Source: Mangrovimonas sp. ST2L15 (GTDB lineage Bacteria > Bacteroidota > Bacteroidia > Flavobacteriales > Flavobacteriaceae). From it: a stretch of 64,000 nucleotides of DNA. Below, piece by piece: positions 1-64,000 of the stretch. A program made the translations under genes and the position numbers. Below the pieces are notes generated by a model. That model was not told the origin of the DNA. It did no database searches and saw only the letters and a list, made by a program, of their open reading frames with translations. Positions within the stretch are counted from its first letter, which is position 1. Each line of letters opens with the position of its first letter. The DNA is taken from positions 62,001 to 126,000 of the forward strand of contig NZ_LBIQ01000052.1 of the NCBI RefSeq assembly GCF_001280515.1. Reading direction: 5' to 3'.

Positions 1-15
1 TAAATTAAATTGTCA

Positions 16-23
16 TATATTTG
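16..23 (+). promoter_or_regulatory. -7 promoter element of the FMN reductase operon
   Basis: TATATTTG matches the Bacteroidota -7 consensus TAnnTTTG and ends 25 bases before the ATG of the first gene. The matching -33 TTG would fall outside the window. Confidence 0.6.
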
Positions 24-48
24 CCATGGAAAATAAATTAAATAGGAT

Positions 49-603
49 ATGAAAAAAATAATAGCATTTGGAGCCAGTATTGGGAAAGCATCCATCAACA
101 AGCAATTAGCAAGTTATGTTGGAGAGTTAATGGAAGGGGTAGACTATGAGGTTCTGGATTTAAATGATTTTCCTTTACCCATTTATAGTGTCGATTTAGA
201 AGCTGAAATGGGAGGGCAACCAGCCAATGCTCATTCATTTTTTAAAAAATTACAAGAAGCAGACGGTATAGTGATTTCTTTAGCAGAGCATAATGGCGCT
301 TATTCTGCTGGGTTTAAGAATTTGATGGACTGGGTTTCTAGGATAATGGGAGAGTTTTTTGAAGGTAAACCAGTATTTTTGATGGCTACGGCGCCAGGTC
401 CTCGTGGTGGAAAATCGGTTTTAAATATTGCAGAAAATAGGTTTCCTTTTCATGCTGCCGACATTACAGGTACTTTTTCAATGCCCATGTTTTATGACAA
501 TTTTGTAGATGGAGATATTGTTAATGAAGATTTAAAGATGGAACTCAATCGTTACTTAGATATCTTCCAGGCAGCCGTTGTAACTGAAGCGCAATTAGTA
601 TAA
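49..603 (+). CDS. NADPH-dependent FMN reductase family protein
   Basis: A 184-residue flavodoxin-like protein of the NADPH-dependent FMN reductase family, which reduces FMN or other acceptors such as quinones and chromate with NAD(P)H in the cytoplasm. The phosphate-binding loop is seen near residues 7-18 (GASIGKASIN, where the family usually has GSLRxxSxN), and the segment AEHNGAYSAGFKNLMDW near residues 79-95 corresponds to the family's PEYNxSxPGxLKNxIDW flavin-binding loop. Length is typical. It is followed 10 bases later by a MarR regulator and then a pirin, a redox or quinone-stress gene set often seen together. Physiological substrate is not readable from sequence. A -7 element sits just upstream. 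Confidence 0.88.
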   Translation: MKKIIAFGASIGKASINKQLASYVGELMEGVDYEVLDLNDFPLPIYSVDLEAEMGGQPANAHSFFKKLQEADGIVISLAEHNGAYSAGFKNLMDWVSRIMGEFFEGKPVFLMATAPGPRGGKSVLNIAENRFPFHAADITGTFSMPMFYDNFVDGDIVNEDLKMELNRYLDIFQAAVVTEAQLV

Positions 604-613
604 ATTTTAAATT

Positions 614-1051
614 ATGGGTGATATTTCAAAAGATGTAAATTCCAAATTCAAAGACCAGCATACCAAGGCTTTGATAAATATTCTATACACGGCGGGCTGG
701 ATAACAGCCAAACAAAATACTTTTTTTGGAACGTTTGGATTATCACCGCAGCAATACAATATTTTAAGAATTTTAAAGGGAGCCAAAGGCCCTTTAAGAG
801 CTCAAGTTGTTAAAGAACGTATGATAGAACGTTCTCCCAATGCAACTCGTTTGATGGATAAACTATGCGCTAAAGGCTTAGTAGAGCGTTTTGATTGTAA
901 AGAAGACAGAAGGGTAGTTCATGTGGTAATTACCAATAAAGGTTTGGAGCTTTTGGATGAGATTTCAGACGACTTTAATGACGAATGGCTTAAAAATATT
1001 TCAGAAGAAGAGGCAACACAATTAAGTGATTTGCTCGATAAACTAAGATGA
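614..1051 (+). CDS. MarR family winged-helix transcriptional regulator
   Basis: A 145-residue MarR-type regulator. The central winged helix is visible: LRILKGAKGPLRAQVVKERM leads into a recognition helix with RSPNATRLMDKL, and the wing carries the family's DRR signature (CKEDRRVVHVVIT, about residues 95-108). MarR proteins bind palindromic DNA as dimers and usually repress neighbouring genes until a phenolic ligand or oxidation releases them. Here it lies between an FMN reductase (10 bases upstream) and a pirin (17 bases downstream) on the same strand, so autoregulation of this three-gene operon is the obvious inference. I see no conserved cysteine arrangement that would prove redox sensing. 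Confidence 0.88.
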   Translation: MGDISKDVNSKFKDQHTKALINILYTAGWITAKQNTFFGTFGLSPQQYNILRILKGAKGPLRAQVVKERMIERSPNATRLMDKLCAKGLVERFDCKEDRRVVHVVITNKGLELLDEISDDFNDEWLKNISEEEATQLSDLLDKLR

Positions 1052-1068
1052 AGAAAGGAGATTAAAAA

Positions 1069-1794
1069 ATGAAAACAGTAGTACATAAAGCAGAATCCAG
1101 AGGGTTTGCAAACCATGGTTGGTTGCAGGCGAATCATTCCTTTAGCTTTGCAAGATGGTTTGATCCTGAGAGGATTCATTTTGGCGCCTTACGTGTTTTG
1201 AATGATGACATAGTGGCTCCTGATATGGGATTTGGAACTCATCCTCATGATAACATGGAAATTATAACGATTCCTTTGAAAGGGGTGTTGAAACATAGGG
1301 ACAATATGCATGAAAAATGGCAGCCAGTAGTTCCTGGTGAAGTACAAGTAATGTCAGCTGGAACAGGTGTTCAACATTCCGAAATAAATGGAACCAGCGA
1401 TGAATACCTTAATTTGTTTCAGATTTGGATTATTCCAGATACCCAAGGGGTTTCGCCTAGGTATGATCAAAAGACATTTTCTGATGAAGACAGAAAAAAT
1501 GAATTGCAAGTGCTTGTCAGTGGTATGAATTCTGGATATGATGGCAGTTTGAAAATTCACCAAGATGCCAAAATCTCTAGAATAGATTTAGATACTAATA
1601 AAGAGTTCACTTATAAAGTTTCTAGTGAAAACCACGGTGTCTATATGATGGTGATTGATGGCGATATTGCTATTGAAAGTCAAGAATTAAAGACTCGAGA
1701 TGCCATAGGTATTTCAGAAACTAATGATTTTTCTCTAAAAGCAATAACTGAAAGTCAGTTGCTATTTATTGAAGTGCCCATGATTGTGTTATAA
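1069..1794 (+). CDS. Pirin family protein (bicupin)
   Basis: A 241-residue pirin of the YhhW type. The N-terminal cupin holds the metal ligands His58, His60 (in FGTHPHDNME), His103 and Glu105 (in GVQHSE), in the same arrangement as the enzymes with quercetin dioxygenase activity. The C-terminal cupin is the usual degenerate one. A purine-rich AGAAAGGAG lies about 10 bases before the ATG, a stronger Shine-Dalgarno than most genes here. Third gene of the FMN reductase/MarR/pirin operon, ended by a hairpin terminator. Likely role is in quinone or flavonoid redox stress, but the real substrate is unknown. Confidence 0.9.
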   Translation: MKTVVHKAESRGFANHGWLQANHSFSFARWFDPERIHFGALRVLNDDIVAPDMGFGTHPHDNMEIITIPLKGVLKHRDNMHEKWQPVVPGEVQVMSAGTGVQHSEINGTSDEYLNLFQIWIIPDTQGVSPRYDQKTFSDEDRKNELQVLVSGMNSGYDGSLKIHQDAKISRIDLDTNKEFTYKVSSENHGVYMMVIDGDIAIESQELKTRDAIGISETNDFSLKAITESQLLFIEVPMIVL

Positions 1795-1817
1795 ATAAGC
1801 TTTGGAACTTCAAAGGA

Positions 1818-1845
1818 AGCATCACGTAAGTGGTGCTTTTTTTTA
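1818..1845 (+). terminator. Rho-independent terminator after the pirin gene
   Basis: AGCATCAC pairs with GTGGTGCT (one wobble) around a GTAA loop, followed by a run of eight T. It closes the FMN reductase operon. Confidence 0.85.
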
Positions 1846-1893
1846 TTTTAAAAAACACGATATTTGTATTTTAAAATTAAAAACAAATTAAAG

Positions 1894-2076
1894 ATGGCAA
1901 TGAACAAAAATACTGTGTTAGCCTGGGCGACATGGATCATGATATTAGTAGGATTGAGTTTAATAGCGTTGGGAGCTTTTAGATATGATGATGTAGCTGG
2001 TTGGGGCTTTGCTTCAGTGGGTATCGGATTTTTTGCCATAGCATGGGTTTTTAATGCTTTGAAAGGAAGGGTATAG
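1894..2076 (+). CDS. Small two-pass membrane protein (CAL67264 family)
   Basis: A 60-residue protein starting MAMNKNTVLAWATW, chosen over an in-frame TTG 30 bases upstream because that would add a non-conserved extension. Two hydrophobic helices (residues about 7-25 and 32-52) are separated by RYDDVAGWG. I recall very similar small proteins across Flavobacteriaceae labelled as the CAL67264 family membrane protein; none has a known function. It stands alone between the pirin operon terminator and ettA on the same strand. A near-consensus -7 (GATATTTG, 1859-1866) lies upstream. Confidence 0.75.
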   Translation: MAMNKNTVLAWATWIMILVGLSLIALGAFRYDDVAGWGFASVGIGFFAIAWVFNALKGRV

Positions 2077-2122
2077 CTAAATCTTATCTTCAAATTTATT
2101 TTACTTAAAACAATTACAATTT

Positions 2123-3814
2123 ATGAGCGACGATAAAAAAGTCATTTTTTCAATGGCCGGTGTTACTAAAACATACCAAAGTGCCAATACACCAGTTCTA
2201 AAAAACATCTATTTAAGCTTCTTTTATGGGGCCAAGATTGGTATCCTAGGATTGAATGGTTCTGGTAAATCGACCCTTTTAAAAATTATTGCAGGAGTTG
2301 ACAAGAATTACCAAGGAGATGTAGTTTTTTCTCCGGGTTATTCGGTTGGCTATTTGGAGCAAGAACCTCAATTGGATGAGAATAAAACGGTTTTAGAGGT
2401 AGTCAAGGAAGGCGCAGCAGAAACAGTAGCCATTTTAGAGGAGTACAATAAAATCAACGATATGTTTGGTTTGGAAGAAGTCTATAGTGACCCAGACAAA
2501 ATGGAAAAGTTGATGAATCGTCAAGCAGAACTTCAGGATAAAATTGATGCCTCCAATGCTTGGGAACTAGATACTAAACTAGAGATAGCCATGGATGCTC
2601 TTAGAACGCCAGACGCTGATAAAAAAATTGGAGTTTTATCGGGAGGTGAAAGACGTCGTGTTGCATTATGTCGCTTGCTTTTGCAAGAACCAGATGTGTT
2701 GCTGCTTGATGAGCCTACCAACCACTTGGATGCGGAATCTGTTCATTGGTTAGAGCATCACTTAGCACAGTATAAAGGAACTGTGATTGCTGTGACTCAC
2801 GACCGTTATTTCTTGGATAATGTCGCTGGGTGGATATTGGAATTGGATCGAGGAGAAGGTATTCCTTGGAAAGGAAATTATTCTTCTTGGTTGGATCAAA
2901 AATCAAAGCGATTGGCTCAAGAACAAAAACAAGCGAGTAAGCGTCAAAAAACTTTGGAGCGCGAGTTGGAGTGGGTTAAGATGGCTCCTAAAGGTCGTCA
3001 AGCTAAGCAGAAGGCCCGTTTGAACAATTATGACAAACTTATGAGTCAAGACCAAAAACAATTGGATGAGAAATTGGAAATATATATACCTAACGGTCCA
3101 AGACTTGGTACTAATGTAATTGAAGCCAAAGGCGTTAGTAAGGCTTATGATGATAAATTGTTATATGAAGATTTAAATTTTAAATTACCACAAGCAGGTA
3201 TTGTGGGAGTGATTGGTCCCAATGGAGCTGGTAAAACAACTATTTTCAGAATGATAATGGGCGAAGAAACACCAGACAAAGGAACATTTGAAGTTGGGGA
3301 TACGGCAAAAATTGCCTATGTAGATCAAAGCCATTCCAATATTGATCCGAACAAAACCATTTGGCAAAATTTTAGTGATGAGCAAGAGTTGGTCATGATG
3401 GGTGGCAGACAGGTCAACTCCAGAGCTTATCTAAGTCGTTTCAATTTCTCAGGTAGTGAACAAAATAAAAAAGTGAATTTACTTTCTGGAGGGGAAAGAA
3501 ACAGATTGCATTTGGCAATGACGTTAAAGGAAGAAGGTAACGTATTGTTATTGGATGAGCCTACCAACGATTTGGATGTGAATACACTTAGAGCTTTAGA
3601 GGAAGGTTTGGAAAACTTTGCAGGATGTGCTGTAGTCATATCTCACGACCGTTGGTTTTTAGACAGGATATGTACGCATATCTTGGCGTTTGAAGGAGAC
3701 AGCCAAGTGTATTTCTTTGAAGGAAGTTTTAGTGACTATGAAGAAAATAAAAAGAAACGTCTAGGAGGTGATTTGATGCCCAAACGGATTAAGTATAAAA
3801 AACTTATTAGATAG
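2123..3814 (+). CDS. ettA: Energy-dependent translational throttle protein EttA (ABC-F)
   Basis: A 563-residue soluble ABC-F protein with two ATPase domains and no membrane segment. First Walker A GLNGSGKST is at residues 43-51, second GPNGAGKTT near 365-373; both halves carry LSGGE signatures and Walker B LLLDEPTN. The arm insertion of EttA lies in the first domain and the P-site interaction linker between the domains (a long basic helical stretch, about residues 245-315). The C terminus ends RIKYKKL as in EttA orthologues. EttA binds the ribosomal E site and gates the first elongation step according to ATP/ADP ratio. Monocistronic, ended by a strong hairpin terminator. Confidence 0.93.
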   Translation: MSDDKKVIFSMAGVTKTYQSANTPVLKNIYLSFFYGAKIGILGLNGSGKSTLLKIIAGVDKNYQGDVVFSPGYSVGYLEQEPQLDENKTVLEVVKEGAAETVAILEEYNKINDMFGLEEVYSDPDKMEKLMNRQAELQDKIDASNAWELDTKLEIAMDALRTPDADKKIGVLSGGERRRVALCRLLLQEPDVLLLDEPTNHLDAESVHWLEHHLAQYKGTVIAVTHDRYFLDNVAGWILELDRGEGIPWKGNYSSWLDQKSKRLAQEQKQASKRQKTLERELEWVKMAPKGRQAKQKARLNNYDKLMSQDQKQLDEKLEIYIPNGPRLGTNVIEAKGVSKAYDDKLLYEDLNFKLPQAGIVGVIGPNGAGKTTIFRMIMGEETPDKGTFEVGDTAKIAYVDQSHSNIDPNKTIWQNFSDEQELVMMGGRQVNSRAYLSRFNFSGSEQNKKVNLLSGGERNRLHLAMTLKEEGNVLLLDEPTNDLDVNTLRALEEGLENFAGCAVVISHDRWFLDRICTHILAFEGDSQVYFFEGSFSDYEENKKKRLGGDLMPKRIKYKKLIR

Positions 3815-3822
3815 TAATTTGT

Positions 3823-3848
3823 AAGCCTGCTTTTAGCAGGCTTTTTTA
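3823..3848 (+). terminator. Rho-independent terminator after ettA
   Basis: AAGCCTGCT pairs with AGCAGGCTT around a three-base loop and is followed by six T. Confidence 0.9.
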
Positions 3849-3928
3849 TATCCTTCAGTTTTCTTATTTGGTTGGGAACCTTAATCATTTATATGATTTA
3901 AATCATGATAAATGGCATAATGCAATTG

Positions 3929-3936
3929 TAAATTTG
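3929..3936 (+). promoter_or_regulatory. -7 promoter element of the FadL-like gene
   Basis: TAAATTTG matches TAnnTTTG and lies 54 bases before the ATG. No clear TTG is present at -33. Confidence 0.45.
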
Positions 3937-3990
3937 TTATAGTAAGAAGCTAAACAACTATCAGGATCTCCATAGTTTAAATTCATTCCT

Positions 3991-5319
3991 ATGAAAACAC
4001 AAATTATAACACCGTTACTTTTGCTAGTCACAACTATGTTTTTTGCTCAATCTGGTCATATCATGCAGGGAGTAGGAGCAGTTAATATGTCTATGGGAGG
4101 GGCAGCAACCGGTCAGCCATTAGATATTTCTGGCGCTTTACAGTGGAACCCCGCTGCTATTTCACAATTTGATCATAACACTTTGAAGTTAGATGTGGGA
4201 CTCTTTTTTTCATCACCAAAACTTTATTCGACGGTACCAGAATTTGGTCAAGACGGTCAGCCAACTGGCAATTTTTTTAGTGGTAGTACAGCCGATGATA
4301 GAGGTTCTTCTGTTATGCCTAACCTAGCTTATATTTGGAGTAAAGAAGGCAGTAAACACACCTTTGGTTTTTCTGCGTTTGGAATAAGTGGCTTTGGAGT
4401 CACCTTTCCAGAAAGTATGACTAATCCAGTTAATATGCCACAGTCAATGGGAGGATTTGGACGCATTGAATCTGATTATATGCTATTGCAAATAGGTCTC
4501 TCTTGGGCTTATGAACTTTCAGAAAAATTTTCCATTGGGGTACAGCCAAATTTTGATTTTGCCACCCTTGAACTTATGCCGAATCCCACGATGTACCCAA
4601 ATTCATCAGGTTATCCAAGTACAGATAAAGCATCTGCTCTAGGTTTTGGAGCTCAATTTGGAGTGTTCTATAAGTCGGAATTTGGACTTAAAGCTGGGGT
4701 TTCCTATAAAACAAAACAATCTTTCGCTGATTTTGAATTTGATAATACGTATCCAAATGGTGAAACCGCTAAAAACAATTTCCAAATGGACTATCCAGCA
4801 ATTTTCTCTATTGGGTTGGGGTATTCGTTATCCAATTTTGATTTTGCCTTAGATTATCGTTTTGTTGATTATGAGAACACAGAAGGTTTCGCCAATACAG
4901 GGTGGACAGAAAATGCATCGGTTGCGGGATTTGGCTGGAATAACATATCCATAGTTTCAGCTGGAATACAATTTAGGGGTATTAATAAGTTACCCTTACG
5001 ATTGGGATATACTTATAATTCAAATCCAATCCCAAGCGAAGTAACTTTCTATAATATCCCAGCCACAGCTGTTATTAAGAATGCCTATCAATTTGGTTTA
5101 AGTTATTTGGTCAATAAAAACTGGCAATTGGATGGAGTTTTCCACTACGGTGATAGTTCTGGAAAGACATCGGGTTCATTGCTAAATCCTATGTTTGCTG
5201 ATGCATATCCACCATATGGGGCAATTCCTTATAGTGAGGTCTCATACGATATGACAACTTCCATGATTATGTTGGGAATAAGCTATAAATTTAATAGCGG
5301 GCAAGAGAAGAGTAGGTAA
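3991..5319 (+). CDS. OmpP1/FadL/TodX family outer-membrane transporter
   Basis: A 442-residue protein with a signal peptide (MKTQIITPLLLLVTTMFFAQ) and the FadL hatch-like N terminus: GVGAVNMSMGGAATGQPLDISGAL followed by WNPAAIS, corresponding to the conserved GxxxxGxGGAxxA...NPA region of FadL/TodX porins. The rest is alternating amphipathic beta strands ending with an aromatic-containing strand (MLGISYKFN), as expected for a 14-stranded barrel. FadL proteins let long-chain fatty acids or aromatic hydrocarbons diffuse across the outer membrane; the ligand here is unknown. It is monocistronic and converges on a lipoprotein gene with a shared hairpin between them. Confidence 0.85.
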   Translation: MKTQIITPLLLLVTTMFFAQSGHIMQGVGAVNMSMGGAATGQPLDISGALQWNPAAISQFDHNTLKLDVGLFFSSPKLYSTVPEFGQDGQPTGNFFSGSTADDRGSSVMPNLAYIWSKEGSKHTFGFSAFGISGFGVTFPESMTNPVNMPQSMGGFGRIESDYMLLQIGLSWAYELSEKFSIGVQPNFDFATLELMPNPTMYPNSSGYPSTDKASALGFGAQFGVFYKSEFGLKAGVSYKTKQSFADFEFDNTYPNGETAKNNFQMDYPAIFSIGLGYSLSNFDFALDYRFVDYENTEGFANTGWTENASVAGFGWNNISIVSAGIQFRGINKLPLRLGYTYNSNPIPSEVTFYNIPATAVIKNAYQFGLSYLVNKNWQLDGVFHYGDSSGKTSGSLLNPMFADAYPPYGAIPYSEVSYDMTTSMIMLGISYKFNSGQEKSR

Positions 5320-5403
5320 GCTAAATTATTAGGTATTACAACCTTTTGAGTCTTGAAAAGCAGAGACTGTCATTTACAAGAAAGAAGGATTACTTTTATA
5401 TAA

Positions 5404-5440
5404 AAAAGGGCTCTTATTAAAACAGCCCTTTTCATTTTTT
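5404..5440. terminator. Bidirectional terminator between convergent genes
   Basis: AAAAGGGCT pairs with AGCCCTTTT; T-rich on the plus side and six A (T on the minus strand) before the stem, so it can end both the FadL-like gene and the lipoprotein gene. Confidence 0.8.
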
Positions 5441-5488
5441 GGTTAGTATTGGTAAGTAAGTTAGTTAAAAAAGTCTTTCTTAAGAAAA

Positions 5489-6454
5489 TTACTTTAACGA
5501 CTTTACGCTAATAGGTGTTGAAGTAATATTTTCTAAAGTGAAATAATCTAAATTGATCTCATTTGCTTGACGCGCAGTAACATCCCAGGTAAAGGTGCTA
5601 TTGTAATCGATAATAGTACTAACTCCATCCAAAGTAGAGTCTAAATCGTAATCAAATGTAGAAGCGTTCTCATCTAAAAGTAAAGTTGCTAAGTCAGTAT
5701 TAATAGAAAAGACGTTGTTTGTTTCATCTAAATTAGCTTCATCTACAATAACAGTTCCTCCATTTACTAAGTTGTACACACCTACGTATATAATAGAATT
5801 AGGAGAAGCAAAATTATCAAGAGTTGCATTTAATTCAGCATAGAAGTCTATTTCGACATATGTGTCAACATAAGTAGAGATATCAATACTTTCATCTCCA
5901 TTCTCCCCGTATAAATCATCAATTAAAGTAGCAAGATCAGCATTTGTCCCGTTCGTTCCAATGATGCTCCCCCAGATATGAGTCACTGCCCCTGTATTAT
6001 TAGGGTCTACACCGCCCCATAATACAATTGTAGAACTATTGATTGGGTAATTAACGCCATTATAAAAAACAGAATTTGGTTCAGCTGAAACAGGATCGTT
6101 TACAGTTAAAGAAATAGTGTTACTGGTTAAATCACCATTTGTAGCGGTCACGTTGTAAGTTCCAGCTTCGGTTGCTGTAAAAGTGTTGTTTGTGGTTGCT
6201 TCCATTTCATTGATTTGAAATGAAGAAGTGGTTGTTACATTTTCATCCAAATCATTCATAACAGTGAAAGTGAAAGTGTCACCTAAATCAACAGTTGTTA
6301 CATCAGATGCTAAAGTAATAGAAGTAGCTACTGGTGTTTCTGTGTTACCGTCTCCATTTCCTCCATTGTCTGAAGTACTGTCATCATCACTACTACATGA
6401 CACGAAAGCAAGCCCGCTAAATAAAAGAGTGCTTAATAAAAATAATCTTTTCAT
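5489..6454 (-). CDS. Exported lipoprotein with an Ig-like domain, function unknown
   Basis: A 321-residue lipoprotein. The signal peptide ends LAFVSCSSDDDS, with the lipobox cysteine followed by Ser and a run of Asp, the flavobacterial pattern for lipoproteins destined for the outer membrane. An acidic linker rich in Asn/Gly follows, then an Ig-like fold region (about residues 43-120: SITLASDVTTVDLGD, ATEAGTYNVTATNG) resembling bacterial PKD/Big-type domains. The C-terminal 190 residues begin VFYNGVNYPINSS and are not a family I can name; they are strongly acidic with almost no cysteine. A well-spaced promoter precedes it. Surface-exposed cell-envelope role is inference. Confidence 0.7.
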   Translation of the reverse strand: MKRLFLLSTLLFSGLAFVSCSSDDDSTSDNGGNGDGNTETPVATSITLASDVTTVDLGDTFTFTVMNDLDENVTTTSSFQINEMEATTNNTFTATEAGTYNVTATNGDLTSNTISLTVNDPVSAEPNSVFYNGVNYPINSSTIVLWGGVDPNNTGAVTHIWGSIIGTNGTNADLATLIDDLYGENGDESIDISTYVDTYVEIDFYAELNATLDNFASPNSIIYVGVYNLVNGGTVIVDEANLDETNNVFSINTDLATLLLDENASTFDYDLDSTLDGVSTIIDYNSTFTWDVTARQANEINLDYFTLENITSTPISVKSLK

Positions 6455-6489
6455 AAATTTAATATTCTTGGTTTACAATTAATCAGTGC

Positions 6490-6519
6490 CAAAAATAGGT
6501 TTATCAAGAAAAGAACCAA
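6490..6519 (-). promoter_or_regulatory. Promoter of the lipoprotein gene
   Basis: On the minus strand TTG (6517-6519) and TATTTTTG (6490-6497) are separated by exactly 19 bases, the best spacing for the Bacteroidota TTG/TAnnTTTG promoter. The start codon is 36 bases downstream. Confidence 0.75.
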
Positions 6520-6811
6520 ATAAGCTGAATGTTAAAAGTGTTATTCTTAATGAAATGAGATTTGTTTAAAAAATTAAGGATTTATTTATGTATTCTATTT
6601 ATTTAAAATATATAATATTATTAATGATTTATTGAAACAGCTAAAAAACCATTAAAAACACTATTTATAATCAAAATAAATTATTTAAAAATCTTACGAT
6701 TTTAATTAAAATACTGATAATAAGATAGTTTTTGTAATGTTTTTGTAGGTAAAGCGAATTTAAGGTTTCAATTTGATATATTAGTTTTTTGGGATTAGCT
6801 CCATATTTTCC
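6520..6811. other. AT-rich intergenic region without recognised features
   Basis: Part of the 429-base gap between the lipoprotein gene and the next minus-strand gene. It is strongly A/T biased, has stops in all frames and no convincing hairpin, repeat or RNA gene. Only the lipoprotein promoter at one end and a terminator at the other are recognisable. Confidence 0.6.
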
Positions 6812-6842
6812 AAAAAAAAGCCTTTAATTTCTTAAAGGCTTT
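6812..6842 (-). terminator. Rho-independent terminator of the 75-aa membrane protein gene
   Basis: A perfect 11-bp stem (AAAGCCTTTAA/TTAAAGGCTTT) with a four-base loop. Eight A on the plus strand give a T8 tail when read on the minus strand. Confidence 0.9.
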
Positions 6843-6883
6843 GTAAATTTTTGAATAACAACTATTTGTATAATTTATGATAA

Positions 6884-7111
6884 TCACTCATAAAGATGGC
6901 CATCTGTAAAATCTTTATAGGTTTTGTTGTCCTCTGTAGAGCTCAATTGACTTTTATTTGCCAAACGCTCATTCTCCTTTTTTAACTTATAAGATTTTCT
7001 AATCCCAAGAATCAAAAGAATTAAAAAGAAAACAACACTAATTGAAAGCAACATCACAATACTGCTTTGTTCAATTAGAAAAACCGGTGGAGGAATAGAG
7101 TTTAAAGTCAT
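6884..7111 (-). CDS. Small single-pass membrane protein, function unknown
   Basis: A 75-residue protein with one strongly hydrophobic segment (about residues 17-38, IVMLLSISVVFFLILLILGI) followed by a basic stretch (RKSYKLKKENERL) and an acidic tail. The positive charges after the helix suggest that the C terminus faces the cytoplasm. I do not recognise the family. It stands alone on the minus strand, separated from the metallo-hydrolase lipoprotein by 82 bases, and ends in a strong terminator. The clean membrane helix and terminator make a real gene likely, although I have no conservation evidence. Confidence 0.6.
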   Translation of the reverse strand: MTLNSIPPPVFLIEQSSIVMLLSISVVFFLILLILGIRKSYKLKKENERLANKSQLSSTEDNKTYKDFTDGHLYE

Positions 7112-7193
7112 TTACGTAGGTTTTAATAGATTGGGTTAATAGCTCGGTCAAAGATAATCTTTTTTATTTAGTAAACAATTAAAAATGAAATAT

Positions 7194-8054
7194 TTAGTAG
7201 CTTGGATACCATTCTAATTGTACTACTTGAATGTCTTTATTTCCAGCGCTAACCAACTTTTTAAACATTTTTACATCACTTAACCCATCAGTTCCTCTGT
7301 AGTGGTAAGGAAAAACTTTTTTAGGCTTAAATTCCAAAACGGCATCGGCAGCACTTTCTACAGTCATTGTATATGGGAGATTCATACAAACTAATGCCAA
7401 ATCAATATTTTCTAAATTTCTCATTTCTGGAATGTCTTCGGTGTCTCCAGAAATATAAATACGTTTTCCTCCCACTGTTAGAATGTAACCATTCCCTCTC
7501 CCAGGTTCATGATATTGCAATGCTTCGGGTCTAATGTTGTACATAGGGATAGCCTCTATATCGACATTCATTTTACTAGTTTTTAAACTAATACTCTGAC
7601 CATTTGAAAGGACATCGGTTTTTTCTTTAATAGATTCAGGTAATTGTTTTTTAACCTCTTTAGGCACCACCAATTGTACGTTTGGCTTGTAAAGCCCTTC
7701 TAAGGTTTCGGCATTTAAATGGTCTCCATGAATGTCAGTTACCAAAATGATTTGTGGTTTCGGGAAATTTTCGAAGGCTTCAGCACCTCCTACGGGATCT
7801 ACATAAATGACCGTATTGTCTGTTTCCAAGACAAAGGTGGCATGACTAATTGGAGTAATTTTTACATCATCCGTATCATAGCTTATGGCATAACTTTCAT
7901 CAGCAGCTTCCTTATCTTCAATTACTGAAGGGGCCTCTATGGTGATAGAGTCCTCTGTCATCTCCATATCCGTAGCGTCTTCAGATTTCTTGTTATTAAA
8001 TTGACACCCCACAATTAGAATAGAAGCAAATAGGAGTAAATAAATTTTTTTCAT
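7194..8054 (-). CDS. MBL-fold metallo-hydrolase, exported lipoprotein
   Basis: A 286-residue metallo-beta-lactamase-fold protein of the UlaG/UPF0173-like group, with a lipoprotein signal peptide (LIVGC, lipidated Cys17) and an acidic linker to about residue 60. The fold begins at DDVKITPISHATFVLE. The metal motif is DIHGDH (residues 107-112), so the first His of the usual HxHxDH is Asp here; a later His (in PYHYRG) and ISGDTED fit the remaining ligands. Such periplasmic lipoproteins are common in Bacteroidota and often hydrolyse unknown phosphoesters or lactones. Single gene; no clear promoter seen. Confidence 0.8.
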   Translation of the reverse strand: MKKIYLLLFASILIVGCQFNNKKSEDATDMEMTEDSITIEAPSVIEDKEAADESYAISYDTDDVKITPISHATFVLETDNTVIYVDPVGGAEAFENFPKPQIILVTDIHGDHLNAETLEGLYKPNVQLVVPKEVKKQLPESIKEKTDVLSNGQSISLKTSKMNVDIEAIPMYNIRPEALQYHEPGRGNGYILTVGGKRIYISGDTEDIPEMRNLENIDLALVCMNLPYTMTVESAADAVLEFKPKKVFPYHYRGTDGLSDVKMFKKLVSAGNKDIQVVQLEWYPSY

Positions 8055-8283
8055 GAGTTTGATCTTTACTAGGTTTTAAGTTTGATATTAGAATTGTTTT
8101 CCTTGTATTAAGAAATTTATTCTGCTTATCCTTAAAGATACAGATTGTCATTTATTTTTAACATCTTTTGTAACAATTAAATATAAATTCGTACTGATAA
8201 TTTGAGCAAGTTTAATTTTTATAATCGTAAAATTTAGCGAAATTGCTTACCCTAACTATTGTTAAACATTAACACGACTTAAT

Positions 8284-9621
8284 ATGTCAGACGAATTTGA
8301 CTTACTGGAAACCAATTCCAATGAAAAACAATCCAAAGTAGATGTCAATTGGGGAAAGGCCATAGACACTATGAAATCAAAATTAGCCCAGGAAGATGAT
8401 CCCGAGGTGCGTCAAAAAATCTTAAATGCCACTTTAGATGATGTGGTGCATATGGCTGAAAAGGATAGAACTACACTTTTGGATGCCATTAAAGATTTGA
8501 CCGATTACCAAGATGAGGTGGGTATTATTTTTGAAGCTTTTTCCTCTCTTAATGCTGAGGAGCAGAAGGTAATAGACAATGCCATCAAGAGATTGGAAAG
8601 GGCAAGAGTTGAATTGGAGGATGCAGAGGCTAAACCAGATACTTGGTGGAATAACCTATGGGGAAGAAAGGCCAAAATCAGAAAGGCAGAAGAAGAGCTT
8701 AAAGCTGCCCAAAAGGCAAGAGATGAAGCCGATACTAAAGCTAAGGCCATGTTTCAACAACGTATTGAAAGTGCGGATGTGCAAACCCTTTTAAATGAGT
8801 TGTCATTTAAGAGTCAGGCAGCCGTAAAAAGGTTGAAAGATCGTGAAGTTGAAATCAAGGAAGTAGAAGACAAGTTGCAAGATGCAATTGTTGAAGCAAC
8901 TAAAAATCATACCAAAGCATTAGAGAAGAAGAAAGAAGTTGAAACTAAATTAGAAGAACAATATGCTTTATTAAAACAAGCGCGCCAAGGTTTGGAAGAA
9001 ATTGTAGATAAACAGTCTGCAGAATATGCTGAGGCAGTTGGAAAAGTAACAACTCTTGAGCAAAAAGTAGAGGAATTGGAAGGTTTGAAAAATGCCTACA
9101 CCACCTTAGCGGCAAGTAAAGATAGCTTTGTTCATAAGCATAATTTAACAATAAAAGTATTGACTTCTTTAAGAAGTAATCTCCAAACCCATCGTGCGAA
9201 ACTAAAAAGTGATACCGAAGAGCGATTGAAATATTATGACGGTTATGTAGTTGCTTTAAAGGCTAGAACAGATCAAGAATTTGCTGCCATTTTAGAGCAT
9301 CTAGGGGTGAAAACCGATGAGCACATTGGTGAAACATTGGCTGCAATGCACACAGCAAGTGCCAAAGCACGTCAAGAAATGATGGATAACATCCCGGTTC
9401 ATGAAAAAGTAATGCAAGGTGTTTACAGTAGTTATGCTGAAGCATTACAGGAAATAAGGGCTAAAGATGTTGATATTCAAAAGAATTTTGCTGAACGTTA
9501 CGGTATTGATATGAAGCAAATTTTTGAAGATTATTACGCAGCCGAAAATGAGCCTTCTAAGCCTGAAGGAGAAAGTGCGAAACCTGAACCAAAGTCAGGT
9601 GATGATGATTTATTATCCTAG
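8284..9621 (+). CDS. Long coiled-coil protein, first gene of an eight-gene operon
   Basis: A 445-residue cytoplasmic protein with no signal peptide. After an acidic N terminus, residues about 90-300 are almost uninterrupted charged heptad-like helix (for example KIRKAEEELKAAQKARDEAD and LEQKVEELEGLKNAY), then a more globular helical C-terminal region and an acidic tail ending DDDLLS. The general build recalls TelA/toxic-anion-resistance proteins and other filament-like coiled-coil proteins; similar proteins carry vague labels such as microtubule-binding protein, which should not be taken as function. It leads a tight same-strand cluster with an AAA+ ATPase, so it may be a scaffold or substrate of that ATPase. 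That is inference. Confidence 0.75.
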   Translation: MSDEFDLLETNSNEKQSKVDVNWGKAIDTMKSKLAQEDDPEVRQKILNATLDDVVHMAEKDRTTLLDAIKDLTDYQDEVGIIFEAFSSLNAEEQKVIDNAIKRLERARVELEDAEAKPDTWWNNLWGRKAKIRKAEEELKAAQKARDEADTKAKAMFQQRIESADVQTLLNELSFKSQAAVKRLKDREVEIKEVEDKLQDAIVEATKNHTKALEKKKEVETKLEEQYALLKQARQGLEEIVDKQSAEYAEAVGKVTTLEQKVEELEGLKNAYTTLAASKDSFVHKHNLTIKVLTSLRSNLQTHRAKLKSDTEERLKYYDGYVVALKARTDQEFAAILEHLGVKTDEHIGETLAAMHTASAKARQEMMDNIPVHEKVMQGVYSSYAEALQEIRAKDVDIQKNFAERYGIDMKQIFEDYYAAENEPSKPEGESAKPEPKSGDDDLLS

Positions 9622-9657
9622 GCTTAAATGATACAATCAAATTTTGATTTTTAACGA

Positions 9658-10707
9658 ATGATTGTAACGCCGTTAGATTCAGCACAATTAGATTCCAAGG
9701 AGCATTATGTGTTTTACCATAGAATGGTAGATTTTGTGCTCAAGGAATTGATTGTGAGTATTCAATATCAAGGGTTGTGTACTGGTCAGGAACTTACCTT
9801 TTTTAAACAATATTGTGATTTGTTGTTGTATTCCATAGAAGCAATGCGAATCAAATATATGTTTGATGATGAGGAACACATGAAGGTTGATTTGACAGAT
9901 TCCGGATTTCCAAACTATTTAGAGTTTCGTTATTTGTTTAATGATCTCGAATTGCGAGACCATTATTTAGAAAAATTAACGCCTATTCAGCAATTGGAAG
10001 AGGAGTTTCTAGATACCCTTTTAAGAAAAAAGCAGCCTGTCAAACGAAATAGACTTTTTCAAGCAGCTTCTATTGCCTATTACAAGACGGTTAATAAACA
10101 ATATATTTTTAACCGTTTTGTTCAAGGCAAAATCATAGAGGTGGAAGATAATCCCTTGGCAAAATTGATGACCAGTTGGAGTTTTTATGATGTAACACAC
10201 AATAGACCATTCGTTTGTTTTATGTATTTTGATTATGATGGTTCCAATATTTTAGAGGAAAAGGAGGAAATGTATCAGGCCTTGAAGCAAATTGCAGACC
10301 GCGAAATGAATTTGGATACCATGGCTTATGCTATTGATAGAAAATTACCAAATATTCATCCTAAGCAGGTCAAGCGAATTGATTTAGGTCCTTTACATAA
10401 CATTTTTGCCAAAGATGAACACGATTTGACGCACGCATTATTGGAGAGCATAGGTAAAAAGGAAATTCCTCTGGAGTCCTATGCCATTTCGCTTACGGTG
10501 GATGAAGTTTTTTCTAAGGGTGAATTTAAAGAAGGGAACTTTTTTAATAAACAAGTTCTTCAAAACTGGAGCGACGTCTTGCAACAAAAATATGTGTTTG
10601 CACCGCACAGGGTTATTCAAATGTTATACAACAAAACGCCAGATTGGATGAATGGATTGGCAAAACCACCTATTCAAATGAGTAGTTTGCCAACCAATGG
10701 AGATTAA
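9658..10707 (+). CDS. Conserved protein of unknown function in the AAA+ cluster
   Basis: A 349-residue soluble protein, no signal peptide and no membrane segment, beginning MIVTPLDSAQLDS. It is rich in aromatic residues and alternates helical and short beta-like stretches; I can name no domain. It contains no obvious nucleotide-binding loop, metal cluster or catalytic triad. It starts 36 bases after the coiled-coil gene and ends 48 bases before the AAA+ ATPase, so it is almost certainly co-transcribed with both and may be an adaptor for one of them. The reading frame is open over its whole length with codon use like its neighbours, which supports a real gene. Confidence 0.75.
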   Translation: MIVTPLDSAQLDSKEHYVFYHRMVDFVLKELIVSIQYQGLCTGQELTFFKQYCDLLLYSIEAMRIKYMFDDEEHMKVDLTDSGFPNYLEFRYLFNDLELRDHYLEKLTPIQQLEEEFLDTLLRKKQPVKRNRLFQAASIAYYKTVNKQYIFNRFVQGKIIEVEDNPLAKLMTSWSFYDVTHNRPFVCFMYFDYDGSNILEEKEEMYQALKQIADREMNLDTMAYAIDRKLPNIHPKQVKRIDLGPLHNIFAKDEHDLTHALLESIGKKEIPLESYAISLTVDEVFSKGEFKEGNFFNKQVLQNWSDVLQQKYVFAPHRVIQMLYNKTPDWMNGLAKPPIQMSSLPTNGD

Positions 10708-10755
10708 TTAAAAAAGAGTAGTTCTCTGCTGCTCACCGAATATTGAAATTAAAAA

Positions 10756-12714
10756 ATGCAACATAACTCAACATTTCCCATAAAACAAAACGAATTGGAT
10801 ATGCTTCGTGATGAGGCGACATCCTATTTAAAGAGTATTCAATGGGAGCAAGGGCAACGAGCTAAAAATCGGGATAAAGATCAAAATGATAGTTCCATAT
10901 TACTTTATTTATCTCGTGCCAATAACGGTAGTCAAGCTCATATAACCTCAGTATCAAAAACTATTTTAGGTCTTAAAAAAAGGCTGCTCCCAGAATCGGT
11001 GGCTATTCCTTTACATTTAAATCAATCGCTATTTGCAGTTCAAGAAGGGATTACCCTAGGACTTTGGATTCGTGATAGTTTTTATGATGCATCGGGCTTG
11101 TCCAGTTTAAGTGAACGAAGGCCCGCATTAGATCATTCTGGGAAAAGAGAATTTGAAAGCAAGCAGCATACTGCTACAGCATTTATGTTATTCTCTATGG
11201 CCTATAAAATATTACACGATTTAAGAAATAGTGCATCGGATGACTTAAGTGTGATGAAGCAGAAATTTGCTGGGATTCCAGAGGTTTCCTTATTGTCTCC
11301 CTTAAAAGGTATTTCATGTGCGTTATTTTATTATGATAAATACTTGGACCATCCTGAAATTATAACAAATGACCAAGATGTCGTCGATTTTACTATGGTA
11401 TATTTTGAGGCGCTTATTGCTGAAATTCAAATGCGCAAAAGCACTTTGGAATATCAAGAAACCATATTGGATAGAACTTACAAATTGGAAAAATCTGATT
11501 TTTCAATTTCTGGTTGGGATAATGTCTTTTCAGGAGCAGCCAAAAGTATCGAATTCAATAAAGTACAATTTGAACAAATTGTAGGAAACCGAGATGCCAA
11601 ACACTTTGCACGAAGGTTGACTGAAAGGATGTTGAGTTACGACTTTGCTGAAAAGAAAAATCCATTTCAGGAGTTAGGTGGGTTTATGCCCGTTTTTATG
11701 GGGTATGGAATACCTGGTACAGGAAAAAGTATGTTGATTGCTGCTATTGCCACCAAGCTTAAAGACCATTGTGATCAATTAGAAATTCCTTTTCTTTTTC
11801 ATCCGATGCCAGATACTTTAATAAGTACGTTTCAAGGGGGATCGGCAGAAAAAATGGTGGAATGGATGAAACCTTTACAGGATCCTTCCAAATTAATTTT
11901 TGCTCCTATTGACGATGCAGAAAACAATCTTCAAGAAAGAACTGCACAAGGAGTTTCGGCAGGGGTGAAGGAAGTAATAGGTGTTTTTTTAAGGTACACA
12001 GAAGGGGCTTATGCCGTTAACTATGGAAATAGTTCCATTGGATTGTTTACTAATTTACCTGAAATGCTTGATAAAGCAGTCATTTCCCGTGTTCAGGGAC
12101 GTTTCAAAATAGATGGAGCTCGAACAGAGCATGATTTCTTGGATCAAGATTATTTGTGGTGGAAAAAGTTTGAAAAGACCATGCCAAGTTTTGTCAACAT
12201 GAATAATCCAAATGGATATGAGTTTTTAAGTAATCAAGGGTTAGCCAAAAACATGGGTGATATTCTTCAGTCCTTAGAAAGACCTTCAGAAGAACGTGTA
12301 TTGGAAACGTTTGACAAAGTTGAAAGCCTTCACAAAGACGATGATCACATGTTTTATGCCTCACTATACAAAGAAATACAAAAAATATTTCCGTTTTTCT
12401 CTTCTCGAGATGTTAGGAATATCCAATCTGCAATTTCCTTGAGATTGACAGATTTTGATTTGGAATCTGATTGGTTTGAAAACCCAGAAACCTATTTCAA
12501 AAAAGATTATCAAACTAAATTTCATATGCTTCAAGAACTTATGAAGGCCAATATGAAAGGGTTAAACTTTTCAGATATCAGAAAACAAGAAGTCATTAGA
12601 TATTTGGATAATGTGGCAACCATAGCCGATACCGATTTTAAGCGACAAGTGGAGGCGAGGGTTAATCAACTAAATATTGAAATGGAAGCAAGGAAAATGT
12701 ATGAAGGAAACTAA
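10756..12714 (+). CDS. AAA+ family ATPase
   Basis: A 652-residue protein with a single AAA+ module in its middle third. Walker A is GIPGTGKS (about residues 317-325), Walker B is LIFAPIDDAENN with the acidic pair DD followed by Glu, sensor 1 is the Asn in GLFTNLPE, and ISRVQGRF supplies arginine-finger candidates. The N-terminal 290 residues and C-terminal 180 residues are helical and unassigned, presumably for partner or substrate recognition. No membrane segment or signal peptide. It is the motor of this operon, lying between an unknown soluble protein and a Nudix hydrolase whose start codon overlaps its end. Energy-dependent remodelling of a partner is inferred from the family. Confidence 0.88.
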   Translation: MQHNSTFPIKQNELDMLRDEATSYLKSIQWEQGQRAKNRDKDQNDSSILLYLSRANNGSQAHITSVSKTILGLKKRLLPESVAIPLHLNQSLFAVQEGITLGLWIRDSFYDASGLSSLSERRPALDHSGKREFESKQHTATAFMLFSMAYKILHDLRNSASDDLSVMKQKFAGIPEVSLLSPLKGISCALFYYDKYLDHPEIITNDQDVVDFTMVYFEALIAEIQMRKSTLEYQETILDRTYKLEKSDFSISGWDNVFSGAAKSIEFNKVQFEQIVGNRDAKHFARRLTERMLSYDFAEKKNPFQELGGFMPVFMGYGIPGTGKSMLIAAIATKLKDHCDQLEIPFLFHPMPDTLISTFQGGSAEKMVEWMKPLQDPSKLIFAPIDDAENNLQERTAQGVSAGVKEVIGVFLRYTEGAYAVNYGNSSIGLFTNLPEMLDKAVISRVQGRFKIDGARTEHDFLDQDYLWWKKFEKTMPSFVNMNNPNGYEFLSNQGLAKNMGDILQSLERPSEERVLETFDKVESLHKDDDHMFYASLYKEIQKIFPFFSSRDVRNIQSAISLRLTDFDLESDWFENPETYFKKDYQTKFHMLQELMKANMKGLNFSDIRKQEVIRYLDNVATIADTDFKRQVEARVNQLNIEMEARKMYEGN

Positions 12715-13288
12715 AAGAATAAAAAATATTTCTGACACGGTACTTTCTGATCATTGGGCCAAACTGAATAAAATTGATTTTGATTATCAATTGGAAAATG
12801 GTCAATGGATTAGACAGTCCCGAGAAACGTATCATAGAGGCGATGGTGCCGTGGTATTGTTATATAATCCTATAAAGAAAACGGTTATTCTTACTAGGCA
12901 GTTTAGGATGCCTGCCTTTGCCAATGATCCACAAGCTGGTTTTATGATTGAGGCCTGTGCGGGTATGCTTGATAAAGATGACCCTGTTACATGCATCATC
13001 AGGGAAGCGGAAGAGGAAACAGGTTATAAAGTACCTTCTGCCACAAAAATATTTGAAATGTATTCGTCTCCAGGAGCGATGACCGAAAAACTTTTTTATT
13101 TCATAGCAGAATATGATGATTCCATGAAAGTGAGTGATGGTGGAGGGTTAGACTGTGAGCACGAAGATATTGAGGTCATGGAGTTGCCGTTTAAAACGGT
13201 TATAGACATGCTTGAAAATGGTGAAATCCAAGATGCTAAAACCTGTATATTATTGCAATATGCTCAGGTACATAAATTGATGGAGTAA
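12701..13288 (+). CDS. nudK: Nudix hydrolase, NudK (GDP-mannose pyrophosphatase)-like
   Basis: A 195-residue Nudix protein. The Nudix box reads AGMLDKDDPVTCIIREAEEE then TGY, with the same spacing as NudK of Escherichia coli (AGLLDNDEPEVCIRKEAIEE). IEACAG before it and MYSSPGAMTEKLFYFIAEYD after it also match NudK, which hydrolyses GDP-mannose, GDP-glucose and related nucleotide sugars to the sugar phosphate. I chose the ATG at 12701, giving a 14-base overlap with the ATPase gene; a TTG 24 bases upstream is possible but adds residues not seen in NudK. Its stop overlaps the start of the next gene (TAATG). Why a nucleotide-sugar hydrolase sits inside this operon is unexplained. Confidence 0.88.
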   Translation: MKETKRIKNISDTVLSDHWAKLNKIDFDYQLENGQWIRQSRETYHRGDGAVVLLYNPIKKTVILTRQFRMPAFANDPQAGFMIEACAGMLDKDDPVTCIIREAEEETGYKVPSATKIFEMYSSPGAMTEKLFYFIAEYDDSMKVSDGGGLDCEHEDIEVMELPFKTVIDMLENGEIQDAKTCILLQYAQVHKLME

Positions 13289-14523
13289 TGCAGAAACTAA
13301 AGGAAGCACATCTTTTTCGGGGACAATTGATTCCTATAGGAGGTAAAATGGTAGAACGCTACAATGATTGCCTTAAAACTTTGGGATTTGAACCAACCAA
13401 TTTAGTGGCTTTTTCAATTGATGGTTTGGGTTGGAGTCCTGAAATCGCTGAAGAGAGAGATAATGTATATTTCTTAAATCACGGAGAAGCCAACTCCCAT
13501 GGTATTATAGTTTCCCCATTGCAAAAGGGAGCACCGGTTTACATGCCCAACCATTCCTTTGATAGGGAGTTGATGAAGTTAATTTTTAAAACTTATTCCG
13601 ATCAGATTACTGATATTACAAGAGATTCGGCCATATGTTTGGATTTTGATCAAGGGATTGATGCTTTTTATGAGCCATTGGATATGTTGCGTTATCGAGA
13701 GGTCATTGTTCGATTTAAGTTGATTCACGGTATTGGTAAAGCGCAACAAGAGCAATTTCAGCTGATTGAGAAGTTTAAATCAGGAAACAATTTTATTGAT
13801 GAAAAGATTCATGCCCAATTATTGGACTCGGCTAAAAAATATGGAGATTTAAGACATAGAAATTTAGATTTACCTGAATTGAAATATGAAGTAAGCTCTT
13901 ATTTTTCTAGAGCTTTTGGTGGGGTTTATGTTTTGAAAGATTTTATAAAGGACATGATCATCTTTGAGGATGAAACCATGTTCAAGAAGGCTATTGATGA
14001 TACCTCATATGATATTTTGATGTTTCATATTGATCATGATGAGTTGGTGGAAAAATTAAGAGATCACTTGATTGCAGAATGCCATTTAGATCAAGTGGTT
14101 CAAACACCACGTTATGAACGTATCAAAAAGTTTGAATTCCATCAAGAATTAAAAAATGGATTTCATCCGATAAAAGAAATATTGGAAGACAAGATTTTAT
14201 TTAAAAGCTATTTAAACAAAATTGAATTGAATTCTCTCAAAAAAATCAATGGCGTTGAAATTTATTTGGAGCGTTTGCAACGTAGCAATCAATACAAATT
14301 GGAGGATATGGTTGATTTGGATTTTTATCATGCCTTACATCAGCCCCACTCCTCATTGGAGCCAATTCATCAAGATTTGATTTGGAAGCTTTTAGTCAAT
14401 ATTTCTCCAAAGGATGTCTTATTTTTATTTTGGTATGACAAAGAGCAATTTTATAAAGCTTACCAAACATGGGATGACTCCTTTCAGGATTGGGTGATTG
14501 AACAAATACGTAACAATATTTGA
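13288..14523 (+). CDS. DUF6638-like protein of unknown function
   Basis: A 411-residue soluble protein starting MQKLKEAHLFRGQLIPIGG. From memory it resembles flavobacterial proteins assigned to DUF6638; I could not check this. Early conserved-looking features are GFEPTNLVAFSIDGLGWSPE and a His-rich stretch FLNHGEANSHGIIVSP; there is no signal peptide, membrane helix or recognisable catalytic motif. Its ATG shares one base with the stop codon of the Nudix gene, implying translational coupling and perhaps a defined stoichiometry with it. It is followed after 43 bases by a small membrane protein. Confidence 0.75.
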   Translation: MQKLKEAHLFRGQLIPIGGKMVERYNDCLKTLGFEPTNLVAFSIDGLGWSPEIAEERDNVYFLNHGEANSHGIIVSPLQKGAPVYMPNHSFDRELMKLIFKTYSDQITDITRDSAICLDFDQGIDAFYEPLDMLRYREVIVRFKLIHGIGKAQQEQFQLIEKFKSGNNFIDEKIHAQLLDSAKKYGDLRHRNLDLPELKYEVSSYFSRAFGGVYVLKDFIKDMIIFEDETMFKKAIDDTSYDILMFHIDHDELVEKLRDHLIAECHLDQVVQTPRYERIKKFEFHQELKNGFHPIKEILEDKILFKSYLNKIELNSLKKINGVEIYLERLQRSNQYKLEDMVDLDFYHALHQPHSSLEPIHQDLIWKLLVNISPKDVLFLFWYDKEQFYKAYQTWDDSFQDWVIEQIRNNI

Positions 14524-14566
14524 TTTTATTAGACTAATTTTATAGAAACCAACAATCTTAAGCCTT

Positions 14567-15091
14567 ATGACACTGGAACTTATAATTTTTATTGCTGCTA
14601 TTTTATTTGGAGCGCTTATCTATTGGAGGGAATCCAATGGAAATAAATTGTATCGCTTTTTTAACAAAATGATATATTCCAAGGAGCTTCAAATGAAATC
14701 AAATGATCGTACTGGTTTTGTATTCCAGCAATCCTTTCTGTTGCGTTTGGTATTCATTTCAGCTTTTTTTCTTGTAGCTATTGTCATTGTAAGATTTTTA
14801 ATACCGATAGATATAGCGACCATTTCCTTGTTTGCTTCCATGATTGTAGGAACGTTAATTGGAACTTATTTGGCCAGTTTTATTTTCAAGTCAAATGAGA
14901 TTATAGAAGAAGAAGGTGGGCTGATTGAAGATAAGTTCAAACAGACTATTGAAAAAGGGAAGGATTTTTTAGAAGATTTACAGGATAGGGATGAAAAGCA
15001 ATTGGAGGAGCCAAAAACTGAAATTAAGGAATCCCCAAAACCAGAAGAAAAAAGTGCTAGAGAACGCTTAAAAGATAAAGGATTACTATAA
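14567..15091 (+). CDS. Three-pass membrane protein with a charged cytoplasmic tail
   Basis: A 174-residue membrane protein. Hydrophobic helices are at about residues 2-20, 57-79 and 83-107; the last 65 residues are highly charged (EEEGGLIEDKFKQTIEKGKD onward), predicted helical and ending SARERLKDKGLL. I do not recognise a family. In the operon it separates the soluble genes (ATPase, Nudix, DUF6638-like) from two downstream envelope proteins, so it could anchor the soluble components at the inner membrane through its tail. That role is inference from position and topology only. Confidence 0.72.
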   Translation: MTLELIIFIAAILFGALIYWRESNGNKLYRFFNKMIYSKELQMKSNDRTGFVFQQSFLLRLVFISAFFLVAIVIVRFLIPIDIATISLFASMIVGTLIGTYLASFIFKSNEIIEEEGGLIEDKFKQTIEKGKDFLEDLQDRDEKQLEEPKTEIKESPKPEEKSARERLKDKGLL

Positions 15092-15104
15092 CAACCAGAC
15101 AAGA

Positions 15105-16274
15105 ATGAAACATATTTTCTTCCTACTTATTTTTACAATTACACAATTTGCCATTAGCCAAGAACGGAAAACAGGAATAATAAAAGATGCAGACACTAAA
15201 GAACCTTTGGAGTTTGTGAGTGTTTATATTGATAATGGTCCAGATTCAAATTATACTGGTTCTATCTCCAATGGAGAAGGCGAGTTTTCTATCATGGATA
15301 ACGGCTCTAAAGTCACTTTTAGCTACTTAGGTTATGAGGAAAAGGAAGTGGAACTTCAAGATGGCTTTAACGAAATATTTTTAAAACCTAAAGATTTTGT
15401 TTTGGATGAAGTTGTCATTTCAGATGTGTCGGCAGAAGATTATTTAAAAAGTATCATTAAGGCTGCAGACAATAAGATTGATAAGAACACCCTATTTAAA
15501 AGTTATTGTCGTGAAATTGTTAAGGTAAATGATGAATACACTAAATTTTCTGATGGTTTGGTAAATTATTATGTGAAAAAAGGGAATGGGAAGTCTGTTA
15601 TTACCTTACCGCAACATCGGGCATTTAAAAGCGATAAAATTAGTGAAGAGGACTTTGCAAGTATAGACAACATTAATTCGGCATTTACTTTGGATGAATA
15701 CGTGAAAAATGCCTATAACTATAAGTTTATAAAGAAACTTCTCAAGGATAAAAATTATGATTTTGTCAGAAAAATAAAAAAAGAGGAAGGCGGGTTAGAA
15801 TACGAATACATTGAGGTTAGCCCTAAAAGTGATGTGGAAGAACTTCTTTTCAAAGGCTATGTGGTCATTGATCCAAAAACAGGAGATGTTTTAGAACTTA
15901 AATTTTATACATCAAGTGATCATCTTAAATACTCTAAACTTCAAAATGTGATGTTGATTATGAAAGTAAAGGTCAATAGCCTTCTTATTTGGACGAAATT
16001 TAGAGTCATTGAGGACAAATATGTCTTATCATACAATCAGAAATCTGTTGGGATGTATTTGAAGTTTGGAAAATATGTAGATGATAATTTCAATTTCAGT
16101 TCAGATTTATTTGTCTATGCTTTTGAAAATGACGTGGAGATCCCTGATGATGGTTATGATAATAGAACGATTTATGAAGCCGGGACTAGCTTTACAGAGA
16201 ATTTTTGGGAAAATTACAATGCATTTCCGTTGAATAACGAAGAAGAAGCATTTATTGAATCCGTTTCAAAATAA
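15105..16274 (+). CDS. Exported CarboxypepD_reg-like domain protein
   Basis: A 389-residue protein with a signal peptide (MKHIFFLLIFTITQFAIS). Residues about 20-105 form a carboxypeptidase-regulatory-like (CNA-B-type) domain: GIIKDADTKEPLEFVSVYID, NGEGEFSI, VTFSYLGYEEKEV, the pattern found at the start of many Bacteroidota TonB receptors. There is no barrel afterwards; the remaining 280 residues (beginning LDEVVISDVSAEDYLKSIIK) resemble the stand-alone family of this type, probably periplasmic or outer-membrane associated. It begins 13 bases after the three-pass membrane protein and is followed after 10 bases by another membrane-anchored protein. Confidence 0.82.
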   Translation: MKHIFFLLIFTITQFAISQERKTGIIKDADTKEPLEFVSVYIDNGPDSNYTGSISNGEGEFSIMDNGSKVTFSYLGYEEKEVELQDGFNEIFLKPKDFVLDEVVISDVSAEDYLKSIIKAADNKIDKNTLFKSYCREIVKVNDEYTKFSDGLVNYYVKKGNGKSVITLPQHRAFKSDKISEEDFASIDNINSAFTLDEYVKNAYNYKFIKKLLKDKNYDFVRKIKKEEGGLEYEYIEVSPKSDVEELLFKGYVVIDPKTGDVLELKFYTSSDHLKYSKLQNVMLIMKVKVNSLLIWTKFRVIEDKYVLSYNQKSVGMYLKFGKYVDDNFNFSSDLFVYAFENDVEIPDDGYDNRTIYEAGTSFTENFWENYNAFPLNNEEEAFIESVSK

Positions 16275-16284
16275 CACACAAAAA

Positions 16285-17976
16285 ATGATTAAGAATTACT
16301 GGAATAAGGGCAAAAAGCAAAAACGTATAACCATTTTCGTGTCTATCGTTATTTTAATTTTGTTGTTTGTTTTACGGGATGATTACCAGCCTGCACTACT
16401 ATTCATTAGGAAATATATTTTCGTCCTTCTTTTAGCAGGTTTGTTCTTATATTTTGGATTTAGGAAATTTCGAAAAACAGCAGGAACAGGAGGACGTTTG
16501 GGCATCTTGGGAATGCTTATTGCTTTTTTTGCATTGCTCTATATCATAGGTTGGCATTTTAAAATGTATGATTATATGAAGACCTACAATGTATTTCTTC
16601 ATTTAAATCGTGTTGAAGTGAGTGAATTGCCATTGACGCAAAATGAGCGCATTCAACCAATGAGAAATATCTTCTCAATGGCCAATGAAAGTGTAGGAGA
16701 GACCAAGGATGTATCTTTACCGCATTTGGTAAGGGTTGATAATGAGAACAAATGGACCATGGCTATTCAGCCTACAGAGAAATATGTATGGCAACGTATC
16801 AGTGATAATACAGAAGAAGTATTTTCAGTGTCAAGTACAACACCTTTTCCCAGGTTTTCAAGTGATAATAGGATACCGGTCACTTTTTCTATAGGGGAAT
16901 CCTTAAAATTTAGCCGTAATACCTACAATGCCGTCGTTCAAAGATTTGGTCTTTGGAAACTGCTTTCCTATGAACCAGGAGATGTATTTTATATGAAGAA
17001 TGATTCTGATGAATGGGTTGAAGTGGTGAGTTTAATCAATTGGAAAGGATTTTTCTTTCCGTACCCCACCTTTGGAGGAGTTATGGTCATTGATAATGGT
17101 GCTCATGATTTTAATGATTATGTGGAACGCATTTTAATTGGGAAAGGAACTTATATCAGTCCTGAGGAAATGAAAAATCACGAATTCCTGCAAAGACAAA
17201 ATACCTTATCAGAAAAAGTATCAAGACTGCAAGCCGAATCTTTAAAGTTTTTGGGAGGATTTAGTGATCCATTGCCTTGGAATATGCAAACAGCCGTTAA
17301 AATTCCTGATTTGCCAGATGATCAAAATGAGCAGCCATTTGTAACCGATTTCGACTTTTCAGGAACTGGAATTCCTGCTTATAATGGGTTGTATCATTGG
17401 TTTGGATTGGAGCCAGTAGGAGATGAACGCACCAGTTTGTCTTATAGTGTTTTTATACCAGCCGACGGCACAGACAAATTATTCTATTATGATCACGCAT
17501 CCAAAAAACAAGGGTATGCCGGAGTTTCAGCTATGCCCCTCAAGGTTATAGAATCTCGAAAAGAGTATGATTGGTCTGTGAACAAACCCGTGGAATTTAG
17601 ACCTTATATCAAAGATATTGCCGGTAGAAAAAGATTGTTTTATCTCAGTACGGTTTCTGCGGTACGTGAAGGCGATAAGAATTTTGATGGGTCGGCAACT
17701 CCAGATCTAGCCTTAATCGATGCCGAATATCGTGATGTCATTTGGATTGATGTCAAGCATCCAAGTCAGTGGGACCTTGATGTATACAAGCAATTAAATG
17801 AAGCATGGAGATCCAGTGAAGGTATCGGGTATTTTTATCAAGATGAAATCAAGGAAACAGATATAAAAACAGCAACTGATTCGGTTCCTGTATTGCCAAA
17901 TATCAATAGGAATGAAAAGGAAATTGAGCAACTCCAAAAAAGAATCGATTCTTTAAAAGCTATCAACGGAGAATAA
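16285..17976 (+). CDS. Large membrane-anchored protein of unknown function, last gene of the operon
   Basis: A 563-residue protein (ATG at 16285 chosen; an upstream TTG would overlap the previous gene). Three hydrophobic helices occupy roughly residues 16-33, 40-58 and 68-90 (LGILGMLIAFFALLYIIGW); the remaining 470 residues are hydrophilic and rich in beta-like and aromatic segments such as WKGFFFPYPTFGGVMVID. They end in a short coiled coil (EKEIEQLQKRIDSLKAI). I cannot assign a domain. With an odd number of helices the large domain may lie on either side of the inner membrane. Its stop codon directly abuts the stop of the convergent regulator gene, with no real terminator between them. Confidence 0.75.
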   Translation: MIKNYWNKGKKQKRITIFVSIVILILLFVLRDDYQPALLFIRKYIFVLLLAGLFLYFGFRKFRKTAGTGGRLGILGMLIAFFALLYIIGWHFKMYDYMKTYNVFLHLNRVEVSELPLTQNERIQPMRNIFSMANESVGETKDVSLPHLVRVDNENKWTMAIQPTEKYVWQRISDNTEEVFSVSSTTPFPRFSSDNRIPVTFSIGESLKFSRNTYNAVVQRFGLWKLLSYEPGDVFYMKNDSDEWVEVVSLINWKGFFFPYPTFGGVMVIDNGAHDFNDYVERILIGKGTYISPEEMKNHEFLQRQNTLSEKVSRLQAESLKFLGGFSDPLPWNMQTAVKIPDLPDDQNEQPFVTDFDFSGTGIPAYNGLYHWFGLEPVGDERTSLSYSVFIPADGTDKLFYYDHASKKQGYAGVSAMPLKVIESRKEYDWSVNKPVEFRPYIKDIAGRKRLFYLSTVSAVREGDKNFDGSATPDLALIDAEYRDVIWIDVKHPSQWDLDVYKQLNEAWRSSEGIGYFYQDEIKETDIKTATDSVPVLPNINRNEKEIEQLQKRIDSLKAINGE

Positions 17977-19452
17977 TTAACTGAATTTTTTGTTAATTTC
18001 CTCAACCACGTGGGCTATTTCCATGTGTTTTTGTTGTTTTAAAATCTTGATGGGTTCTGCCTTTCTGACTTCACAGTTTTTAATTTGGCAGCGCTCACAG
18101 GTGACACCCACTTGTTTAGATTCAATATGCGGATCATTCAGGAATTTAACCTTGTTCTGAAGTTGCTTATTGATCAACAATCCTAAAGTAATGCTGCGGT
18201 AATAACCTTCCTTAAATGGATCTTTGGTTGCTGATGATAAAACTAAGTATTTAAAGCCGTCGGACGGATAATTTGAAATTTGAATATCAAATTCGTGGTT
18301 TGATTTGTTTGTTTTTATTTTTTCCAAAACCTTCAATGCAATCCACCTTCTGCAATAATGTTCGTTAGTTTCATTAGCTCTGGGGGAGTGGTGGTGTGAT
18401 AAATGTAATTCTTTATCCAATTGAAAATGGTCGCTTCCTTCCCTGTTTTGGAATCTTAAAAAGAATAAGTTTTGCAGGTTGAATGCTTCTGGAAGGATGT
18501 TTGTTAGCCTCTGAAAAAAGGATTCTGGAGAGGCGTTAAAAGTATTTAATGTGTTTAAAAAGAGATCGGTATCAAAATAATCTTTGGAAAATAGATTTGT
18601 CAATTCCTGACTAAGCTGTTTTTTTGGAATGATAAGGGCTCCCGCAAAATAGGAGGCATAGAAATTATTTAATACCTGATCAAAATGATCAAATTTTATC
18701 CAAGAAAAGGTATAGAGCCTTTCGGTAATCTTTAAATAATTATAGGCTATTTCTTTGGCAAAGATAAAATTTCTTTGAGCATCGTCCATTTGATCCGCCA
18801 ATAACAATGTTTTTGTCTTCGGAACAAATACAGACCTTAAGTTATCCAAGCTTTTATGCTGTTTAAGTTCTTCTTTGTTTATGGTGTAACCAAATTCCTC
18901 AATCAATATTTCTTCAAGCTCTTTTGGAGATATGGGGTGATCGAGATCAATGTGATAGGATTTAGCAAAAGACGCTACTTTCTTTTCCAAATCATCAAAA
19001 TAGTTGTTGTTAGTCTCCTGAAAAGTGCGAACGGATGCTAAGTAAAAACTTTCCTTGCCAAAGTTGTAGTTCTGGGCAATTTCAATAATGGTACTAATAA
19101 ACGTATTGACTTTTGCAGGAGCATTACTGATGATGTCTATCAAATCATTTTCATGGATACCGAAAAGATCCAAGGGAATCTCTTTTAAAATTTTAGATTG
19201 AAGAATTTCACCAATTGGCGCTAAATTCTTATCCAATTTTAAGGATACCAATTGGTCATAAGGCACATCCAATTTTTCTGAAAGCAAAACAATTTTATCC
19301 GGTTTTGGATATTTTTTTCCTTTTTCTATCTCATTTAAATAAGACTTGGAAAGACCTGATAATTTGGATAGACCAAATAAGGAAAGATCTCTGTCAGTCC
19401 TTATCTGTCTTAGTTTTAAACCAAAAATAAGCTTGATATATTCTTCCTCCAT
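17977..19452 (-). CDS. ScfR/RamB-type transcriptional regulator (XRE HTH + IrrE-like + DUF2083)
   Basis: A 491-residue regulator (start MEEEYIKL at 19452; an upstream in-frame ATG adds six unlikely residues). Residues about 5-65 are an XRE-type helix-turn-helix (LRQIRTDRDLSLFGLSKLSG, SYLNEIEKGKKYP). The middle resembles the IrrE N-terminal-like peptidase region and the C terminus has the DUF2083 cysteine pattern CERCQIKNCEVRKAEP. This is the architecture of the short-chain fatty acyl regulators that control acetate and propionate metabolism (RamB, ScfR). It is divergent from aceB, the malate synthase gene, with a palindrome between them, so control of the glyoxylate shunt by an acyl-CoA ligand is a strong inference. 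Confidence 0.88.
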   Translation of the reverse strand: MEEEYIKLIFGLKLRQIRTDRDLSLFGLSKLSGLSKSYLNEIEKGKKYPKPDKIVLLSEKLDVPYDQLVSLKLDKNLAPIGEILQSKILKEIPLDLFGIHENDLIDIISNAPAKVNTFISTIIEIAQNYNFGKESFYLASVRTFQETNNNYFDDLEKKVASFAKSYHIDLDHPISPKELEEILIEEFGYTINKEELKQHKSLDNLRSVFVPKTKTLLLADQMDDAQRNFIFAKEIAYNYLKITERLYTFSWIKFDHFDQVLNNFYASYFAGALIIPKKQLSQELTNLFSKDYFDTDLFLNTLNTFNASPESFFQRLTNILPEAFNLQNLFFLRFQNREGSDHFQLDKELHLSHHHSPRANETNEHYCRRWIALKVLEKIKTNKSNHEFDIQISNYPSDGFKYLVLSSATKDPFKEGYYRSITLGLLINKQLQNKVKFLNDPHIESKQVGVTCERCQIKNCEVRKAEPIKILKQQKHMEIAHVVEEINKKFS

Positions 19453-19472
19453 AACAACAAATATAATCAATT

Positions 19473-19521
19473 TTGCGAACTTCTATTTTTAGCGTAAAAT
19501 AAAAAATAGCGAACGTTCGCT
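19473..19521. promoter_or_regulatory. Palindromic operator candidate between the regulator gene and aceB
   Basis: AGCGAACGTTCGCT (19508-19521) is a perfect 14-bp palindrome. A further half-site TTGCGAAC lies at 19473-19480, next to the regulator's start codon. The palindrome is 52 bases before aceB. GCGAAC/TTGCGAA half-sites are similar in style to the TTTGCAAA-like sites bound by RamB. Binding by the adjacent regulator is inference. Confidence 0.65.
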
Positions 19522-19573
19522 TGTTTTTTCAAATTCTTTGTTTTAATATTGTTCTCATCTTAAATACTTTACC

Positions 19574-21172
19574 ATGTTTCAAAATTCAATAATTGCAGAA
19601 CGAGTTCGCTACGCGAAAGAAGTGGATCACTACTATCCAGATATTTTAACCGATGAGGCTTTGGAGTTTCTAGTAGCACTTCATGAGAAGTTTAATAGCT
19701 CCCGTTTGGAACTTTTAGAAAGAAGAATCAAACAGCAAGCTATATTTGATAAAGGGCAATTTCCAGACTTTCCAATTGAAACCAAGCATATTCGAGATGG
19801 AGAGTGGAAGGCAGGTTGTATCCCGAAAGATTTACTAGATAGACGAGTTGAAATTACTGGTCCGGTAGATAGAAAAATGGTTATAAATGCTCTTAATTCT
19901 GGTGCCAAGACCTTTATGGCTGACTTTGAAGATAGCAATGCCCCAACTTGGTATAATACCATCCAAGGGCAACAAAATTTATTTGATGCCAATACGAAAA
20001 CGATTTCGCTAACTGATGTCAAGAGAAATAAATCTTATACTCTTAATGAAGAACATGCTGTTTTATTAGTGAGACCAAGGGGCTTACATTTAAATGAAAA
20101 GCACCTATTGATTAATGGTGAACAAGCATCGGGTAGTTTGGTAGATTTTGGATTATATGTCTTTAATAACACTAAAGTTTTACGCGAGAAAGGAACCGCT
20201 CCTTATTTTTATTTGCCTAAGCTTGAACACTATTTAGAAGCAAGGTGGTGGAATGATGTCTTCAAGTTTGCTCAAGAATTCCTAAGTGTACCAATTGGTA
20301 CTTTTAAGGCAACGGTTTTAATAGAGACCATTACTGCCAGTTTTCAATTGGATGAAATCATTTATGAACTAAAAGACCACATAGTAGGGTTGAATTGTGG
20401 GAGATGGGATTATATTTTTTCTTATATCAAGAAATTTAGAAACCATAAGGATTTTGTTGTTCCCAATAGGGATCAAGTGACCATGACAGCTCCTTTTATG
20501 GATGCTTACAGTAAATTGGTCATACAACGCTGCCATAAAAGAGGAATTCTTGCCATTGGTGGTATGGCGGCTCAAATTCCTATTAAGAATGATTCATATG
20601 CCAATGAATTGGCCATTGAAAAAGTAAGACAAGATAAATTAAGAGAGGTAACTAATGGACATGATGGTACTTGGGTGGCTCATCCTGGACTAGTAGAAAT
20701 CGCAATGACTATTTTTAATCAATACATGCCTCAATCCAACCAATTGGAGGTTTTAAGGGAAGATGTTTATGTGACTGCAAAAGATTTGGTGGAAGTACCT
20801 CAAGGAACAGTAACTGAAGCCGGAATCAGAAAAAATATTAATGTGGGAATCCTTTATTTGGAATCTTGGTTAAGAGGACAAGGAGCCGTAGCACTTTATC
20901 ATTTAATGGAAGATGCTGCCACAGCAGAAATTTCCAGAACTCAGGTTTGGCAGTGGTTGAAGAACGGAGTCCTGTTAGAGGATGGAAGAGAATTTACAAC
21001 TCAATTATATGCAGATATTTTTGACGATGAAGTAGAAAAACTCATTAAGGAGTATGGACAGGAATACGTTAGAAAATCCAAATTTGATTTAGCTATAAAA
21101 CTATTTAACGATTTGGTAATCAGCAATGATTTTGAAGAATTTTTAACGCTATCAGCGTATCAATATTTATAA
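19574..21172 (+). CDS. aceB: Malate synthase A
   Basis: A 532-residue malate synthase of the short (A) isoform, condensing glyoxylate with acetyl-CoA to malate in the glyoxylate shunt. The family signature KDHIVGLNCGRWDYIF is present near residues 271-286, and MADFEDSNAPTW, LLVRPRGLHLNE and VAHPGLVEIA match conserved core blocks. Length is close to the E. coli enzyme (533). It is followed by isocitrate lyase after a 72-base gap holding a hairpin, and preceded by a divergent ScfR/RamB-type regulator. The pair lets the cell grow on acetate or fatty acids. Confidence 0.96.
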   Translation: MFQNSIIAERVRYAKEVDHYYPDILTDEALEFLVALHEKFNSSRLELLERRIKQQAIFDKGQFPDFPIETKHIRDGEWKAGCIPKDLLDRRVEITGPVDRKMVINALNSGAKTFMADFEDSNAPTWYNTIQGQQNLFDANTKTISLTDVKRNKSYTLNEEHAVLLVRPRGLHLNEKHLLINGEQASGSLVDFGLYVFNNTKVLREKGTAPYFYLPKLEHYLEARWWNDVFKFAQEFLSVPIGTFKATVLIETITASFQLDEIIYELKDHIVGLNCGRWDYIFSYIKKFRNHKDFVVPNRDQVTMTAPFMDAYSKLVIQRCHKRGILAIGGMAAQIPIKNDSYANELAIEKVRQDKLREVTNGHDGTWVAHPGLVEIAMTIFNQYMPQSNQLEVLREDVYVTAKDLVEVPQGTVTEAGIRKNINVGILYLESWLRGQGAVALYHLMEDAATAEISRTQVWQWLKNGVLLEDGREFTTQLYADIFDDEVEKLIKEYGQEYVRKSKFDLAIKLFNDLVISNDFEEFLTLSAYQYL

Positions 21173-21211
21173 AAAAAAATCCTGAGAGTGCTGGCACACT
21201 CCACAGGATTT
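21171..21211 (-). terminator. Hairpin between aceB and aceA, a terminator only on the minus strand
   Basis: AAATCCTG (21177-21184) pairs with CAGGATTT (21204-21211), and inside it GAGTG pairs with CACTC around CTGGCA. Nine A precede the stem on the plus strand, so only the minus strand gives a hairpin followed by T9. On the plus strand no T-tract follows, so the hairpin is more likely an mRNA processing or stability element within the aceBA transcript. Confidence 0.7.
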
Positions 21212-21244
21212 GAATATTAACATTTTAATACCCATTACAAAACT

Positions 21245-22522
21245 ATGAAAACTAATGACAGAATTCAAGAATTAATTACAGATTGGACTGTAAACCCAAG
21301 GTGGAAAGGCATTGAAAGACCTTACACAGCAGAAGAAGTTATCAAACTTCAAGGATCCTATAAACTAGAGCATAGCATTGCCAAATTGGGAGCTCAAAAA
21401 TTATGGGAAAAGTTGAAAACTAAGGATTATGTGGCTGGTCTAGGTGCATTAACAGGCAATCAAGCTATTCAAGAAGTTGAGGCTGGATTGGAAGCTATTT
21501 ATCTGAGTGGTTGGCAAGTAGCTGCAGATGCCAATTTAGCAGGGGAAATGTATCCAGATCAATCTTTATATCCGGCTAACAGTGTTCCTCAAGTGGTTAA
21601 AAGAATCAATAATGCACTTTTAAGAAGAGACCAAATACAATCAGTAAATGGGGTTGCAGATAAATTGGATTATTTGGTGCCTATCGTTGCTGATGCCGAG
21701 GCTGGGTTTGGAGGAAATTTGAATGCCTTTGAACTGATGAAAGCCATGATAGAAGCAGGAGCTTCTGGGGTTCATTTTGAGGATCAGCTTAGCTCTGCCA
21801 AAAAGTGCGGACATCTAGGAGGGAAGGTTTTGGTGCCAACTCAAGAAGCGATCAATAAATTAATTGCCGCTAGATTGGCTAGTGATGTTATGGGGGTTCC
21901 TTCTTTAATTATTGCTAGAACTGACGCAGATGCAGCTAATTTACTAACTAGTGATATCGATGCACGTGATAAGAAATTTGTAACGGGAGAAAGAAGTTCG
22001 GAAGGGTTCTTTTATGTGAAAAATGGAGTAGAGCAAGGGATAGATCGAGGGTTAAGCTACGCGCCTTATGCCGATTTATTATGGATGGAAACCTCTACTC
22101 CAGATTTGGCACAAGCTAAGAAGTTTGCAGATGCCATACATGCTAAGTATCCAGGCAAAATGTTGGCTTATAATTGCTCTCCATCTTTTAATTGGGCGGC
22201 TAAATTAAGTGTTTCTGAAATGGAATCTTTTAGAGAGGAATTGGCAAAAATGGGTTATAAATTCCAGTTTATTACATTGGCAGGCTTCCATGCCTTAAAT
22301 ACCAGCATGTTTGAATTGTCAAAGGCTTATAAAAGCAGAGGAATGGCAGGTTACTCAGAATTACAAGAACGTGAATTTGCTTTGCAAAAAGAAGGCTTTC
22401 ATGCCGTCAAGCACCAAGGATTTGTGGGAACTACCTATTTTGATGCTATCCAAAATACGGTTACATCAGGAGCTTCTACTACTGTTGCTATGAAAGATAG
22501 TACAGAAGTAGCCCAATTTTAG
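21245..22522 (+). CDS. aceA: Isocitrate lyase
   Basis: A 425-residue isocitrate lyase, cleaving isocitrate to glyoxylate and succinate. The catalytic signature KKCGH is in [12 protein letters not shown] (about residue 193) and the metal/substrate region [10 protein letters not shown] precedes it; YNCSPSFNW and TLAGFHALN are further conserved blocks. Slightly shorter than the E. coli enzyme (434) and of the same bacterial subfamily. It forms the glyoxylate shunt with aceB upstream and probably shares its promoter, although the hairpin between the genes may adjust their relative levels. Ended by a strong terminator. Confidence 0.96.
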
Positions 22523-22540
22523 TTAGGTGTTATTTAGTTG

Positions 22541-22568
22541 AGCACCTCAGTTTTGAGGTGCTTTTTTT
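22541..22568 (+). terminator. Rho-independent terminator after aceA
   Basis: AGCACCTC pairs with GAGGTGCT around AGTTTT, followed by seven T. The T-tract runs into the stop codon of the convergent arginase-like gene. Confidence 0.92.
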
Positions 22569-23601
22569 ATTTGATTTCGTGGGCTTTTATAAAATCTGTT
22601 ATCAGATATGAAATTACCTTACCAATAGGATTTGATGGTTTATCTTCATTAATAAATCCTTCAGAAATATGGAGGTAGGAAGCATTGGGTTTTTGCCCAA
22701 AATAGGTGATATACTTTCTTACCTTATTCAAATTGAATCCGCTTGGATTGGATTGGGAGCCCGAAGCATGTTGAATTGATTTACAGTCAATTTCGATTCC
22801 AAAGGAGTCATCACAAATAAATTCGCTTGCTCTTTTAAGTTCTTGTTTAAACTTCAATTCTTTCCTATTAAAGGCATCGAAAGTATTGAATTCAATTTCA
22901 TTCAATTTATTTAGGGTTGCTAGGTTTGATTCAAGAATATAACTCTCATGCATTCCAAAAATAAAATACTTGTTTAGAAAACCTTCACTAAAGGCATAAC
23001 TAAAAGAATTGGAGCTATGACGTCCATCTTCTTTATTGAAATCTGCCTGAATATCGAAATTGATCGCATTAATGGGTTTTTGAAAGCCTAAAGCACTACC
23101 TTTAAGACAGCCATAGGCATTATTTTGTCCACCTCCAATGACGATTGGAATTTTACCAGCTTTGACAATTTGATAAACTAAATAGCTTACTTCAACATCT
23201 ATTTTTGATACATATTTACGGGCTTTGATCTGGTCTTTTTTCTTTTTCGGTTCTAGTTTTTCCAGTTTCTTCTCATAATTTTTAAAATCGAAATGACCTA
23301 AAATCATCACTTTCTTGGCAGGAGTGAATGGGTTGCTTTGCGTGTTTAACAAAACTTTAAGCGTCTCTTCCCAAATATCGTAAGTCCCAGAATTTCCATT
23401 GTGTGCAAACACTCCAGCATTTTCATTTATGCCAAAAATGACATAAGAAACGTCTAAGTCCTTGAGTTGATCGTATATAGAAGAAATGGTGGTTAACTTT
23501 TTTATTTGTTCCCCAAGTTTTGATTCGGCCGTTCTTTTATTTAAATAACCTTTCAAGTTACTTTTATCGAATAAAATGAAATTGTCCATCAAGTTTGGCA
23601 T
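22567..23601 (-). CDS. Arginase/formimidoylglutamase-family protein with altered metal site
   Basis: A 344-residue ureohydrolase-fold protein, closest by memory to the Bacteroidota formimidoylglutamases (HutG-like), which release formamide from formiminoglutamate. The three metal motifs align but are altered: GGGQNNAYG (156-164) has Gln159 where the first His ligand should be, DIQAD (183-187) has Gln185 instead of His, and GIEID (268-272) has Glu in place of Asp. GRHSSNSFSYA matches the HutG substrate-loop region. So it is either a pseudoenzyme or uses another metal arrangement. Imidazolonepropionase of the same histidine pathway lies nearby on the same strand, separated by one opposite-strand gene. 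MDNF, four codons downstream, is an alternative start. Confidence 0.8.
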   Translation of the reverse strand: MPNLMDNFILFDKSNLKGYLNKRTAESKLGEQIKKLTTISSIYDQLKDLDVSYVIFGINENAGVFAHNGNSGTYDIWEETLKVLLNTQSNPFTPAKKVMILGHFDFKNYEKKLEKLEPKKKKDQIKARKYVSKIDVEVSYLVYQIVKAGKIPIVIGGGQNNAYGCLKGSALGFQKPINAINFDIQADFNKEDGRHSSNSFSYAFSEGFLNKYFIFGMHESYILESNLATLNKLNEIEFNTFDAFNRKELKFKQELKRASEFICDDSFGIEIDCKSIQHASGSQSNPSGFNLNKVRKYITYFGQKPNASYLHISEGFINEDKPSNPIGKVISYLITDFIKAHEIK

Positions 23602-23669
23602 ATAATGTTTAAAATTGTTATTCTAACCTAAACTAAAATTAGTAAATCTAAAAATTAAAACGAGTTATT

Positions 23670-24551
23670 ATGGAAAACAATAAGAGTAATACAGGATTAA
23701 AAGTTGCATTAGGTATTGCCCTAGTTTTATTTCTTGGTGCGGCATTTTACTCTTTTAGCCTACTAAACGAGAAAAAGGAAACTGAAGCTCAATTGACTAA
23801 AGAGAAACAAATGGTCATTAATGATTATGATAAATTGGCCAAACAATATGATCTAGCTATTAAAGATAATGAAATTTCAAACCAAAATTTGGTAGATGCT
23901 AAAGCACGTATTGAAGGATTAATTGATTCTTTAAAAGTATCGGAAACCAATGTTCAAAGCCTTTGGAGATACAAAAAGAAATATTTGAACCTTCAACAAG
24001 AAATGGATGTGTTAATGGCTGAAAATGATAAATTGAAAATTGAAAATCAACTATTGGCTACTTCATTGGATAGTACAAAAATCAGACTTGAAGAAAGAAC
24101 CATGTTTACTGACTCTTTGTTAGTTCAAAATACTGCCCTTGCTGAAGTAATGAGTGATGCTTCTGTGTTACAAACAGTTGATTTAAAAGGGTTTGGCGTT
24201 ATTGAGCGTTCTTCTGGAAAATTAATACCAACTGAGAGAGCAAGACGTTCTGATAAAATAAGAGTTTGTTTCACCGTGGCTAAAAATAAGTTGGTTCAAG
24301 CTGGGGAACAAGAATTATATGTTCAAGTTGTTGGACCTAATAATCAAATTTTAGGAGTAAATGAACAAATTCAAATGGGAGAAGAAACAATCAATTACAG
24401 TCTCGTTAGCACTTTTAATTATGAAAATACCAATTTGAATATTTGCGAGTTTGTTGAGCCTTTAAATGATAAATTTGAAGATGGACGATATAAAGTAAAT
24501 GTTTACAACGATAAAGAATTGATTTCTTCAACTGAATTTACTCTGAAGTAA
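23670..24551 (+). CDS. Membrane-anchored coiled-coil protein, function unknown
   Basis: A 293-residue protein with one N-terminal membrane helix (residues about 11-30, VALGIALVLFLGAAFYSFSL), which may act as an uncleaved anchor. Residues about 33-155 form a long coiled coil (ETEAQLTKEKQMVINDYDKL, QQEMDVLMAENDKLKIENQL). The C-terminal 130 residues are a compact beta-rich domain (RARRSDKIRVCFTVAKNKLV, LYVQVVGPNNQILGVNE, YKVNVYNDKELISSTEFTLK). I recall similar proteins in many flavobacteria, sometimes mislabelled as chromosome-partitioning proteins, with no known function. It is divergent from the arginase-like gene by 68 bases. Confidence 0.72.
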   Translation: MENNKSNTGLKVALGIALVLFLGAAFYSFSLLNEKKETEAQLTKEKQMVINDYDKLAKQYDLAIKDNEISNQNLVDAKARIEGLIDSLKVSETNVQSLWRYKKKYLNLQQEMDVLMAENDKLKIENQLLATSLDSTKIRLEERTMFTDSLLVQNTALAEVMSDASVLQTVDLKGFGVIERSSGKLIPTERARRSDKIRVCFTVAKNKLVQAGEQELYVQVVGPNNQILGVNEQIQMGEETINYSLVSTFNYENTNLNICEFVEPLNDKFEDGRYKVNVYNDKELISSTEFTLK

Positions 24552-24573
24552 TACAAAACTTAGAAAATAAAAT

Positions 24574-24610
24574 AAACCCCGCAAGTGATTTACTTTCGGG
24601 GTTTTCTTTT
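24574..24610. terminator. Bidirectional terminator between the coiled-coil gene and hutI
   Basis: AAACCCCG pairs with CGGGGTTT around a 15-base loop. T-rich sequence follows on both strands, so it serves both convergent genes. Confidence 0.8.
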
Positions 24611-24618
24611 ATGTAAAT

Positions 24619-25854
24619 TTAAATCTTTACGCCATTGATGTAAACGGCTTCAATGTGATTATCTCCAAAAGCATAGGGTAGGTAGTGATAACTTGGAATT
24701 TCTTTGGTAATCATTATATTGGCCTTTTTGCCCCGACAAATACTTCCATACATATTACTAATTCCCATGGCATAAGCACCATTGATGGTTGCTGCATTAA
24801 TAGCCTCTTCTGGCGTCATTTTCATTTTGATACAAGCGGTACTCACCACAAAATTCATATTCCCGCTTGGGGTAGAACCTGGATTGTAGTCTGAAGCCAA
24901 AGCTATTGGAATCCCAGCATCTAGAAGTTTTCTTGCAGGTGTATAAGGAATGCTCAAGAAGTAGGAACATGAAGGTAAGGCCACAGGCATGGTATTACTA
25001 TCTTTGAGAACAGCAATATCTTCCTCTGATAATTCTTCAAGATGATCTACTGATAAAGCATCGTATTTTACTCCTAGAGCAATTCCCCCAAAAGTATTAA
25101 ACTGATTGACGTGAATTTTTGGAGTTAACCCGTAAGATGCTCCCGCTTGTAAGATGTGTTCGGTTTGTTCTAAAGAGAAGTACCCTTTTTCACAAAAAAC
25201 ATCTATATATTGGGATAACTGCTCTTTAGCTATTTGAGGAATCATTTCCTCTATGATAACATTTACATAGCCGTCGGGATTATCTTTAAACTCTTTTGGA
25301 ATGGCATGTGCCCCCAAAAATGTGGATATCACCTTAACGGGGAAATCGTGTTTTAATCTTTTTATGACACGAAGCATTTTTAATTCGGCATCTAAAGTCA
25401 ATCCGTATCCTGATTTTATTTCGATAGCTCCAGTTCCCATTTTCATGACCTCTGTTAGCCGTTGCGCAGATTGATCATACAAGTCGTTTTCAGAAGTATT
25501 TTGAAGCTTTTCAGCAGAATTTAGGATGCCTCCACCACGATTAGCAATTTCTTCATAACTAAGTCCATTAATTCTATCTACAAACTCTTGCTCTCTATTT
25601 CCTGCATAGACTATGTGAGTGTGGGAATCGCACCATGTGGGTAGTACCATTTTTCCTGAGGCATCGATTACTTCATCTGCATCCATGTCTTCAAAATCGT
25701 CCATTTTTCCAAATTCAACAATCGTATCATGTTCAATGAGTAAGTAGGCATTTTTAATGGAGGGCAACTCTTTCATTTCTTCACCATTTAAAACGGTTAC
25801 GTTTGTGGTTCGAGTTTGAAGGAGCTCTTTGATGTTTTTAATTAAAATAGTCAA
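24619..25854 (-). CDS. hutI: Imidazolonepropionase
   Basis: A 411-residue amidohydrolase that converts 4-imidazolone-5-propionate to N-formiminoglutamate, third step of histidine degradation. The metal site HxH is in DSHTHIVYAG, followed by the family segments EFVDRINGLSYEEIANRGGG, IEIKSGYGL, HVNQFN and ASDYNPGSTPSGNM. Length matches the family (about 405-415). Its product would be the substrate of a formimidoylglutamase; the nearest candidate, across one intervening gene, has an altered metal site. No histidase or urocanase is in the window. The terminator of fumC lies directly upstream, so it has its own promoter, which I could not locate. Confidence 0.94.
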   Translation of the reverse strand: MTILIKNIKELLQTRTTNVTVLNGEEMKELPSIKNAYLLIEHDTIVEFGKMDDFEDMDADEVIDASGKMVLPTWCDSHTHIVYAGNREQEFVDRINGLSYEEIANRGGGILNSAEKLQNTSENDLYDQSAQRLTEVMKMGTGAIEIKSGYGLTLDAELKMLRVIKRLKHDFPVKVISTFLGAHAIPKEFKDNPDGYVNVIIEEMIPQIAKEQLSQYIDVFCEKGYFSLEQTEHILQAGASYGLTPKIHVNQFNTFGGIALGVKYDALSVDHLEELSEEDIAVLKDSNTMPVALPSCSYFLSIPYTPARKLLDAGIPIALASDYNPGSTPSGNMNFVVSTACIKMKMTPEEAINAATINGAYAMGISNMYGSICRGKKANIMITKEIPSYHYLPYAFGDNHIEAVYINGVKI

Positions 25855-25888
25855 AATGCAAATTATTAGGTTGGTTTTTGATAAAAAT

Positions 25889-25920
25889 AAAAAAAACGCT
25901 AATAGAAATCCCTTAGCGTT
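25889..25920 (-). terminator. Rho-independent terminator after fumC
   Basis: On the minus strand AACGCTAA pairs with TTAGCGTT, followed by eight T. It separates fumC from hutI. Confidence 0.88.
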
Positions 25921-25942
25921 TTAAAAATATGATAAATTCTAA

Positions 25943-27340
25943 TTATTTTAAACTGCCTACCATTTCTTCGGGTTTAACCCAAGAATCGTAATCTTCTGCC
26001 GTTACATACCCTAAATTAATGGCCTCCTCACGTAGGGTGGTACCATTTTTATGAGCAGTATTAGCAATTTCTGCGGCTTTGTAATAGCCAATTTTGGTAT
26101 TAAGTGCTGTAACCAGCATCAATGAATTGTTCAAAAGTGTTTTGATAACATCATAGTTAGGTTCGATTCCATCAGCACAGTGGTCATTAAAACTTACACA
26201 TGCATCTCCTATCAATTGGGCAGACTGTAAAAGATTTGCAGCCATAACAGGTTTAAAAACATTCAATTCATAATGTCCTTGTGTACCTCCAACGGTAACG
26301 GCTACATCATTCCCCATAACTTGGGCGCAAACCATAGTCATTGCCTCACACTGCGTTGGATTTACCTTTCCAGGCATTATAGAACTTCCAGGTTCATTTG
26401 CTGGAATAATAATTTCTCCAATCCCTGAACGAGGACCAGAAGCCATCATTCTTATATCATTTGCTATTTTATTTAAAGAAACAGCCAATTGTTTTAGAGC
26501 ACCGTGTGATTCAACCAATGCATCATGTGCAGCCAAAGCTTCAAATTTATTTTTAGCTGTGATAAACGGTAAGCCAGTGAAATCTGCAATGTATTTGGCA
26601 ACCAAAACATCATAGCCTTTAGGGGTATTTAATCCAGTTCCAACTGCGGTTCCTCCTAAAGCTAATTCAGCTAAATGGTGAAGCGTGTTTTCAACGGCTT
26701 TAATACCATGATCTAATTGTGCTACATAACCAGAGAATTCTTGACCTAAGGTTAAAGGCGTTGCATCCATTAAATGCGTTCTACCAATTTTCACAACATC
26801 TTTAAACGCTTGTGATTTTTCATAAAGCGTATTTCTTAATTTGATTACTCCTGGAATAGTAGTTTCTACTATCTTTTTGTAGATAGCGATGTGCATTCCG
26901 GTAGGGAAGGTGTCGTTTGAAGATTGCGATTTATTAACATCATCATTTGGTTGAATGGTTTTTTCGCCTTCTCCTATGGTTTTACCTGCCAATTGATGTG
27001 CTCTATTGGCCACAACCTCATTAACATTCATATTACTTTGGGTTCCAGATCCAGTTTGCCAAATAACTAATGGAAATTGATCATCATGTTTCCCAGCTAA
27101 AATCTCATCACATACCTGAGCAATTAAATTTCGTTTACTTTCATCTAAAACACCCAATTCATGGTTGGCATATGCAGCAGCTTTCTTGAGGTAAGCAAAA
27201 CCATAAACTATTTCTAAAGGCATGGATGCAGGAGCACCTATTTTAAAATTATTTCTAGATCTTTCAGTTTGGGCACCCCAAAGTTTATCTGCAGGGACTT
27301 TTACTTCGCCCATCGTGTCTTTTTCTATACGATAGTTCAT
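25943..27340 (-). CDS. fumC: Class II fumarate hydratase
   Basis: A 465-residue iron-independent fumarase converting fumarate and malate in the citric acid cycle. The lyase-superfamily signature [11 protein letters not shown] is intact, as are the other active-site regions [26 protein letters not shown] and [16 protein letters not shown]. Length is as in E. coli FumC (467). It stands alone on the minus strand, with its own terminator before hutI. A class II enzyme working without an Fe-S cluster is usual for aerobic flavobacteria. Confidence 0.96.
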
Positions 27341-27613
27341 TGTGAGATACGTTATAAATTTCCAACAAATTTAAGGTTTTTGGTTGGTCTTTTTGCCATC
27401 GATTTTTAAATAGTTACGGACTAAATGGAATTTTTTTAAGGTCTGTGAAGATGTTTAATTTATTCCCTTTTTCATATAGAATTATAATGAAGAATAACAT
27501 GATATTTATCCTTTTAATAGGTCAATAATTATTGTCTGAATGATATAACTTTTTTTGAAGTTACATATCATTTCGAATTGCATTTTGTTTTACATTAGCA
27601 TCGTTATTTAGCG

Positions 27614-28204
27614 ATGACATTATACCGAAAAATCCAAGCCGTGGAACGGGTGTTCAAAGGATTGGAAAAGGATGTGGCGGCCTTTAAACATGTCACAAGG
27701 CTTGAGTGCTTGGTAGGTTGTGGAAAATGTTGCAACAAACCAGATATAAGTGCTTCTCCATTGGAATTTTTACCTTTTGCTTATCACCTTTACAAACGAG
27801 GTTTGGCTTTGGAATATTTGGATCGGATTAAGGATCATCCAAATTCCAATTGTATTGTTTTATCACCACTTTTGATTCCAGATAAACCAGGGTTTTGTTC
27901 AGAATATCCTTATAGAGGATTGATATGCAGATTATTTGGTTTTTCGGCTGCTTTAAATAAATATGGAAATCCAGAATTGGTAACATGCAAATCCATTAAG
28001 GAAACTTACCCAGATGCTGTAGAAAAGGCAAACAGCCACATAATGGAGGGAAAGGATACACCCATTATGCGCCATTATTATTTTAAATTACAAAGTATAG
28101 ATGGTGATCTTTGTTCTAAATTAATGCCTATTAACAAAGCGATAGAAGAGGCTCTCAAAATAGTTTTAAGTTACTATGCCTATCGCCGGCCGAGGTCAGC
28201 GTAA
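27614..28204 (+). CDS. YkgJ-family cysteine cluster protein
   Basis: A 196-residue protein carrying the CxxxCxxCC motif of the YkgJ/UPF0153 family: CLVGCGKCC at residues 32-40. Further cysteines follow, including ones in FCSEYPYRGLICRLFG. The family is thought to bind zinc or an iron-sulfur cluster; function is undetermined in most members. No signal peptide. It stands alone after a 273-base AT-rich gap in which I see only a weak -7-like TACATTAG about 20 bases before the start. Downstream is the peroxiredoxin gene, with its own promoter. Confidence 0.82.
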   Translation: MTLYRKIQAVERVFKGLEKDVAAFKHVTRLECLVGCGKCCNKPDISASPLEFLPFAYHLYKRGLALEYLDRIKDHPNSNCIVLSPLLIPDKPGFCSEYPYRGLICRLFGFSAALNKYGNPELVTCKSIKETYPDAVEKANSHIMEGKDTPIMRHYYFKLQSIDGDLCSKLMPINKAIEEALKIVLSYYAYRRPRSA

Positions 28205-28351
28205 AATGTTTTGTTTAAAAGCGTGTTAAACTTTGATTTTATGCTGTTTAATTCGATAACTTTAATTTAGTCTATTCTTTTTTATAAAGGTTAGATATCT
28301 TAAAGAAATGATAAAGGTCTTAATTCCTACTTATTAAGTGGGAATTATATT

Positions 28352-28359
28352 TATCTTTG
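28352..28359 (+). promoter_or_regulatory. -7 promoter element of the peroxiredoxin gene
   Basis: TATCTTTG fits TAnnTTTG perfectly and lies 26 bases before the ATG. No TTG is obvious at -33. Confidence 0.6.
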
Positions 28360-28385
28360 ATTTATAAATCAAAACAAATCAAATT

Positions 28386-29027
28386 ATGGCAACAATAAGA
28401 TTAGGAGATGTTGCGCCCGATTTTAAGGCTCAAACATCAGAAGGAGAAATTCAATTTCATGACTGGTTAGGTGACAGTTGGGGAGTGTTATTTTCGCACC
28501 CTGCAGATTATACGCCAGTTTGTACTACAGAGTTAGGAACAGTAGCTAAATATAAACCTGAGTTTGACAAACGTAACGTAAAAGTAGCGGCATTGAGTGT
28601 AGATGGATTGGAATCTCATAAAGGTTGGATTAGTGATATAAATGAAACCCAGAACACAACGGTTAACTTTCCAATTATTGCAGATGAAGACCGAACTGTT
28701 TCAGAATTATATGATATGATTCACCCCAATGCCAGTGAGAAGGCAACAGTACGTTCGGTTTTTGTAATCGATCCTGCCAAAAAAGTCAAGTTGATAATTA
28801 CTTATCCAGCATCAACAGGGAGGAATTTTGACGAATTAATAAGGGTAATTGATTCTTTACAATTAACAGCTTACCACCAGGTAGCCACACCAGCAAATTG
28901 GCAAAATGGGGATGATTGTGTAGTTGTTCCGTCCATTGCAACGGAAGATATACCTAAGCATTTCTCCAAGGGCTACAAGGAAATAAAACCATATTTACGC
29001 ACAACACCTCAACCGAATTTAAATTAA
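28386..29027 (+). CDS. Peroxiredoxin (Prx6, 1-Cys type)
   Basis: A 213-residue peroxiredoxin of the Prx6 group, reducing hydrogen peroxide and alkyl hydroperoxides. The peroxidatic Cys46 sits in HPADYTPVCTTEL with the conserved Pro and Thr of the active site, and the C-terminal Prx6 extension with DDCVVVPSIATEDIPKHF is present. That second Cys (about residue 178) is common in bacterial members and need not resolve the disulfide. It has its own promoter and a strong terminator, which lies directly against the start of the downstream methyltransferase gene. Cytoplasmic; electron donor unknown. Confidence 0.93.
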   Translation: MATIRLGDVAPDFKAQTSEGEIQFHDWLGDSWGVLFSHPADYTPVCTTELGTVAKYKPEFDKRNVKVAALSVDGLESHKGWISDINETQNTTVNFPIIADEDRTVSELYDMIHPNASEKATVRSVFVIDPAKKVKLIITYPASTGRNFDELIRVIDSLQLTAYHQVATPANWQNGDDCVVVPSIATEDIPKHFSKGYKEIKPYLRTTPQPNLN

Positions 29028-29031
29028 AGAT

Positions 29032-29057
29032 AAGCACCATATTTTGGTGCTTTTTTT
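29032..29057 (+). terminator. Terminator/attenuator between the peroxiredoxin and methyltransferase genes
   Basis: AAGCACCA pairs with TGGTGCTT around a five-base loop, followed by seven T. The T-tract ends only three bases before the ATG of the next gene, so the hairpin occupies that gene's whole leader. Confidence 0.88.
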
Positions 29058-29060
29058 ATT

Positions 29061-29807
29061 ATGAAAAAACCAATCGATAATTTTTCGGCGCAATCAGGAG
29101 CTTATAAAAAGTTTCGGCCTACCTATCCTCAGGAATTGTATGATTTTTTATTTTCTCAATGTTCCAATTTTGAATCTGCTTGGGATTGTGCAACAGGAAA
29201 CGGGCAGGTAGCTGCTGTTTTAGGCAATAAATTTAAATCTGTTTATGCCTCAGATATCAGTCAGCAACAACTTGAATGGGCAATTTCTAAAGAGAATATT
29301 CAATATAGCATTCAAAGAGCAGAGAAGACCCATTTTCCTGATGATTCTTTCGATCTCATTACTGTGGCTCAGGCCATACACTGGTTTGATATGAAGGTTT
29401 TTTCCAAAGAGGTAAAACGTGTTTTAAAACCTAACGGTTTGGTTGCGGTTTGGGGGTATGGTTTGGGAAGAATTTCAACAGAAATAGATGAAAAAGTCGA
29501 TCATTTTTACCATGAAATTGTGGGTGATTATTGGAATTTTGAAAGACGGCATATCGAAGAACAATATGAAAACTTGACGTTGGGGTTGAAATACATCAAA
29601 TCTAATCATGAGTTTTATATAGATACCTTATGGAATATGACTCAATTTGAAGGTTTCTTTAACTCGTGGTCTGCTGTTCAAAATTATATCAAAGCAAATA
29701 AAGGTATAAATCCAGTTCCGAATTTGGTTGAAGATGTCAAAGGGTTTTGGCAAGGTGAGGAGATGAAAGTCTCATTTCCATTGTTTCTAAGATTGTATTC
29801 AAAATAA
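29061..29807 (+). CDS. Class I SAM-dependent methyltransferase
   Basis: A 248-residue methyltransferase of the UbiE/Methyltransf_11-like type. Motif I appears as AWDCATGNGQVAAVL (about residues 40-54; the usual E/DxGxGxG is CATGNGQ here), an acidic residue ends strand 2 in VYASDIS, and post-motif SFDLITVAQAIHWFD is typical. The segment KPIDNFSAQSGAYKKFRPTY is characteristic of a widespread subfamily of unknown substrate. It follows the peroxiredoxin terminator by three bases with no Shine-Dalgarno visible, so it may be expressed by read-through or from another start. Confidence 0.86.
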   Translation: MKKPIDNFSAQSGAYKKFRPTYPQELYDFLFSQCSNFESAWDCATGNGQVAAVLGNKFKSVYASDISQQQLEWAISKENIQYSIQRAEKTHFPDDSFDLITVAQAIHWFDMKVFSKEVKRVLKPNGLVAVWGYGLGRISTEIDEKVDHFYHEIVGDYWNFERRHIEEQYENLTLGLKYIKSNHEFYIDTLWNMTQFEGFFNSWSAVQNYIKANKGINPVPNLVEDVKGFWQGEEMKVSFPLFLRLYSK

Positions 29808-30030
29808 CCAAATTGAATGGCTCAAAGAAATAATAGATTTTGTTTGAAATTAGGTTTTTCCTTGTTTGTAAAAAGTGTTTGAAAGTAAAAAATAGATCAT
29901 GAGATTAATTTTTAGAAGAAAGTTAATCAATTCATTTTGAAATGAGTTGTTATATCTGTCTGATTTATATGTGTTTAATTTTAAATACTTAAAACTGTTT
30001 ATAACCCTGTTGATAAATGTTAGTAGGGTA

Positions 30031-30061
30031 TTGTGTAACAATTACCTTTGTTTTATCTTTG
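30031..30061 (+). promoter_or_regulatory. Promoter of the 58-aa membrane protein gene
   Basis: TTG at 30031-30033 and TATCTTTG at 30054-30061 are spaced by 20 bases, a good Bacteroidota promoter, 25 bases before the ATG of the small gene. Confidence 0.72.
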
Positions 30062-30086
30062 CAAAAAGAACAAAAAATAAACCAAC

Positions 30087-30263
30087 ATGTTTGAATTTGA
30101 TCAATATTTAGGATTTTTAGCATTTTTAACCATTTTGACCATTGGTTTTTGGTTATTGATTTTCTTAGCAACGTTCGTAGTTCCTTATTGGATTTTTGGT
30201 TCTGCAATTGAAAGATGGAAAGAAATAAGAGCTGAGAAGAAAGCTAAAAGAGGTCAAGCCTAA
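30087..30263 (+). CDS. Small single-pass membrane protein (58 aa), function unknown
   Basis: A short gene that automatic calling with a 60-residue limit misses. The product begins MFEFDQYLGFLAFLTILTIG, has one long hydrophobic segment (about residues 8-37) and ends in a basic, charged tail (ERWKEIRAEKKAKRGQA). A near-perfect promoter sits 25 bases upstream and a strong hairpin terminator follows 27 bases after the stop, so the open reading frame has its own complete transcription unit. I recall similar tiny proteins in other flavobacteria without known function. The tail suggests N-out, C-in topology. Confidence 0.72.
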   Translation: MFEFDQYLGFLAFLTILTIGFWLLIFLATFVVPYWIFGSAIERWKEIRAEKKAKRGQA

Positions 30264-30290
30264 TTTCGTTTAAAATATATAATAATAAAA

Positions 30291-30316
30291 AAAGGGAAGC
30301 ATTTGCTTCCCTTTTT
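30291..30316. terminator. Bidirectional terminator
   Basis: AAAGGGAAGC pairs perfectly with GCTTCCCTTT around ATTT, with T-runs on both strands. It separates the small membrane protein gene from the convergent TonB-type receptor gene. Confidence 0.92.
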
Positions 30317-30337
30317 GTTTAGTGGAATTTGAAGGTT

Positions 30338-32863
30338 TTAACCATCAAATTCCATATCTCCATTCATATCACCGTTACCGTTTCTTTGTTGTTGTCTTTT
30401 CTGTTGGTTAAATCTATAGATAAAAGATAGGTTGATTGATCTTTGTCTCCATTGATTCTCACTATATCTTTCAAAGAAGTCAGTGGTGGTGGTTGCTAAT
30501 CTTTTTCTTGAATTGAATACATCTCTTACGTTTAAAGAAATTGTAGCATTGTCATTCATGATTTCTTTACTGAATGCTAAGTCCATAGCAAACATTCCTT
30601 TTCTGTAAGTTTGAGCATCCTGTTGAGGCCCTCTATAATGCGCATTTGTTTGCCAATCGATTTTCCAAGGTAAGCTTACTTTAGAGCTGAATCTTGCAAA
30701 CCAACTGGTGTTTTTTGTATCATAATTTACATCATTAAAATCTCCCTTAGTTTCAAATTGGAAAAAGTTGAAACTAGAATTTAATCTTAACCATTTAGTA
30801 GGATTATACATTAGGCCAAGTTCCCCACCAATTCTGGTGTTACTTGATAAATTCACAGGAATGGTTCTGATGATATCAATTCCATCCGAAGTTTGATAAC
30901 CTGTATTTTCTTCTACCCATTCTACAGAGTCTGATTCATACTGATAGTACACAGAAGAGGTTAAAGTTAATTCTCCCCATCTTTTTAAATAGCCTAAATC
31001 GAAAGCGCTTGCAAAAGCAGGATCTAAATTAGGGTTTCCTTGAAATACATTGGTTCTTGAGGATCTAGATGGGAATGGATTGATAAACCAACTCCTAGGC
31101 CTATTGACCCTTCTGTTATATCCAAAACTCAAATTCTCTTCACTGTCTTCTTGACTTCCTGCTAAGTTGTAAATGATATTAACAGTAGGGAACACACCAA
31201 AAAACTTGTTGTCAAATTTGGTTTCAATTGGAAATCCAAAAGCCTCTTGTAATTCATCCTGTGTTAATAACGAGCTTATGTCTCCTTTTAATTGAGTCTG
31301 CTCAAATCTTAGCCCCAATAAATAGGAGAATCTTCCTATTTTGTTTCCATATTGGCTGTAAATGGCATTGATATTTTGGGTGTAGTCAAAAATATTTGTC
31401 AAGGTATCATTGACCACATAATTACCATTAGTATCTTCTTGCTCTAATTTATAATCGGTCACTTGATTTTGAAAATTCCCTCGATATCCTGCCTCGAATC
31501 TACCATTCTCACCTAATGGTTTAACATAATCTACTTGAAATAGAAATTCATTCTGATCTTCTGTAGTAAATATCTGTTCTCTAGCTATATTTTCAGGGTC
31601 CATTTGGTTAGTAAACACATAAAACTCATTGTAATTTGTGTATTGATCCTCTTTGTCGTTTTCATATTGAAAGTCTGCGGTCAGTTGGTGACCTTTATCA
31701 TCAAATTTGGTGATGTAATTCAATGAAATTTGATAACTATTATCACTTTCTGTTTGCTTTTCCCTTCTTAAGGTTCTTTCTACATTACTACCATTAGAAA
31801 AACGATCACTAGTGTTTAATGAAAGATCGGCATCAGAACCATATCTGTAAAATATACTACCAGTTAATGAAGTTTTCTTTGATAGAAAATATTCCATACC
31901 AACATTGGCATTGTAATTTCTGTTCAAGCGTTCCACATCCTGGTCTTCTCTTACTCTGTCATAGGTAGGCTGCACTACATTTCCATCCTCGTCCAGAGTT
32001 GGAAAATAGGTAGCATCATTAAAGCTTATTCTAGGAGCGTCAAAGTATCTCCAGCCGACATTAGAAAAGAGATTGTATTTCTCAGTTCGATAGTTTAAAT
32101 TGAAATTCGTACTCACATTATCAGGATGACCAACTGTTAAGTTAACCGATCCATTAAAACCTAAAGTTTCTTTTTGTCTTAAAATAATATTTAGGATTCC
32201 GGCTGTACCTTCGGCATCATATCTGGCAGAAGGCGAGGTGATCACCTCAACACGTTCAATAGCCTCGGCAGGTAATTGACTCAATAAATTGGTGTCTCCA
32301 AACCCAGCCATAGCAGAGGGCTTACCATTAATAAGAATTCTAACATTTTCATTTCCCCTCAAGCTGATAGCTCCTTCAACGTCCACAGAAACAGATGGTA
32401 CGTTGTTTAAGGCGTCACTCACGGTACCACCGGCGGTAGTAAGGTCTTTTCCAATGTTGTATATTTTTTTATCCAATTGAATTTCAACAGTAGTCTTTTC
32501 TGCAATAATCTCAACTTCATCCAAGGCTTCCGTAGAGGGTTCCAAAGAAATGGTTCCAAAATCTTTACTGGAGCTCAATTGTTGATTGCTCAATGTTTTC
32601 TTCTTAAAGCTCATAAATTCAATAGTCACATTGTAAATCCCACTTTTAAGTGTCAGTTCAAAATTTCCATTTTCATCTGTGACTCCTCCAGTGACCAATT
32701 GGTTGTCGTTTGTGCTATAAAATGCAATAGTGGCGTATTCTAAGGGTTGTTTTGATGACTGATCAATTACTTTTCCAGTCACGGTAATATTCTTATCTGG
32801 TTGGGCAGAAAGACTTACGGAAGTAAAAATAAAAGTTAGTGCTAAAAGCAGGTATTTGTTCAT
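30338..32863 (-). CDS. TonB-dependent receptor-type outer-membrane beta-barrel protein
   Basis: An 841-residue outer-membrane protein with signal peptide (MNKYLLLALTFIFTSVSLSA). Residues about 25-110 are a CarboxypepD_reg-like domain (GKVIDQSSKQPLEYATIAFY), followed by a plug-like domain (LNNVPSVSVDVEGAISLRGN, then ILINGKPSA, and ARYDAEGTAGILNIIL), then a long barrel of the OMP_b-brl_3 type ending in a C-terminal RSINLSFIYRFN strand. A Gln/Arg/Asn-rich tail (QQKRQQQRNGNGDMNGDM) extends beyond the final strand. Proteins of this group import or export unknown ligands. It stands alone, not next to a SusD partner, so it is not a standard polysaccharide-utilisation pair. Confidence 0.88.
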   Translation of the reverse strand: MNKYLLLALTFIFTSVSLSAQPDKNITVTGKVIDQSSKQPLEYATIAFYSTNDNQLVTGGVTDENGNFELTLKSGIYNVTIEFMSFKKKTLSNQQLSSSKDFGTISLEPSTEALDEVEIIAEKTTVEIQLDKKIYNIGKDLTTAGGTVSDALNNVPSVSVDVEGAISLRGNENVRILINGKPSAMAGFGDTNLLSQLPAEAIERVEVITSPSARYDAEGTAGILNIILRQKETLGFNGSVNLTVGHPDNVSTNFNLNYRTEKYNLFSNVGWRYFDAPRISFNDATYFPTLDEDGNVVQPTYDRVREDQDVERLNRNYNANVGMEYFLSKKTSLTGSIFYRYGSDADLSLNTSDRFSNGSNVERTLRREKQTESDNSYQISLNYITKFDDKGHQLTADFQYENDKEDQYTNYNEFYVFTNQMDPENIAREQIFTTEDQNEFLFQVDYVKPLGENGRFEAGYRGNFQNQVTDYKLEQEDTNGNYVVNDTLTNIFDYTQNINAIYSQYGNKIGRFSYLLGLRFEQTQLKGDISSLLTQDELQEAFGFPIETKFDNKFFGVFPTVNIIYNLAGSQEDSEENLSFGYNRRVNRPRSWFINPFPSRSSRTNVFQGNPNLDPAFASAFDLGYLKRWGELTLTSSVYYQYESDSVEWVEENTGYQTSDGIDIIRTIPVNLSSNTRIGGELGLMYNPTKWLRLNSSFNFFQFETKGDFNDVNYDTKNTSWFARFSSKVSLPWKIDWQTNAHYRGPQQDAQTYRKGMFAMDLAFSKEIMNDNATISLNVRDVFNSRKRLATTTTDFFERYSENQWRQRSINLSFIYRFNQQKRQQQRNGNGDMNGDMEFDG

Positions 32864-32939
32864 ATTCTCGGTTGTTTTGGAAGTAAGACGGCAAAAATAA
32901 CCTATGGTTTAGTGGGGATTGGTTAAATGTTTGTTAAAT

Positions 32940-32962
32940 AAAAAACCCTGAAAAATCAGGGC
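32940..32962 (-). terminator. Terminator after the arsC-HAD-prfB transcript
   Basis: CCCTGA pairs with TCAGGG around AAAA; six A before the stem provide the T-tract on the minus strand. Confidence 0.8.
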
Positions 32963-32968
32963 TTGGTG

Positions 32969-33310
32969 TTAAATTATGGATTCGATTTTCTCTGGAGGTC
33001 TTCCTATGACTGCCTTATTTTTATTTACAACAATGGGTCGCTCAATGAGTTTGGGATGTTCCAACATGATTTGAATGAGTTCATCATCGGATAAATCTTT
33101 TCCTTTAAAATCGGATTTCCAAACAGCTTCATTTTTTCTAACCAATTCTATGGGGGAAATACCAAGCTTCTTTAGAACTTCTTTAAACTCTTTTTCCGAA
33201 GGAATATCCTCCAAATATTTGATGACCTCAAATTCCTTTCCACTATTTTCTAAAATGGCCAATCCTTGTCTTGATTTTGAGCATCTGGGATTGTGATAAA
33301 TCTGAATCAT
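32969..33310 (-). CDS. arsC: ArsC/Spx-family thioredoxin-fold reductase
   Basis: A 113-residue protein of the ArsC/Spx family. The N-terminal active site NPRCSKSRQ (Cys10) matches the CxxSR arsenate-reductase loop, and LIERPIVV plus AVIGRPP supply the two later arginines that bind the oxyanion in glutaredoxin-coupled ArsC. Length is shorter than E. coli ArsC (141) but typical of the bacteroidal and YfgD-like members, for which arsenate reduction is not proven. It is last in a minus-strand run after prfB and a HAD hydrolase, 12 bases from the latter. No other arsenic genes are nearby, so a general redox role is equally possible. Confidence 0.82.
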   Translation of the reverse strand: MIQIYHNPRCSKSRQGLAILENSGKEFEVIKYLEDIPSEKEFKEVLKKLGISPIELVRKNEAVWKSDFKGKDLSDDELIQIMLEHPKLIERPIVVNKNKAVIGRPPEKIESII

Positions 33311-33322
33311 TTGTTATAATTA

Positions 33323-33940
33323 TTAAATGTTAATTTGAAATTTTTTCAAGCATTCTTGAAGTTGATCTGGGTCTTTAAAATGAATGCCATTGATACCTAA
33401 TTTTTGGGCTGCCTCAATATTTCTAAAGTTATCATCAATGAAAAGGGAACATTCAGGCTGCAGATCAAATCGACTTAAAGTGATTTCATAGATTTCCTTG
33501 AAAGGTTTTCTAGTTTTTTCTTCACCTGAAACAACGATTCCTTCAAACCAACTCAAAAAATCAAAGCGTTTCTGCGCAATAGGGAAAGTTTCGCTACTCC
33601 AGTTGGTAAGGGCCACCACTTTGTAATGGGGATTCTCAATCAAAGATTTTAAAATGTTAACTGTTCCAGAAATTTCACCTCCCAACATGTTTTCCCACTG
33701 ACCATAATACATTCTAATCCACTGTTCATGCTCAGGATATTTGGTAACTAAATCTTCGGTTGCTTGTGAAATGGGATATCCTGCATCTTGATTTTCATTC
33801 CAGTCGCTAGTACAGATATTTTCAAAGAACCAGTTCATTTTTTCCTCATCCTGAAAAACGTCACGAAATACATAGGCTGGGTTCCAATCTATAAGGACAC
33901 CTCCTAAATCAAAAATGATGGTATTAATGGGTTTCATCAT
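33323..33940 (-). CDS. HAD-superfamily hydrolase (subfamily IA)
   Basis: A 205-residue HAD phosphatase. Motif I is [14 protein letters not shown] with the nucleophile Asp; the usual second Asp is Gly, as in the YihX-like FDLGGV group. Motif II is ALTNWS, motif III the Lys in [12 protein letters not shown], motif IV is [13 protein letters not shown]. The cap fits subfamily IA (alpha-D-glucose-1-phosphatase/YihX-like). Its ATG overlaps the stop of prfB by four bases (ATGA), so translation is coupled to the release factor gene. A second ATG directly follows the first. Substrate unknown. Confidence 0.88.
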
Positions 33941-35047
33941 AACTCATTTGAATCTTCAGTTTTCTGTCCCATCATCATGAGGTATGACTTTAAAAAGGGT
34001 TCGATATTACCATTCATGACATCATCTACATTCCCAGTTTCGTGGCTTGTACGAACGTCTTTGACCAATTTGTAAGGATGCATGACATAATTCCTAATTT
34101 GGCTTCCCCACTCAATTTTCATTTTTTCAGCCTCAATATCTTCCCGTTGTTCCATGCGCTTTTGAAGTTCAATCTCATATAATTGCGACTTCAACATTTG
34201 TAATGCTCTAGACCGGTTATCATGTTGCGATCTAGTCTCTGAACAAGAAATTTGTATTCCCGTAGGCTTATGGGTCAATTGTACCTTGGTTTCTACCTTG
34301 TTTACATTTTGCCCTCCAGCACCACTGGATCTTGCCGTGGTAATTTCAATATCCGCTGGATTGATTTCAATCTCAATGGAATCGTCAACCAATGGATATA
34401 CATAAACGGATGCAAAACTTGTATGACGTTTGGCATTACTGTCAAAAGGTGAAATTCTAACCAATCGATGTACGCCATTTTCACCTTTAAGCCAACCAAA
34501 AGCAAATTCCCCCTCAATTTCTAGAGTAACGGTTTTAATCCCAGCTACATCTCCTTCTTGAAGGTTAAGTTCTTTTACTTTAAAGCCGCTTTTTTCAGCA
34601 AACATAAGATACATACGCATTAGCATACTGGCCCAATCACAGCTCTCTGTTCCTCCGGCACCTGCAGTTATTTGTAAGACAGCGCTTAGGTTGTCACCTT
34701 CATCGGAAAGCATGTTTCTGAATTCAAGATCTTCAATCTTTTCTAAAGCCTTACCGTAGCGTTCTTCAACGTCTTCGGCAGTCGCTTCATTCTCTTTATA
34801 GAACTCATAGATGACCTCAAGGTCTTCAATAAAAGTTTTGGCTGCATCGTAGTCTTGAACCCATTTTTTCTTACCTCTAAGGGATTTCATGACTTCTTCC
34901 GCCGCTTGGGAATCGTTCCAAAAGTTGGGGTCAAAGGTTTGTTCTTCTTCGTTTTGAATTTCGATGAGTTTGGCATCTAAGTCAAAGATACCTCCTTAAC
35001 GCACCAAGGCGTTCAATAAGATCTTTTACCTGATCTGATGTTATCAT
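33937..35047 (-). CDS. prfB: Peptide chain release factor 2, with programmed +1 frameshift
   Basis: RF2, 369 residues once the frameshift is read. The gene starts at ATG 35047, runs 21 codons to an in-frame TGA (34984-34982), and continues in the +1 frame to 33937. The frameshift site has the internal Shine-Dalgarno AGGAGG and the slippery CTT TGA C, as in E. coli. An open frame starting at 34890 therefore gives only the truncated 317-residue part. SPF (199-201, which with neighbours reads TGA/TAA) and catalytic GGQ (244-246) are present. Low RF2 promotes the shift, giving autoregulation. Followed by a HAD gene overlapping by four bases. Confidence 0.96.
34981..34996 (-). promoter_or_regulatory. 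Programmed +1 frameshift signal in prfB
   Basis: On the minus strand AGGAGG TAT CTT TGA C: Shine-Dalgarno-like stimulator three bases before the slippery CTT, then the in-frame TGA followed by C, the poorest termination context. Ribosomes skip one base and continue in GAC. Confidence 0.95.
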
Positions 35048-35140
35048 AAGAAGTTAAATTTTCACCAAATTTATAATTAAAGTCCATGTGAGTAAAATTT
35101 TCAAACATTAAATTTTTAGTTTTAAGGATAATTTAAGGTT

Positions 35141-36163
35141 ATGATAGATTTAAGAAGCGATACAGTCACCAAACCAACTGAAAGAATGTTGGAAGCCATG
35201 TTTCAGGCTAAAGTAGGGGATGATGTTTATAAAGAGGATGCTACAATAAATTTACTTGAAGAGCGAATAGCCGATATGTTTGGGATGGAACAGGCTTTAT
35301 TTTTCCCAACCGGAACTATGGCCAACCAAACTGCCATAAAATTGCACACACAACCAGGAGATCAAGTTATATGTGATAAAGATGCACATATTTATCATTA
35401 TGAAGGAGGTGGTGCTTCATTCAATAGTGGTGTATCTTGTAAACTGGTCCAGGGAGACAAAGGAATGTTTACATCTGGGCAGGTAATCGAGGCGATTAAT
35501 CCCCCAGATTTTTATCACAGTCCGCTTACGGCATTAGTAGAAGTTGAAAACACAGCAAATAGAGGAGGAGGTTCTTGTTGGGATTTTGAGGAACTGAAAA
35601 AAATTAGAGCAATTTGTGACCAAAACCACCTTGGGTTTCATCTTGATGGTGCACGTCTGTGGAATGCCCTAATCGCCAAGAATGAGTCGCCGAAACAATA
35701 TGGAAAACTGTTTGATACTATTTCTGTTTGCCTCAGTAAAGGACTGGGTTGTCCGGTAGGTTCCGTTTTGGTTGGTAAAAAGGAGTTGATGAAGAATGCC
35801 ATGAGGATTAGAAAGATATTGGGAGGAGGGATGAGGCAGGTCGGATATTTGGGAGCCGCAGGTTTGTATGCGCTGGATAATCATATTGAAAGACTTAAAG
35901 AGGATCATCAAAGAGCTAAGGAAATTGAAATAGCTTTAAAGAAATTGGACATGGTGAAGCTAGTGACTCCTGTAGAGACCAATATTGTTATTTTTGAATT
36001 GAACCAAAAAGAAGATGAAAAAACATTTTTAAATCATCTTCAGGAAAATAAAATTGTGTTAAGTGGTATGGGGAATGGAAAATTAAGAATAGTTACCCAT
36101 TTAGATTATACCCAGGAAATGCATGAGAGGTTTTTGGAAGTTCTGTCGACTTTAGAATCATAA
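35141..36163 (+). CDS. ltaE: Low-specificity L-threonine aldolase family
   Basis: A 340-residue PLP enzyme cleaving L-threonine/allo-threonine to glycine and acetaldehyde. The N terminus MIDLRSDTVTKPTERMLEAM is the family hallmark, with GDDVYKEDATINLLEERIA following. HLDGARLWNA and the PLP lysine in SVCLSKGLGCPVGSVLVG (about residue 197) are intact. Length is normal (E. coli LtaE 333). Divergent from prfB by 93 bases and followed by a terminator shared with ybaB. Alternative labels in this fold are beta-eliminating lyases, but the motifs favour threonine aldolase. Confidence 0.93.
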   Translation: MIDLRSDTVTKPTERMLEAMFQAKVGDDVYKEDATINLLEERIADMFGMEQALFFPTGTMANQTAIKLHTQPGDQVICDKDAHIYHYEGGGASFNSGVSCKLVQGDKGMFTSGQVIEAINPPDFYHSPLTALVEVENTANRGGGSCWDFEELKKIRAICDQNHLGFHLDGARLWNALIAKNESPKQYGKLFDTISVCLSKGLGCPVGSVLVGKKELMKNAMRIRKILGGGMRQVGYLGAAGLYALDNHIERLKEDHQRAKEIEIALKKLDMVKLVTPVETNIVIFELNQKEDEKTFLNHLQENKIVLSGMGNGKLRIVTHLDYTQEMHERFLEVLSTLES

Positions 36164-36166
36164 AAA

Positions 36167-36190
36167 AACTCCCTTTTTGGGAGTTCTTAT
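36167..36190. terminator. Bidirectional terminator between ltaE and the YbaB/EbfC gene
   Basis: AACTCCC pairs with GGGAGTT around five T; seven A before the stem give a T7 tail on the minus strand. Confidence 0.85.
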
Positions 36191-36514
36191 TTATTTAAAC
36201 ATATCTAAACCAGGAATATTTGGCATGCCTTCCTTGGCAACGGCGCCAATTTCATTTTCGTTGATGCTTGTTGCCTTTTCTATCGCTTTATTAAGCGTTA
36301 GGATCAGATAATCTTCCAGCTCTTCTTTATCTTCTAACAGGCTTTCGTCAATTTCTATAGATTTAATTTTTCTATTGGCAGTTATGGTTACTTTTAGTTT
36401 ATTGTCATTGCTTGACTCATCAATTAGTACCGTATCCAGTCTTTTTTTGGTGTCTTCAACTTTTTGTTGGGTTTCTTTCAATTTGTTCATCATACCCATC
36501 ATATCTCCAAACAT
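36191..36514 (-). CDS. YbaB/EbfC family nucleoid-associated protein
   Basis: A 107-residue member of the YbaB/EbfC family, small dimeric DNA-binding proteins often encoded with dnaX and rec[21 protein letters not shown] is the typical N-terminal helix, [20 protein letters not shown] the central sheet, and the tail [16 protein letters not shown] is typical of the family, with a proline/glycine-rich end. Here it stands alone on the minus strand and is divergent from oligopeptidase B by 83 bases; neither dnaX nor recR is adjacent. Confidence 0.88.
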
Positions 36515-36560
36515 ATCTTCTATATTTTTAGTTTATTAATGCAAAACTATTTAATTTTTA

Positions 36561-36568
36561 TATTTTTG
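36561..36568 (+). promoter_or_regulatory. -7 promoter element of the oligopeptidase B gene
   Basis: TATTTTTG matches TAnnTTTG. Transcription would begin around 36574, upstream of the proposed TTG start codon at 36598, which supports that start. Confidence 0.6.
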
Positions 36569-36597
36569 GTCGATTAATACCCTATAATTTTCTCTCT

Positions 36598-38658
36598 TTG
36601 AATAAGGACATTTTCCCCGTAAAGGCAAAAAAATTCCCCATGGAACTTGAGGCACATAATGACGTTAGAATTGACGATTATTATTGGTTGAACGAACGAG
36701 ACAATCCTGAGGTCATAGATTATTTGAACGCTGAAAACAGTTACACTAAAAAGGTGATGGAGCATACAGAACCTTTTCAGGAAAAATTGTTTCAGGAAAT
36801 GAAAAGTAGAATTAAGGAAGATGATGAATCGGTTCCTTATAAACTTAACGGGTATTGGTATATCACTAGATATGAAACGGGAAAGGATTATCCCATATAT
36901 ACTAGAAAAAAGGAAACCTTGGAAGCTGAGGAGGAAGTGTTGTTTGATTGTAATGACATGGCCAAAGGACACTCTTACTTTAAACTTGGGAGTATTTCTG
37001 TTAGCCCCGATAATAAATTGGCGGCTTTTTCAGTGGATTTAGTTAGTAGAAGGCAATATATCATTCAAGTAAAAAACTTGGAAACCCAAGAAATTTATTC
37101 GACTAAAATCTTAAATACTACTGGGAGTGTTACGTGGGCCAATGATAACAAAACCTTGTTTTATGCCAGAAAAGATGAGCAAACTTTAAGATCTCATAAG
37201 ATTTTTAAACATTTACTTCATTCTAAGGTTGAGAACGATAAAGAAGTATTTCATGAAAAGGATGAGACGTATAATACCTATGTATACAAAACCAAATCCA
37301 GGAAGTATATTGTCATTGGCTCTTCAAGTACCCTAACAACTGAATACAGAATTTTGGATGCAGATAATCCAGAAGATGACTTCAAGATATTTAGCAAACG
37401 TACCAGAAAGCTGGAGTATGCGATAGCTCATTTTGAAGATCATTTTTATATTATCACAAACAAGGATAAGGCTGATAATTTTAAGGTAATGAAAACAACC
37501 ACCGACAAAACTGATAAGCAGTTTTGGCAGGATGTTATTCCTCATCGCGAAGAAGTACTTATTGAAGACATCGATATTTTCAAAGATTATTTAGTGGTTA
37601 GTGAAAGGGAGCAGGGACTGAACAATTTAAGAATTATCAGTTGGAATGGAGAAGAAGATTACCATTTACCATTTTCAAGTGAAACTTATACCGCCTATGT
37701 AGGAAATAACCCAGACTTTAATAGCGATGTTTTGCGCTATTCTTATAATTCCTTAACCACTCCTAGTTCTGTTATTGACTATAATTTTAAAACCAAAACC
37801 AAGGTTGTTAAGAAAGAGCAAGCTGTTTTGGATCCCACATTTGAGAAGACGAATTATGAGTCTCATAGAATTTGGGCAACAGCAAGAGATGGGGTTAAAA
37901 TTCCTATTTCTTTGGTTTATCATAAAAAGTTTAAAAAAGCAGAAGGAAATCCCTTATTGCTATATGCTTACGGTTCCTATGGATCAACTATTGACCCTTA
38001 TTTTTCAAGCATCAGGTTAAGTTTGTTGGACAGAGGATTTGTTTATGCGATAGCTCACGTGAGAGGCGGTGAATATTTAGGAAGGGATTGGTATGAAACA
38101 GGTAAGCTATTAAAAAAGAAAAATACATTTTACGATTACATTGATTGCTCCAAGTTTCTTTTAGATGAAAAAATAGCGGCTAAAGGACATTTATATGCTT
38201 ATGGAGGCTCTGCTGGTGGCTTATTGATGGGAGTTGTAATGAATATGAACCCAGAATTATATCAAGGAATTATTGCCGCCGTTCCATTTGTAGATGTGGT
38301 AACGACTATGCTGGATGATAGTATTCCTTTAACGACAGGAGAATATGATGAATGGGGAAATCCTAATAAAAAGACCTATTACAGGTACATGAAATCGTAT
38401 TCACCTTATGATAATGTAAAAAGCCAAGATTACCCCAATGTTTTGGTAACAACCGGACTACATGATTCCCAAGTACAATATTGGGAGCCAGCAAAATGGG
38501 TTGCTAAATTGCGAGATTTAAAAACAGATGAAAATATTCTATTGCTTTATACGGATATGGATTCGGGGCATGGTGGGGCTTCAGGGCGATTTGAAAGCTT
38601 GAAAGAAGTCGCTTTAGAGTATGCATTCTTATTAGATTTGGAAGGAATTAAGGAATAG
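36598..38658 (+). CDS. S9 family peptidase, oligopeptidase B (PtrB)-like
   Basis: A 686-residue serine peptidase of the prolyl oligopeptidase family. The beta-propeller fills the first two thirds, and the alpha/beta-hydrolase domain holds Ser in YGGSAGGLLMG (about residue 541), Asp in the loop after LDDSIPLTTGEYDEWGNP and His in DSGHGGASGR. LTTGEYDEWGNP and the acidic S1 region favour oligopeptidase B (cleaving after Arg/Lys) over true prolyl specificity. No signal peptide, so cytoplasmic. The start is a TTG: no ATG precedes the conserved PVKAKKFPMELEAHND segment, which family members have near residue 10. A 41-base-later ATG would cut it. Confidence 0.9.
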   Translation: MNKDIFPVKAKKFPMELEAHNDVRIDDYYWLNERDNPEVIDYLNAENSYTKKVMEHTEPFQEKLFQEMKSRIKEDDESVPYKLNGYWYITRYETGKDYPIYTRKKETLEAEEEVLFDCNDMAKGHSYFKLGSISVSPDNKLAAFSVDLVSRRQYIIQVKNLETQEIYSTKILNTTGSVTWANDNKTLFYARKDEQTLRSHKIFKHLLHSKVENDKEVFHEKDETYNTYVYKTKSRKYIVIGSSSTLTTEYRILDADNPEDDFKIFSKRTRKLEYAIAHFEDHFYIITNKDKADNFKVMKTTTDKTDKQFWQDVIPHREEVLIEDIDIFKDYLVVSEREQGLNNLRIISWNGEEDYHLPFSSETYTAYVGNNPDFNSDVLRYSYNSLTTPSSVIDYNFKTKTKVVKKEQAVLDPTFEKTNYESHRIWATARDGVKIPISLVYHKKFKKAEGNPLLLYAYGSYGSTIDPYFSSIRLSLLDRGFVYAIAHVRGGEYLGRDWYETGKLLKKKNTFYDYIDCSKFLLDEKIAAKGHLYAYGGSAGGLLMGVVMNMNPELYQGIIAAVPFVDVVTTMLDDSIPLTTGEYDEWGNPNKKTYYRYMKSYSPYDNVKSQDYPNVLVTTGLHDSQVQYWEPAKWVAKLRDLKTDENILLLYTDMDSGHGGASGRFESLKEVALEYAFLLDLEGIKE

Positions 38659-38672
38659 TTAAAATTTTTTTT

Positions 38673-38680
38673 TACTTTTG
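38673..38680 (+). promoter_or_regulatory. -7 promoter element of the cysteine-synthase-like gene
   Basis: TACTTTTG fits TAnnTTTG and lies 47 bases before the ATG. Confidence 0.55.
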
Positions 38681-38727
38681 TCAGGTTTGAGAGGCAGTTT
38701 AAGATTGCCTTATTCTAAATTTTCTCT

Positions 38728-39768
38728 ATGGAACAAAAAAAGCAAGTATGTGAAAATGTCTTAGATTTAGTAGGTAACACACCGATCATTAAGCTAAAAA
38801 ACATGACATCTTCATTCAAGGGAAACTATTATGCAAAAGTAGAAGCTTTTAATCCCGGTCACTCCTCAAAAGATAGAATAGCACTTTACATTATTGAACA
38901 AGCCGAGAAAAAGGGAATTCTTAAACCTGGCGACACCATTATTGAAACTACGTCTGGTAATACAGGATTTAGTATTGCAATGGTTAGTATCATCAAAGGT
39001 TACGAATGTATTTTGGCGGTGAGTTCAAAATCTTCGGCTGATAAGATTGATATGCTGAAAGCTATGGGTGCTAAGGTTTATGTTTGCCCGGCTCATGTAA
39101 GTGCAGATGACCCAAGATCATACTATCAGGTGGCGAAGAGATTACATGAAGAAATTAAAGGTTCTGTATATATCAATCAATATTTTAATGAGTTGAATAT
39201 TGATGCACACTACCAATCAACTGGTCCAGAAATTTGGAATCAAATGAATGGTGAAATCACCCATTTGGTAGCATGCAGTGGTACCGGTGGAACCATTTCT
39301 GGTACAGCAAGATTTTTAAAGGAAATGAATCCTAATATTAAAGTCATTGGAGTTGATGCCTTTGGTTCTGTTATTAAAAAGTATCATGAAACCAAAGAAT
39401 TTGATGAAAACGAAATTTATCCTTACCGCATTGAAGGTTTAGGGAAAAATTTAATTCCTTCTGCAACTGATTTTGATGCGATTGATGAATTTATCAAAGT
39501 AACCGATCAAGAAAGTGCCCATACAGCTAGAGAAATAGCCCATAAAGAAGGTTTGTTTGTAGGATATACTTCTGGAGCAGCAATGCAAGCTATCAAACAG
39601 CTTAATGAAGAAGGAGAGTTTAAGGAAGGGGATGAAGTAGTTGTTATATTCCCAGACCATGGGTCGAGATATATGAGTAAAGTTTATAGTGATCAATGGA
39701 TGAGTGATCAAGGATTTTTTGATACTGAAAATGAAGAAGCTGCTCAAAGCATTCAATATGTAAAATAA
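38728..39768 (+). CDS. PLP-dependent cysteine synthase family protein (candidate cysteate synthase)
   Basis: A 346-residue fold-type II PLP enzyme of the cysteine synthase/cystathionine beta-synthase family. The PLP lysine is K49 in [12 protein letters not shown] (family usually NPGGSVKDR), the substrate loop is ETTSGNTGF (about 74-82) and the phosphate loop [11 protein letters not shown]. No C-terminal CBS domains. The next gene encodes an alpha-oxoamine synthase, and published work on capnine biosynthesis pairs a cysteine-synthase-like cysteate synthase with a cysteate acyltransferase of exactly that type. I therefore favour cysteate synthase, but cysteine synthase or a CBS-like role cannot be excluded from sequence. 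The altered GHSS in the lysine loop is compatible with a changed substrate. Confidence 0.85.
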
Positions 39769-39790
39769 ATTACCTTTACTACATAAAAAT

Positions 39791-39830
39791 AAAGCCGTTC
39801 TAAACAATGAAATTAGAGCGGCTTTGTTGT
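39791..39830 (+). terminator. Hairpin terminator after the cysteine-synthase-like gene
   Basis: A 13-bp stem (AAAGCCGTTCTAA with TTAGAGCGGCTTT, one wobble) around nine bases. The T-tract after it is broken (TTTGTTGTT), so read-through into the next gene is possible. Confidence 0.65.
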
Positions 39831-39875
39831 TAACAAGAGTTCATAAAAATATTATGCAAAATTCATTTAAATATA

Positions 39876-39895
39876 TACATTTGCATGATATGCAA
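39876..39895 (+). promoter_or_regulatory. -7 element with an overlapping inverted repeat upstream of the oxoamine synthase gene
   Basis: TACATTTG (39876-39883) fits TAnnTTTG. TTGCAT-GAT-ATGCAA (39881-39895) is an inverted repeat that begins inside the -7 element and covers the likely transcription start, 19 bases before the ATG. An additional ATGCAA lies at 39854-39859. The placement suggests an operator. Confidence 0.5.
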
Positions 39896-39914
39896 TTTTG
39901 ATTATAGCTAAACT

Positions 39915-41174
39915 ATGAGAGATTTATTTGATAAGATTTACAGGGATAAAGGACCGTTAGGAAAATGGGCTTCTCAAGCAGAGGGATATTTCGTATTCCC
40001 AAAATTGGAGGGTCAAATTTCTAACAGAATGAAGTTTCAGGGTAAAGATGTTATCACCTGGAGTATTAATGATTATTTGGGATTAGCAAATCATCCAGAG
40101 GTAAGAAAAGTTGATGCCGAGGCAGGAATTGAATATGGTTCTGCCTACCCAATGGGAGCCAGAATGATGTCTGGACATACAGATTTACATGAAAAGCTTC
40201 AAAAAGAATTAGCAGCATTTGTAAGTAAAGAAGCTGCATATCTTTTGAATTTTGGTTATCAAGGAATGGTTTCCACTATTGACGCTTTGGTTTCTAAAGA
40301 TGATATTATTGTATATGATGTAGATGCTCATGCCTGTATTATTGATGGCGTTAGACTTCATATGGGTAAACGTTTTACTTATAAGCACAATGATGTTGAA
40401 AGTCTGGAAAAGAACCTAGAAAGAGCTACTAAAATGGCAGAACAAACAGGGGGAGGTATCCTTGTGATTTCTGAAGGTGTTTTTGGTATGCGTGGTGAAC
40501 AAGGAAGATTGAAGGAGATTGTTGAGCTTAAAAAGAAATTCAAGTTTAGATTCTTGGTAGATGATGCGCACGGATTTGGTACTTTAGGTAAAACCGGTGC
40601 TGGAGCAGGTGAGGAGCAAGGTGTACAAGATGGTATTGATGTGTATTTTGCAACCTTTGCAAAATCTTTGGCAAGTACTGGAGCTTTTATTGCTGCCGAT
40701 CAAGAAATCATCGATTATTTAAAATACAATTTACGTTCTCAAATGTTTGCTAAATCATTGCAAATGCAATTGGTTAAAGGAGCTTTAAAGCGTTTGGATA
40801 TGCTTAAAACCATGCCTGAGCTTAAAAACAAGCTTTGGGAAAACGTAAATGCACTTCAAAATGGATTGAGAGATCGCGGTTTTGATTTGGGTACGACACA
40901 AAGTTGTGTGACTCCAGTTTATCTAAAAGGAAGCATTCCTGAGGCAATGGCTTTAGTAAAGGATCTTCGTGAAAACTACGGTATTTTCTGTTCAATCGTA
41001 GTGTATCCAGTTATACCAAAGGGATTAATTCTATTACGTTTGATTCCTACGGCAACACATACATTAGAAGATGTTGAGGAGACCTTAAATGCGTTTTCAG
41101 CAATTAGGGATAGACTTGAAAACGGTACATACAAAAGACTTTCAGCGGCTGTATCTGCAGCTATGGGAGAGTAA
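39915..41174 (+). CDS. Alpha-oxoamine synthase family PLP enzyme (candidate cysteate fatty-acyltransferase/SPT-like)
   Basis: A 419-residue fold-type I enzyme of the serine palmitoyltransferase/AONS/KBL family, which decarboxylatively condenses an amino acid with acyl-CoA or acyl-ACP. The cofactor region is DDAHGFGTLGKTGAG and the PLP lysine lies in FATFAKSLASTGAF (about residue 249). LLNFGYQGMVSTIDAL and DVDAHACIIDGVRLH are family blocks. The N-terminal GYFVFPKLEG and the lack of a biotin-gene context separate it from BioF. Placed after a cysteine-synthase-like gene, it best fits the cysteate acyltransferase of capnine/sulfonolipid synthesis; serine palmitoyltransferase for sphingolipids is the main alternative. 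It has its own promoter and a strong terminator. Confidence 0.87.
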   Translation: MRDLFDKIYRDKGPLGKWASQAEGYFVFPKLEGQISNRMKFQGKDVITWSINDYLGLANHPEVRKVDAEAGIEYGSAYPMGARMMSGHTDLHEKLQKELAAFVSKEAAYLLNFGYQGMVSTIDALVSKDDIIVYDVDAHACIIDGVRLHMGKRFTYKHNDVESLEKNLERATKMAEQTGGGILVISEGVFGMRGEQGRLKEIVELKKKFKFRFLVDDAHGFGTLGKTGAGAGEEQGVQDGIDVYFATFAKSLASTGAFIAADQEIIDYLKYNLRSQMFAKSLQMQLVKGALKRLDMLKTMPELKNKLWENVNALQNGLRDRGFDLGTTQSCVTPVYLKGSIPEAMALVKDLRENYGIFCSIVVYPVIPKGLILLRLIPTATHTLEDVEETLNAFSAIRDRLENGTYKRLSAAVSAAMGE

Positions 41175-41197
41175 ATGATATAGAGTATTTCATAAAA

Positions 41198-41228
41198 AAA
41201 ACCAGCTTGAAAAAGCTGGTTTTTATAT
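41198..41228. terminator. Bidirectional terminator
   Basis: An 11-bp perfect stem (AAAACCAGCTT/AAGCTGGTTTT) with a GAAA tetraloop and T-runs on both strands, between the oxoamine synthase gene and the convergent acyltransferase gene. Confidence 0.93.
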
Positions 41229-41235
41229 TTGTAGT

Positions 41236-42360
41236 TTAAAGACTTTTCTTAAATGTTTTTCTACGCTTAATCACTTCACTACCTGAATCCTTCCAAATTT
41301 GTTGTTCGGCAGTGTTGTTTGCCAATTCTGGTAACCTAATACAATTTACAACTCCTTTAATCTTAAAAGTTTGATAGAATTCATGAAAGACTACAGCATG
41401 AGCAGCCTTATTCTGATATTCTGGATCAACACCTATTAAATAAAGCAAAAGTGTTTCGGTTTCTTTTTTGGCTTTTAACAACTTAAGAAAGCCTAGAGGC
41501 CATAATTTCCCATTGATTTCTTGAAGTGCTTTCGAGAAAGATGGTAAAGCAACTCCAAAGGCTATCAAACGTTCATCTTTGTCAAAAACAAATTTGATAT
41601 ATTCTGGATTTACAAAGTTGATAAATTTCTTCTTTAAATAGGTGCGTTCTTTGGCGCTGATAGGAACATAAGATGGTAGATCCCCAAAAGAGCGATCCAA
41701 CAGGGCAAACATGTCATCAATATGCGGAATGATTTCCTTGGTTTTATAAAAGTTTCTCGGTTTATATCCATATCGAGTGACGATGGCATTATATGCTTTT
41801 AGGAATCTAGAATTAATTAGGGACTCCAATTTAAATTTGCTCTCTACATATTCCTTTTCCTCTAAATAACCCAATTTACCAAAATGTTCAATATAATAGG
41901 GGTGGTTATACCATGTAGCCATGGTACCTATATGGTCATATCCAAAGGTCAAAGCTCCAGCTTTGTCCAAGTTGGAAAATCCGAGCGGCCCTTCAATAAA
42001 GTCTAAGTTATTTTCTCTACCTATTTCTTCAGCTTGATCCAATAAGGCTTTTGAAACTTCGAGGTCATCAATGAAGTCCATCCAACCAAAACGCATCCGT
42101 TTAATCTGTTGTTCATTGATTTCAATCCAATTGATTAACGCTGCAATACGTCCAACCACCTCACCATTTTTATAAGCGAGAAATAATTGCGCTTCAGCAT
42201 TTTCAAAAACTGGATTTTTATCCTGATTGAAAGTGGTCATTTCCTCAGCAATCAAAGGTGGTACCCAGTATTTGGAACCTTGATATATTTTGAATGGGAA
42301 GGTTACAAATTCCTTAAGTTCCTTCTTGTTGGAAACTTTTTTTAACGTCACATTACTCAT
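41236..42360 (-). CDS. GNAT-superfamily N-acyltransferase-like protein
   Basis: A 374-residue cytoplasmic protein with a GNAT-like layout. The N-terminal block YWVPPLIAEEMTTF followed by NPVFENAEAQLFLAYKNGEV and VGRIAALINW is the signature of a family I remember near bacterial sphingolipid genes, including the group from which the bacterial ceramide synthase was described. EGPLGFSNLDKAG and the later LYLIGVDPEYQNKAAHAVVF fit an acyl-CoA binding core. Because it converges on the alpha-oxoamine synthase gene, it may add the amide-linked acyl chain to capnine or a sphingoid base. That role is inference; many members are annotated only as hypothetical. Confidence 0.75.
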   Translation of the reverse strand: MSNVTLKKVSNKKELKEFVTFPFKIYQGSKYWVPPLIAEEMTTFNQDKNPVFENAEAQLFLAYKNGEVVGRIAALINWIEINEQQIKRMRFGWMDFIDDLEVSKALLDQAEEIGRENNLDFIEGPLGFSNLDKAGALTFGYDHIGTMATWYNHPYYIEHFGKLGYLEEKEYVESKFKLESLINSRFLKAYNAIVTRYGYKPRNFYKTKEIIPHIDDMFALLDRSFGDLPSYVPISAKERTYLKKKFINFVNPEYIKFVFDKDERLIAFGVALPSFSKALQEINGKLWPLGFLKLLKAKKETETLLLYLIGVDPEYQNKAAHAVVFHEFYQTFKIKGVVNCIRLPELANNTAEQQIWKDSGSEVIKRRKTFKKSL

Positions 42361-42374
42361 AAGGCACTTTTAGT

Positions 42375-43379
42375 CTAACTATCAAAATCGACGTCTTTTT
42401 GTTTTTTTCTATTCTGCTTACGCTGTCTTTTCTTTTCTTTTTTATTCTCTCCTCGAGAATTCATTTCTCTTTCCAATTCTTCTTCAGCAGAATTAGCATT
42501 GTCTATTTTCTTGTCTACATGGAAATCCAAGCGGTATGAGGCCCCTAAAGTTGCTCCAAAAACAGAGGGCGTGTCTTTTGTGTTTAAGGTAACGCCAGCA
42601 TCCAATTGGAAGTTTTTACTCCAAAGATAAGCACCCCCAAAACGGAATAAGTTATCAGCATAGAAATCACTTTTGATTCCTTGTGTTTCACCAAATGCCA
42701 CCCACTGGTCTGTTATAGACTTGGTTAAGGTTAATATATAGGAAAAATCATTTTGATCGGTTCCGATGCGGTCTAAAATAAAATTAGTTACAAACACCCA
42801 GCCTCCAGCTAAGTTGTTTTGCGTCGCCAGCATAACTTTGGGACTAAATCCTTCAACGCCATAATCCGTAAAAGGGTTGTCTTTGGTGTCAAAGTTAGCG
42901 CCTACATAAACAGCAACGGCAGGAATTAAATTTTTCCATTTGAAGCTATGGTTTGCTTTCCAGCTATAAATATTTGGTTTTTCTTCTTCGGAGTTCTTGT
43001 AGGGATCATACACCAAATATTTAGCACCTATTGTTAAAGTTTTAAAATTTGAGAATCTGTCATCTTCTGCCAAATTATTAGAATATGTTCTCTTGGTTGA
43101 TTGAAAGGTACCTTCGACATTTATTTCTAAAGGAGACCATAACAAACCATATCTAGCTGCAAAATCAAGTCCAAAACTATTGTCTTTTCTATTGGCTAAA
43201 TTGTGTTTTTCAGTAAGCATGTAGGGACCAGCTTCAAATTGGAGAACATTGGTGCCAACAGCAAAGGCGCTTTTTGAAACTCCCGGTCTGTTGGAGTTTA
43301 TAACCTCCGTATATTGGGAAAATCCATTCAAGCAGGCAAAAAAGGTAAGTGCAGATAATAAGGGCTTTATAGCTTTCAT
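42375..43379 (-). CDS. Outer-membrane transporter-like barrel (phenol MetA-pathway family)
   Basis: A 334-residue exported protein with signal peptide (MKAIKPLLSALTFFACLNGFS). It starts the mature chain with NSNRPGVSKSAFAVGTNVLQ, a pattern shared with the family linked to the meta-pathway of phenol degradation (PF13557), then beta strands spaced as in a barrel (SFGLDFAARYGLLWSPLEIN, TLGASYRLDFHV). The C-terminal tail is unusual: about 40 strongly basic and acidic residues (NSRGENKKEKKRQRKQNRKK) after the last strand. It lies 14 bases upstream in transcription of the acyltransferase gene, so the two form an operon. Ligand unknown. Confidence 0.78.
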   Translation of the reverse strand: MKAIKPLLSALTFFACLNGFSQYTEVINSNRPGVSKSAFAVGTNVLQFEAGPYMLTEKHNLANRKDNSFGLDFAARYGLLWSPLEINVEGTFQSTKRTYSNNLAEDDRFSNFKTLTIGAKYLVYDPYKNSEEEKPNIYSWKANHSFKWKNLIPAVAVYVGANFDTKDNPFTDYGVEGFSPKVMLATQNNLAGGWVFVTNFILDRIGTDQNDFSYILTLTKSITDQWVAFGETQGIKSDFYADNLFRFGGAYLWSKNFQLDAGVTLNTKDTPSVFGATLGASYRLDFHVDKKIDNANSAEEELEREMNSRGENKKEKKRQRKQNRKKQKDVDFDS

Positions 43380-43526
43380 TAAATTTTGGTTTTGGAATTA
43401 AAATAAGAAATTCAATTGCTCTGAACTCCTTAAATCACTATGTTTTTTCACTAAAGTTAAAAATCAAATATATTGATTTTATAGATTTTTTAAGTATTTA
43501 AAACGGAATAAAAGATTTGATAATTG

Positions 43527-43534
43527 TATTTTTG
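43527..43534 (+). promoter_or_regulatory. -7 promoter element of the DUF4834/YfhO/glycosyltransferase operon
   Basis: TATTTTTG fits TAnnTTTG and lies 15 bases before the ATG at 43550, which supports that start over an upstream in-frame TTG. Confidence 0.6.
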
Positions 43535-43549
43535 TTGAAAACTAAACGC

Positions 43550-43828
43550 ATGTTGCAATACGCTTCATTTACTGGTTTACTAAGGACCATTTTAATCATT
43601 CTATTGATATATTATGGATTGAAAATTCTATCAAGAATTTTTGCGCCTGTATTGGTAAAGTATGTAGCAAAAAAGGCTGAGGAGCGTTTTAATGGTGGTT
43701 TCAATAATTATCAAAACAAAACCCAACAAAATAAGGAGGGAGAAGTCACCATTGACAAGATGCCGCAATCTCGCCAATCTTCAAATAAAAAGGTGGGAGA
43801 ATATGTAGATTACGAAGAAATTGATTAA
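43550..43828 (+). CDS. DUF4834 family membrane protein
   Basis: A 92-residue protein starting MLQYASFTGLLRTILIILLI (start chosen from the promoter position). One membrane helix lies at residues about 8-28, then an amphipathic stretch (FAPVLVKYVAKKAEERFNGG) and a hydrophilic tail ending VGEYVDYEEID. The tail motif is characteristic of the flavobacterial DUF4834 proteins, whose function is unknown. First gene of a surface-glycan-type operon: YfhO-like protein, glycosyltransferase and flippase follow with gaps or overlaps under 30 bases. Confidence 0.82.
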   Translation: MLQYASFTGLLRTILIILLIYYGLKILSRIFAPVLVKYVAKKAEERFNGGFNNYQNKTQQNKEGEVTIDKMPQSRQSSNKKVGEYVDYEEID

Positions 43829-43857
43829 TTTTCCCCTTCAAGATTTAACATAATTTG

Positions 43858-46299
43858 ATGCAGTTTACTTTTAAAAAGTTACTTCCACATTTCTTGGTAC
43901 TTATAGGTTTTGTGGTTGTTTCCCTTGCTTATTTCAATCCCGTTTTAAAAGGTCAGGAAATCTATCAGAGTGACATCCTTCATTACATAGGCATGTCTAA
44001 ACAGCAAAACGATTTTCGTGAAGCTACCGGAGAAGAAACCTATTGGACCAATAGTGCTTTTGGTGGGATGCCTACCTATCAATTAGGAGCAAAGTATCCT
44101 CATAATTATATTAAAAAATTGGATTTGGCTATTAGATTTTTGCCAAGGCCAGCCGATTATTTGTTCTTGTATTTCATCGGTTTCTATATTCTTTTGTTAT
44201 GTCTAAAAGTAGATTATAAGTTATCAGCATTGGGGGCGTTAGCTTTCGGGTTTTCAACTTATTTAATTATCATATTGGGAGTAGGCCATAATAGTAAGGC
44301 TCATGCTATAGCTTATATGCCATTGGTATTAAGCGGTATCATTTTAACCTTTAGGAAAAAATATATTACTGGCTTTTTAGTATTGACCATTGCGATGGCT
44401 TTGGAGTTGGTGGCCAACCATTTTCAAATGACTTATTATTTGCTGTTTTTGGTTGTGGTTTTGGGAATTGCCTATTTAGTTGATGCCTGCAGGAAAAAAG
44501 AACTACCTCATTATTTTAAGTCGGTAGGTATTATGGTTGGAGCAGTTGTTTTAGCGATTGGATTAAATGCTACAAACATCATGGCAACTCAAGAATATGC
44601 CAAAGAAAGTACACGTGGGAAATCAACGTTGACTATTAACCCGGATGGTTCTCCAAAAGAGATCACCAGCGGACTTGATAAGGATAAGATTACCGAATAT
44701 AGCTATGGATTTTTAGAATCTTTAAACTTGTTTGTTCCAAGATTAATGGGAGGAGGAAGTTTGGAAGATGTAGGAAAGGAATCCGCTTCCTACCAGTATT
44801 TTTTAAGATTGGGAGCAACACCGGTTCAGGCTTTAGAGCAAACTAAGCGAATTCCCACTTATTGGGGAGAACAGCCTATATTAGAAGCACCTGCCTATGT
44901 TGGAGCCGTTATTATCTTTTTGTTTGTTCTGGGGTTATTTTTGGTCAAAGGCAGACTTAAATGGTGGTTAGTAGGAGGTACTATTTTATCACTATTGCTA
45001 TCTTATGGATATCATATAGCCTTTTTGACCGATTTTTTCATCAACGTAGTTCCACTTTACGATAAGTTTAGAGCTATTACTTCCATTCAGGTAATTTTGG
45101 AATTGTGTATGCCTGTTTTGGGAGTTTTTGCATTGGTTCGTTTGTTTAATGATGTTGTTAGAGAAGAGGAGAAATTAAAAGCTTTAAAATATACGGCTGC
45201 CATTACTGGTGGTTTAGCCATATTACTTTTATTGTTTAAATCGTCTTTTGATTTTGCAGGAGGAAATGATGGGTTTTATCGTCAGAATTATGGTCAGGAA
45301 TTTATCGATGCCGTCAAAGAAGATCGTTTGTCCTTCTTTATGAAAGATACGTTTAGAACTTTGATATTAGTGCTTATATCTGCTGGAATGATATTTTTCT
45401 TTTTAAGAAAAAAACTCTCGCAAAATGCCGTTATAATAGGCTTTGCAATTATAATAGTGTTTGATTTGGTTGGAGTTGATAGAAGATATGTCAATAATGA
45501 GAATTTTACAGCTTCAATCAAGGTGAATAAACCTTACCAAGAAAATCAGTTGGATCAATACATTCGTAAAGACACTACAGAATTTCGGGTGCTTGATTTA
45601 TTCAATAGGGAACCTGCAAGAGCTTCTTACTTTTATAATTCATTGAGTGGGTATCACGCTGCTAAACTGAAACGTTTTGACGAATTATATGATTTCCACA
45701 TTGCTAAAAATAATATGGAAGTTTTGAATATGCTGAATACCAAATATATCATTGCTGAAGATGAGAAAGGAAGTCCTTTTCCTTTTACTAATCCTGATGC
45801 CAATGGTAATGCTTGGTTTATCAATTCCTTGAAGAGCGTGTCGAATAGCAATGAGGAGATTTTGGCATTGGATAGTTTAAATACAAAACAAGAGGCCATT
45901 ATAGATGCAAGTGTTTTTGATGACTATCTCAAGACTTTAAAATCCACTCAATTTGTTACCGATTCTTTGGCTAGTATCAAGGTACAGGACTATGAACCCA
46001 ATAAGATTAAATATGTTACCAATAATGCTTCAGATGGTTTTGCAGTATTCTCTGAGATTTATTATCAGCAAGGTTGGAATGCTTATTTAGATGGAAAGAA
46101 AGTTCCTCATGTACGAGTCAATTATGTTCTGAGAGGGATGTTTATTCTTTCCGGAACCCATGAAGTGGCGTTTAAATTTGAGCCTGAGGTTATTTCTAAG
46201 GGAAGCACAATTGCCATGGCAAGCTCCATAATCTTTGGTTTACTATTTTTAGGAGGCTTATTTTACATCTTTAGGACTAAAAAGGAGGAAAGTGCTTAA
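43858..46299 (+). CDS. YfhO family multi-pass membrane protein
   Basis: An 813-residue integral membrane protein with about 12-14 hydrophobic helices and a large periplasmic/C-terminal domain, matching the YfhO family (GT-C-like fold; in Gram-positives involved in glycosylating lipoteichoic acid). Typical blocks are FNPVLKGQEIYQSDILHYIG, the loop TYWTNSAFGGMPTYQL and, near the end, YYQQGWNAYLDGKKVPHVRV with YVLRGMFI. The dense string of helices (for example YLFLYFIGFYILLLCL) and the last one (ASSIIFGLLFLGGLFYIF) anchor it. The Asp-containing loop after the first helix would be the catalytic base if it is a glycosyltransferase. Acceptor and donor in this organism are unknown. Confidence 0.9.
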   Translation: MQFTFKKLLPHFLVLIGFVVVSLAYFNPVLKGQEIYQSDILHYIGMSKQQNDFREATGEETYWTNSAFGGMPTYQLGAKYPHNYIKKLDLAIRFLPRPADYLFLYFIGFYILLLCLKVDYKLSALGALAFGFSTYLIIILGVGHNSKAHAIAYMPLVLSGIILTFRKKYITGFLVLTIAMALELVANHFQMTYYLLFLVVVLGIAYLVDACRKKELPHYFKSVGIMVGAVVLAIGLNATNIMATQEYAKESTRGKSTLTINPDGSPKEITSGLDKDKITEYSYGFLESLNLFVPRLMGGGSLEDVGKESASYQYFLRLGATPVQALEQTKRIPTYWGEQPILEAPAYVGAVIIFLFVLGLFLVKGRLKWWLVGGTILSLLLSYGYHIAFLTDFFINVVPLYDKFRAITSIQVILELCMPVLGVFALVRLFNDVVREEEKLKALKYTAAITGGLAILLLLFKSSFDFAGGNDGFYRQNYGQEFIDAVKEDRLSFFMKDTFRTLILVLISAGMIFFFLRKKLSQNAVIIGFAIIIVFDLVGVDRRYVNNENFTASIKVNKPYQENQLDQYIRKDTTEFRVLDLFNREPARASYFYNSLSGYHAAKLKRFDELYDFHIAKNNMEVLNMLNTKYIIAEDEKGSPFPFTNPDANGNAWFINSLKSVSNSNEEILALDSLNTKQEAIIDASVFDDYLKTLKSTQFVTDSLASIKVQDYEPNKIKYVTNNASDGFAVFSEIYYQQGWNAYLDGKKVPHVRVNYVLRGMFILSGTHEVAFKFEPEVISKGSTIAMASSIIFGLLFLGGLFYIFRTKKEESA

Positions 46300-47578
46300 A
46301 AAAGTACTCATCATAACGTATTATTGGCCACCTGCCGGTGGACCAGGCGTACAAAGATGGCTCAAGTTTGTAAAATATCTACCGCAGTTTGATGTAGAAC
46401 CCATTGTTTTTGTTCCAGAGAATCCAACTTACCCTTTAACTGATTCTTCTCTTGAAAGCGAAGTGTCAGAGCATGTTACTGTTATTAAGACACCTATTAA
46501 AGAACCCTATAAGTTAGCCAGTAGGTTTTCCAAAAATAAATCTAAAACCATTAGTAAAGGGATTATTCCAGATAAAAGGAAGCAAGGAGTGGTGGAGAAG
46601 CTCATGTTATTTATAAGGGGTAATTTTTTTATTCCTGATGCAAGGAAATCCTGGGTGAAACCTTCTGTAACGTATTTGGAAGACTATTTAAAGATTCATA
46701 GCATTGATACGGTAATTACAACGGGACCACCTCATAGTCTCCATTTAATAGGGTTAGAATTGAAGAAACAATTGGGGGTGCATTGGATTGCAGATTTCAG
46801 GGATCCATGGACGAGTATTGGGTATCATAAAGAATTAAAACTCTTGCCATTTGCCCAAAAGAAGCACAAGGCATTGGAACACTTAGTATTAAATTCTGCC
46901 GATCATATAATTGTTACAAGCCAAGTTACCAAAGATGAATTTTCAGGCCTTACGCAACAACCCATTTCTGTAATTACCAATGGATTTGATGATGAGAAGG
47001 TAAATCAACCACCTTTGGACACTAAATTTTCATTGTCGCATATTGGTTCTTTGTTGTCCAAAAGAAACCCGCAAATTTTGTGGCAAGTTTTAAGTGAGCT
47101 GGTTCAAGATGTCCCATCTTTTGCGACCGATTTAGGATTGGATTTTGTAGGATCTGTGAGTAAGGAAGTATTGGAAAGTATGAATCTTTATAGTTTAACT
47201 AAATTTGTAAATGAAGTAGGTTATGTGTCACATAATGAATCTATTGTGTTTCAGAAAAAATCTCAATTATTACTTTTGATTGAGATTGATTCTGAGGAAA
47301 CCAAGGCTATTATTCCAGGTAAGCTTTTTGAGTATATGGCTGCCAACAGACCTATTATAGCTTTGGGCCCTAAAGGTTCTGATGTAGAGCGAATCATTAC
47401 CCAAAGCAATACTGGAAGTTATTTTTATTATGATTCCAAACCTGCTTTAAAGGAAGTCATTTTAAAGTATTATCTTGAATTCCAAAGCGGTTCCTTAAAA
47501 ACTAATCCTATTGGGGTTCAGAAGTACCATAGACGGGAACTGACTAAAGTTTTGTCTAATTTGATTCGATGGGAATAG
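46292..47578 (+). CDS. Glycosyltransferase (GT4-like)
   Basis: A 428-residue glycosyltransferase with a GTG start overlapping the YfhO gene by eight bases. The N-terminal half begins LKKVLIITYYWPPAGGPGVQ, the classic GPGVxR nucleotide-sugar region, and contains ADFRDPWTS. The C-terminal half holds the donor site with the EX7E-like region (IPGKLFEYMAANRPIIALGP). Full-length for GT4. It probably adds one sugar to a lipid-linked or surface polysaccharide. It is translationally coupled to YfhO and, by a ten-base overlap, to the flippase downstream, a compact glycan assembly operon. Confidence 0.9.
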   Translation: MLKKVLIITYYWPPAGGPGVQRWLKFVKYLPQFDVEPIVFVPENPTYPLTDSSLESEVSEHVTVIKTPIKEPYKLASRFSKNKSKTISKGIIPDKRKQGVVEKLMLFIRGNFFIPDARKSWVKPSVTYLEDYLKIHSIDTVITTGPPHSLHLIGLELKKQLGVHWIADFRDPWTSIGYHKELKLLPFAQKKHKALEHLVLNSADHIIVTSQVTKDEFSGLTQQPISVITNGFDDEKVNQPPLDTKFSLSHIGSLLSKRNPQILWQVLSELVQDVPSFATDLGLDFVGSVSKEVLESMNLYSLTKFVNEVGYVSHNESIVFQKKSQLLLLIEIDSEETKAIIPGKLFEYMAANRPIIALGPKGSDVERIITQSNTGSYFYYDSKPALKEVILKYYLEFQSGSLKTNPIGVQKYHRRELTKVLSNLIRWE

Positions 47579-49023
47579 TTTTAAATCAATCGGCAAAGAA
47601 CACGGTATTGACCTACCTTGGATTTGGTATTGGCGCTATAAATGTCTTGTTTTTATATACCAAATTTCTTAGTCCAGAGTATTTTGGATTGATTACCTAT
47701 ATACTGTCTACTGCCAATATTTTAATGCCTTTAATGGCTTTTGGTGTTCATAACACGATTATCAAATTTTATTCCTCTTTCAGGAGCAAACAGTCCCAGA
47801 ACAGTTTTTTAATTTTAATGTTGTTTTTGCCTTTTGCGATAATCATACCTGCAGGCATTTTGGGATGTCTATTTTTTTCTTCTATTAGTGAATGGTTGTC
47901 TGGTGATAATCCTATTGTTAAGGATTATGTTTGGCATATATACATAGCAGCGGTATCCTTTGCTTATTTTGAGGTCTTTTACGCCTGGAGTCGTGTTCAA
48001 ATGCAATCAGTGTTCGGGAATTTTATGAAGGAGGTATTTCATCGTATTTTAACCACACTATTATTGGTTTTCCTCTATTTGGATTGGTTAACTGTAGACC
48101 AATTGATCTGGGGTATTGTAGGTATCTATATTTTAAGGATGATAGTTATGAAATTATATGCTTACAGCTTGCGATTTCCATCTTTTAAATTGAGTAAAAT
48201 CCCGAATGTAAGAGCTATTTTAAAATATTCAGCCTTGATTATTATAGCGGGTTCTGTAGCCAATGTTATTTTGGAAATTGATAAATTCATGATCAATTAT
48301 TATGTACCCATTGAAAATGTTGCCTTCTACGGTGTGGCTATTTACATTGCTACGGTTATTGGAGTCCCTTCAAGATCTCTTCATCAGATTACAAGTCCTT
48401 TAACAGCTAAATTGTTAAATGAAAAGGATAGAGATGGATTAAAGTTGTTGTATCAAAAAAGTTCCATCAACTTATTTATTATAACAGGGTTTATTTTTCT
48501 GATTATTGTTCTAAATATAAATCAACTCTATATGATGCTAGAATCTGGATATGCTGATGGTTTGGTTGTGGTATTTGTAATTGGTTTGGCCAAATTGATG
48601 GAAGGTATAATCGGTAATAATAATGCTATTTTGTTCAATAGCGATTATTATAGAATGGTGTTAATCCTTGGTGTTTTTTTGGCTATTTTGACCGTCATCC
48701 TGAATGCTTTATTTATTCCTTTATTTGGCATTAATGGTGCTGCATTTGCCACATTATTGGCTATGTTTTTTTACAGTGCTTCAAAGGTAGGGTTTGTGTA
48801 TAAAAAGTTTAGAATGTCTCCATTCACTTCCAATACGGTAAAAGTATTTATCCTTATTTTGGTTTGTATGGGAGCTTTTTATTTCTGGGACTTTTCATTT
48901 CATCCTATTGTCAATATAGGCTTGAAATCGTTATTGATTGCCTTGGGATACGGTATAATTGTATATACGCTCAATCTATCCGAAGATATCAATCAAATTA
49001 TTAATAAACTACTTAACAGGTAA
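47569..49023 (+). CDS. Polysaccharide/lipid flippase (Wzx-like, MOP superfamily)
   Basis: A 484-residue integral membrane protein with about 14 hydrophobic helices, beginning MGIVLNQSAKNTVLTYLGFG and including the family-typical LSPEYFGLITYI early block. There is no signal peptide. It overlaps the glycosyltransferase gene by ten bases. Wzx-type flippases move undecaprenyl-linked oligosaccharides across the inner membrane. No polymerase (Wzy), ligase or sugar-nucleotide genes are in this operon. Transported glycan unknown; MurJ is less likely because of the glycan context. Confidence 0.9.
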   Translation: MGIVLNQSAKNTVLTYLGFGIGAINVLFLYTKFLSPEYFGLITYILSTANILMPLMAFGVHNTIIKFYSSFRSKQSQNSFLILMLFLPFAIIIPAGILGCLFFSSISEWLSGDNPIVKDYVWHIYIAAVSFAYFEVFYAWSRVQMQSVFGNFMKEVFHRILTTLLLVFLYLDWLTVDQLIWGIVGIYILRMIVMKLYAYSLRFPSFKLSKIPNVRAILKYSALIIIAGSVANVILEIDKFMINYYVPIENVAFYGVAIYIATVIGVPSRSLHQITSPLTAKLLNEKDRDGLKLLYQKSSINLFIITGFIFLIIVLNINQLYMMLESGYADGLVVVFVIGLAKLMEGIIGNNNAILFNSDYYRMVLILGVFLAILTVILNALFIPLFGINGAAFATLLAMFFYSASKVGFVYKKFRMSPFTSNTVKVFILILVCMGAFYFWDFSFHPIVNIGLKSLLIALGYGIIVYTLNLSEDINQIINKLLNR

Positions 49024-49101
49024 AACGAGAAAATCCCGCGAATTTGCTTTGAGGCAAACTTAATCGCAGGACTTTCTAACTAACCAACCAAAAAATTTAT
49101 T

Positions 49102-50250
49102 CTATCTTCTATTCGATCTGTTTGATGCACTTCTTGTTTGTTGTGCATTTCTATTAGAATTACGTGTATTTGAGTTATTTGGTTTATTTACACGTGAGTT
49201 ATTTCTATTATTTAACGATTTTCCAACACTTTGACGGTTATTGGTCGTTTTTCTTTGGTTTTCCTTAACAGAATTACCTGAATTCCTTTGATTGGAATAA
49301 GTTCTTTGAGAACCTTGGTTATTCATGGCCACTCGATTTCTTTGAATAGAATTGGATCTATTGCCAGTAGTTCTTTGGCTTGCTTGATTCCTTGATCTAC
49401 CTTGAGATGAGTTCACAGATCTAGAGTTATTATTTCTGCTATTCGAAGAGGCCGTTCTAGTTTGTGAGTTAGACCTATTGCTTCTAGTTGCTTGTGTTGC
49501 ACGATTGTTTCTAGATTGGGCTTGGTTACTTCTTGTTGTTGCATTTCTTCTAGTTGTTGCATTTCCTCTCGTATGTGTAGCTAAAGCACTGTTTCTTCTA
49601 ACCGTAGTACCACGTCTACTTGCCACTGCCGTTGTTCTTCTATAATTATTAACGTACGGATTGGTGTAATGGTATCTTACAGGAGTGTAATACCTTCTGT
49701 AAGGTCTATTGTAAACAACACAATAAGGTGCTGGCGGAATCATATAAAATCGATGCCAAGGTCTATAAACATAAACACGATTATAAACATTGATGAAACC
49801 AGTACAATGTGTGAAAACCCTATTGTTGTAATGTACATATAAGCCTCCGACTCTGGATACATAACCAAATCCGTTGTAATTGATAAACACATTACCTATT
49901 TGAGAAACACGTCCATAGTAATCATAAAAAATAGGAGTGTTTTCAATTTGCACGACAGCACCAAAATCATCATATTGAACATAGGCACCATAATCATATC
50001 CAGAGTTAAAACTAATGCTTACTCCAGGAACATTTACCGCTACGTTCACATTAGGACCATAACTGGGCATGTAAAAATCAAATTGACCATCTGGAAATAT
50101 GGAGAATTCAATTCCGCCTTCTACAAAAATGAAAGAATTTCCATAACCTCTCAAAGTTGTAGATTGGGCTTTGTTATCAAGATTTGTATTAGCACTCACC
50201 ATGGGTATGGCTAATAATGTTGTAAATATAAGAGCTATTAAATTTTTCAT
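49102..50250 (-). CDS. Secreted protein with Asn/Arg/Ser-rich tail, paralogue of the 226-aa protein
   Basis: A 382-residue exported protein (signal peptide MKNLIALIFTTLLAIPMVSA). Residues about 40-155 hold repeated strand-turn motifs: GGIEFSIFPDGQFDFY, YDYYGRVSQIGNVFINYNGF and GYVSRVGGLYVHYNNRV. Next comes a Tyr/Arg/Pro-rich stretch, then about 170 residues dominated by Asn, Arg, Ser, Thr and Gln (low-complexity, strongly basic). The motif block is shared with the gene at 55267-55947. A -24/-12-like promoter sequence precedes both. I do not recognise a named family; a wall- or polymer-binding role is only a guess. Confidence 0.72.
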   Translation of the reverse strand: MKNLIALIFTTLLAIPMVSANTNLDNKAQSTTLRGYGNSFIFVEGGIEFSIFPDGQFDFYMPSYGPNVNVAVNVPGVSISFNSGYDYGAYVQYDDFGAVVQIENTPIFYDYYGRVSQIGNVFINYNGFGYVSRVGGLYVHYNNRVFTHCTGFINVYNRVYVYRPWHRFYMIPPAPYCVVYNRPYRRYYTPVRYHYTNPYVNNYRRTTAVASRRGTTVRRNSALATHTRGNATTRRNATTRSNQAQSRNNRATQATRSNRSNSQTRTASSNSRNNNSRSVNSSQGRSRNQASQRTTGNRSNSIQRNRVAMNNQGSQRTYSNQRNSGNSVKENQRKTTNNRQSVGKSLNNRNNSRVNKPNNSNTRNSNRNAQQTRSASNRSNRR

Positions 50251-50287
50251 TTTGAAAGGGTTTTGAATTAAACTCGTTTTTAAGTTT

Positions 50288-50304
50288 TACAAACAACGTG
50301 CCAA
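50288..50304 (-). promoter_or_regulatory. -24/-12 (sigma-54-like) promoter candidate
   Basis: On the minus strand TTGGCACG-TTGT-TTGTA matches the RpoN pattern TGGCACG-N4-TTGCA in spacing and all but one -12 position, 38 bases before the start codon of the Asn/Arg-rich protein. Confidence 0.5.
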
Positions 50305-50552
50305 AGATTTTTTGTTCTTTTTTATTGATATGTGAATGAATCCTCTTTTTTAGACTAAATAATTGATTATGAGGAGTTATATTCGTGGTTGATAGAATTT
50401 TTAATTTCCAAATTGATTCTGATGTACTGGTGAAATTTCCTATTTATTGGTTACAATAAAAACTAGAATAATCTGTTTGAAAATAATGGGAGGTGAATAA
50501 TGACGGTAATAAATAGATCAAACCATCAATCTTTAGACCTAATTAAACAAAT
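50305..50552. other. Intergenic region between divergent genes, no further features
   Basis: With the adjacent bases this makes a 302-base gap between the secreted-protein gene and the thioredoxin-like gene. Apart from the -24/-12-like site I see no hairpin, repeat or RNA gene. No convincing TAnnTTTG element for the plus-strand gene was found. Confidence 0.5.
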
Positions 50553-52103
50553 ATGAAAAACATTTCTACAGCTTTCATTTTATTTATTCTTCTCGTTTCA
50601 TTTAAACCAAATTCTGGTAACATTCAAAAAGTTTATATTGATGGGTATGTGAAGAATTCAAACAAAGAGCATGTTTGCTTAAGCTATGTTTCAAGAATTC
50701 GAGGGAACCTCAACTTTGATAACTTTAGAAGCCTTGTTACTCATATTAATTCAAGAGGCCAATTTAATTTTAATTCAGATCACATCACGGATGGGGCAAA
50801 TTATATTTTAGAATTTAATAAGTATTCAATACCTCTTATTTTGTTTCAGGGAGATAGTATCCAGCTTGAATTTGATATGAAAAACCCAAGTAATTCTCTA
50901 TTTGTTAAAGGTCGAGGAGCTGGTAAAATAAATACAATTCGTTTAGAACAATTTGGATATAATAATTTTGATTTTGACAACAATAAGACCCTCACTGTAT
51001 TTACAAAACATATTGAAGAGGTAATTACAGGACAAATGAACCTGTTAAATAGTATATATTATAAAGACATAAAAAGTGATTGGGTTCTTAAAGCCGATAA
51101 CAAAGCTGAAATAGAAAAAATTATATTAGAATCTCCTTTGACCAGAAAAGAATATAATTTCCTAGTTAATCGTATAAATTATCAGCAATATACTTTAGTG
51201 ACTCATTTTTTATCAATGATATCAGAACAAAAAAAGTCTGAGACCTTAGAAATTAACTTAAATTCAAAAGCCTTTGATGTCTTCAATAGCAATGCCTATA
51301 GAAGTTTAGATAACATAAATGATTGGAATTTTGGAAATAGCTTAGAAAGCATTTTGAAAGTAGAGTATTTACGAAATTTAAAACAAAAGGAAGGAGTTAA
51401 AATCACTTATGGAAATTGGCAGTCTTTTTTTAGTGGCCCTCGTTATGAAAACTATATGGAATGGGCGGCAAACTTCCTAAAAAAGAATTTCAACAACGAT
51501 ATTTTTTCTAAATATTTTTCAACATTATCTGGATATAGCATGACTTTGGGGTATGACCATAATGTATATTATAAAAAACTAGACACAATGAACTCAGGGA
51601 ATAAATATGTGTCAAGACTTAAATTCTTTAATTCTTTGTTGAAAAATGGACTGTATAATGCAGAGTATAATTTAAGTGACAATTTGTTAGATCATGAGCA
51701 ATTTAATGGGTTGCTAGAAAATTATAAGAACAAGCCTTTATTCATTGTATTTTGGTCTGCGCAATTTGCCGGTTCATCTTTGGTAAATAATTTACCTGTA
51801 ATAAAAGAGTTTGAAGAAACGAATAAAGAAAGGGTAAACGTCCTTTATATATGCATAGATAACTTAGCTCATAAGAACCTATGGGCGGCAAGGATAATTG
51901 ATAATGATTGGAAAGCTAAACACTATTTTTTATCTATTGAGGGAAATGAATCTACATTAAAGAGCTTTAGTGATAAAAATATTTCTGCCTTCTGTTACGG
52001 AGGAGCAACGTATTCCTTTATTGCTAAAAATGGAACCATTACTAATGATATTCCTTTTCCATTCTATCAATCAGTAGAGGAAATAAATAATTTCACTAAA
52101 TGA
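50553..52103 (+). CDS. Exported thioredoxin-like-fold protein without CxxC
   Basis: A 516-residue exported protein (signal peptide MKNISTAFILFILLVSFKPN). Layout resembles Bacteroidota proteins with an N-terminal DUF4369-like beta domain (early segment VYIDGYVKNSNKEHVCLSYV, then ILFQGDSIQLEFDMKN), a helical middle and a C-terminal thioredoxin/TlpA-like domain. There KNKPLFIVFWSAQFAGSSL is the strand-turn-helix, and VLYICIDNLAHKNLWAARII and YGGATYSFIAKNGTI follow. The usual WCxxC after FW is SAQFAG, so it cannot be a dithiol oxidoreductase. Divergent from the Asn/Arg-rich protein gene. Confidence 0.72.
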   Translation: MKNISTAFILFILLVSFKPNSGNIQKVYIDGYVKNSNKEHVCLSYVSRIRGNLNFDNFRSLVTHINSRGQFNFNSDHITDGANYILEFNKYSIPLILFQGDSIQLEFDMKNPSNSLFVKGRGAGKINTIRLEQFGYNNFDFDNNKTLTVFTKHIEEVITGQMNLLNSIYYKDIKSDWVLKADNKAEIEKIILESPLTRKEYNFLVNRINYQQYTLVTHFLSMISEQKKSETLEINLNSKAFDVFNSNAYRSLDNINDWNFGNSLESILKVEYLRNLKQKEGVKITYGNWQSFFSGPRYENYMEWAANFLKKNFNNDIFSKYFSTLSGYSMTLGYDHNVYYKKLDTMNSGNKYVSRLKFFNSLLKNGLYNAEYNLSDNLLDHEQFNGLLENYKNKPLFIVFWSAQFAGSSLVNNLPVIKEFEETNKERVNVLYICIDNLAHKNLWAARIIDNDWKAKHYFLSIEGNESTLKSFSDKNISAFCYGGATYSFIAKNGTITNDIPFPFYQSVEEINNFTK

Positions 52104-52286
52104 AAAAGGTTAGCCAAGTTAATAAGTTTAGTTGTTCAATTTTCTAGCTTTTATTTAGATAATAGTGGCTCCTCAATTTTTTGAATTTAGGCAAATAGGA
52201 TCACAATCCATTTTAAATACCTAAAAGTCCAACCTTACTTGGAAAATCCTTTTTTTAAATCCTTAAATCCCTCTAATAAAAATGAT

Positions 52287-52294
52287 TATCTTTA
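52287..52294 (+). promoter_or_regulatory. Weak -7 promoter element of the M13 peptidase gene
   Basis: TATCTTTA differs from TAnnTTTG only in the last base and lies 62 bases before the ATG. Confidence 0.4.
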
Positions 52295-52356
52295 GCTAGA
52301 TTCCAATCTTAAAGTTTCTTTCCTACTATAATTTTTGAAAACCAATCATCTAAATC

Positions 52357-54378
52357 ATGAAAAACATATTTGTAATCTTTATTGCACTTCTCTGTTTAAC
52401 CTCGTGTAATAAAACTTCCAAAATTGAAAACAAACCTGTTATTGAAATTACTGGAATTGATGAAAACTTGAGGCCTGGAGATGACTTTTTTAGGTATGTC
52501 AATGCAAAATGGTATGATACGGTAAGTATTCCATCTACACAAGCAGGGGTGGGTGCCTATCGGTTTATGAATTACCCTCAACGCATTAAGTTGAAAAGTA
52601 TATTGGATAGTGTTTCTAGTCATGAATATCAGGAAGGAAGTATCGAACAAATAGTAGGGGATTTTTACGCTTCGGGAATGGATACGATTACCATAGAAAA
52701 AAGAGGTTACGACCCCATAAAAGGAATTCTTAATAATGTAGAGGACATTAAAAATAAGTCGGAAATTATGAGGTTTGTAGCGGAAGCTATGAAGATGAAC
52801 AACAATTCTTTTATGGGCCTATATGTAGGTCCTGATGATAAAAATAGTGCCATGAATATGGCGCATGCTTATCAAACGGGCATTGGGTTACCAGATAGAG
52901 ATTATTACTTTAAAACAGATGCTGCTACTTTAGAAATTCAAAATGCTTACAAAGAATATCTTGCTAGCTTACTTCAACTTATTGGAACTGATAAAGATGT
53001 TGCAGTCAAACAAGCAAACTTGGTTTATGATTTAGAAAAGCAAATGGCCAAATCACATAAGACTAGGGTAGAACGACGCGATATCAAAGCTAATTATAAC
53101 AAAATGGCAGTAGCTAACCTCAATACAGATCAACCATTCATTGAATGGAGCAAATTTTTAGGTTATTTGAATACCCAAACAGACTCAATAAACGTTGCAC
53201 AACCTGCTTATTATGAAACCTTAAATACAATATTAAATAGTGTTCCTCTTAAAGATTGGAAAGTCTATTTAAAAGCTAAAACCTTAACAAACTATGCAGA
53301 TTACTTGAGCACGCCTTTTGTTGATGCTTCTTTTAAATTTACAAAAGTACTTTCTGGTCAAGCAATTCAAAAATCACGTGGAGAAAAGATGGCAAGTGCG
53401 GTAGATGGCTATTTGGGAGAAGCTCTAGGGCAGTTATATGTCAAGGCCTATTTTCCTGAATCAGCCAAAGCACGAATGTTGGATTTGGTTAACAATGTGC
53501 AAAAGGCGTATGCAGCAAGAATTGATAAGTTAGAGTGGATGAGTGATAGTACCAAACAAAAGGCACAAGAAAAGTTGTTTGCCATCAGCAAAAAAATAGG
53601 TTATCCTGATGTTTGGAAAGATTATAGTAAAGTGCATATTGATCGGGATCAATACTTTGAAAATGTACTTTCGGCTTCTGCAAATTTGTTTCAAACAAAT
53701 TTGGATAACCTTGGAAAGCCAGTCGATAAAGAAGAATGGTTTACAACACCATCAACTGTCACAGCCTACAATAATCCTTCGGCCAACGAGATTGTTTTCC
53801 CCGCAGGTATTTTGCAACCCCCTTATTTTAATAATGATGCCGATGACGCGCTAAACTATGGTGGAATTGGGATGGTCATCGGACATGAATTCACGCATAC
53901 TTTTGATGATCAAGGAGCGCAATTTGATAAGGAAGGTAATGTCAATAATTGGTGGACGGACTCAGATTATAAGAAGTTTAAGGGAAGAATACAGCAAGTC
54001 ATTGATTTATATGACACCTTTACTGTTTTGGACACATTACATATAAACGGCGCCATGACAGTGGGAGAGAATACTGCTGATATAGCGGGAATAGCCGTTG
54101 CCTATGATGCCTTTAAAATGACTCCTCAAGGTCAGGATACCACTAAATTGGGTGGATTTACACCAGATCAGCGCTTTTTTCTTTCGGTAGCTAAAATATG
54201 GCGTGTTAAGATGAAGGATGAATATTTGCGGTTATGGATTAATAATAATCCACATTCACCACCTATTTGGAGGGTTAATGGTCCATTAATGAATACGACA
54301 CCATTTTATGAAGCCTTTGATGTGCAACCTGATGAAGCCATGTTTCTGAAGGAAGAGGATCGAATTACAATTTGGTAG
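52357..54378 (+). CDS. M13 family metallopeptidase (neprilysin/PepO type), lipoprotein
   Basis: A 673-residue zinc peptidase anchored as a lipoprotein (signal peptide ends LCLTSCNKT). The N-terminal domain begins NLRPGDDFFRYVNAKWYDTV, typical of M13. The catalytic site is GHEFTHTFDDQGAQFD (HExxH at about residue 510), with the third ligand in GENTADIAGIAVAYDAF (about residue 570) and the substrate-binding NAYY-like segment appearing as TAYNNPSANEIVFPAGILQP. The C-terminal tail ends with the usual W (ITIW). It degrades small peptides, presumably in the periplasm. Monocistronic with a probable promoter upstream. Confidence 0.94.
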   Translation: MKNIFVIFIALLCLTSCNKTSKIENKPVIEITGIDENLRPGDDFFRYVNAKWYDTVSIPSTQAGVGAYRFMNYPQRIKLKSILDSVSSHEYQEGSIEQIVGDFYASGMDTITIEKRGYDPIKGILNNVEDIKNKSEIMRFVAEAMKMNNNSFMGLYVGPDDKNSAMNMAHAYQTGIGLPDRDYYFKTDAATLEIQNAYKEYLASLLQLIGTDKDVAVKQANLVYDLEKQMAKSHKTRVERRDIKANYNKMAVANLNTDQPFIEWSKFLGYLNTQTDSINVAQPAYYETLNTILNSVPLKDWKVYLKAKTLTNYADYLSTPFVDASFKFTKVLSGQAIQKSRGEKMASAVDGYLGEALGQLYVKAYFPESAKARMLDLVNNVQKAYAARIDKLEWMSDSTKQKAQEKLFAISKKIGYPDVWKDYSKVHIDRDQYFENVLSASANLFQTNLDNLGKPVDKEEWFTTPSTVTAYNNPSANEIVFPAGILQPPYFNNDADDALNYGGIGMVIGHEFTHTFDDQGAQFDKEGNVNNWWTDSDYKKFKGRIQQVIDLYDTFTVLDTLHINGAMTVGENTADIAGIAVAYDAFKMTPQGQDTTKLGGFTPDQRFFLSVAKIWRVKMKDEYLRLWINNNPHSPPIWRVNGPLMNTTPFYEAFDVQPDEAMFLKEEDRITIW

Positions 54379-54583
54379 AAAGTCCATTATCTTTAAATAC
54401 CTGATTAAGTTTATAATAAAAGAATTGTAACTTTTTATATCAAAATCAAGAACTTATTTAAGCCATGTGGACATGTCATTGAGCACTTATTTTGAGATAG
54501 TTGCATCCTTATTATGAAATAGAAATGGATTTTTTAAGGTGAAAATGGAATGAATTCTAGGTTTCCATTCAACGAACTAAATT
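54379..54583. other. Intergenic region after the M13 peptidase gene, nothing recognised
   Basis: AT-rich, no clear terminator stem or repeat could be identified by eye in these 205 bases; a promoter for the next gene follows directly. Confidence 0.5.
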
Positions 54584-54612
54584 TTGAAAATAGGTTCTTT
54601 TTAATATCTTTA
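54584..54612 (+). promoter_or_regulatory. Promoter of the DUF4833 gene
   Basis: TTG (54584-54586) and TATCTTTA (54605-54612) are separated by 18 bases; one base off the TAnnTTTG consensus, 66 bases before the ATG. Confidence 0.5.
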
Positions 54613-54678
54613 AGACTGTGCTTTCCTTAAAATCCAAACCCATCAACAAAAGCACAAGGACAAATTTTTGTTTTCTTT

Positions 54679-55215
54679 ATGGTAAGATATTTAAAAGTAA
54701 TTGTCATGGGATGTTTTCTTGTTTTCCATGTCATAGCCTTTGGTCAGGAGAATTATCCTATTCCAAAAAGGACACCTCATAGACTTTTTTATATTCAACA
54801 TAGCTTCAATCATAACACCTATGTTTACGATGCCAATTTAGATGGCAGCTATTTTAAAAAAAATAATCCAGTTAATGAATATCGTATTGTTTATACAGAA
54901 GGTGGTGTAAAAAAACCTTTAAGCCCAATTCAAAAAAAGATGGCATACGGTACTCATGTACAGTTTGTAAAAACCAATCTATATCGTTTCACTTTGGCAG
55001 CTTCCAAAGAACTTGTTTTTTTCTTAATTATGACAAGTAAAGGCATTCCTAGAGTATTTGTTAACGTTAACGGACGTAAAATTTATTTAGATCGTATGTT
55101 TTTGGAGCTGGATGATTCCTTAACGAGTCTTAGTGTACAAGCCAAGTATATCTTGTTGGAAGGTACTGACTATACAACGGGAGAAAATGTCGTTGAAAAA
55201 GTTACCATGGATTAA
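54679..55215 (+). CDS. DUF4833 family exported protein
   Basis: A 178-residue protein with a signal peptide (VIVMGCFLVFHVIAFGQ). The mature part starts YPIPKRTPHRLFYIQHSFNH, followed by NTYVYDAN and NEYRIVYTEGGVKKPLSPIQ, the conserved core of DUF4833 (a family I recall in Bacteroidota; function unknown). The Cys in MGCFLVF lies in the middle of the hydrophobic segment, so it is not a lipobox. Own promoter and a terminator shared with the convergent secreted-protein gene. Confidence 0.8.
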   Translation: MVRYLKVIVMGCFLVFHVIAFGQENYPIPKRTPHRLFYIQHSFNHNTYVYDANLDGSYFKKNNPVNEYRIVYTEGGVKKPLSPIQKKMAYGTHVQFVKTNLYRFTLAASKELVFFLIMTSKGIPRVFVNVNGRKIYLDRMFLELDDSLTSLSVQAKYILLEGTDYTTGENVVEKVTMD

Positions 55216-55216
55216 A

Positions 55217-55252
55217 AAACCCTCCAATGTTTAAGCTATTGAAGGGTTTCAT
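55217..55252. terminator. Bidirectional terminator
   Basis: AAACCCT-C-CAAT pairs with ATTG-A-AGGGTTT (one mismatch); six A before the stem give a T-tract on the minus strand. It ends both convergent genes. Confidence 0.8.
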
Positions 55253-55266
55253 TTATTATAAGTAGC

Positions 55267-55947
55267 CTATTTTTTTAGTTTTTCTTTCTTTTTAACTTCA
55301 CCGTTTTGTTTGTAATAATAGAAATCCTCATTACTTGTATTTGTGTAGGAATCGTTAAAGACTACCGAACCATTACTTGATGCACTATTACCATAGGTAA
55401 GGCCTGTATTCAGTCTGTTCACGTAACCGTAACTATGAACTAATTCACCCCAGTGGTTATAAGTCACCTTTAAACCTCCCACTTGAGTTAATAGACCAGT
55501 GTTGCCTCGGTTGTAACTCATATAAACCGATCCAGCTCTTTTAATTTTACCATATCTGTCATAATTGATAAAAACATTTCCAATACGTCTTACCTTCCCA
55601 TCTCTATCATGCTCTATCAATACACCCATTGGATTAGGTTGAGAATATCTTACAGGATTTCCTAAAGATGTTCTTGGAGCCCCAAAGGTTCCATTTACAG
55701 ACGCTCTTCTGGTATTATTCCTGTAATACATGTCACCACCATATAAATTGCCTTCAAAATGGGTATTGAAATCAAAACTGCCATCAGGAAAAATCAAAAA
55801 CTCAATACCACGTTCTATAAAAGAAATGGGTTGGGCAAAATGATAGCGTGATTGAAGCTCAACATTATTGATCATAGTATTCTCAGCTTCCATAGTAAGC
55901 ATGGTTCCAAACATCATGCTTATTCCAAATAGTAAAAATTTTTTCAT
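55267..55947 (-). CDS. Secreted protein, paralogue of the Asn/Arg-rich 382-aa protein
   Basis: A 226-residue exported protein (signal peptide MKKFLLFGISMMFGTMLTME). It shares with the gene at 49102-50250 the block RGIEFLIFPDGSFDFN and the repeated strand-turn motifs VLIEHDRDGKVRRIGNVFIN, YDRYGKIKRAGSVYMSYNRG and LTQVGGLKVTYNHWGELVHS. It lacks that protein's low-complexity tail and ends in a basic KKKEKLKK. The repeats look like short beta-hairpins with Asp/Gly turns, similar in feel to RHS/YD-type or beta-sandwich repeats, but no family can be named. A -24/-12-like sequence lies upstream. Confidence 0.72.
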   Translation of the reverse strand: MKKFLLFGISMMFGTMLTMEAENTMINNVELQSRYHFAQPISFIERGIEFLIFPDGSFDFNTHFEGNLYGGDMYYRNNTRRASVNGTFGAPRTSLGNPVRYSQPNPMGVLIEHDRDGKVRRIGNVFINYDRYGKIKRAGSVYMSYNRGNTGLLTQVGGLKVTYNHWGELVHSYGYVNRLNTGLTYGNSASSNGSVVFNDSYTNTSNEDFYYYKQNGEVKKKEKLKK

Positions 55948-56010
55948 AATTTCTAAAATTTAAGTGATGCCTACTCTTTAGCTTTTCGGCTTACGCTATA
56001 TTATTTGGAA

Positions 56011-56027
56011 TCCAATATATGTGCCAA
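56011..56027 (-). promoter_or_regulatory. -24/-12 (sigma-54-like) promoter candidate
   Basis: On the minus strand TTGGCACA-TATA-TTGGA keeps the RpoN spacing (TGGCACr-N4-TTGC) with one -12 mismatch. It overlaps a perfect inverted repeat TTGGAATCCAA (56005-56015). The start codon is 64 bases downstream. Confidence 0.45.
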
Positions 56028-56165
56028 ACTTTCTTGAAGTGTTTAAGTGATTGATTTTTAAAAGCTTGGAAAACTTTGGTTTCTTCCATTTTTGGTAGAT
56101 TCTTTATCGTTGGTATTTGTTATAGTCATTATTTTTTTACTTTTATGAATGCTAATCCCAACTTT

Positions 56166-57254
56166 ATGGCTATTAAAGAAACCACCTGTAAAAATTGTGA
56201 ACAAATTTTTGACGATGCCTTTAATTATTGTCCCTATTGTGGACAAAATGATAAAGAGGAATTAACCATTGGTGTATTGTTTAGTAATACGATTGCCAAT
56301 TATTTTTCTGTTGATGCCCGTTTCTTTAAGAGCTTTTGGCCATTAATGGCCAAACCAGGATATTTAGCTAGGAAATTTTTAGCAGGAAAACGCCTTCTAT
56401 ATCTGCATCCGGCACAAATGTATTTATTCGTGTCCGTGGTATTTTTCTTTTTGTTTTCATTTGTCGCCCGCAATCAAGAGGAAAAATTTGATCAAGCTTT
56501 GAAAAAAGATTTTGACCAAGTTAGACATACTATGGACTCAATTTCTGAACAGCCCGTAGATAGTGCAAAGGTTGATGAAGTTTTGCAAGTTTATAATGAA
56601 AACAAGGATCAGTTAGGATTAAAGGATTTAGATAAAAAGGAATTGGATTCTATTATAAACGCTGGAAGTACTGCTATTAAGAAGAATAAAAATAATGTCA
56701 AAACCAGTTGGGTTTTTGGTGAGAAGGAAAAAGAAGTTGATTCTCTGATTCAAGCAGGGGCTTCAGATGAGGAAATTTTGAAGGTAATGGGATTGGAGCA
56801 GGAGTCAGGTTACTTTAAAACAAGAATGTATCAACAAGGCTTAAAGTTTTATAGGAATAGGAGTGGAGGGTCTTTATTGAAAGCTTTCTATGATTCCTTG
56901 CCTATAGCCATGTTTTTCCTTCTACCACTATTTGCGCTTATTCTTAAGGTGCTATATTACAACAAAGGCCGTTATGCACATCATCTGGTGTTCAGTTTTT
57001 ACTTTTTTGCTTTTGTTTTTGTGGTATTTAGCATCTTGGTGTTGGTTTCATTAATCTGGGCAAAATTTCCAGCTTGGGCCAATTTTTTAATAATCTTATC
57101 TACCTTTTTCTATTTAATGATTGCCTTAAAAAGGTTTTATGGTCAAGGTTGGTTTTTAACTTATATTAAAACAAGTATCGTTGCTACCGTTTTTGGTATT
57201 TTGATGATACCAGCGTCCATTCTGCTTATGATGTTTGCCTTTATGTTTTATTAG
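56166..57254 (+). CDS. DUF3667 family membrane protein with zinc ribbon
   Basis: A protein of 362 residues from MAIKETTCKN (an in-frame ATG at 56145 would add seven residues). The N terminus is a zinc ribbon: CKNCEQIFDDAFNYCPYCGQ, the usual start of DUF3667 proteins. A hydrophobic helix lies around MYLFVSVVFFFLFSFVARN, then a hydrophilic Asp/Lys-rich linker of about 150 residues, then three to four helices (for example IAMFFLLPLFALILKVLYY) near the C terminus. Function unknown; the family is widespread in Bacteroidota. It converges on uvrA, the two stops being one base apart. Confidence 0.82.
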   Translation: MAIKETTCKNCEQIFDDAFNYCPYCGQNDKEELTIGVLFSNTIANYFSVDARFFKSFWPLMAKPGYLARKFLAGKRLLYLHPAQMYLFVSVVFFFLFSFVARNQEEKFDQALKKDFDQVRHTMDSISEQPVDSAKVDEVLQVYNENKDQLGLKDLDKKELDSIINAGSTAIKKNKNNVKTSWVFGEKEKEVDSLIQAGASDEEILKVMGLEQESGYFKTRMYQQGLKFYRNRSGGSLLKAFYDSLPIAMFFLLPLFALILKVLYYNKGRYAHHLVFSFYFFAFVFVVFSILVLVSLIWAKFPAWANFLIILSTFFYLMIALKRFYGQGWFLTYIKTSIVATVFGILMIPASILLMMFAFMFY

Positions 57255-57255
57255 A

Positions 57256-60042
57256 TTAATGCAGTTTTTCTTTTAGGTATTTACCTGTGAAGGATTCCGC
57301 ATTTAATGCTATTTCCTCGGGTGTTCCTGAAGCAACTAGTAGGCCTCCCTTTTCACCACCTTCAGGGCCAAGATCTAATATGTAATCAGCACATTTAATT
57401 AAATCCAAGTTATGTTCAACTACAATTATGGAATGACCAACCTCGATTAAGGCATTAAATGATTTCAAAAGTTTTTTAATGTCATGAAAATGGAGTCCTG
57501 TGGTGGGCTCATCAAAAATGAAAAGCGCTTTATCACTTCGGTTTCCCTTTCCTAAAAATGTTGCCAATTTGATACGTTGAGCCTCTCCACCAGATAGGGT
57601 TGAGGAACTTTGCCCCAGTGTGACATAGCCCAAACCAACATCTTGCAAAGGCTGTAGTTTACTTTGGATTTTCTCTTGTTTCTGTTCAGTGAAAAATGAA
57701 ATGGCGTCGTCAATGGTCATATTTAAAACATCATCAATGTTTTTATCATTAAATGTCACTTCCAAAACATCTTTTTTGAATCGTTTACCATTACAAGTTT
57801 CACAGGTAAGGTGAACATCTGCCATAAACTGCATTTCTATGGTTACTTCACCCTCTCCTTTACAGGTTTCACATCTTCCGCCATCTACGTTGAAAGAAAA
57901 GTGTTTGGGTTGGTAGTTTCTTATTTTACTTAGTTTTTGTTTGGCAAAGAGGTTTCTGATATCATCATATGCTTTAATGTAGGTCACTGGATTGGACCTA
58001 GATGAGCGTCCTATGGGGTTCTGATCCACAAATTCAATTTGCTTGATGTTGGAAAAGTTTCCTTTGAGCTCAGAAAATTGGCCAGGTTTATCTCCAAAAT
58101 CAGTAAGCTTCTTTTGAAGTACGGGATAGACAATCTTTTTGATTAAGGTACTTTTTCCACTACCGGAAACACCAGTTACCACGGTAAGCATTCCTAATGG
58201 TAACGTGACATCAATGTTCTTTAAGTTGTTTTCACGTGCCCCAGTAATTTCAACCTGATATTTTGAAGTGCGACGCTTTTTGGGTATTTCAATCTCCAGA
58301 TTTCCGTTAAGGTAACCAGCTGTTAAAGACTTGGAATTGAGAATGTCTTTATATGTTCCAAATGCTACTACTTCACCACCCAATGTGCCAGCCTCTGGTC
58401 CGATATCAATAATTTCATCTGCTGCTTTCATGATATCCTCATCATGTTCCACAACAATAACCGTATTTCCAAGATCACGCAACGATTTGAGAACTTCAAT
58501 TAATTTTTCGGTGTCTTTGGGATGCAGACCAATACTTGGCTCATCTAGAATATACATAGAACCTACCAAACTGCTTCCTAAGGAAGTGGCTAGATTAATT
58601 CTTTGACTCTCCCCACCCGATAGGGTATTAGACTTTCTGTTTAGGGTTAAATAGCTTAATCCGACATTAGATAAATAAGATAAACGATTGTTGATTTCTT
58701 TTAGAAGTCTATCCGCTACTTTTTGTTCAAATTCCCTCAATTCCAAATCCTGGAAGAAAATGGCTAGCTTTTCCAAAGGCATATCCACCAAATTAGAAAT
58801 AGATTTACCTCCTACCTTAACGTACTCAGCTTCTTTCCGAAGGCGTTTACCATGACACGTTTTACATTTGGTTTTTCCGCGATACCTGGATAACATGACG
58901 CGGTTTTGAATTTTATAGGCCTTTGCTTCCAATTCGCCAAAAAACTCATTCAAGCCTGTGAAAAAGGAGTTGCCTTCCCAGATTAAGTTTTTTTGTTCTT
59001 CCGAAAGTTTGAAATAGGGTTTATGAATCGGAAAATCAAATTTATGGGAATTGTTAACCAATTGGTCTCGATACCAACTCATGCTTTCTCCACGCCAAGG
59101 AAAAATGGCATTTTCATAGATAGATAAAGCAGTATTAGGAATCACCAAATCTTCATCAATACCAATAACATCACCATAGCCTTCACATTTGGGACAGGCC
59201 CCGTATGGGTTATTGAAACTGAACAAATGGATATTAGGTTCCAGAAAATTCATGCCATCCAGTTCAAACTTATTACTGAAATGCTTTTGTTTCCCGTCTA
59301 TAAGACTTTCAACGATACATTCTCCTTTGCCCTCAAAAAAGGCAGTTTGAGTGGCATCAGCCAATCGGTTATAAAAATCTTCATCATTTTTAGTAATGAT
59401 TCTATCCACCACCAAAAAACAATCGTTTGGAACCTCGTTAGGATCAATTTGATCTAATCTTAAAACTTGGTCGTTTATTTTAATTCGGGCATAACCCTGT
59501 TGTTGAAGTACCTTAATTTTATCAGGCATTTTGCGACCTTCCTCCAGATGGATTGGTGCCAAAAGCAAACACTTTTCACCTTCATCATAGGTTTTAATAT
59601 AATCTAAAACATTGGAGACCGAATCTTTCCTCACTTCTTCACCAGAAATAGGAGAGAAGGTTCTTCCTATTCTAGCATAGAGAAGTTTTAAATAGTCATA
59701 AATTTCGGTAGTAGTGCCTACGGTAGACCTTGGGTTGGTTGAATTCACTTTTTGCTCGATAGCAATGGCGGGAGCAATTCCCTTGATGTAATCAACTTTG
59801 GGTTTATTAAGCCTACCTAGGAATTGTCTGGCGTAAGAGGATAAACTTTCAACATACCTTCTTTGACCCTCGGTATAAAGCGTATCAAAGGCCAAACTGG
59901 ATTTTCCAGAACCCGATAAACCAGTAATTACAACTAGTTTGTTTCTGGGAATAACCACATCAATATTCTTGAGATTGTGCAGTTTTGCTCCTTTTATAAT
60001 TATGTTTTGCTTAGGATTTACTTGTGAAATATCTGTTGCCAT
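57256..60042 (-). CDS. uvrA: Excinuclease ABC subunit A
   Basis: A 928-residue UvrA, damage-recognition ATPase of nucleotide excision repair. First Walker A is GLSGSGKSS (about residues 41-49), second GVSGSGKST in the C-terminal half; each half has an [18 protein letters not shown] signature. Zinc modules are seen as CPKCEGYGD with CKTCHGKRL, and [10 protein letters not shown] with [28 protein letters not shown] is the conserved insertion segment. Length matches E. coli (940). It works with UvrB and UvrC, which are not in this window. Transcribed from its own promoter toward the DUF3667 gene. Confidence 0.97.
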
Positions 60043-60064
60043 GGAATCTAAAAGACTAATCCCA

Positions 60065-60072
60065 CAAAGATA
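60065..60072 (-). promoter_or_regulatory. -7 promoter element of uvrA
   Basis: TATCTTTG on the minus strand fits TAnnTTTG and lies 23 bases before the ATG. Confidence 0.6.
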
Positions 60073-60160
60073 TCATTTGTTTCTTAGGATGTAAAATAGA
60101 TTAATAAAGGTTTAAATGTTAAATTAATTGGTGAATTTGTTTTTTAGGAATGATTGTTGT

Positions 60161-60168
60161 TATATTTG
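60161..60168 (+). promoter_or_regulatory. -7 promoter element of the ECF sigma factor gene
   Basis: TATATTTG fits TAnnTTTG, with a TTG about 21 bases upstream (60137-60139). The ATG is 100 bases downstream, leaving a rather long leader. Confidence 0.5.
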
Positions 60169-60267
60169 GTTTTATTAATCTTAAAATCACGAATATAGCC
60201 TATAGCATAACATTACTCTTTTAATCTATTTAACCCCAACATAGAAGCTTTCTATGCTTAAAAAGTA

Positions 60268-60858
60268 ATGATTATGCAAAATGAACTTATCACTGATGCC
60301 CAATTGGTTAAGAGCTATATTCGAGGAGATGAGTCTTCTCTTGAAATCTTAATACACAGACACAAACAACGTATTTATAGCTTTATTTATTCCAAAGTTT
60401 TGGATAGAGATATCGCTGAAGATATTTTTCAAGACACTTTTATTAAAGTAATAAAAACGTTGAAACGAGGGAAATATAATGAAGAAGGAAAATTTCTTCC
60501 TTGGGTGATGCGTATAGCTCATAACTTAGTTATTGATCATTTTAGAAAAAATACCCGTATGCCTAAATTTAGCAATACGGAAGATTTTAATATTTTTTCG
60601 GTATTAAGTGATAATTCACCAAATGCTGAAAAAGCTTTAATTAAGGATCAAGTAGAAAGCCATCTAAAGATGGTTATCGAAGAATTGCCAAAAGATCAAA
60701 AGGAAGTTTTGATGATGCGTATTTATAAGGATATGAGTTTTAAAGAAATATCAGAAATAACGGGGGTTAGTATTAATACAGCTTTGGGAAGGATGCGTTA
60801 TGCTTTAATCAATATGAGAAAGATTATTGATAAACACCAAATAATTTTAACAAACTAA
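60268..60858 (+). CDS. RNA polymerase sigma factor, ECF (sigma-70 family)
   Basis: A 196-residue ECF sigma factor (an in-frame ATG two codons in is an alternative start). Region 2: LEILIHRHKQRIYSFIYSKV, DRDIAEDIFQDTFIKVIKTL, WVMRIAHNLVIDHFRKNTRM. Region 4: IEELPKDQKEVLMMRIYKDM, SFKEISEITGVSINTALGRM. No anti-sigma gene with a membrane helix is adjacent; instead a 49-residue soluble protein follows 57 bases later. Such stand-alone factors near uvrA and nth are usual in Flavobacteriaceae. Its regulon is unknown. Confidence 0.93.
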   Translation: MIMQNELITDAQLVKSYIRGDESSLEILIHRHKQRIYSFIYSKVLDRDIAEDIFQDTFIKVIKTLKRGKYNEEGKFLPWVMRIAHNLVIDHFRKNTRMPKFSNTEDFNIFSVLSDNSPNAEKALIKDQVESHLKMVIEELPKDQKEVLMMRIYKDMSFKEISEITGVSINTALGRMRYALINMRKIIDKHQIILTN

Positions 60859-60915
60859 ACAATAAAGGTTTATATAGTCCGTTAATAATGTGTGTAACAG
60901 ATAAAAACAGTATTA

Positions 60916-61065
60916 ATGGCAAAAATTTACTCTCAAAAATCCCTAAAGAATCAAACTGGTAAACTTAACCCAAAAGATGAAACTATTGAGTTTCTTTTGA
61001 ATTATTCTAAGGCTTTAAGTGTTATAAATATTAATAATTTGAAGTTTGAAGCACTTCTCAACTAA
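60916..61065 (+). CDS. Small conserved-looking protein (49 aa) downstream of the ECF sigma gene
   Basis: A short frame below the usual size limit: MAKIYSQKSLKNQTGKLNPK, then DETIEFLLNYSKALSVININ and a tail ending FEALLN. It is hydrophilic with a helix-like middle, no signal or membrane helix. It begins 57 bases after the sigma gene on the same strand and ends seven bases before a strong terminator, which frames the two as an operon. I recall a similar tiny gene in this position in other flavobacteria. Whether it modulates the sigma factor is unknown. Confidence 0.65.
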   Translation: MAKIYSQKSLKNQTGKLNPKDETIEFLLNYSKALSVININNLKFEALLN

Positions 61066-61071
61066 ACTTTG

Positions 61072-61101
61072 AAAAAAGTCCTGAGCAATCAGGACTTTTT
61101 T
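61072..61101. terminator. Bidirectional terminator
   Basis: AAAAAGTCCTGA pairs perfectly with TCAGGACTTTTT around GCAA; T-runs on both strands. It ends the sigma-factor operon and lies inside the 3' end of nth, which uses it on the minus strand. Confidence 0.92.
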
Positions 61102-61748
61102 GTTTTATAGTAGGTGTCAAGAACTGATTTTCTTCCGATGGTTTTGGTAATGATATCATTTTCCAAATCCCAACCACGAGCTTGACAATATTCTCTCCCA
61201 TACCAGATTATTTGTAAGTGTAATTTATTCCAGGATTCCTCTGGAAATAATCGTTTCGCATCTTTTTCAGTTTGAACAACATTCTTTCCGTTGGAAAGAT
61301 TCCATCTGTACATTAAGCGATGAATGTGAGTGTCTACAGGAAAAGCTGGTATGCCAAAAGCTTGAGATAATACAACAGCAGCGGTTTTATGACCTACCGC
61401 CGGAAGCGCCTCTAGTTCTTCATAAGTTTGAGGAACTTGTCCGTTATGTTGTTCTATTAGAATTTTAGATAAGCCATAAATACCTTTGCTTTTCATAGGG
61501 GATAGCCCAACCGGTTTAATGATATCCCTAATTTCTTCTACCGTTAGTTTAACCATATCATATGGATTATCAGCTTTTGAAAACAGTTTTGGAGTGATTT
61601 GATTCACTCTAACATCGGTACTTTGAGCAGATAACAAAACGGCTATCAGTAGAGTATAAGGGTCTTTGTGGTCTAATGGAATGGGAATGGTAGGGTAGAT
61701 ATTGTCTAAAGTTTTCATAACAAAGTCTACCTTTTCTTGCTTAGTCAT
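61089..61748 (-). CDS. nth: Endonuclease III, lacking the Fe-S cluster cysteines
   Basis: A 219-residue DNA glycosylase/AP lyase of the HhH-GPD family, removing oxidised pyrimidines. The helix-hairpin-helix is LPAVGHKTAAVV with catalytic Lys121 (E. coli Lys120), and Asp139 is in PVDTHIHRL (E. coli Asp138). The C terminus should hold the four cysteines of the [4Fe-4S] cluster (C-x6-C-x2-C-x5-C); only Cys188 is retained and the rest is ARGWDLENDIITKTIGRKSV. The active site is complete, so base excision activity is likely, without the cluster. Divergent from bcp. Confidence 0.92.
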   Translation of the reverse strand: MTKQEKVDFVMKTLDNIYPTIPIPLDHKDPYTLLIAVLLSAQSTDVRVNQITPKLFSKADNPYDMVKLTVEEIRDIIKPVGLSPMKSKGIYGLSKILIEQHNGQVPQTYEELEALPAVGHKTAAVVLSQAFGIPAFPVDTHIHRLMYRWNLSNGKNVVQTEKDAKRLFPEESWNKLHLQIIWYGREYCQARGWDLENDIITKTIGRKSVLDTYYKTKKS

Positions 61749-61766
61749 TTATGGATTGTATTTTTG
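61737..61766 (+). promoter_or_regulatory. Promoter of bcp
   Basis: TTG (61737-61739) and TATTTTTG (61759-61766) are separated by exactly 19 bases. The -33 element lies inside the 5' end of the divergent nth gene. Confidence 0.8.
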
Positions 61767-61791
61767 TAATGAACATTCAAATTTAAACATT

Positions 61792-62244
61792 ATGACACAA
61801 TTAAAACCAGGAGATCAAGCACCAAATTTTAAAGTGAAAAATCAAGATGGTGAATATGTTTCTTTAAGTGACTATAAAGGTAAAAAACTGGTTTTGTTTT
61901 TTTATCCTAAAGCAAGCACACCGGGATGTACTGCAGAGGCCTGTAACTTAAGTGACAATTATGAAGCCTTTAAATCTAAGGGTTATGATATTTTGGGTGT
62001 GAGTGCTGATTCTGAAAAGAGACAATCTAATTTTAGAAATAAATATAATTTCCCTTATCCCTTATTAGCAGATGAAGATAAAGAGGTCATTAATGCCTAT
62101 GGTGTTTGGGGACCTAAAAAATTTATGGGAAAGGAATATGATGGGATTCATAGAACGACTTTTATTATTGATGAAAATGGTATGATTGAAGACGTTATTT
62201 CCAAAGTAAAAACTAAGGAACATTCCGATCAAATTCTGAAATAA
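61792..62244 (+). CDS. bcp: Thioredoxin-dependent thiol peroxidase (Bcp/PrxQ)
   Basis: A 150-residue peroxiredoxin of the Bcp/PrxQ group, reducing hydroperoxides with thioredoxin. Peroxidatic Cys46 and resolving Cys51 are in STPGCTAEACNLSD, the same five-residue spacing as E. coli Bcp. The start at 61792 (MTQLKPGDQAPNF) was chosen because the frame continues upstream into nth and its promoter. FFYPKASTPGC and GVSADSEKRQSNFRNKYNFP are typical family blocks. Single gene with a strong promoter and terminator; acts in the cytoplasm. Confidence 0.95.
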   Translation: MTQLKPGDQAPNFKVKNQDGEYVSLSDYKGKKLVLFFYPKASTPGCTAEACNLSDNYEAFKSKGYDILGVSADSEKRQSNFRNKYNFPYPLLADEDKEVINAYGVWGPKKFMGKEYDGIHRTTFIIDENGMIEDVISKVKTKEHSDQILK

Positions 62245-62246
62245 AA

Positions 62247-62273
62247 AAAAGCGACTTTTACAGTCGCTTTTTT
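62247..62273. terminator. Bidirectional terminator
   Basis: AAAAGCGAC pairs with GTCGCTTTT around TTTTACA; T-runs on both sides. It ends bcp and the convergent 485-aa gene. Confidence 0.88.
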
Positions 62274-62274
62274 G

Positions 62275-63732
62275 TTAATTATCTTTTAATACTTCTTCTT
62301 TGCTTCGGTGTCCAAATAGATGTTTTTCTTTAATAAGTTTGGAAACACCTTTTGGCAACATTTCTTCCCAACCATCTTCTCCTCCAGTAATCATTTTAAG
62401 CACTCTTCTTGAGAAAACAGTAAGTATTTTCGGATCGTAATCAGTAATATCTACTACCTTGCCATTGTATTTAAAGAATTTATACAATTCTTTCATACGT
62501 GGGTGTACTTTCAGGTTTTCACTATTTATAACGTGGCCATCTTCTCCAACCATAGGATAGAGATAAACCCGAAGGTCTTTGAAGAACAATTTACCAAATG
62601 CTTCCAAAATACCACCGCTTAAATGTCTATAGTATTTTTCATCAAAAATATCAACCAAATTGTTGACGCCCATGGCCAATCCCATTCTATTCTTGGTATA
62701 TTGAGAGAAATACTCAACTAATTTGTAATATTCCTGGAAATTGGAAATTAGAACGGTTTGACCTAATGAGCAAAGCAATTTAGCTCGATCCATAAAGTCT
62801 TGTTCGTCAATTTCACCTTCTGCCCTTAGGTTTGATAAGGTAATCTCGAATATAACCTGAGTTTTATTAACGTCTACTTTATTTTCCTTGATAAACATTT
62901 CATATGCATTTTTATACATATCCATGTTTACTTTAGTCACGGGTCTAAAACTACCTCTAAATGCCAGAATATTTCTTTTATAAAGAATTCTTGCTGGAAG
63001 GACATTGTTTCCATCAGGCGAAAACATTACCGCATCAGTCATACCATTTTTGACCAATTGCAAACTCATCAATCGGTTATCAACATCTTTATAAATGGGA
63101 CCTGAAAAATTGATGGTATCTATTTCAATTTGATCCTTATCCAAATGGTCATATAAATATCTCAACAACTTTTTAGGTTGGTTATATTTATAGAAAGCAC
63201 CATAAATCAAATTAGTTCCTAGAATTCCCAGAGTTTCTTGCTGTAATCTGGCGTCATTCTCCTTAAAACGGATGTGGAGGATAATCTCGTTGTATTCTTT
63301 TTGGTTGGGATCTAACTGGTATTTAATTCCTACCCAACCATGACCCTTAAATTGTTTGGCAAAATCAATAGTAGTAACCGTATTGGCATATGAAAAGAAC
63401 AATTTATTAGGGTGTTTTTCCCGAATTAATCGTTTTTCAATTAACCCTATTTCATGATAAAGCATTTTTCTGAGACGCGCCTCTGTCACATATCTTCCAT
63501 CTTCTTCAGTTCCGTAGATTGAATCACTAAAATCTTTATCATAAGCTGACATGGCCTTTGCGATTGTGCCTGAAGCACCACCAGCCCTAAAAAAGTTTCT
63601 TACAGTTTCTTGGCCGGCACCAATTTCGGCAAAAGTTCCGTAAATATTTTCGTTTAAATTAATCCGGAGCGCCTTGGTTTTTATTGATGGAATATCATCA
63701 AATTCCTTATCTCCTTTAAGGGTTATTTCCAT
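62275..63732 (-). CDS. Conserved cytoplasmic protein of unknown function (485 aa)
   Basis: A 485-residue protein starting MEITLKGDKEFDDIPSIKTK with no signal peptide and no membrane helix. Conserved-looking blocks are LNENIYGTFAEIGAGQETVR, FFRAGGASGTIAKAMSAYDK and YVTEARLRKMLYHEIGLIEK. I recall the same protein in Bacteroidota and some other phyla under misleading labels such as TonB-dependent receptor; the sequence shows neither plug nor barrel. GAGQETVRNFFRAGGASGT could be a phosphate-binding loop. Its own transcription unit, divergent from the metallo-hydrolase gene by 93 bases. Confidence 0.72.
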   Translation of the reverse strand: MEITLKGDKEFDDIPSIKTKALRINLNENIYGTFAEIGAGQETVRNFFRAGGASGTIAKAMSAYDKDFSDSIYGTEEDGRYVTEARLRKMLYHEIGLIEKRLIREKHPNKLFFSYANTVTTIDFAKQFKGHGWVGIKYQLDPNQKEYNEIILHIRFKENDARLQQETLGILGTNLIYGAFYKYNQPKKLLRYLYDHLDKDQIEIDTINFSGPIYKDVDNRLMSLQLVKNGMTDAVMFSPDGNNVLPARILYKRNILAFRGSFRPVTKVNMDMYKNAYEMFIKENKVDVNKTQVIFEITLSNLRAEGEIDEQDFMDRAKLLCSLGQTVLISNFQEYYKLVEYFSQYTKNRMGLAMGVNNLVDIFDEKYYRHLSGGILEAFGKLFFKDLRVYLYPMVGEDGHVINSENLKVHPRMKELYKFFKYNGKVVDITDYDPKILTVFSRRVLKMITGGEDGWEEMLPKGVSKLIKEKHLFGHRSKEEVLKDN

Positions 63733-63799
63733 GTTTGAATTCAGAGGTTATCATTAAGACAAAGGTATTAAAAAGCCATGTTTTACAAAAAAATAAGTT

Positions 63800-63807
63800 T
63801 ATTTTTG
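63800..63807 (+). promoter_or_regulatory. -7 promoter element of the MBL-fold hydrolase gene
   Basis: TATTTTTG fits TAnnTTTG and puts transcription start near 63813, supporting the TTG start codon at 63826. Confidence 0.6.
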
Positions 63808-63825
63808 TTCCAAACGCTAGCGCTG

Positions 63826-64000
63826 TTGAAAGTTACATTTCTAGGTACAGGAACATCCCAAGGAATCCCAATCATAGGGAGCAAACACCCCGTATGTTTA
63901 AGTGAGAACCCTAAAGATAAACGTCTAAGGGTGTCAATATTAATCGAATGGGATGACTATACTTATGTTGTGGATTGCGGACCAGATTTTAGACAACAAA
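63826..64000 (+). CDS. MBL-fold metallo-hydrolase (PhnP-like), cut by the window end
   Basis: The first 58 residues of a frame open to the right edge: KVTFLGTGTSQGIPIIGSKH, then VCLSENPKDKRLRVSILIEW and VVDCGPDFR. This is the N terminus of the PhnP/phosphoribosyl cyclic phosphodiesterase-like group of metallo-beta-lactamase-fold proteins, whose GTGTSQGIP and D-x-GPDFR are typical. The HxHxDH metal motif would lie beyond the window. The start codon appears to be TTG at 63826, where family members begin MKVTFLGTG. Exact function cannot be decided without the rest. Confidence 0.82.
   Translation, partial: MKVTFLGTGTSQGIPIIGSKHPVCLSENPKDKRLRVSILIEWDDYTYVVDCGPDFRQQ

Follow-up and report, generated by a model that had tools for sequence, protein, structure and literature searches.

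Capnine is a sulfonic analogue of sphingosine-1-phosphate, and its pathway is said to have been described by Liu et al. in 2022, as CapA/CapB(/CapC) in Capnocytophaga ochracea and Ornithobacterium rhinotracheale. The same two enzyme kinds, as known from these species (PMC10191378 and PMC12927429, both in excerpt), occur in the locus analyzed here. The accessions of C. ochracea CapA and CapB are consecutive (PMC12927429, in excerpt), which suggests neighboring genes, as in the window (the whole 64,000-nucleotide stretch of Mangrovimonas sp. ST2L15 DNA that was analyzed). Nothing essential differs in the first two steps, and the window locus is without a reductase gene. In Alistipes finegoldii, the cysteate fatty acyltransferase (CFAT, the CapB of the pathway above) is SulA (PDB 7u7h; PMC9304779), and the SulA active-site residues, including the Lys, are common to the window enzyme. 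Alistipes does not use a CapA homolog (PMC10191378, in excerpt), whereas in the window CapA adjoins CFAT. Gliding motility, inflammation, and developmental signaling have all been linked to sulfonolipids (PMC11211663, in excerpt). In the open literature searched, genes are given for three of the four steps of their synthesis and no sulfonolipid gene is named for the N-acylation; further reports may say more.

The locus and its two backbone enzymes

The features of the locus are as follows (positions in the window).

38728..39768, + strand: CapA, cysteate synthase (PLP, cysteine-synthase fold), 346 aa; lysine loop with Lys48; NF053679, 9k2p
39915..41174, + strand: CFAT/CapB/SulA, cysteate fatty acyltransferase, 419 aa; PLP Lys250, SulA-type Lys280
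41197..41224, no strand: 12-bp stem with T/A tails in the gap between the CFAT and GNAT genes, which may serve both as a terminator
41236..42360, − strand: tandem-GNAT protein of the CerS/bCerS/YghO family, proposed N-acyltransferase, 374 aa; YghO homology, SPT neighborhood, tree, model
42375..43379, − strand: PF13557 outer-membrane barrel-like protein, a conserved neighbor 14 bp upstream of the GNAT gene

The first-pass annotation had two ORFs and a third one convergent to them, and all three lie where it placed them. The stem is the only one of its kind in a 5-kb stretch, where shuffles give 3.1, so that it is not significant on its own. No pathway membership is claimed for the barrel-like protein; as a possible partner of the GNAT protein it was dropped, since four genera that have lost the GNAT gene retain it.

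The cysteine-synthase-like ORF had been taken for a cysteate synthase, and it is of that kind: against NF053679, the NCBI curated cysteate synthase model, it scores 653 bits (E 6e-197) with a cut-off of 600. It contains a PALP domain (Pfam, E 2e-80), and its nearest solved chain by sequence is 9k2p (510 bits). Matches over the NF053679 cut-off occur in all 41 genomes of the window's own family and in 0 of the 354 other sampled genomes. The lysine loop (Lys48) reads NPGHSSKDR and is, as had been remarked earlier, unlike the housekeeping type, which is NPGGSVKDR in the CysM of this genome. Among 111 CapA-like ORFs (more than 60% identical, with overlapping loci and therefore certain genes counted twice), 94 have NPGHS, then S, T, A, or N, then KDR, and 49 have exactly NPGHSSKDR. 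A CapA paralog elsewhere in the genome (53%) carries NPGNSVKDR and, with 477 bits, stays below the NF053679 cut-off. The separate CysM, with its NPGGSVKDR loop, adjoins a serine acetyltransferase gene and is the housekeeping enzyme; the second cysteine synthase for which a search had been proposed is thus present. To judge from its sequence, the CapA ORF would make cysteate from phosphoserine.

The CFAT ORF contains an Aminotran_1_2 domain (Pfam, E 9e-39) and matches the solved 28eh "Cysteate-C-fatty acyltransferase" over its full length (720.6 bits, E 5e-216). With SulA (7u7h), almost the whole length aligns, at 573 bits, and the best SPT reaches only 245 bits. A phylogeny of the oxoamine synthases, named in the first-pass annotation as a check, places the ORF in a 100/100 clade with 7u7h and 28eh (21 of the 40 rows), apart from SPT and Kbl. 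The 40 rows were selected by us and contain no BioF, 7u7h and 8guh are aligned chain parts, and the Kbl row and four others form long branches; BioF is excluded by score, not by the tree (277 bits with the BioF model, cut-off 426). The score with the SPT model NF047600 is 301 bits, below the 640 needed for SPT membership. In SulA, Lys281 stands where SPT has Ala (PMC9304779). That position is Lys280 in the CFAT ORF, Lys in 21/21 rows of the clade, Ala in 18/18 SPT rows, and Asn in Kbl. The CFAT ORF would use cysteate, not serine. No SPT match is found in this genome (NF047600 at 1e-120), and the sole other oxoamine synthase found there is Kbl (698 bits, cut-off 493). CapA and CFAT are both already known enzyme kinds, and together they are very probably the sulfonolipid backbone (3-ketocapnine) genes of this Flavobacteriaceae bacterium.

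The tandem-GNAT protein and its family

The Pfam match behind the GNAT label is weak (21.8 bits, cut-off 20.7), and a PDB sequence search gives a best E of 0.34. The predicted structure is a confident tandem GNAT fold (pLDDT 93.4), with N-myristoyltransferase (Z 14.8) among the fold matches. With E. coli YghO, the protein aligns over residues 4–374 (E 1.1e-32, 25% identity). By this homology, measured to YghO as the listed CC_1154 ortholog, it is a member of the CerS/bCerS/YghO family, which is indeed, as first noted, a family found near sphingolipid genes. Caulobacter CC_1154 (CerS/bCerS) is CCNA_01212 in PMC10865984. It shares with yghO the gene name "aca" (PMC9386255, in excerpt), and the same excerpt has YghO as a predicted N-acyltransferase only. 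E. coli YghO, with which the comparison was made, falls under the same family profile as the window protein; Caulobacter CC_1154 and B. fragilis BF9343_4218 are the other named ceramide synthases of this kind. As a member of the bacterial ceramide synthase family, the single-copy GNAT protein is a good candidate N-acyltransferase. It differs from CerS/bCerS in that it lies near CFAT and not near SPT, in a genome without an SPT found, and in that its clade is not the main SPT-linked one. Change has been unusually fast in the window's copy (52–55% to five relatives that are 61–74% to each other), which has Asp for Asn222, a residue that is Asn in 85–100% of each group.

Co-occurrence with the condensing enzymes lends the proposed role weak support. 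Counted by hand over 395 genomes, a GNAT match (1e-5) is present in 369 of the 379 genomes with CFAT or SPT and in 9 of the 16 with neither (Fisher p 6e-7, uncorrected for kinship), several of the 16 being fragmented assemblies. Here "SPT" means NF047600 at 1e-120; just 17 of the 395 genomes pass the curated cut-off, and in 12 of these 17 a family gene lies directly downstream of SPT on the same strand. By hand count, this arrangement is found in 25 of the 31 SPT genomes examined in all. Within the window's own family, 39 of 41 genomes have a match. A full-length member is present in 38 of the 43 CFAT-positive, SPT-negative genomes examined (81 such in the sample). Outside that family, 24 of 40 such genomes contain, by score, only a third, distant GNAT group. 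The window's GNAT clade is also found in four SPT-positive, Bacteroidaceae-like genomes (f11; three by tree, one by score), and a Bacteroides finegoldii protein has its best score with it (548 bits). The neighbors of clade members outside the window's own family (10 proteins, with topoisomerase subunit B, TruA, UvrB, and EamA) have no common theme.

Proposed substrate and order of the acylation

On these data, the GNAT protein rather probably N-acylates capnine (or 3-ketocapnine). A competing reading, unlikely although still to be reckoned with, keeps CapA and CFAT and lets the GNAT protein act on another amine-bearing lipid or small molecule, its place here being due to an unbroken gene block. 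Adjacency to CFAT is indeed ordinary: in the 20-kb stretch around CFAT in 20 relatives, the GNAT gene is found in 13, a peptidase in 15, and two unrelated downstream genes in 12 each. With unrelated neighbors equally conserved, adjacency adds little to the GNAT role, and synteny was rejected as support for it. The convergent orientation also means that the GNAT gene forms no operon with CapA and CFAT. In the tree, the window's clade also has members from SPT-only genomes, which carry a second, SPT-linked paralog as well, and four CFAT-keeping genera have cleanly lost the gene from an otherwise intact block. Another substrate is opposed by CC_1154, the family member whose role is known from genetics: Caulobacter requires it to make dihydroceramide (PMC11324152 and PMC9386255, in excerpt). 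The E. coli yghO gene and a homologous Sphingomonas gene both have in their vicinity genes for an SPT-like enzyme, an acyl carrier protein, and a reductase-like protein, together with lptF/lptG. SPT is immediately upstream of two members of the window's clade (L056, L057), SPT linkage within this clade occurs in genomes G033 and G383, and 15 of the 24 searched genomes without a copy beside CFAT retain one elsewhere.

Somewhat less likely again is a different order of the same enzymes, in which the GNAT protein would acylate 3-ketocapnine in the cytoplasm and reduction would come last. This order is proposed for bCerS/CerR of Caulobacter, on the evidence of accumulating keto-ceramide and of where the proteins are located (PMC11087976, in excerpt), and the GNAT protein is in the same enzyme family as bCerS. 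The C. gleum and A. finegoldii reductases, however, act on a 3-ketocapnine-like compound (PMC11211663, in excerpt), and a review describes CapC as such a reductase (PMC10191378, in excerpt). A housekeeping pair (cysteine synthase with SPT, BioF, or Kbl) is refuted at the sequence level and highly improbable: the folds are shared and the NCBIfam SPT, Kbl, and BioF models reach up to 301 bits on the CFAT ORF, all far under their cut-offs, but CapA is over its curated cut-off, CFAT has its clade and Lys280, and CysM and Kbl are present elsewhere in the genome.

A putative route to N-acylcapnine

The preferred scheme, CapA, CFAT, a reductase, and then CerS-family N-acylation, makes this a probable sulfonolipid locus. 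CapA would convert O-phosphoserine to L-cysteate, a reaction for which sulfite is the co-substrate. CFAT would condense an acyl thioester (for the A. finegoldii enzyme studied, acyl-ACP) with cysteate to 3-ketocapnine and CO2. An unlinked reductase would give capnine; no 3-ketocapnine reductase is present in the locus or was identified in the genome. A short-chain dehydrogenase overlapping a GNAT gene in genome G077 was rejected as a general reductase, with a weak match here and none in 4 of 10 genomes. The convergent GNAT protein would attach the second acyl chain at the amino group, and the product would be N-acylcapnine, a sulfobacin-type lipid. The activities, capnine as the GNAT substrate, and reduction before acylation are what we infer from the comparisons above.

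We tentatively propose, at rather less than an even chance, that the window's GNAT clade supplies the N-acyltransferase missing from sulfonolipid synthesis and that the family serves both sphingolipids and sulfonolipids, tracking the condensing enzyme of the cell. No family member was found in the CFAT-positive genomes of Psychroflexus, Mesonia, Gramella, Salegentibacter, and Gillisia (completeness figures are lacking for four). With the gene lost, these five Flavobacteriaceae genera should carry free capnine as their membrane sulfonolipid, unless another, unrelated enzyme has taken over from the GNAT protein; in the open literature, no report of sulfonolipids in Salegentibacter or Psychroflexus was found. 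The GNAT protein would be a concrete, single-copy candidate for the N-acylation, a step without a named gene in the literature searched, and through it sulfonolipid synthesis and bacterial sphingolipid synthesis may share an acyltransferase family. In the five genera, nature has seemingly deleted the candidate, and they offer a natural test, with either free capnine or another enzyme as the outcome.

The cysteate synthase and the condensing enzyme

The first-pass annotation read a probable capnine locus from three genes, and all three open reading frames are present and intact at the given positions of the window.

Features of the locus (window coordinates, strand, description)
38728–39768, + strand: PALP enzyme, cysteate synthase (CapA); scores 653 bits with the NCBI equivalog model of this enzyme, over the cut-off of 600
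39915–41174, + strand: cysteate fatty acyltransferase (CFAT); matches the solved cysteate-C-fatty acyltransferase 28eh and SulA 7u7h
Between CFAT and the convergent GNAT gene, no strand: 12-bp stem with T/A tails, not significant by itself
41236–42360, − strand: GNAT protein, convergent on CapA and CFAT
14 bp upstream of the GNAT gene, − strand: outer-membrane barrel-like gene, same strand as the GNAT gene

The window CFAT scores 720.6 bits against 28eh and 573 bits against SulA of Alistipes finegoldii (7u7h) vs. 245 bits against the best serine palmitoyltransferase (SPT). The residues aligned to SulA are Asn52, His139, Lys250, Lys280, and Arg375. PMC9304779 reports Lys281 of SulA at the position of an alanine in SPT. 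A tree was built from 40 oxoamine synthases of our own selection, with the glycine C-acetyltransferase (Kbl) and four other rows on long branches; the window CFAT belongs to a 21-row clade (support 100/100) that includes 7u7h and 28eh. The SulA-type lysine occurs in 21/21 rows of that clade, alanine in 18/18 SPT rows, and asparagine in the Kbl of the genome. A grouping with SPT or with BioF had been named beforehand as speaking against a capnine enzyme; the tree does not place CFAT with SPT, and in the comparison with BioF, made by model score only, it stays under the cut-off (277 bits vs. 426). The window CapA and CFAT are very probably new members of known families.

The pair is split in all 23 genomes of one genus of the window's family (g2), where CapA is present but away from CFAT (on another contig or far; hand count). 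In three genomes (G179, G219, and G254), CFAT-like matches (46%–49%) lie inside open frames of 1120–1171 aa, and the condensing enzyme may there be fused to other domains. A plasmid of Legionella lytica (NZ_CP071528.1; L161 7986–12857) carries an oxoamine synthase that resembles CFAT (44%) and has the SulA-type lysine, then a protein of 970 aa that joins an acyl-AMP ligase part to a phosphosulfolactate synthase (ComA) part (277 bits vs. a cut-off of 280), and third in the row a phosphosulfolactate phosphatase-like gene. This set is possibly a separate sulfonolipid route outside Bacteroidota.

In the genome of the window (3.56 Mb, 99.99% complete), one further oxoamine synthase was found, the glycine C-acetyltransferase (698 bits vs. 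a cut-off of 493), and no SPT match at 1e-120. The second, housekeeping cysteine synthase that the first-pass annotation proposed to look for is found: CysM passes its cut-off and adjoins a serine acetyltransferase, and cysteine synthesis is therefore covered. A paralogue of CapA (53%–54% identity; L005 1498–2481, contig C29) has the loop NPGNSVKDR; its score on the cysteate synthase model is 477 bits, under the cut-off of 600. Among the 395 sampled genomes of the phylum, CapA passes the cut-off in 41, the 41 of the window's family, whereas CFAT is matched at 1e-100 in 139; many CFAT holders are thus without a model-passing CapA. These may obtain cysteate by another way, as a review (PMC10191378) states for Alistipes. 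The reductase of the capnine pathway was not located in this analysis.

Family of the GNAT protein

The GNAT protein has no NCBIfam match at 0.001, and nothing better than E 0.34 in a PDB sequence search. A confident model from a 49-row alignment (pLDDT 93.4, pTM 0.90) predicts a tandem GNAT fold, with MAB_4324 (Z 22.9, 304 residues, 3.4 Å) and then glucosamine N-acetyltransferase (Z 22.2) as best VIA-align matches and N-myristoyltransferase further among them (Z 14.8). The substrate cannot be told from the fold alone.

By sequence, the whole protein is related to E. coli YghO (25%, E 1e-32), and residues 3–316 are homologous to a protein of Sphingomonas (29%, E 4e-33). The neighborhood of yghO in an E. 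coli record includes an SPT-like gene, an acyl carrier protein, an epimerase/dehydratase-type gene, an acyl-AMP ligase, and lptF/lptG; the homologue of Sphingomonas parapaucimobilis has a similar set without the acyl-AMP ligase. PMC9386255 enters yghO and CC_1154 under one ceramide-synthesis gene, an acyl-CoA N-acyltransferase; for CC_1154 this role is based on Caulobacter mutants, and for yghO it is given as a possibility.

The SPT model is matched at 1e-120 in 298/395 sampled genomes, and its curated cut-off passed in 17. Of these 17, all in the window's class, 12 have a member of the GNAT protein's family (CerS) as the next gene after SPT, in the same orientation. The arrangement recurs in 13/14 further SPT genomes (hand count), some picked after the linkage had been seen, and 12/17 is the fairer figure. 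A tree of 104 family members has three clades: one almost wholly linked to SPT, a distant one in which no condensing enzyme lies closer than 1.5 kb, and a third that contains the window's GNAT protein together with the other members from the window's bacterial family. In this third clade, two rows (G033 and G383) stand directly behind SPT, and four genomes of a Bacteroidaceae-like family (f11), with SPT and without CFAT, have only members of it (three by tree, G238 by score). A protein of Bacteroides finegoldii, with 89% identity to one f11 member, scores 548 bits with the profile of the window's clade. BF9343_4218 of B. fragilis serves as reference CerS in PMC10865984. Loci L116–L135 belong to the distant clade, present by score in 33/40 CFAT-positive, SPT-negative genomes examined outside the window's family.

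On this family evidence we lean toward an N-acyltransferase for the GNAT protein. No published gene for a sulfonolipid N-acyltransferase was found in an open-access collection of papers, a scope that misses some of the most relevant work.

Position, loss, and divergence of the GNAT gene

The GNAT gene is <1 kb from CFAT in 25/39 GNAT-holding genomes of the window's family and within 7 kb in 29/39 (hand count). In a 20-kb stretch around CFAT (only 12 kb in one case), 13 of 20 relatives of our choosing have the GNAT gene and 13 the outer-membrane gene. An oligopeptidase B-like gene and CapA each occur in 15; of three unrelated genes downstream, two each occur in 12 and one in 10. This shows that the proximity is block synteny; the N-acyltransferase proposal therefore rests on family identity, not on position. 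One genome (G077; L090 9605–11603) has, ∼7 kb from CFAT, a GNAT-family gene that overlaps with the gene of a short-chain dehydrogenase; no close match to that dehydrogenase was found in the window's genome.

From 590 relatives of a Psychroflexus CFAT, the best 80 were kept, a sample near that genus and not random. The GNAT gene is in the stretch around CFAT in 50 of the 75 with enough sequence, always convergent and in 42 within 1 kb. In one of the 50, Lacinutrix neustonica (L185), stops break it into two pieces, which may be a further loss or a fault of sequencing. For 24 of the 25 others, a whole-genome search (which does not give completeness) finds one copy elsewhere in 15 (e.g., Kordia, Leeuwenhoekiella, Dokdonia, or Nonlabens) and none in nine: Psychroflexus, Mesonia, Gramella, Salegentibacter, Gillisia (assembled from a metagenome), and four more metagenome assemblies. 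Psychroflexus curvus (G053, genus g4), without the gene, is given as 100% complete, and the second g4 genome (G355) has none either. The block downstream of CFAT is intact but for the missing GNAT gene in Mesonia, Gramella, Salegentibacter, and Gillisia. A quick tree built from CapA, CFAT, and the peptidase sorts the five genera into two groups within one 24-row set, and a single origin of the loss is possible from these sequences. The tentative report of sulfobacin A in Leeuwenhoekiella parthenopeia (PMC9859067) is in line with the gene kept in L. polynyae.

The window's GNAT protein is 52%–55% identical to those of five relatives, which share 61%–74% among themselves; no similar acceleration is seen in CapA, CFAT, or the peptidase in the same comparison. 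At 46 positions where its family agrees to at least 85%, the window's copy has another residue (including Asp for Asn222), but it retains each of the 17 positions that are 90% conserved in the three groups compared. A change of specificity or a loss of constraint may be under way in this copy.
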